From: a virus
Reading direction: 5' to 3' (one strand)
Virus record (IMG/VR): IMGVR_UViG_3300009184_003334
Span: 1 to 20,222 of that record
Length of the DNA: 20,222 nt
How positions within the stretch are numbered: position 1 is the first letter of the stretch; every line of letters starts with the position of its first letter. Shown piece after piece: positions 1 through 20,222 of the stretch. The notes under the pieces were generated by a model. The model saw nothing but the letters and a program-made list of their open reading frames with translations. It had not been told where the DNA came from and did no database searches. The translations under genes were made by a program, and so were the position numbers.

Positions 1-2
1 AT

Positions 3-1160
3 ATGATAAATCTGCCAATAAAATTAGTTAAAGACACTATTTCTAATAAAGAAATAGATGAATTGTGTTCTTGGTTATCAACTTATCCTCAACTAACAAA
101 AGGAAAAATGACAGAACAATTTGAACAAGAATGGTCAAATTGGTTGGGTGTGAAATATTCTGTCTTTGTAAATTCGGGATCTTCTGCTAATCTAGGCATG
201 TTTTATGCTTTAAAGGAATCGAGAAGATTGCGTAATAATATTGTAGTTGCACCATGTGTTTCTTGGGTAACTACAGTAAGTCCTATTATACAATTAGGAT
301 TTGATTTGATTTTATGCGATACAGATAAAGAAACTTTAGGGTTGGATATAGAGCAATTAGAGCATATTTGCAAAGCATATAAACCTGCGTGTTTAATTTT
401 GGTACATGTACTGGGCATTCCAAATAAAATGAAAGAAATTGCAGATATTTGTAAAAAATACGATGTAATATTATTAGAAGATTCTTGCGAAAGTGTTGGT
501 TCATTACATGGTGGCGATAAAACAGGAACTTTTGGTGTAATGTCATCTTTTTCTACTTATTTTGGACATCATTTTTCTACAATAGAAGGCGGATTAATTT
601 CTACTAACGATTTTGAATTATATGAAATACTAAAATCTATTCGTTCTCATGGTTGGAGTCGTGATTTGTGTAAGGACACACAAGAAAAACTTAAAAAAGA
701 AAATAATGTTGATGATTTTAGAAATTTATATACATTCTACTATCCGGGTTTTAATTTAAGATCTACAGATCTACAAGCATTTTTGGGTATAAATCAGTTA
801 AAAACATTAGACATAAAAAATCAAAAACGATATGAAAATTTACTTAAATACCATTCACTGATTAAAAATAGTTATTGGAAAGTAAACTTTACAGAATTCA
901 TCAGCAATTTTGCTTATCCCATAATACATCCTAAGAAAAATATTGTAGTTGAAAATTTAAAAAATGCTCAAGTGGAATGCAGACCTCTTGTGTGTGGAAG
1001 TATGTCCCGACAACCATTCTATTATAAAAGATATGGTGAAAAAATTTATAGTTTTTCGGATATAGTTCACGATTACGGTGTTTATCTACCAAACAACCCA
1101 GATATGACCAGTCAAGAAATAGAATACATATGTGAGATAGTAAACAGGAGTATTTCATGA
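3..1160 (+). CDS. DegT/ColD-like PLP-dependent sugar enzyme, likely 3-dehydratase
   Basis: A 385-aa fold-type I PLP enzyme of the DegT/DnrJ/EryC1/StrS family, which acts on nucleotide-linked keto-sugars. Visible family blocks are NSGSSAN (residues 57-63, phosphate-binding region), LLEDSCESVGS (157-167, containing the PLP-binding Asp) and STYFGHHFSTIEGG (184-197). In aminotransferases the last block carries the Schiff-base lysine, six residues before the Glu of EGG. Here that place is taken by His189, followed by His190. This is the known signature of the ColD and E1/RfbH branch, which removes the C3 hydroxyl instead of transferring an amino group. IRSHGW, YYPGFNLR and ECRPL also fit ColD. I infer a 3-deoxysugar such as a 3,6-dideoxyhexose, but the substrate is unknown. 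The ATG lies at base 3, so the upstream context is lost; length is normal for the family. The end overlaps the next gene by 4 bases (ATGA). Confidence 0.85.
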   Translation: MINLPIKLVKDTISNKEIDELCSWLSTYPQLTKGKMTEQFEQEWSNWLGVKYSVFVNSGSSANLGMFYALKESRRLRNNIVVAPCVSWVTTVSPIIQLGFDLILCDTDKETLGLDIEQLEHICKAYKPACLILVHVLGIPNKMKEIADICKKYDVILLEDSCESVGSLHGGDKTGTFGVMSSFSTYFGHHFSTIEGGLISTNDFELYEILKSIRSHGWSRDLCKDTQEKLKKENNVDDFRNLYTFYYPGFNLRSTDLQAFLGINQLKTLDIKNQKRYENLLKYHSLIKNSYWKVNFTEFISNFAYPIIHPKKNIVVENLKNAQVECRPLVCGSMSRQPFYYKRYGEKIYSFSDIVHDYGVYLPNNPDMTSQEIEYICEIVNRSIS

Positions 1161-1738
1161 ATAATAAATCATATTTAGGTGGTTGTGTTATACAAAATGA
1201 TATTGGAACATACGCACCACAAGTTTGGGATAAACTTATAGAATTATATTCACCAAAAAGTGTAATAGATGTTGGTTGTGGTGCAGGCCATTCTCTTTAT
1301 TATTTTCTTTCTAAGGGAATAAGTGGTATAGGCGTTGAAGGATTTGAAGAAGCAATTAAACGATCTCCAGTGCAAAGTAACATCGTACAACACGATTATG
1401 TGGAAGGGGCTTATGTTCCAGATAATATGTTTGATCTTGCTTGGTGTTGTGAATTTGTAGAACATGTTGAAGAAACTTATTTAGATAATTTTATGAAAAC
1501 TTTTGAAAAATGCGAATACGTTGCAATGACACATGCAGTTCCAGGGCAACCAGGTCATCATCATGTTAATTGTCAGCCTGCTTCATATTGGATAGAAGTT
1601 TTTAAGAAATATGGATTTGATTATCTTGAAAATGATTCTTTATTATTAAGACGCACATTATATACAGAAAGTGGTACATTGACAGAAAATGGTTCACATG
1701 TACGAAACACATTAATGGTTTTTAGGAAAACAAAATGA
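1157..1738 (+). CDS. Class I SAM-dependent methyltransferase
   Basis: A 193-aa Rossmann-fold methyltransferase. Motif I is VIDVGCGAGH (residues 36-45), which binds S-adenosylmethionine, followed by an acidic residue in GIGVEG. A motif resembling the Methyltransf_11/23 families is seen in FDLAWCCEFVEHVEE. The histidine-rich stretch QPGHHHVN (near residues 132-139) follows the strand after motif III. The protein is compact, with no extra domain, so the acceptor cannot be read from it. Its place between a keto-sugar dehydratase and glycosyltransferases, coupled to both by 4-base ATGA overlaps, suggests O- or C-methylation of a sugar or nucleotide sugar. That role is inference from context. A DNA methyltransferase is unlikely, because no target-recognition domain or DPPY-type motif is seen. 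Confidence 0.8.
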   Translation: MNNKSYLGGCVIQNDIGTYAPQVWDKLIELYSPKSVIDVGCGAGHSLYYFLSKGISGIGVEGFEEAIKRSPVQSNIVQHDYVEGAYVPDNMFDLAWCCEFVEHVEETYLDNFMKTFEKCEYVAMTHAVPGQPGHHHVNCQPASYWIEVFKKYGFDYLENDSLLLRRTLYTESGTLTENGSHVRNTLMVFRKTK

Positions 1739-2634
1739 TTAATATAGAAACTCATAAAGAACTATATCTTTTTGATTCTATTGAGAGAGTCAAGTCTTCA
1801 TTGGATTATGCCAAAACTTTACCTTCCAGTGGATTTCAAGATCCCGTTACTTTTCATTTTTATTGGAGAGTACCAAAAGAATTTTCTAGAAAACAAGTAT
1901 TACCTATTAAATCTGCTATAGTTTCACAGAATAGAAAAAATACAAAGTTTATTTTATGGTCTAATGTAGATCTTTCCACCAATCCTCATGTAAAACCTTT
2001 GCTTCCATATATTGAAACTAGAATTTGGGATGCAAAAGAGGAATCAAAAAATACACCATTAGATAATGCAAATGTACTAAGGGGTGTTTTGGACGATCCT
2101 CTTTGTTATTTGGGTGGTGATTTATTTAGATTATTATGTTTGCACAAGTATGGTGGTGTTTATATTGATATGGATGTTGTTGTTTTGCGCGACTTTGAAC
2201 CTATATTGCCTTACGAATTCATGTATCAGTGGGGCTCTACAGGAACTGGCAATCCAAATGAACCCTATTTGAAACAAAATGGAGCAATTATGCGTTTGAA
2301 AGAAAAAAGTCAATTAACGCATGATTTGTTGAATGAACTGGCAAACACTCCAGCAAATCCAAATACTACTTGTTGGGGCAGTGAATTGTATTATAAAGTA
2401 TGGCAAAAAAATAAAAATTGGATAACATTTCCTTGTGCTTGGTTTAATACAGAATGGGGAATGAGCAGAACAATACAACCTTTTAAGAAAAATTTTGAAG
2501 GGAATGAAAGTTCTGAATTATTTGATGGTGCATTTACTTGGCATTGGCACAATAAATGGGACGAACCAATTCAAGATGGATGTAAATTTCAAATTTTAGA
2601 AAATTTAGTAGAAGAAAAATTTAGGCAATTATGA
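1735..2634 (+). CDS. Glycosyltransferase with DXD motif (GT32/capsular type)
   Basis: A 299-aa protein with the core of the Gly_transf_sug (OCH1/GT32-like) family. Family blocks are IPKIxHFYW-like FHFYWRVP (residues 40-47), then GGDLFRLLCLHKYGG (127-141), then VYIDMDVVVL with the metal- and nucleotide-sugar-binding DXD motif at Asp145-Met-Asp147. A later W-rich block (FTWHWHNKW) fits the C-terminal acceptor side of this family. The enzyme should transfer a sugar from a nucleotide sugar in the cytoplasm; no signal peptide or membrane segment is seen. It overlaps its neighbours by 4 bases on each side, so it is one step of the sugar cassette. Donor and acceptor are unknown. Confidence 0.8.
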   Translation: MINIETHKELYLFDSIERVKSSLDYAKTLPSSGFQDPVTFHFYWRVPKEFSRKQVLPIKSAIVSQNRKNTKFILWSNVDLSTNPHVKPLLPYIETRIWDAKEESKNTPLDNANVLRGVLDDPLCYLGGDLFRLLCLHKYGGVYIDMDVVVLRDFEPILPYEFMYQWGSTGTGNPNEPYLKQNGAIMRLKEKSQLTHDLLNELANTPANPNTTCWGSELYYKVWQKNKNWITFPCAWFNTEWGMSRTIQPFKKNFEGNESSELFDGAFTWHWHNKWDEPIQDGCKFQILENLVEEKFRQL

Positions 2635-3428
2635 AAATAATTAGTTACAGTCTCTGGGGAAATAAAGCCGAATATGTTATAAATGCAATAAAAAATGCTG
2701 ATATTGCATTGCAATTGTTTCCGGGTTGGGAATGTAGATATTATATCTCTCCGAATGTAAAACAAGTTTTTGTTGATGAGTTGCGTAAAAGACCAAACAC
2801 AAATATAATAATCCAGTCGGCAGATGAAAGTTGGAATGGTATGTTTTGGCGATTTTATGCAGCAAAGGATGCTATTGGTAAAGATGACGTTATGATAAGT
2901 CGTGATGCCGATAGCAATTTAAATACAAGAGATAAAGCGTGTGTGGATCAATGGTTGTCTAGCGATAAAGACTTTCATATAGTACGAGATAATTGTGCTC
3001 ATCAAACTAGAATTATGGGTGGTATATGGGGAGTAAGAAATGGTTTACTTTCCAATATAATGTCATTGATACAATCATATACAAGAAAAGAAACAAATAA
3101 TCGTAAAAACATAGATCAAGAATTTTTATCACAGATAATTTATCCAAGAATTGTGCGTAATGCATTTATTAACGATCCTTATAGATTTTTTAATGATGAA
3201 ACTTCGCACCCTATGCCTATTCCCAGAGTCGGTCCATTCCTCCCATCAGAGAAACCACCACAGGAAGATTGGCCAGATCTTTCTTCGCCTTGGAGAACAG
3301 AAAAAATAAACAATTTGGTATATTGTGGTCATTGTCACAGAATCCATGATAATGATTATATTGGTAAGTTTGCTGTAAATTTTACAGAAGAAGATTACGC
3401 TAAATATCCATTTAAGGAGACACAATAA
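2631..3428 (+). CDS. Putative glycosyltransferase with DAD motif
   Basis: A 265-aa cytoplasmic protein that I place among GT-A-like glycosyltransferases with moderate certainty. It begins with a short beta strand (MKIISYSLWG). After a region with WNGMFWRFYAA it has VMISRDADS (residues 88-95), where Asp92-Ala-Asp94 looks like a DXD metal site. DKDFHIVRDN and MGGIWGVRNG follow, blocks of the kind found in phage and bacterial proteins of this type. The C-terminal part contains a possible metal-binding or structural cluster, YCGHCHRIHDND. It is coupled to the glycosyltransferase upstream (4-base overlap) and to the next gene (1-base overlap TAATG). Substrate is not deducible. Confidence 0.6.
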   Translation: MKIISYSLWGNKAEYVINAIKNADIALQLFPGWECRYYISPNVKQVFVDELRKRPNTNIIIQSADESWNGMFWRFYAAKDAIGKDDVMISRDADSNLNTRDKACVDQWLSSDKDFHIVRDNCAHQTRIMGGIWGVRNGLLSNIMSLIQSYTRKETNNRKNIDQEFLSQIIYPRIVRNAFINDPYRFFNDETSHPMPIPRVGPFLPSEKPPQEDWPDLSSPWRTEKINNLVYCGHCHRIHDNDYIGKFAVNFTEEDYAKYPFKETQ

Positions 3429-4276
3429 TGTATTGGCAATGGAAATCGTTCGATGATCATAGTTTTCCTTATTTAAATGGAAACAGTTTTGCTGTTCAAT
3501 GTAGACATATCTGGAATTATGACGGTTATAAGATAAATCCAAAAGCAAAACACGATAACTGGGTATTTGTAAAAACAGATTATATCTCTAATTTCTTTTC
3601 AAATGTAAATTTACAGCATCCCTTCGTTATGTTCACTCATAACAGTGATTATTCAATAAACGAAAATCACTTGAAATTTTTAGATGATCCCAGAATTATT
3701 GCTTGGTTTGCTCAAAATGTTGCTATTAAACATCCAAAATTAAAACCAATTCCTATTGGTATTGCTCCGGCGGGATATGCTCATGGAGATATTTCTGCTA
3801 TAAACAAAATACGAGATGAACAAAACATAAAAACTAAAATGTTTTATGCAAATTATAGCATACAAAATAATAGAGCAGAAAGAGAATATTGTTTACAACA
3901 AACTGGTATTCCTTTAGAATCTGATATAAATGGTGGTTGGAATGGATTTGCGGGTGGGTATAAACTTCCTACAACCTTTGAAGGTTATTTACGAGATCTA
4001 AGTAAATCTTATTTTAGTATTTCACCCAAAGGAAATGGTATTGATTGTCATAGAACTTGGGAATCGTTATATGTTGGAACAATACCTATTGTTTCTAGAA
4101 GTGAAGTTACCGACGCACACAAAGATATGCCAATTATAATTTTAGATGATTGGGCAGATTTTAAGAAAATATCTTTTGATGAAAACTTATACCATAAAGT
4201 TTGGAATAATTTTAATATTGGGGATCTTCATATGGACAATTATTTAAAAAGAATAATGAAAGAGATACCCCAATGA
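3428..4276 (+). CDS. Exostosin-like (GT47-type) glycosyltransferase
   Basis: A 282-aa protein. The C-terminal block from about residue 190 to 225 reads as the exostosin-type signature: a strand SKSYFSISPKG, then GIDCHRTWESLYVGTIPIV. Arg209 and Glu212 are in the usual positions for nucleotide-sugar binding in GT-B-like exostosin proteins, and the 'W/E.L..G.IPI' pattern is the most recognisable element. The N-terminal half (VFVKTDYI, FVMFTHNSD, KPIPIGIAP) fits the acceptor-side half of small phage and bacterial exostosin-like proteins. No membrane anchor is visible, so it should act in the cytoplasm. It overlaps the epimerase gene by 4 bases. It is the third transferase of the cassette, so the product may be an oligosaccharide of at least three steps; that count is inference. 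Confidence 0.7.
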   Translation: MYWQWKSFDDHSFPYLNGNSFAVQCRHIWNYDGYKINPKAKHDNWVFVKTDYISNFFSNVNLQHPFVMFTHNSDYSINENHLKFLDDPRIIAWFAQNVAIKHPKLKPIPIGIAPAGYAHGDISAINKIRDEQNIKTKMFYANYSIQNNRAEREYCLQQTGIPLESDINGGWNGFAGGYKLPTTFEGYLRDLSKSYFSISPKGNGIDCHRTWESLYVGTIPIVSRSEVTDAHKDMPIIILDDWADFKKISFDENLYHKVWNNFNIGDLHMDNYLKRIMKEIPQ

Positions 4277-5181
4277 AAATTATAGTAACAGGTGGTTGTG
4301 GATTTATTGGATCAAATCTAGTAGATGAATTAGTAAGACAAGGACACGATGTTACTGTTATGGATGATCTCTCATCCGATGCACACGATCAATTCTATTT
4401 CAATCCACAAGCAAAATACTATCATTACGATATTACAAATGAACATCTTGTAAATGGTGTATTTGATCGTCATGAACCTGAGTACGTTTTTCATTTAGCG
4501 GCAGAAGCAAGAATACAAAATTGTATACTGAATCCCGGTAGAGCATTGGATATTAATACTTTTGGTACTCAAAATGTATTGAATGCTGCCAAAATGGTTA
4601 AAGCAAAACGTGTAATGTTTTCGAGTACTTCTGCCATTTATGGATTATCAAATAATGATGTACAACGAGAATCTGATAAACCAGATTGCTTAAATGCATA
4701 TTCGTATTCTAAATTCTTTTCTGAAGGATTATGCAAGATGTATTCTGATTTATATAATCTTGATACTGCTTGTTTTAGATACTTTAATGTATATGGTAAC
4801 AGACAACCAAAGCGCGGTTCATATGCACCTGTAATCGGTGTATTCTCTCGTCAAAAGAAAGCAAACCAATTGATGACAGTTGTTGGGGATGGTTTGCAAA
4901 CCAGAGATTATGTTCATGTATCTGATGTTGTTTCTGCTAATATTGCAGCAATGAAGCACGATACAAATCTTCGTGGTAAGATTATGAATGTTGGTACTGG
5001 TACTTCATATTCTGTTTTAGACCTTGCAAAAATGATGGGTGGAGAGTATACTCATATTGCACCAAGAACCGGAGAAGCAAGACAAACTTGCGCCAATATT
5101 TCGGTAATACAAGAAACTCTTGGATGGCAACCAACAAAAAATCTCAAAGAGTATATGGAGAATAAAGAATATGATACTTGA
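4273..5181 (+). CDS. NAD-dependent sugar epimerase/dehydratase (SDR family)
   Basis: A 302-aa extended short-chain dehydrogenase. The NAD-binding motif is VTGGCGFIGS (residues 5-14, GxxGxxG), the substrate and cofactor region is HLAAEA (74-79), the catalytic Ser/Thr is in SSTSAIYG (117-124), and Tyr143 with Lys147 form YxxxK in YSYSK. FRYFNVYG, VVGDG and RDYVHVSDV match UDP-glucose 4-epimerase-like proteins (GalE/WbpP group). It probably interconverts a nucleotide sugar or reduces and epimerises the product of the first gene in the cassette; GDP-colitose synthesis, for example, uses a ColC epimerase/reductase after ColD. Which reaction it catalyses cannot be decided. Its last 11 bases overlap the start of the gp33 gene. 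Confidence 0.88.
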   Translation: MKIIVTGGCGFIGSNLVDELVRQGHDVTVMDDLSSDAHDQFYFNPQAKYYHYDITNEHLVNGVFDRHEPEYVFHLAAEARIQNCILNPGRALDINTFGTQNVLNAAKMVKAKRVMFSSTSAIYGLSNNDVQRESDKPDCLNAYSYSKFFSEGLCKMYSDLYNLDTACFRYFNVYGNRQPKRGSYAPVIGVFSRQKKANQLMTVVGDGLQTRDYVHVSDVVSANIAAMKHDTNLRGKIMNVGTGTSYSVLDLAKMMGGEYTHIAPRTGEARQTCANISVIQETLGWQPTKNLKEYMENKEYDT

Positions 5182-5392
5182 ATCGGGTGAATTGAATATT
5201 CAAAATGAAGTTGAAAAAATAATTAAGAAAAAGAATTGTTCTTATATGGAAGCGGTACTTCAGATTTGTGAAGTCCACGCTGTCGATCCGTCTTATATTG
5301 CAAAGCATTTATCAAAACCAATTGTTGAGAAGATTCGAGCCGAGGCACAGTCGTTGAACTTCCTCCCCAAATCTTCCCGACTTCCCATTTGA
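5171..5392 (+). CDS. gp33: gp33-like late-promoter transcription co-activator
   Basis: A 73-aa protein that I recognise from T4 gp33, which bridges RNA polymerase and the DNA-bound sliding clamp to activate late transcription. The matching core is NCSYMEAVLQICEVHAVDP (T4: SYLEATTAFLEENSIPE), then IAKHLSKPIVEKIRAEA (T4: FAKFIPSGIIEKIQSEA) and a LNFLP segment. The gene lies directly before gp32, close to where T4 carries gene 33. The start at 5171 is chosen over an upstream ATG at 5120 because homology begins there and the longer version would run deep into the epimerase gene. T4 gp33 is 112 aa. This one lacks the N-terminal extension, and its C-terminus (RLPI) is not an obvious copy of the T4 clamp-binding tail. 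The stop codon overlaps the -35 box of the gp32 promoter. Confidence 0.75.
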   Translation: MILESGELNIQNEVEKIIKKKNCSYMEAVLQICEVHAVDPSYIAKHLSKPIVEKIRAEAQSLNFLPKSSRLPI

Positions 5393-5417
5393 CTTGGCTA
5401 TATACTACGGTTATAAT
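5389..5417 (+). promoter_or_regulatory. Sigma70-type promoter of gp32
   Basis: The -35 element TTGACT (5389-5394) and a perfect -10 element TATAAT (5412-5417) are separated by 17 bases, the optimal spacing. Transcription should start near 5424, giving a leader of roughly 47 bases before the gp32 start. The -35 box overlaps the gp33 stop codon. This suggests that gp32 is made by unmodified host-type polymerase independently of the sugar operon. No T4 MotA-type box was seen. Confidence 0.8.
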
Positions 5418-5461
5418 ACATCGTACATCAGTTACTTACACTTTAATACTTCGTACACGAA
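5414..5461 (+). repeat. gp32 leader: 14-base direct repeat and small inverted repeat
   Basis: TAATACATCGTACA (5414-5427) recurs as TAATACTTCGTACA (5444-5457) with one mismatch and a 30-base period. The second copy runs into an inverted repeat TTCGT-AC-ACGAA (5450-5461) whose right arm touches the Shine-Dalgarno sequence AAAGGAA (5460-5466) of gp32. T4 gp32 represses its own translation by binding its leader, so this element is a candidate for similar control. Function is inference. Confidence 0.5.
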
Positions 5462-5470
5462 AGGAAACAT

Positions 5471-6391
5471 ATGGCGTTTAAAGATTTAAAGAATAAGTCC
5501 AAGGATCTCTCAAAGATCACCCAAGAGTTGGATAAGTTGAACAAGGGTGGAGCAGAGTCCTACAAGGACGACCGGTTCTGGAAGCCCGAACTGGATCAAG
5601 CATCAAATGGTTTTGCAGTAATTCGATTCCTACCGGTCGTTGACGGTGAGGATGTTCCTTGGGCGCGTGTGTTCAGTCACGGTTTCCAAGGTAAGGGTGG
5701 ATGGTTCATTGAGAACTGCCCAACTACGCTGGGCAAGAAGTGTCCAGTCTGCGAAGCAAACAATGAACTTTGGAACAGCGGCGTAGAAGACGACAAGACT
5801 GTTGCGCGTGATCGTAAGCGTAAGTTGAGTTACGTTGCCAATGTCTATGTTGTTTCTGATCCAAAGCACCCAGAGAACGAGGGAAAGATCTTCCTCTTCA
5901 AGTTCGGTAAGAAGATCTTTGATAAGATCATGGAGAAGATCCAACCGGAGTTCCCAGACGATCAGCCGGTCAATGTGTTTGATTTCTGGCAAGGTGCAAA
6001 CTTCAAGTTGAAGATCCGTAAGGTTGCGGGTTACATCAATTATGATAAGAGTGAGTTTGAGGAACCGTCAGCACTCATGGGTGGTGATGATGCGAAGTTG
6101 GAGTCTCTTTGGAAGAAGCAACATGCTCTCAAGGAGTTCACCAATGCCGAGAACTTCAAGTCTTATGACGAGTTGAAGTCCAAGATGGATTCTGTCCTTC
6201 GCGGTGGTAGCGAAGGTAAGGCAAAGACCGCAGAGGACATGGAAGATATTGAAGAAGCAGAAGCCCGTTTTGGTTCTACTGCAAAGTCTAAGCCTGCACC
6301 AAAGATGCCTGAGAAGAAGTCTTCGGTTGACGAGGATGCAGAGGAAGAGGACGCTCTATCTTACTTTGAGAAGTTAGCCAAAGAAGAGTGA
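5471..6391 (+). CDS. gp32: gp32-like single-stranded DNA-binding protein
   Basis: A 306-aa protein (T4 gp32 is 301 aa) that coats single-stranded DNA in replication, recombination and repair. The N-terminal cooperativity region has a basic KNKSK element (residues 7-11), comparable to the T4 LAST motif. The zinc site is His70, Cys83, Cys91 and Cys94; the H-x12-C and C-x2-C spacings equal those of T4, while the middle spacing is two residues shorter. Aromatic and basic residues of the OB-fold core follow. The last 70 residues are strongly acidic, as expected for the tail that recruits replication partners. Shine-Dalgarno AAAGGAA lies 5 bases before the ATG. About 40 of 42 lysines use AAG, whereas neighbouring genes mostly use AAA, and CGT/CGC replaces AGA for arginine. 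This suggests selection for very high expression. Confidence 0.95.
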   Translation: MAFKDLKNKSKDLSKITQELDKLNKGGAESYKDDRFWKPELDQASNGFAVIRFLPVVDGEDVPWARVFSHGFQGKGGWFIENCPTTLGKKCPVCEANNELWNSGVEDDKTVARDRKRKLSYVANVYVVSDPKHPENEGKIFLFKFGKKIFDKIMEKIQPEFPDDQPVNVFDFWQGANFKLKIRKVAGYINYDKSEFEEPSALMGGDDAKLESLWKKQHALKEFTNAENFKSYDELKSKMDSVLRGGSEGKAKTAEDMEDIEEAEARFGSTAKSKPAPKMPEKKSSVDEDAEEEDALSYFEKLAKEE

Positions 6392-6419
6392 TTTTATAAT
6401 TAGGGTGTGAATGCTCCGA

Positions 6420-6451
6420 GAGGACGGTCCAAAAGACCGTCCTTTCTTTTT
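6420..6451 (+). terminator. Intrinsic terminator after gp32
   Basis: A 9-bp GC-rich stem, AGGACGGTC (6421-6429) paired with GACCGTCCT (6435-6443), has a 5-base CAAAA loop and is followed by TTTCTTTTT. It ends the gp32 transcript just before the convergent minus-strand gene, whose stop codon is at 6450-6452. On the minus strand the hairpin is not followed by a T-run, so it should act mainly for the plus strand. Confidence 0.9.
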
Positions 6452-8339
6452 ATGTGTGGTTGCCCATACTTGCACTTCTGCTAAGATCTTTTGTTAGTGC
6501 GGCATGCATACCACTATCATCTGGTGGTGTTGCTGATCCGCCACCATTATCTCCACCTCCACCGGACAACAATGTTGGTTGTTTTGCGGGTGCGGTATTG
6601 TAGTTGTTTATTATAGTGTTTCCGCCGGCAACTGGTGTGGGTGCTGCAATCATATCAGGCGCACGCATTTGCATTGCTTGATTTTGTAATTGATCTCCGC
6701 TTGGTGCAGTTGGTTGTGCTGGTTTTATTTTTGCTGCATCGTTTTCTTGTGCTTGAGATATTGTTTGTTGTAAATTTGCACTAGTAGCACCAACAGTTTC
6801 ATTAGATGAAGTTACTTCTTCTATTCTATTTAATGCGTTTTGTTTAGTTTTTTCTTTTGCATCAGTCAGATACATTACTCCTTTTCGGATAGTTCCCCTT
6901 GTTGGATCTAAAAGATCTGACCAATGCCTTGAGGCTTCTGTTTGTGGCATTAATTCTATTTCTTGATTATTTGGCAAAATATAAGCATATCTTGCTGCTG
7001 TTGCAATATCTGGATTTTGTTTTAATCCACCTTGTGTTACTGGATTACTATCGAATAATAATTCTTTATCTTTGTCTGATAAAGTTTTATCATCTTTAAT
7101 TCTGTTTATCAAAGTTGAATGTTCATCTTGTAAACTTTTTAAAGAATTTGATACCAAATCTGTTCCTGCGCCCAACAATCCACCAGTTTGTTCTACATCT
7201 CCGGCTATAATACCTTTTTTAGATATTTGATCTGCTAGATCTTTTAATACTTCTTTCAAGTGTGCAGAAAAATCTTGTATTTGTGTGGAATACTTATCTA
7301 ATGCTTTTGTTCGTGGACTGGCAGTTTCTGCTCGTTTCTTTTTATCTTGCAATAATTTATTTAAATCTTCAATACTTGTTGAAGAAGAAACATTCATACC
7401 AAGAGTAGGAATTGTTGTTTTTCCTGTTTCTAGATTTGTAACAGTTCTTTCTGGAACATACATCCCACTTTCTTGTACTTCTTTTCTTTTTTCTTCCGGC
7501 ATTTGCTCCAATTCTTTCTTCATTTGTGATTCCGACACGAATGAAGTTTTTTCTCCTTCTGGAGTGTTTTCAGTTTTTTTATAAACTTTTTCTCCATTAG
7601 CAAATGTATCTGTTCCTTTTGTTGTAGGTTTTGCTAAAGCCGCTTGAGCGCGTTTTTCACTTGCTTCTAAACCGGGTTTTATTAGTAAATTATACAAAAG
7701 CACACCCAATCCAGCAGCACCAGCAATAACAATTAATCCTATTAATAATTTTGCCATCAACATTAATAAAGGACCAATTGAAGAACCAAGTGTAGAAATT
7801 ATATTTGGTATAACTTTTTTTAGTATACCGTTATCTGATGCCATTTCTCCAATTTGTTTTTTCTCGGCGAGTTTGTTAATACCAGATGTTTTTTTACCAA
7901 ATATTTTTTCTTTGATTTTTTCTTTGCCCGCATCAAGGCCGCGTTTTAATAGAGCCGATGGTGTATACTTTTCCATAGGATCATCTATTAATTTTTTCTT
8001 TCTTACCAATTGTACTCTTGGTACGTCCGATTTTCTTTTTACAAAATTTAAGTGTTCTTTTAATATCTTCTTGATATCTGACAACAATCCTTGTTCTGTT
8101 TTATTAATTTGCACTAATTGTTCAGAACTATTTGATGTATTTGTAGTTGTCGAAGAACTACTAATATCTGTAATACCAGTTCTTCCCCTTTTTGGAGAAA
8201 CTGTAGGATTTGTGTTATTTTCAGCAAAACTTTGGTTTGTATATTTTTTAACAAGATTTGTAGCAACAACTCCCGTTCCACGAGAAGGTCTTCCTGATTT
8301 TCTTGGACGGGGTAATGTTGGTTTGGTTTCTTCTGCCAT
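6450..8339 (-). CDS. Candidate tape-measure/tail-length protein
   Basis: A 629-aa protein without a clear sequence match that I recognise. The N-terminus is basic and low-complexity (PRPRKSGRPSRG, then Ser/Thr-rich to residue 73). A coiled-coil-like stretch with many Lys/Glu follows (residues 80-165), then a strongly hydrophobic segment at about 186-220 (glycine-rich, membrane-like). A long polar, helix-prone middle comes next, and the tail is Pro/Gly/Asn-rich, with TIINNYNTA near residue 575. A single hydrophobic patch in a long helical protein is typical of tape measures. The size is close to T4 gp29 (590 aa). It directly follows the gp26 chaperone-family gene and its downstream ORF, the usual place of a tape measure. 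The ATG is one base after the upstream TAA, implying coupled translation. A structural hub or fibre-associated protein remains possible. Confidence 0.55.
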   Translation of the reverse strand: MAEETKPTLPRPRKSGRPSRGTGVVATNLVKKYTNQSFAENNTNPTVSPKRGRTGITDISSSSTTTNTSNSSEQLVQINKTEQGLLSDIKKILKEHLNFVKRKSDVPRVQLVRKKKLIDDPMEKYTPSALLKRGLDAGKEKIKEKIFGKKTSGINKLAEKKQIGEMASDNGILKKVIPNIISTLGSSIGPLLMLMAKLLIGLIVIAGAAGLGVLLYNLLIKPGLEASEKRAQAALAKPTTKGTDTFANGEKVYKKTENTPEGEKTSFVSESQMKKELEQMPEEKRKEVQESGMYVPERTVTNLETGKTTIPTLGMNVSSSTSIEDLNKLLQDKKKRAETASPRTKALDKYSTQIQDFSAHLKEVLKDLADQISKKGIIAGDVEQTGGLLGAGTDLVSNSLKSLQDEHSTLINRIKDDKTLSDKDKELLFDSNPVTQGGLKQNPDIATAARYAYILPNNQEIELMPQTEASRHWSDLLDPTRGTIRKGVMYLTDAKEKTKQNALNRIEEVTSSNETVGATSANLQQTISQAQENDAAKIKPAQPTAPSGDQLQNQAMQMRAPDMIAAPTPVAGGNTIINNYNTAPAKQPTLLSGGGGDNGGGSATPPDDSGMHAALTKDLSRSASMGNHT

Positions 8340-8340
8340 G

Positions 8341-8490
8341 TTATTTTAATTTCTGGTTTCTTTTATTTATTTCTTCTACATGTTTTATTAACAAAGAAAT
8401 ATATACTTTTCTTTCCCATGGCAACATATTTTCTAATTCCGTAAGGCTGTATTTGTGTTCTTGAATCAGTACAAAGTTTGTTTTGTACAT
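8341..8490 (-). CDS. Small tail-chaperone-like ORF, probably expressed as a -1 frameshift extension of gp26
   Basis: This reading frame gives 49 aa from an internal ATG (8488-8490): it contains HKYSLTELENMLPWERKVY and a Lys/Glu-rich helix ending in TAA at 8341-8343. The pattern of aromatic residue, 'S..EL..M..WE', then an amphipathic helix is what one sees in the T half of G/GT tail-assembly chaperones. The ATG has no convincing Shine-Dalgarno sequence. The frame is open upstream through RLGLSSETLQN to the slippery heptamer at the end of gp26, so a -1 slip gives a 293-aa fusion (233 residues of gp26 plus 60). Independent translation from the ATG by coupling to the gp26 stop, 26 bases upstream, is the alternative. 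The tape-measure candidate starts one base after its stop. Confidence 0.7.
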   Translation of the reverse strand: MYKTNFVLIQEHKYSLTELENMLPWERKVYISLLIKHVEEINKRNQKLK

Positions 8491-8516
8491 ATTCTGAAGG
8501 GTTTCACTTGACAGCC

Positions 8517-9221
8517 CTAGACGAAAAAATCAATAAAATTCTCCAATGAAATCTTTATTGGTTTATTTGTATATGGGGAAATCGCTTCACTCTCATATTT
8601 AAGTGCCGGCATAGTCTCAAAGAATACATTAAGTTTAGAATACATTCCTTGTGTCAAACTTTCCACAAAGTCTTGCAGTTCTTGCTTGCTGTAATCTTTT
8701 ACATCATACACAGATTCGCCATCATAAATTTTATCAATACAACTAGTCAATATCTTTAATCCATTTTCCGCTTGTGATTTTTTAGAATCCAAAGTCAACA
8801 CGGTTTTAAGTGTTGGATATTTCATTTCAATAAACATCTTATCTGAAACTTTTATCTTCTTATTGTGGGTTGGAGACTTCACAATTTTTACACTATTCAA
8901 ATCAATTTGACCGTCAAATCTTTTATTAACTTCTTCATCCAAAACACTTATTTGAATGTCTTCTCCTATAGATTTTTCTCGTAATTTTAGGAAAATGTAT
9001 TCAGCGTCGAATGATGGAAGATTATCTACATCTACTTTATCTAACAAGCAATTTTTAATTACTTGATTTAATGCCAAGACTATTTGATTTGGATCTTTGG
9101 ATTCTGTTGCAATCAACAGAATTTTTTCTTCTTTAACCAAAAATGGTCTAAATTTTATAGTTTGATTATTTGATGGTAAAGTCAATTCAAAAGTAACAAT
9201 ATCAATTTTTGGTAAAGGCAT
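8517..9221 (-). CDS. gp26: gp26-like baseplate/tail assembly protein
   Basis: A 234-aa protein of the T4 base-plate protein family (gp26; 208 aa in T4). The recognisable block is IKFRPFLVKEEKILLIATESKD at about residues 21-42, followed by a helix with QVIKNCLLDKVDVDNLPSFDAEYIF. The remainder is a mixed alpha/beta domain (LSFLKLRE-like segment, KMFIEMKYPTL) ending ENFIDFFV. In T4 this protein takes part in hub assembly and is not a main structural component; in many phages the equivalent gene is the tape-measure chaperone. Shine-Dalgarno GGAGAT lies before the ATG. Upstream is the tube-like gene, 15 bases away. Its last codons carry a slippery heptamer that leads into the next small ORF. Rare fusion product and common short product would be the G and GT forms. 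Confidence 0.8.
   Translation of the reverse strand: MPLPKIDIVTFELTLPSNNQTIKFRPFLVKEEKILLIATESKDPNQIVLALNQVIKNCLLDKVDVDNLPSFDAEYIFLKLREKSIGEDIQISVLDEEVNKRFDGQIDLNSVKIVKSPTHNKKIKVSDKMFIEMKYPTLKTVLTLDSKKSQAENGLKILTSCIDKIYDGESVYDVKDYSKQELQDFVESLTQGMYSKLNVFFETMPALKYESEAISPYTNKPIKISLENFIDFFV
8523..8529 (-). promoter_or_regulatory. Candidate -1 ribosomal frameshift site T TTT TTC
   Basis: Read on the minus strand, the end of gp26 is GAT TTT TTC GTC TAG, so the heptamer T TTT TTC fits X XXY YYZ in the correct phase. In the -1 frame a TGA lies immediately before it (8530-8532), and the zero-frame TAG follows 3 bases after it. The only window in which a slip could join the two frames therefore contains exactly this heptamer. 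A weak AGGG/CCCT stem (8515-8518 with 8498-8501) starts 4 bases downstream; it is too short to count as firm support. Confidence 0.65.
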
Positions 9222-9236
9222 TATTTAATCTCCAAA

Positions 9237-9755
9237 TCATTGTGTAAGCGATGCGCTCTGGTACGAAAAAGTTGCAGTTTGCTTCAAGTATGAATCTTGC
9301 TCATCATAAGAATGCTGCACGGTATCTATATTTGTTAAAATTACGTTTTGCAGTTCGAGAGCATAACACTTTGTGTTGTCTACGTTATATGCTTCGATTT
9401 TTATGGTTCCCCATAAATCTTGTGCATATTTAATAAATGTATCACCCGAAGTGTTGATTATTGCTGCATCTATGCACTTGTATAATCCCTGTAGGACTGC
9501 ACCTTTATTGTCTGCTCTGAATGTTATATTACAAGAATATGCGGGTTGTAGCGTATATGGTATTTTCATTATTGGTTGATTGTTATATCTACCATCTATG
9601 GTTTCCAATCCATATGCTGGAAATTCTACAGATTCGATTCTTTCTGGTTTCCAGTTAGCGCAAGGAAGATTTATTTCGACAGAAAATCTATTTGGTCTTA
9701 CTAGACCAAGTACTGCGTTTATTGCTTGATTTACGTCTGTTAGTGGTTTAGCCAT
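9237..9755 (-). CDS. gp19-like tail tube protein
   Basis: A 172-aa protein with the features of T4-type tube proteins (gp19, 163 aa, and the related tube domains of gp48/gp54). These are an N-terminal helix, then RPNRFSVEINLP (residues 20-31), IESVEFPAYGLETIDGR with the typical 'EFPA/LPG' turn before the long beta-hairpin, a KIPY block, NITFRADNKG, and a C-terminal strand set ending in YSYQ-like FSYQSASL. Tube subunits stack as hexameric rings around the tape measure. The gene order tube, chaperone, tape measure on this strand supports the call. It could instead be a tube-initiator paralogue. The ATG overlaps the stop of the gene before it by one base (TAATG). Confidence 0.6.
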   Translation of the reverse strand: MAKPLTDVNQAINAVLGLVRPNRFSVEINLPCANWKPERIESVEFPAYGLETIDGRYNNQPIMKIPYTLQPAYSCNITFRADNKGAVLQGLYKCIDAAIINTSGDTFIKYAQDLWGTIKIEAYNVDNTKCYALELQNVILTNIDTVQHSYDEQDSYLKQTATFSYQSASLTQ

Positions 9756-10333
9756 TACTTTTTATTTACCGCTTTTGATATTTCGGAATATACTTTTGAT
9801 GGTGATATTCCCTTGAATACTGGTAAGAATGCCAAATAAGACCATTCTTCCGGTGTTGTTAATTTTGGTTTACCTGCAATGTTCTTAATTGTATAGTTGT
9901 TTACTGCTGTGCCAATATATTTAGCAAAGATTTTCTTAGTCAAAAGTGAGAATATTTTAACTCTGGTTTTTTGTAAATCCATTTCTTTTTGATTGAAAAG
10001 CAATGAATTCATCAATAGTATTAGTTTGATTCTGTCCATAGGTGGAACATAGTGCAAGTTTAATCCTGTTATTGTGTTACCACTTACACCAGTTACTATT
10101 ACTATTGGAAATTTATCGTAGAATTTAGTTTTACTGTTTGGAATATACCGAAATACTATAACTTGCCCCAACAGTCTTCTTTTGATTCCCTTAGAGTTAT
10201 CCTTGAGAATTTGCTCGTAATCTTTGGCAGATCCGGTTTTCTTTTTCCGAATGCCTCCGAGTGCGTTTTTAAACCATTGCACTGCACTTACTTCTTTTTC
10301 ATTCAGTTTCTTCGGTTGGTTCTTTTCCACCAA
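9755..10333 (-). CDS. Unrecognised conserved-looking phage protein, non-ATG start
   Basis: I do not recognise this 192-aa protein with confidence. The N-terminal 60 residues are basic and helical (WFKNALGGIRKKKTGSAKDYEQ). A beta-rich block follows, with GQVIVFRYIP, YDKFPIVIVTG and ITGLNLHYVPPMDR; this block looks familiar from T4-like phages of aquatic hosts. The C-terminus is basic (SKVYSEISKAVNKK). No membrane segment or catalytic motif is visible. The first codons are TTG (10331-10333) and GTG (10328-10330); no ATG occurs before residue 88, so a non-ATG start is needed. The gene overlaps the gp4 end by up to 35 bases. In T4, gene 2 (DNA end protector) neighbours gene 4, but I see no evidence for that identity. 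Confidence 0.6.
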   Translation of the reverse strand: MVEKNQPKKLNEKEVSAVQWFKNALGGIRKKKTGSAKDYEQILKDNSKGIKRRLLGQVIVFRYIPNSKTKFYDKFPIVIVTGVSGNTITGLNLHYVPPMDRIKLILLMNSLLFNQKEMDLQKTRVKIFSLLTKKIFAKYIGTAVNNYTIKNIAGKPKLTTPEEWSYLAFLPVFKGISPSKVYSEISKAVNKK

Positions 10334-10760
10334 ATAGTTCTTTCTCGGTTATTATTTTAAATTTCCAATTACGTTTAGCAGCAAATTGCTCTGCAAAAGC
10401 CCATTTTGATTTATTTATTTGCCATTCTACTATTTCTTGCAAATACCCCTTGGTTACTTTCTTCTTTTTTGCTGGTTCTGAGCACTTTCTATGTGGTTTT
10501 ATCTCTACCATATAAGTTTGTACGGAACCGTCTTTTTCCTTTACCTCTATGATAAAATCCACAAAATACCTATGGTACTTCTTATCTACGGGTGAGATAT
10601 AGGGTATTGGGAGTTCTTCAGACGCCCAACGTATTATGTTTTCAGTATTGTCGCAGAATGTCATAAACTTACGTTCCCAGAGAGAACGGTATACTATATT
10701 TGTCGGGTCCCCATTATATTTGGATGGGTTCTTTGGCTTAAACTTACCTTTATATGACAT
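10299..10760 (-). CDS. gp4: gp4-like head completion protein, PD-(D/E)XK nuclease fold
   Basis: A 153-aa protein (T4 gp4, also called gp50/gp65, is 150 aa). It matches gp4 along its length: MSYKGKFKPKNPSKY start, YRSLWERKF, IRWASEELPIPY, HRYFVDFIIEV and MVEIKP. The likely PD-(D/E)XK catalytic residues are Glu29, Asp68 and Glu86-x-Lys88, as in TnsA-like endonucleases. T4 gp4 is needed to complete filled heads so that tails can join. It is the first gene of the minus-strand operon and is divergent from the baseplate operon with only 29 bases between the chosen starts. The next gene overlaps its 3' end. Confidence 0.88.
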   Translation of the reverse strand: MSYKGKFKPKNPSKYNGDPTNIVYRSLWERKFMTFCDNTENIIRWASEELPIPYISPVDKKYHRYFVDFIIEVKEKDGSVQTYMVEIKPHRKCSEPAKKKKVTKGYLQEIVEWQINKSKWAFAEQFAAKRNWKFKIITEKELFGGKEPTEETE

Positions 10761-10789
10761 ACATAGTATTTAGAAGAGGAAACTTATCT

Positions 10790-11536
10790 ATGGCAAACAT
10801 CAAAAATTTATTACCACCAGTACAAACTGGCAGTTCCGGTGGGGGCGGCGCCGGTGGTGATATGTTTACACTTTTGGAAATTTATAAAAATACCGATATT
10901 GCGGGTGGTTCCGCAGAAAAGACATATGTTCTTAGAATGCCAAGAGAAGTTAGCGATGTATTCAGTGCAGATTGGCAACAACAAGAACTTGGTGCAGACT
11001 TCTTAAATAGATTGATAATGCGTGCTATGGGAAATCAAGGACCTGGACTATTAAATATGGGAACTGTTGGAGATGCTACAACAGAAGTTCTTGAAGGAAT
11101 TGGGCTTGACGGTTCGGTCCGGGCGGGTGAACAAAAAGCAGGAGTTGCAAAAAATAAAATAAACACACTTCTGTTTAAAAACGCAAACATTCGTCAATTT
11201 CAGTTGAGCTGGGATTTTATGCCGGTAAATTCACAGTTTGCACAACAAATAGAAGAGTTTATTACCACTATGCGAGAAAAAATGCATCCAGAAATCAGTG
11301 AAGGTGGTTATGGATATGCAACTCCTAGTTTATTTCAAGCAAAAATATTGGTAAAGGGTAAAGTAATTTTTGCAAGTTCTAGATGTGCTCTTACCAACTT
11401 AACTGTAAATCCATTTGCATCTGGATTACCCTCATTCCATGAAGATGGTCATCCAGTTCATTCGAGTGTAACATTGGAGTTCCAAGAAATTATTCCAAAT
11501 ACTGCTTCCAAGATTAAAGAATTGTACAAAGCATAA
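10790..11536 (+). CDS. gp48/gp54-like baseplate tube cap or tube initiator
   Basis: A 248-aa protein from the ATG at 10790, chosen because AGAGGA lies about 9 bases upstream; an ATG at 10754 would extend the ORF into the gp4 gene. After a Gly-rich N-terminus (SSGGGGAGGD), the C-terminal two-thirds carry the tube-like fold seen in gp48 and gp54: IRQFQLSWDFMPVNSQFAQQI (the 'R.F...W.F.P.' block), EFITTMREKMHPEI, ILVKGKVIF, CALTNLTVNP and the closing VTLEFQEI strand. In T4 gp48 and gp54 close the central hub and start tube assembly. It is shorter than T4 gp48 (364) and gp54 (320), and I cannot tell which of the two it replaces. It is first in the plus-strand baseplate operon, 10 bases before gp53. 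Confidence 0.75.
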   Translation: MANIKNLLPPVQTGSSGGGGAGGDMFTLLEIYKNTDIAGGSAEKTYVLRMPREVSDVFSADWQQQELGADFLNRLIMRAMGNQGPGLLNMGTVGDATTEVLEGIGLDGSVRAGEQKAGVAKNKINTLLFKNANIRQFQLSWDFMPVNSQFAQQIEEFITTMREKMHPEISEGGYGYATPSLFQAKILVKGKVIFASSRCALTNLTVNPFASGLPSFHEDGHPVHSSVTLEFQEIIPNTASKIKELYKA

Positions 11537-11546
11537 GGTAACATAA

Positions 11547-12296
11547 ATGTATTTCAATAAATTAGGAACAACTGAATACAATGGTGTAACTATACCAGAC
11601 ATTTTTAAGCGTATAGTCATAGCAAACGATGAAATTGTAAAAAGCAATCTATTTGAACAATATGAAATAATTGAAGGAGAAACACCGGAAAGTTTATCTT
11701 TTAACTATTATGGACGGGTGGATTACTATTGGACTATTCTCATAATCAACAACATTAAGAGTAGATTTTTTGATTGGCCCATGAATTCTCAGGAACTTGC
11801 TCAATATATTGATTCTAAGTATGGTAACAAGAGTGCTTTGTTTTTTGCAAACTCAAACAATAATATGAATCTATGTGATACAAAATATATTCGTAAAGGT
11901 TCTGCTGAATATGAAGTCTTGGGTTGTGACAGAGATCTGTGTAAATTAGAAATTGAAAAAGTAACAGAAACGCAAATATATGCACAAGACGATTTAATAC
12001 TTTTGGATAAAACTAGAAAGTATTTAACTAGTAATGTTGTTACTAGAGTGGTTTATGAAAATGAATTTGCAGTACATCACATAGAAGCACAGGACAAAGA
12101 TAATGATGTTATAATTCCTTCAAAGCAACAATTACTCACATCATATCTTAATAGTGCTGAGATGGGCGGAACTTCCGTCGTATCAAATGCAGATTATGAA
12201 TCCGCAGAAAATGAAAAAAGAAGAAAAATACTTTTGATTAAACCTTTATATATTAATCAATTTGTAACCAATTTTAAAGCTTTGGCTCAGGCATAA
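11547..12296 (+). CDS. gp53: gp53-like baseplate wedge protein
   Basis: A 249-aa protein (T4 gp53 is 196 aa). Family landmarks are FEQYEIIEGETPESLSFNYYG, YYWTILIINNIKSRFFDWPM (T4: YWVLLMCN...YGW) and SQELAQYIDSKYGN. At the C-terminus it has ENEKRRKILLIKPLYINQFV, close in pattern to the T4 ENEKLRQIKII end. The middle (about residues 105-190, with CDTKYIRKG and CDRDLCKLE) accounts for the extra length. In the virion gp53 clamps neighbouring wedges around the hub. Shine-Dalgarno AAGGT precedes the ATG. The gene sits between the tube-cap gene and gp27, a compact baseplate order. Confidence 0.85.
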   Translation: MYFNKLGTTEYNGVTIPDIFKRIVIANDEIVKSNLFEQYEIIEGETPESLSFNYYGRVDYYWTILIINNIKSRFFDWPMNSQELAQYIDSKYGNKSALFFANSNNNMNLCDTKYIRKGSAEYEVLGCDRDLCKLEIEKVTETQIYAQDDLILLDKTRKYLTSNVVTRVVYENEFAVHHIEAQDKDNDVIIPSKQQLLTSYLNSAEMGGTSVVSNADYESAENEKRRKILLIKPLYINQFVTNFKALAQA

Positions 12297-12300
12297 TAAT

Positions 12301-13596
12301 ATGTTATTTAATGTACTGTTAACCAATAAACCATCCATCAAGTTCAATGATGTTGATATTTCAGATATAGTAAAATCATTAACTATAACTGAAAGTTTAT
12401 TTGATCCTGTATTAAGAGGACATTTTACTGCATTGGTAACTGGTGATACAAATTTACATCAAATAACAGGTTCTGTTGCAGGATTAACAAAAATAGATTT
12501 CTCTTTTCATAGTCTTATTGATGGTAGTCCAGAAAAAGATATAAAATCTAAAGACATGTTTGTCTATAAAATGACACCGGGAGCAGAAGAATCGAATTCC
12601 ACCAATAAGATAATGATGTGTTATTTTGCATCAAAACCAATGTTTACTAATCAAACTCGTCTGATTTCTAAACATTTTAATTGCACAATTTCAGACATGG
12701 TAAATTCTCTTTGCAAAGAACTAGAAATTCAATGTCAAACAGAAGACACCAAAGGGAAATTAAAAAGAACACTATGTTATGATAATCCATTTTCGCATAT
12801 CGTAAATTTGTCAAAACAAGCAAAGTCATCAAAGAATGAATACGATGTTGATTTTGTTTTCTATCAAGACATAGATCATAAGTATAACTTCAAATCAGTA
12901 TCTTCATTTAAAGACAAAGAAGTTAAATGGAAATATAAAGTAATCCTTCCAAATCCAGAAATAACGGTTCAAGAAGCAAAATATTCAATTTTAAAAAATA
13001 GTGCAAATTCATTCTCTCCATTAGAAAATGCAATGAATGGTTACTATTCTTCCGAGATAATATCTTTCGATTCAACAACTGGCGACTACTATTCAAAAAC
13101 TCACGTTTACGACAAAAATAAATACACAACAATATCAAAAAGCACAATAGTAGATCTGGACAAAGAACAAGAATTTAAAACAATGGCAAAAAGCGGAGTA
13201 ACTGTTCGCCGCTTTAATAAGCACAGATTCTTACACGATTGCTCGGAACCAGAACAAGGACAAGATGGTGTAGGCTTACAAGATGATTGGGTTGGACACA
13301 GATTGGCTGCAATGCAACATTTGGATCAAGTTATACTGTACCTAAATGTACCCGGTAATAGCGAGATGCGTGTGGGTGATTTGATTGAAGTGAGAAAACC
13401 AGTGAATGAATCAATAATAAATGATTCTGAGGCACAAATGAAAGAAAAAGATGTATTCAATACAGGAAAATTCTTAATTGCAGCCATATCACACGACATT
13501 GCGGTGAAGTCTGGTGGACCACCAGATGCAGCGACAGCGACATACACAATGAGAATAAAAGCAATAAAAGATTCAAAGGGAGATGAATATGCCTAA
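12301..13596 (+). CDS. gp27: gp27-like baseplate hub protein
   Basis: A 431-aa protein (T4 gp27 is 391 aa). The N-terminal strands (SIKFNDVDISDIVKSLTITES, LFDPVLRGHFTALVTGD) begin the hub/gpD-like tube domain. A long middle includes LISKHFNCTISDMVNSLCKEL and FVFYQDIDHKYNFKSV, a block common in phage hub proteins. The C-terminal half has the tube domain closing with LNVPGNSEMRVGDLIEV and GKFLIAAISHDI. A gp27 trimer links the tail tube to the gp5 spike. The next gene, the gp5 OB-fold protein that binds gp27 in T4, overlaps it by 8 bases and supports the call. Confidence 0.82.
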   Translation: MLFNVLLTNKPSIKFNDVDISDIVKSLTITESLFDPVLRGHFTALVTGDTNLHQITGSVAGLTKIDFSFHSLIDGSPEKDIKSKDMFVYKMTPGAEESNSTNKIMMCYFASKPMFTNQTRLISKHFNCTISDMVNSLCKELEIQCQTEDTKGKLKRTLCYDNPFSHIVNLSKQAKSSKNEYDVDFVFYQDIDHKYNFKSVSSFKDKEVKWKYKVILPNPEITVQEAKYSILKNSANSFSPLENAMNGYYSSEIISFDSTTGDYYSKTHVYDKNKYTTISKSTIVDLDKEQEFKTMAKSGVTVRRFNKHRFLHDCSEPEQGQDGVGLQDDWVGHRLAAMQHLDQVILYLNVPGNSEMRVGDLIEVRKPVNESIINDSEAQMKEKDVFNTGKFLIAAISHDIAVKSGGPPDAATATYTMRIKAIKDSKGDEYA

Positions 13597-14428
13597 TGAA
13601 CTATTGGGTGATCCATCATTTAGATGGTGGTGGGGTTGCGTTGAAGATCGTATAGATCCCTTACAAAAGGGAAGAGTTCGTGTACGCATACACAGTTACC
13701 ATAGTCCATTCAAGAAAGATATTCCAACAGATGCTCTTCCTTGGGCAGAAGTAGTACAACCAGCAACAACTGGTAATACTCCACAATCTTCTCCTGTTGG
13801 GTTGGCTGAGGGGTTATGGGTGTTTGGTTTCTTCAAGGATGGTAATGAGTGTCAACAACCTGTTGTCCTTGGTTGGCTTCCAACTCTACCCGAGGAACCA
13901 CCAAAGGAAGGTACAAAGGGAACGGATACTTTACAACAAAAGGACTCCGAATTTGAAACCTTTCAGAAGAATTATGGTGATGGATTCAGAGATCCAAGAA
14001 AGAAAAGCGAACTTAAAGAATATCCTTCAAAAGAAGTCAAAAGAAAATATCCATTTGGTAAAAACAAAGTATCAAAAGAACGTGGTGTTCAATTAGAAGA
14101 AAAAGAACCAAAGAAGCAAACCGATAGACACGGTAGAGCAATTGCAATAAATGATGCAACTAAAATTAAAGATACTATTATCGAGTTAAAAAAGACTCCA
14201 AGACCAGATGGATTGTATGATAAATCAAAGATTGCTGATATTAAAGTAACAACAGAAAAATTTGAGTGCGGCGTGGTAAATAAAACTGGAGTAAACAAAG
14301 GAACTTTGAGTGGTCTTGGTGCTGGAAACAATTCTATAGAAAGCACCATGTTATCGTCTGAGTTTGATAATTGGAAACTTACTAAAGAAAAACCATTGAA
14401 TTGTGCTGAAAAGGAAATATTGGGATAA
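13589..14428 (+). CDS. gp5: gp5 N-terminal (OB-fold) spike protein, no lysozyme domain
   Basis: A 279-aa protein from the ATG at 13589, which has GGGAG six bases upstream; an ATG at 13583 abuts that site and is unlikely. Residues 9-105 form the OB-fold of gp5/VgrG spikes: FRWWWGCVEDRIDPLQKGRVRVRI, LPWAEVVQPATTG, SPVGLAEGLWVFGFFKDG and QPVVLGWLP. In T4 the OB domain is followed by a lysozyme domain and then the beta-helix. Here the rest is a charged, lysine-rich, probably flexible region with no lysozyme catalytic pattern, and the protein ends at TAA. The beta-helix is in the next gene, in the same reading frame, three bases later. T4 gp5 is cut after assembly between lysozyme and helix, so a two-chain form is familiar, but here it is genetic. 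Confidence 0.85.
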   Translation: MPNELLGDPSFRWWWGCVEDRIDPLQKGRVRVRIHSYHSPFKKDIPTDALPWAEVVQPATTGNTPQSSPVGLAEGLWVFGFFKDGNECQQPVVLGWLPTLPEEPPKEGTKGTDTLQQKDSEFETFQKNYGDGFRDPRKKSELKEYPSKEVKRKYPFGKNKVSKERGVQLEEKEPKKQTDRHGRAIAINDATKIKDTIIELKKTPRPDGLYDKSKIADIKVTTEKFECGVVNKTGVNKGTLSGLGAGNNSIESTMLSSEFDNWKLTKEKPLNCAEKEILG

Positions 14429-14431
14429 ACT

Positions 14432-15964
14432 ATGTCAAATTGCGATAATCCACAACCAAATCAAAACCCAGAAACAACATCTGGCAAAGGAAGCAAAGGA
14501 CGAGGCAGACCTGTTTCAGGTAGGAAGCCAAAATTACCAGGCGAATCTAAAGCACCAAACACAACACCGTCAACAAAAGGTAAAACTACACCCAAAGGTG
14601 GTTCAACTGGTTCTTCTAGCAATGCTGGTGCTAGTGCTAGTCCATCCGGTGGTGGAGGAGGAGGTGGTGGAGGCGGTGGCGGCGGAGGTGGGGGTGGAAC
14701 TGGGGGGAAATCAGCAAACAAGCAATGGGTGCAACCAGAAACTGAACACGGCAAGAAAAAGGGAAAGAAGATAAAGGAAAAAGATCCTTGCGGTGGTAAA
14801 GAGAAAAAAAGCAAGGAATTCAAACCAGTTTCAATTTATCCATTTAACAAGACATTCCAAACGGAAAGCGGTCACGTTATTGAAATGGATGATAGTCCCG
14901 GCAGTGAAAGAATATCACTATTCCATAGATCAGGATCGAATGTTGAATTCTATCCAAATGGTGATATGCTCGAACAGCATGTAAGAGATAGTTATTTCCA
15001 TGTATTTCGAGATCAATATGTGCATTTAGGTGGTTATTCTACGATTACCGTTGATAAAGGACTAAAAGTTCTAGTAAATAACGACGAAGACGAAAATACT
15101 CCTGAACAGAATGTAAATTATGATATACACGTTGCAGGAAATGCGAATGTAAACATCTACTTAGAAAAAGGAAATATGAACATTTCCTTGGTTAAGGGTG
15201 ATGTGAACATGAGACTCGAAGAAGGCGATGTTAATGTTCTACAAGACAAGGGAAATTACAATCACACAGTTGGTGGAGATTATAATTTAGAAGTTGCTGG
15301 ACATATGCACGTTGTTGTAGGTAAAGATGTAGTAAATGAAATAGGAGGAAACCGCGATGAAAGAATTGATGGTGACTTCGATCAAAAGTACCTTACAAAG
15401 AGTTCGGGTTATTTGGGTGAATATTTGTCGGGTGATAAAAGAACTTATGTCAGCGGAAATCAGATAAACGAAGTAACTAATACTATAAGTGAATCCGCAA
15501 AGTTTAAAAAGCAAAAATACGGAGCAGATGAAAAGGATGTAACCGGAGCTTGTGTTACAAAAGCCGGTGGATCTTTGTGGCTAGTTGGCAAAACAGTAGC
15601 AATACAGTCACTTACCCATATGGTTATTCGTTCAAATGAAGATATGGATATATTTTGTGCAGAACTTGGAAAGGGAAAGTTAAAGATATACTCAGCGGAT
15701 ACTGCCGATTTCATTGCAGAACGCTATGGATCGCTTAGATCTGCACAGGATAAGATTGAAATAAAATCACCAACGATGGTAAAGGCTTTGACTCCAAAGA
15801 TATACTTGCCAGAACAAGAATCTGCACCTCCATTCAACCCAGAGGCAAAACCACTGAATAGTGTAAATCCTGCTCAATATTCCGTACCAGAAGCAGAAAA
15901 GACCAAGGATCATATGAAAAATAACAAAAAAGAATGGATAAAAACTAAGGCCAGAAAACAATAA
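14432..15964 (+). CDS. gp5 C-terminal-like beta-helix spike protein with poly-Gly linker
   Basis: A 510-aa protein. Residues 1-130 are low-complexity: Ser/Thr/Pro/Lys-rich, a run of 17 glycines (residues 73-89), then a lysine-rich stretch. From about 138 the VgrG/gp5C motif starts: FNKTFQTESGHVIEMDDSPGSERI, then SNVEFYPNGDM. A long set of short beta repeats follows, for example GNMNISLVKGDVNMRLEEG and VGGDYNLEVAGHMHVVVG, as in the trimeric beta-helix needle of T4 gp5 and VgrG. The helix extends to about residue 470, then a charged tail. The needle punctures the host outer membrane. The ATG is three bases after the TAA of the gp5 OB gene and in phase with it; only a weak GGGA Shine-Dalgarno is visible, so coupling or stop readthrough would be efficient ways to express it. 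Confidence 0.85.
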   Translation: MSNCDNPQPNQNPETTSGKGSKGRGRPVSGRKPKLPGESKAPNTTPSTKGKTTPKGGSTGSSSNAGASASPSGGGGGGGGGGGGGGGGGTGGKSANKQWVQPETEHGKKKGKKIKEKDPCGGKEKKSKEFKPVSIYPFNKTFQTESGHVIEMDDSPGSERISLFHRSGSNVEFYPNGDMLEQHVRDSYFHVFRDQYVHLGGYSTITVDKGLKVLVNNDEDENTPEQNVNYDIHVAGNANVNIYLEKGNMNISLVKGDVNMRLEEGDVNVLQDKGNYNHTVGGDYNLEVAGHMHVVVGKDVVNEIGGNRDERIDGDFDQKYLTKSSGYLGEYLSGDKRTYVSGNQINEVTNTISESAKFKKQKYGADEKDVTGACVTKAGGSLWLVGKTVAIQSLTHMVIRSNEDMDIFCAELGKGKLKIYSADTADFIAERYGSLRSAQDKIEIKSPTMVKALTPKIYLPEQESAPPFNPEAKPLNSVNPAQYSVPEAEKTKDHMKNNKKEWIKTKARKQ

Positions 15965-15988
15965 ATAAAGTACCGATTTACTAGTAAA
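15960..15988 (+). promoter_or_regulatory. Late-promoter-like AATAAATA and 12-bp palindrome
   Basis: AATAAATA (15960-15967) differs by one base from the T4 late promoter TATAAATA and overlaps the stop codon of the spike gene. A perfect palindrome TTTACTAGTAAA (15977-15988) follows about 10 bases downstream and ends next to the ribosome-binding site of the membrane-protein gene. A late start near 15974 would give a short leader. AT-rich chance matches are possible. Confidence 0.35.
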
Positions 15989-15998
15989 AGGGTGTTAT

Positions 15999-16643
15999 AT
16001 GTTAAATTTACTCAAAACAATCAATCCAGACACATGGTACGCAATAGGAACGGGTATTATTTCTTTTATTCTTGGTATGGGGTTAGCAATAGCCAGAATA
16101 TTGAATAAAAAAGAAAAGAAATGCAAACATCCTTTATTCTGCAATGGTAGTGGCAAAGACTTCACAAAAATACACACCCAAGTCAATGAGATCCTAACTG
16201 AGACTAGACTGGAACTGGATTGTGCAAGATCTTATATTTCGCAGTTTCATAATGGAGGTGATTTCTTTAGCGGCGAAAGTATACTGAAATTTTCTTTTAC
16301 CCACGAATCGTGTGGATTAGGTATAGAACAAACTATAGACGAGTATCAAGGTGTATTACTAACTCGATTTATAGAAAAACTCAAAATATTACAAGAAGAT
16401 GCACCTAGAGTAATTTTTACAAATACACTAACTGACAGTCATTTTAAAGGATTCATGGAATCTAGAAATACAATAGCATTCATAATGATTCCGCTTCGAA
16501 AAGACGATATGTTAAGTCCTTATGGATATGTTTGCTGTGAATGGTGTTCTTGGCAACACGCAGAAAAAATAAATGCAGATATTGTCGTAAAACTAATACA
16601 AAAACAACTAAGAATTTTGAATACCCTACTATTGGTAAAATAA
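15999..16643 (+). CDS. One-pass membrane protein with GAF-like region
   Basis: A 214-aa protein. Residues 13-34 (WYAIGTGIISFILGMGLAIARI) form one clear membrane-spanning helix followed by a positive stretch (NKKEKKCKH), which predicts a short outside N-terminus and a cytoplasmic body. From about residue 60 there is a helix (VNEILTETRLELDCARSYI), then SQFHNGGDFFSG, ILKFSFTHES and, later, the strand IAFIMIPLRKDD and GYVCCEWCSW. This reads like a GAF-type small-molecule-binding or regulatory fold seen in some phage proteins; I recognise the pattern but not a function. It lies between the spike gene and gp25, so it is expressed with the baseplate. A role in the cell membrane (superinfection, lysis timing, signalling) or in assembly is open. 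Shine-Dalgarno AAAAGGGTG is present. Confidence 0.65.
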   Translation: MLNLLKTINPDTWYAIGTGIISFILGMGLAIARILNKKEKKCKHPLFCNGSGKDFTKIHTQVNEILTETRLELDCARSYISQFHNGGDFFSGESILKFSFTHESCGLGIEQTIDEYQGVLLTRFIEKLKILQEDAPRVIFTNTLTDSHFKGFMESRNTIAFIMIPLRKDDMLSPYGYVCCEWCSWQHAEKINADIVVKLIQKQLRILNTLLLVK

Positions 16644-17039
16644 ATGGCAAAAATCAATATAACAGACATCAGCAACGATTTTACCAGCAATCCCGTAACT
16701 GGTGATATTTCTGTTAAAAAGGATTTAGATGCGATAAAGCAATCTCTACGAAATCTGTTATTGCTTAATAAATTTGACAAACCATTTAAACCACAAATTG
16801 ATGTTGGTTTATATGATTTGCTTTTTGAAAATTTCCCAGATCCTGTATTTCAGACAATTATTTCACAAAAAATCAACTACATAATTTCAGAATATGAACC
16901 AAGAGTTGAAGTGCAGAAAGTTGAAGTTGAAAACCGATACGAAGACAATTTAATGACAATAGACATTACATTTACGCTCAAAAACGAAAAACAAGCAACT
17001 CCAGAAAATTTGCAAATAAATCTTGAGAGGAACAGATGA
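16644..17039 (+). CDS. gp25: gp25-like baseplate wedge protein
   Basis: A 131-aa protein (T4 gp25 is 132 aa) of the GPW/gp25 lysozyme-like family, which despite the name is structural. Landmarks are KKDLDAIKQSLRNLLLLNKFDKPFKPQIDVGLYDLLFENF (the conserved N-terminal block with 'PF.P..G'), INYIISEYEPRVEV with the family EPRV motif, and the closing strand MTIDITFTL. gp25 with gp6 and gp53 forms the wedge core from which the sheath begins to grow. It starts right after the TAA of the membrane-protein gene, and its end overlaps gp6 by 4 bases. Confidence 0.92.
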   Translation: MAKINITDISNDFTSNPVTGDISVKKDLDAIKQSLRNLLLLNKFDKPFKPQIDVGLYDLLFENFPDPVFQTIISQKINYIISEYEPRVEVQKVEVENRYEDNLMTIDITFTLKNEKQATPENLQINLERNR

Positions 17040-18943
17040 ATCCAGATTTTTCAAAATTAGACTATAACGATATAAAGCAAAATATGATCGCTTTCTTGAA
17101 GACTCAAGATAAGTTTAATGGTTATAATTTTGAAGGTTCAACGATGAATATTTTGCTTGATATTTTGGCATATAATACCCATTATCAAGCATTATATAAC
17201 AATATTGCTTTCAATGAAGCATTTCTAGATACAGCACAAAAGCGATCATCTGTAATTTCTATAGCAAAAAATTTAGGATATACACCATCCTCTGTTAAGT
17301 CTGCAAGTTGCTCAGTCGAAGTTATTAAAGAAGCAAATGAACTTGGTGAATTACCAACAACCGGAACAACAAGTCCATATTTTCTCAGCAAGAACACAAA
17401 ATTTAAAGTAAACAAAGACAATTCTGTTTATTATTTCCATAATTTGCTAGAAGCGCAATTTGTACCAGCAACTTTAGATGATACAACTGGATTGGCATTA
17501 ACTTATACGACCGGTCCAATAACTCTAAAGGAAGGTTCTTTCAAAGAAATTACCTATACCGTAGATGGAGCAAATCCATTTAAGAAAATGAGTCTAAGAA
17601 GTTCTTTGGTGGACACAAGTACCATCACTGTAACTGTACAGAAGAGCAATATTGATACTTCGGGTTTGACGGATATATGGGAAGAATCAACTAATATAAC
17701 TTCTGTTAGTGGTGAATCTAAAGTTTATTTCCTAGAAGAAGGACCAGACGAGAGTTATAGAATATATTTCGGTGATGGTGTTATTGGTAAAAAACTATCA
17801 GAAGGAAATCTTGTAACCATTTCTTTCCTAGAAAGTTCTGGAGAAGAAGCAAATGATATTGGTGTAAATGATTCTTCCGAGTCAAGAGTATTCACTTGTC
17901 CTTCTTTGGGCGGAGAAGTTATAATAGCAGTATTAACACCATCTTTCGGTGGAACTCCAAAAGAAACAATTCAATCTATTAAATATAAAGCACCAAAATC
18001 ATTCACTGCTCAAGAACGAGCAGTCACCGCAAATGATTATAGTGTAATTTTACAAAAAGACTTTGCATTTATCAAATCTATTAAGTGTTGGGGTGGAGAA
18101 GACAACGATCCACCGGCATATGGTAAAGTATTTATTGCGATAAAGCCAGAAAATAGAGCAGCACTTTCTCAAACCGAAAAGAACACGGTTCTCAAATCAT
18201 TGACTAGAAATAGAGCAGTTGTTGGAGTAGTTCCAGAACTAGTAGATCCAAACATAATATACTTGATTATTAATTGTGATGCTAAAATTGATATTGTAAA
18301 GAATAAGGGTTCTATCACGCAATTGAAGACAAAGATAGTAAACGAGATTGAATACTATATTCAAACAAACCTTGACGTATTTGATGCGGACTTGATTGCA
18401 AACGAATTAGAACAATCAATATTAGCAGCCGACAGTTCAATATTGAGTGTAACTATCACACCTCAATTAGAATATAGATTATCTCCAGTTTATAACGTAA
18501 AACAAGATTATTCTATAAATTTTCAAAATGAAATAATAAAGAGTGAATCCATAGCAAAACCAAATATTCAATCTTCTTTCTTTGAACATTTAGATCACAG
18601 TAATATCAGCAGAACTTGCAGAATTTACGATGATGGTAATGGAATGCTTTATATGTCATTCAAGACAGAGAATAAAGAGTATTCTGTAGGAAAATATCAA
18701 AACTTTGATTTGAGTGTAAACGATCCAGAATCAATTGGTACTATAGATTATACTACTGGAAAACTAGAGATAAACGACATAAAACCAATCTCTTCTGCAA
18801 ATTCTATTATTAAATTCTTTGCTAATATAGTAGACTCAGATGTGTTTGTAAATCCAAATACTATTCTTAGTATTGATACAATAGATCCAAATGCAGTAGT
18901 AATAAACTTTGTAGAAAGTGCATTCAGAAAACCAATTAAATGA
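17036..18943 (+). CDS. gp6: gp6-like baseplate wedge protein
   Basis: A 635-aa protein (T4 gp6 is 660 aa) of the gp6/gpJ baseplate family. The N-terminus has the diagnostic FLKTQDKFNGYNFEGSTMNILLDILAYNTHYQALYNNIAFNEAFLDTAQKRSSVISIAKNLGY pattern (residues about 19-82). The middle includes YRIYFGDGVIGKKLSEGN and GEEANDIG (the 'FGDG..G' and 'G..AND' family blocks), then the J-like helix domain with YKAPKSFTAQERAVTANDYSVIL. The C-terminal third has beta-rich dimerisation domains. gp6 dimers form the iris ring that opens in contraction. Coupled by 4-base ATGA overlaps to gp25 before it and to the next gene. Confidence 0.93.
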   Translation: MNPDFSKLDYNDIKQNMIAFLKTQDKFNGYNFEGSTMNILLDILAYNTHYQALYNNIAFNEAFLDTAQKRSSVISIAKNLGYTPSSVKSASCSVEVIKEANELGELPTTGTTSPYFLSKNTKFKVNKDNSVYYFHNLLEAQFVPATLDDTTGLALTYTTGPITLKEGSFKEITYTVDGANPFKKMSLRSSLVDTSTITVTVQKSNIDTSGLTDIWEESTNITSVSGESKVYFLEEGPDESYRIYFGDGVIGKKLSEGNLVTISFLESSGEEANDIGVNDSSESRVFTCPSLGGEVIIAVLTPSFGGTPKETIQSIKYKAPKSFTAQERAVTANDYSVILQKDFAFIKSIKCWGGEDNDPPAYGKVFIAIKPENRAALSQTEKNTVLKSLTRNRAVVGVVPELVDPNIIYLIINCDAKIDIVKNKGSITQLKTKIVNEIEYYIQTNLDVFDADLIANELEQSILAADSSILSVTITPQLEYRLSPVYNVKQDYSINFQNEIIKSESIAKPNIQSSFFEHLDHSNISRTCRIYDDGNGMLYMSFKTENKEYSVGKYQNFDLSVNDPESIGTIDYTTGKLEINDIKPISSANSIIKFFANIVDSDVFVNPNTILSIDTIDPNAVVINFVESAFRKPIK

Positions 18944-20222
18944 TAGAGTTAAACGTAAAATATCCAAATGATGGTGATACTATTTTTTCTGAAACAGTAT
19001 CAATCAACTATCAAGTCAAAGATACTGATGGATTGTTTAATAAAGTTGTATTTGAAATAGATGGAGAAGTAATAGAGAAGACCAGTCGTTCCGATCTATT
19101 TCAATTAACACTTGCGGATGGTGAGCATACTTTAGTTGCTTATATCAAAAACAAATATAACAAAGAACTCTTACAAACAAGAAAGACAATAAACTTCTTT
19201 ACAAAACCAGTAACTCTGGAATTAAAGAATCGTCTATCTTCCGTAGTAAGTTCGACTATACCCGATTTTCTAGAAAAAGATTATGCGGTATTTGTAGATT
19301 TCATCAAATACTATTACATCTGGCTAGAATCCACAAAAAATGTAAATCTAATACCCCATACAATTGAACAATTCTTGGATGTTGATACAGTACCACCAGA
19401 ATTAATTGACACTTTCTACGAAACTTATTTGAGTTCTTTCCCAAAACAATTTTCAAAAGATAAAGAAACCGGCTCAAGTGCAGATGTTACAAAAATTATA
19501 AAGAATATAAAGGATTTCTATTCAAAGAAAGGAACGGAAGATTCGTTCAGATTCTTGTTTAGATTGATGTTTGATACTGAAATAACATTAACATATCCCA
19601 GAGAAAAGTTATTAAAGGCATCTCAAGCGGAATGGATAAATCCTAAATTAATCAGAATTAAAGATGTTGCTGGAGATGATCTTTCCAGTTTAATTGGTTC
19701 GGAACTTTATGTGGAAGATGATGCCGGAGTTAAGACCTTCTCTGCATTGATTGAAGATTATTACACAAGTTCTTATGGCGCAAAACTAATAACAACTGTA
19801 AGATTGACAAATATGATTGGTGGATTGAATTCTTCTAAAGTATATTACAAAAAATATGTTGGTGGTATAGAAGAAGAATTCCATTTTGATTTGTATTCAA
19901 TGATTACATCGGTTGATTTGAACAGTACTTGCCCAAATTCTTTAGGTTATCCAATATATGATTTTACTGTTGGACAAAAGATAAAATTAGTACTACAAGA
20001 AAGTATTGGTTATTTAATTTGCAATGATCCTTGCAGTCCATCTTATGCTTATATTGCTATAACGACTGATCCAGAAGGTGACGGATATGAACCATTTGAA
20101 ATTACATTCTATAGTTGGGATGTTTATTATCAATCTGGTTTTTATCAGCAGGGATATTCATTTCATGCAATTGTAGATGGAATTGATGAAAAGGGTGCAA
20201 TTACTAAGATAAAAATACTAGA
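18940..20222 (+). CDS. Large wedge-associated structural protein with Ig-like N-terminus (partial, runs off window)
   Basis: The frame opens at ATG 18940 and stays open to the window end (427 codons), so the 3' part is missing. Residues 5-88 look like an Ig-like/cadherin-type beta domain (VKYPNDGDTIFSETVSINYQV, VVFEIDGEVIEK, LADGEHTLVAYIKN). Residues about 96-230 carry blocks I recognise from large structural proteins next to gp6 in T4-like phages: LSSVVSSTIPDFLEKDYAVFVDFIKYYYIWLE and IKDFYSKKGTEDSFRFLFRLMFD, followed by YPRE. The rest is beta-rich. By position it stands where T4 has the gp7 wedge protein (gp6 then gp7), though I see no direct gp7 similarity. It probably forms the outer baseplate. 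The start overlaps gp6 by 4 bases. Confidence 0.75.
   Translation, partial: MIELNVKYPNDGDTIFSETVSINYQVKDTDGLFNKVVFEIDGEVIEKTSRSDLFQLTLADGEHTLVAYIKNKYNKELLQTRKTINFFTKPVTLELKNRLSSVVSSTIPDFLEKDYAVFVDFIKYYYIWLESTKNVNLIPHTIEQFLDVDTVPPELIDTFYETYLSSFPKQFSKDKETGSSADVTKIIKNIKDFYSKKGTEDSFRFLFRLMFDTEITLTYPREKLLKASQAEWINPKLIRIKDVAGDDLSSLIGSELYVEDDAGVKTFSALIEDYYTSSYGAKLITTVRLTNMIGGLNSSKVYYKKYVGGIEEEFHFDLYSMITSVDLNSTCPNSLGYPIYDFTVGQKIKLVLQESIGYLICNDPCSPSYAYIAITTDPEGDGYEPFEITFYSWDVYYQSGFYQQGYSFHAIVDGIDEKGAITKIKIL

Follow-up and report, generated by a model that had tools for sequence, protein, structure and literature searches.

A gp26-type gene of a T4-type phage is very probably extended by -1 ribosomal frameshifting into a gp51-like domain

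The window analysed here is the whole of a 20,222-nt stretch of DNA from an uncultured T4-like phage (IMG/VR record IMGVR_UViG_3300009184_003334, positions 1 to 20,222). On its minus strand, a gp26-type gene and a short extension in the -1 frame are located between a tail tube-like gene and a tape-measure candidate. The features of the locus are as follows.

9237-9755, minus strand: tail tube-like gene upstream of gp26 (phrog_45 tail tube, E 2.5e-15)
8517-9221, minus strand: gp26, putative short chaperone (TAC-N or G-like), 234 aa, zero frame (PF12322, phrog_150, AlphaFold)
8541-8544, minus strand: GGAG, Shine-Dalgarno-like putative stimulator, 11 nt before the heptamer (anti-Shine-Dalgarno duplex -6.4 kcal/mol)
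8523-8529, minus strand: slippery heptamer T TTT TTC, in phase, kept in 147/151 loci
8517-8519, minus strand: zero-frame stop codon TAG of gp26, read from the sequence
8442-8519, minus strand: downstream RNA structure, predicted and putatively stimulatory (an outer stem pairs 8519-8511 and 8450-8442, an inner one 8488-8482 and 8475-8469)
8341-8523, minus strand: -1 frame extension, a T-like or gp51-like domain (60 codons, 8523-8344, plus TAA, 8343-8341)
6450-8339, minus strand: tape-measure candidate, 629 aa, assigned by position and length only

The minus strand reads ...AAT TTT ATT GAT TTT TTC GTC TAG at the end of gp26, with the heptamer at 8529-8523 phased as X XXY YYZ in the gp26 frame. 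The -1 frame is closed by TGA at 8532-8530 and opens at 8529, with CGT (8523-8521) as its first new codon. It terminates with TAA at 8343-8341, and a single base separates this stop from the ATG (8339-8337) of the 629-aa ORF. The initial annotation had described this gp26 ending, the phased heptamer and a -1 frame that is closed by TGA and then open for 60 codons; all of these match base for base, and recalculation gave the same product sizes of 234 aa for gp26 and 293 aa for the fusion. The gene order is tube, gp26, extension and tape-measure candidate. These neighbours are those originally named, the tube-like gene being identified by phrog_45 and the tape-measure candidate by position and length; the latter matched nothing in Pfam, in PHROGs or among phage records, nor its HTVC008M counterpart.

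Slippery heptamers are common in AT-rich DNA and the main ORFs of the window contain 51 in-phase X XXY YYZ sites. Hence the heptamer alone is little proof. The T TTT TTY motif is depleted across the window (24 found versus 54 expected), and T TTT TTC at 8529-8523 is its only in-phase sense-strand copy in the main ORFs. Upon dinucleotide shuffling, the 180-base extension stayed open in 67 of 20,000 sequences. By itself the window sequence is suggestive of a frameshift, and relatives are needed as evidence.

Homologs of gp26 were drawn from IMG/VR and from named phages, giving 151 gp26 loci; 59 representatives with less than 70% identity were used for statistics on codons, starts, Shine-Dalgarno elements and folding. 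A search of a bacterial genome collection yielded no relatives. An in-phase T TTT TTY was present within the last gp26 codons in 147 of the 151 loci, a degree of conservation which indicates that the frameshift observation is real and not due to chance. The -1 extension was conserved in all 123 distinct sequences carrying T TTT TTY, the open frame measuring 56-69 codons except where a contig ended first. In Pseudoalteromonas phage XG4 (L073), another classic heptamer, T TTT TTA, is found at the end of the gp26 ORF starting near position 3501. A U UUU UUN heptamer was missing in just three loci, all of the Ackermannviridae type. These three (L062, 2450-3342; L063, 2438-3402; L072, 2435-3391) keep the -1 extension without T TTT TTY, and the sequences at gp26 ends of this type are CTT TTT CGC TAATG, ATT TTC ATT TAA and CTT TTC AAG TAATGG. 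Slipping of a single tRNA or stop-start reinitiation may operate there.

The codons at the slip site are constrained as well. In all 59 representatives, a codon ending in T precedes the site and TTT is the first Phe codon, a pattern with a probability of about 10^-19.8 under within-gene codon usage, uncorrected for phylogeny. Elsewhere in these genes, FF is seldom written as T TTT TTY (4 of 45 dipeptides). Substitutions in the extension of the relatives, counted by codon position of the -1 frame, fall mostly on the third position (9484), followed by the first (4444) and the second (2064), and this third-position excess indicates that the -1 frame is protein coding. Conservation of heptamer and -1 frame together with the codon constraint support the earlier proposal that gp26 would be read by frameshifting into a 293-aa fusion. 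The check suggested earlier bears this out: relatives keep the heptamer and an open -1 frame but not the internal ATG.

At the protein level, gp26 of the window matched PF12322 (T4_baseplate, E 4.8e-55) and phrog_150 (baseplate hub, E 9.7e-61); T4 gp26 itself matches PF12322 with E 8.8e-64. The extension, for which a T-like character had been claimed from its sequence, is homologous to the gp51-type domain: it matched phrog_634, "baseplate hub assembly catalyst" (gp51), with E 6.7e-22 and the C-terminal part of phrog_150 with E 1.1e-6. The length of the phrog_150 profile already takes in the extension. T4 gp26 matches positions 14-235 of this profile and T4 gp51 positions 13-280, and T4 gp51, like the extension, hits phrog_634. 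With a profile built from the 59 fusion proteins, T4 gp26 matched up to position 236 (E 4.6e-19 at Z = 1e6) and T4 gp51 matched from 74 to 280, unbroken across the junction. These profile matches indicate that T4 gp26 corresponds to the short form and T4 gp51 to an in-frame long form. The T4 gp51 gene is separate from gp26 and divergently transcribed, and T4 gp26 ends GAG TTC TTT GAG and contains no heptamer. The window combines a TAC-N domain like T4 gp26 with a C-terminal domain like the end of T4 gp51. The AlphaFold model of gp26 had a mean pLDDT of 88 and hit other phage gp26-type proteins; comparison with the HK97 tail assembly chaperone 2ob9 gave a Foldseek probability of 0.77 with a non-significant E of 1.2 and a TM-score by target of 0.43. 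No PDB sequence was matched by the gp26 profile.

Two further signals, which the initial annotation did not mention, flank the slip site and support slipping. Upstream, an element of the GGAG/GGAGG type ending 8-11 nt before the heptamer was present in 30 of the 59 representatives, for the most part at 9-10 nt. The mean duplex energy in this region was -4.97 kcal/mol for the 59 relatives versus -3.38 (sd 0.18) for synonymous recodings, corresponding to a z of -8.7. The element is strong in TTTTTTC lineages and weak in TTTTTTT lineages, the poly-T clade mostly being without it. Downstream, the window is predicted to fold into a long outer stem around a hairpin (-21.4 kcal/mol, z -4.0). For the 60 nt beginning 13 nt past the first base of the heptamer, the mean z across the 59 relatives was -2.4 (se 0.26) with dinucleotide shuffling and -1.53 (se 0.19) with amino-acid-preserving recoding, for which a control region gave +0.16; folding z was near zero in regions farther upstream or downstream. 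RNAalifold found no common structure in either clade, because the register of the stem differs between lineages, and a raw column covariation scan returned only noise. In the poly-T clade, a six-pair stem (columns 18-23 with 62-67) had 82.7% of its cells paired and showed modest covariation, with a score reached in 9 of 500 shuffles.

Taken together, we consider it very probable that a single gp26 gene gives rise, by a -1 slip of the ribosome, to two tail-assembly chaperones, one short and one long. Most ribosomes would terminate at TAG 8519-8517 and release the short chaperone of 234 aa. In a minority, contact with GGAG behind and the RNA structure ahead would slow the ribosome, both Phe-tRNAs would shift their pairing on U UUU UUC back by one base, and the product would be the 293-aa fusion with the gp51/T-like C-terminal domain. 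The sequence evidence shows the heptamer, the open and selected -1 frame with its conservation, the stimulators and the homology to T4 gp26 and gp51, and from it we infer the occurrence of slipping, its efficiency and the chaperone action. The efficiency could be low, given that in E. coli U_UUU_UUA and U_UUU_UUU are reported to promote shifting far less than A_AAA_AAG does (Atkins review, PMC5009743).

Lambda G/GT offers a mechanistic model. Homology and gene position suggest G- and GT-like roles for gp26 and the fusion, and by this analogy many short copies would coat the tape-measure protein and a few long copies would recruit tail-tube subunits. The lambda slip site is G GGA AAG, different from U UUU UUC in the window, and the likeness is drawn without a claim of sequence similarity. 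As proposed for the window, one lambda gene with tube and tape-measure flanks yields a short and a -1 extended chaperone, the long form adding the T domain (PMC5009743); the window has the overlapping ORFs, an in-phase slip site shortly before the first ORF ends, and the tube-like and tape-measure candidate genes on either side. With E. coli dnaX the window shares a three-part layout of upstream Shine-Dalgarno element, phased heptamer and downstream structure (PMC5009743). Such an element is expected at about 10 nt in dnaX-like systems and the window has GGAG at 11 nt; the downstream structure is also found, its register varying by lineage. The window differs from dnaX in its Phe-tRNA heptamer and in that slipping would yield the longer product, whereas in dnaX it yields the shorter one.

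The tape-measure candidate may be coupled to this event. Its ATG, 1 nt past the extension stop, is without a Shine-Dalgarno sequence (+0.2 kcal/mol), and in 49 of 58 representatives the start of the next gene overlaps the extension stop or is at most 5 nt away. We put forward, as a tentative and rather unlikely elaboration, that the slip is set by the three dnaX-like signals and that the tape measure is translated mainly by frameshifted ribosomes, which would fix the ratio of long chaperone to tape-measure protein.

Public annotation implies a different origin of the extension, namely that gp51 is a separate protein whose translation starts independently or through stop-start reinitiation. HTVC008M, S-PM2, P-SSM2, phiM12, syn9, Mosig and K491 all carry separate, unjoined CDSs, and in S-PM2, P-SSM2 and phiM12 an ATG overlaps the gp26 stop or lies 2 nt past it. 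An ATG occurs within the first 14 extension codons in 12 of the 59 representatives. However, the other 47 have none there, and 31 of the 59 lack ATG, GTG and TTG alike. At 8490, the first in-frame ATG of the window's extension, the anti-Shine-Dalgarno duplex reaches just -1.1 kcal/mol compared with -6.4 kcal/mol at the gp26 start. A start at 8490 would also sacrifice the conserved beginning of the domain, RLGLSSETLQN. Sequence conservation of the extension sets in directly at the heptamer. With a distance of at least some 20 nt to any post-stop ATG, GGAG is unfit for initiating gp51. Separate initiation as the sole source of the extension was thus rejected on the poor start at 8490 and the absence of starts in most relatives, and we regard this explanation as very improbable. 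Some lineages, for example S-PM2, P-SSM2 and phiM12, could possibly make free gp51 in addition. Elsewhere in the public records, no gene is annotated over the extension in VmeM-32, Cronobacter S13, Ah1, S-CAM4, S-MbCM7 and ACG-2014d (L059, L061, L067, L154, L155 and L156); in the remaining records examined it is given as a separate gp51, often truncated, and in none as joined.

Slippage of RNA polymerase on the T run, giving mixed mRNAs from which the fusion arises by ordinary translation, is less probable still. A T run is present in every relative that bears the heptamer, but that of the window consists of only six T, and slippage has been described for about nine (PMC5009743). Transcription slippage also requires no phased heptamer, Shine-Dalgarno-like element or structure, yet all of these were found, and it was rejected on the short run and on the presence of these translational signals. 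A sequencing or assembly error, or decay of an in-frame fusion gene such as T4 gp51, in which the two domains are fused in frame, has next to no likelihood and is refuted by independent relatives: gp26 plus extension is identical in two other IMG/VR contigs, and dozens of divergent phages change frame at the identical place.

The central idea of a single frameshifted gene for both chaperones is not new; it was published in 2022 and the window is one more divergent T4-like member. Vladimirov and colleagues are said to have found the frameshift conserved in several T4-like groups, T4 reportedly using genes 26 and 51. The initial annotation had asked whether such frameshifting was already described for T4-like gp26/gp51 pairs, and the published answer is that it was (Vladimirov, Gautam & Davidson, Virology 2022, doi 10.1016/j.virol.2021.11.003). 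That study, which identified the tail assembly chaperone genes of T4-like phages, is cited in PMC10885494 and PMC12846349. As relayed there, some T4-like phages do not frameshift but carry a short gene alongside a longer fusion gene (PMC10885494), and poly-T -1 slip sites occur in TAC-N genes of T4-like phages (PMC12846349). Before this, G-T frameshifting had been called conserved "except T4" (PMC5009743, 2016), and gp26 and gp51 had been listed as hub assembly chaperones, gp51 being essential and of unknown function (PMC3004832, 2010). The T4-like gp26/gp51 chaperones belong to the same family as those of the window and follow the same TAC-N/TAC-NC logic; unlike the window with its single frameshifted gene, T4 has two separate genes (PMC10885494). 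In another phage group, Vandenendeviridae/Andersonviridae with phage Adele, a conserved -1 slip at a GTTTTT motif is situated near the TAC-N end, upstream of the tape measure (PMC12846349).

A limited literature search found no description of a Shine-Dalgarno-like element or RNA structure at T4-like slip sites; both may already be reported in the 2022 paper. Possible additions of the present work are the conserved upstream element and downstream structure at the T4-like chaperone frameshift, and the finding that the public records examined either omit the extension or list it as a gene of its own, frequently truncated. One chaperone gene would be frameshifted in the T4 relatives analysed here and split in T4, which makes the function of gp51 testable.

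Elsewhere in the window, six head-to-tail ORFs at 3-5181 adjoin the tail genes and were read, by eye only, as a sugar aminotransferase, a methyltransferase, glycosyltransferases and an NAD-dependent epimerase. In the ORF at 14432-15964, about 17 glycines follow one another without a break, which makes for a long G-rich repeat in this AT-rich phage.
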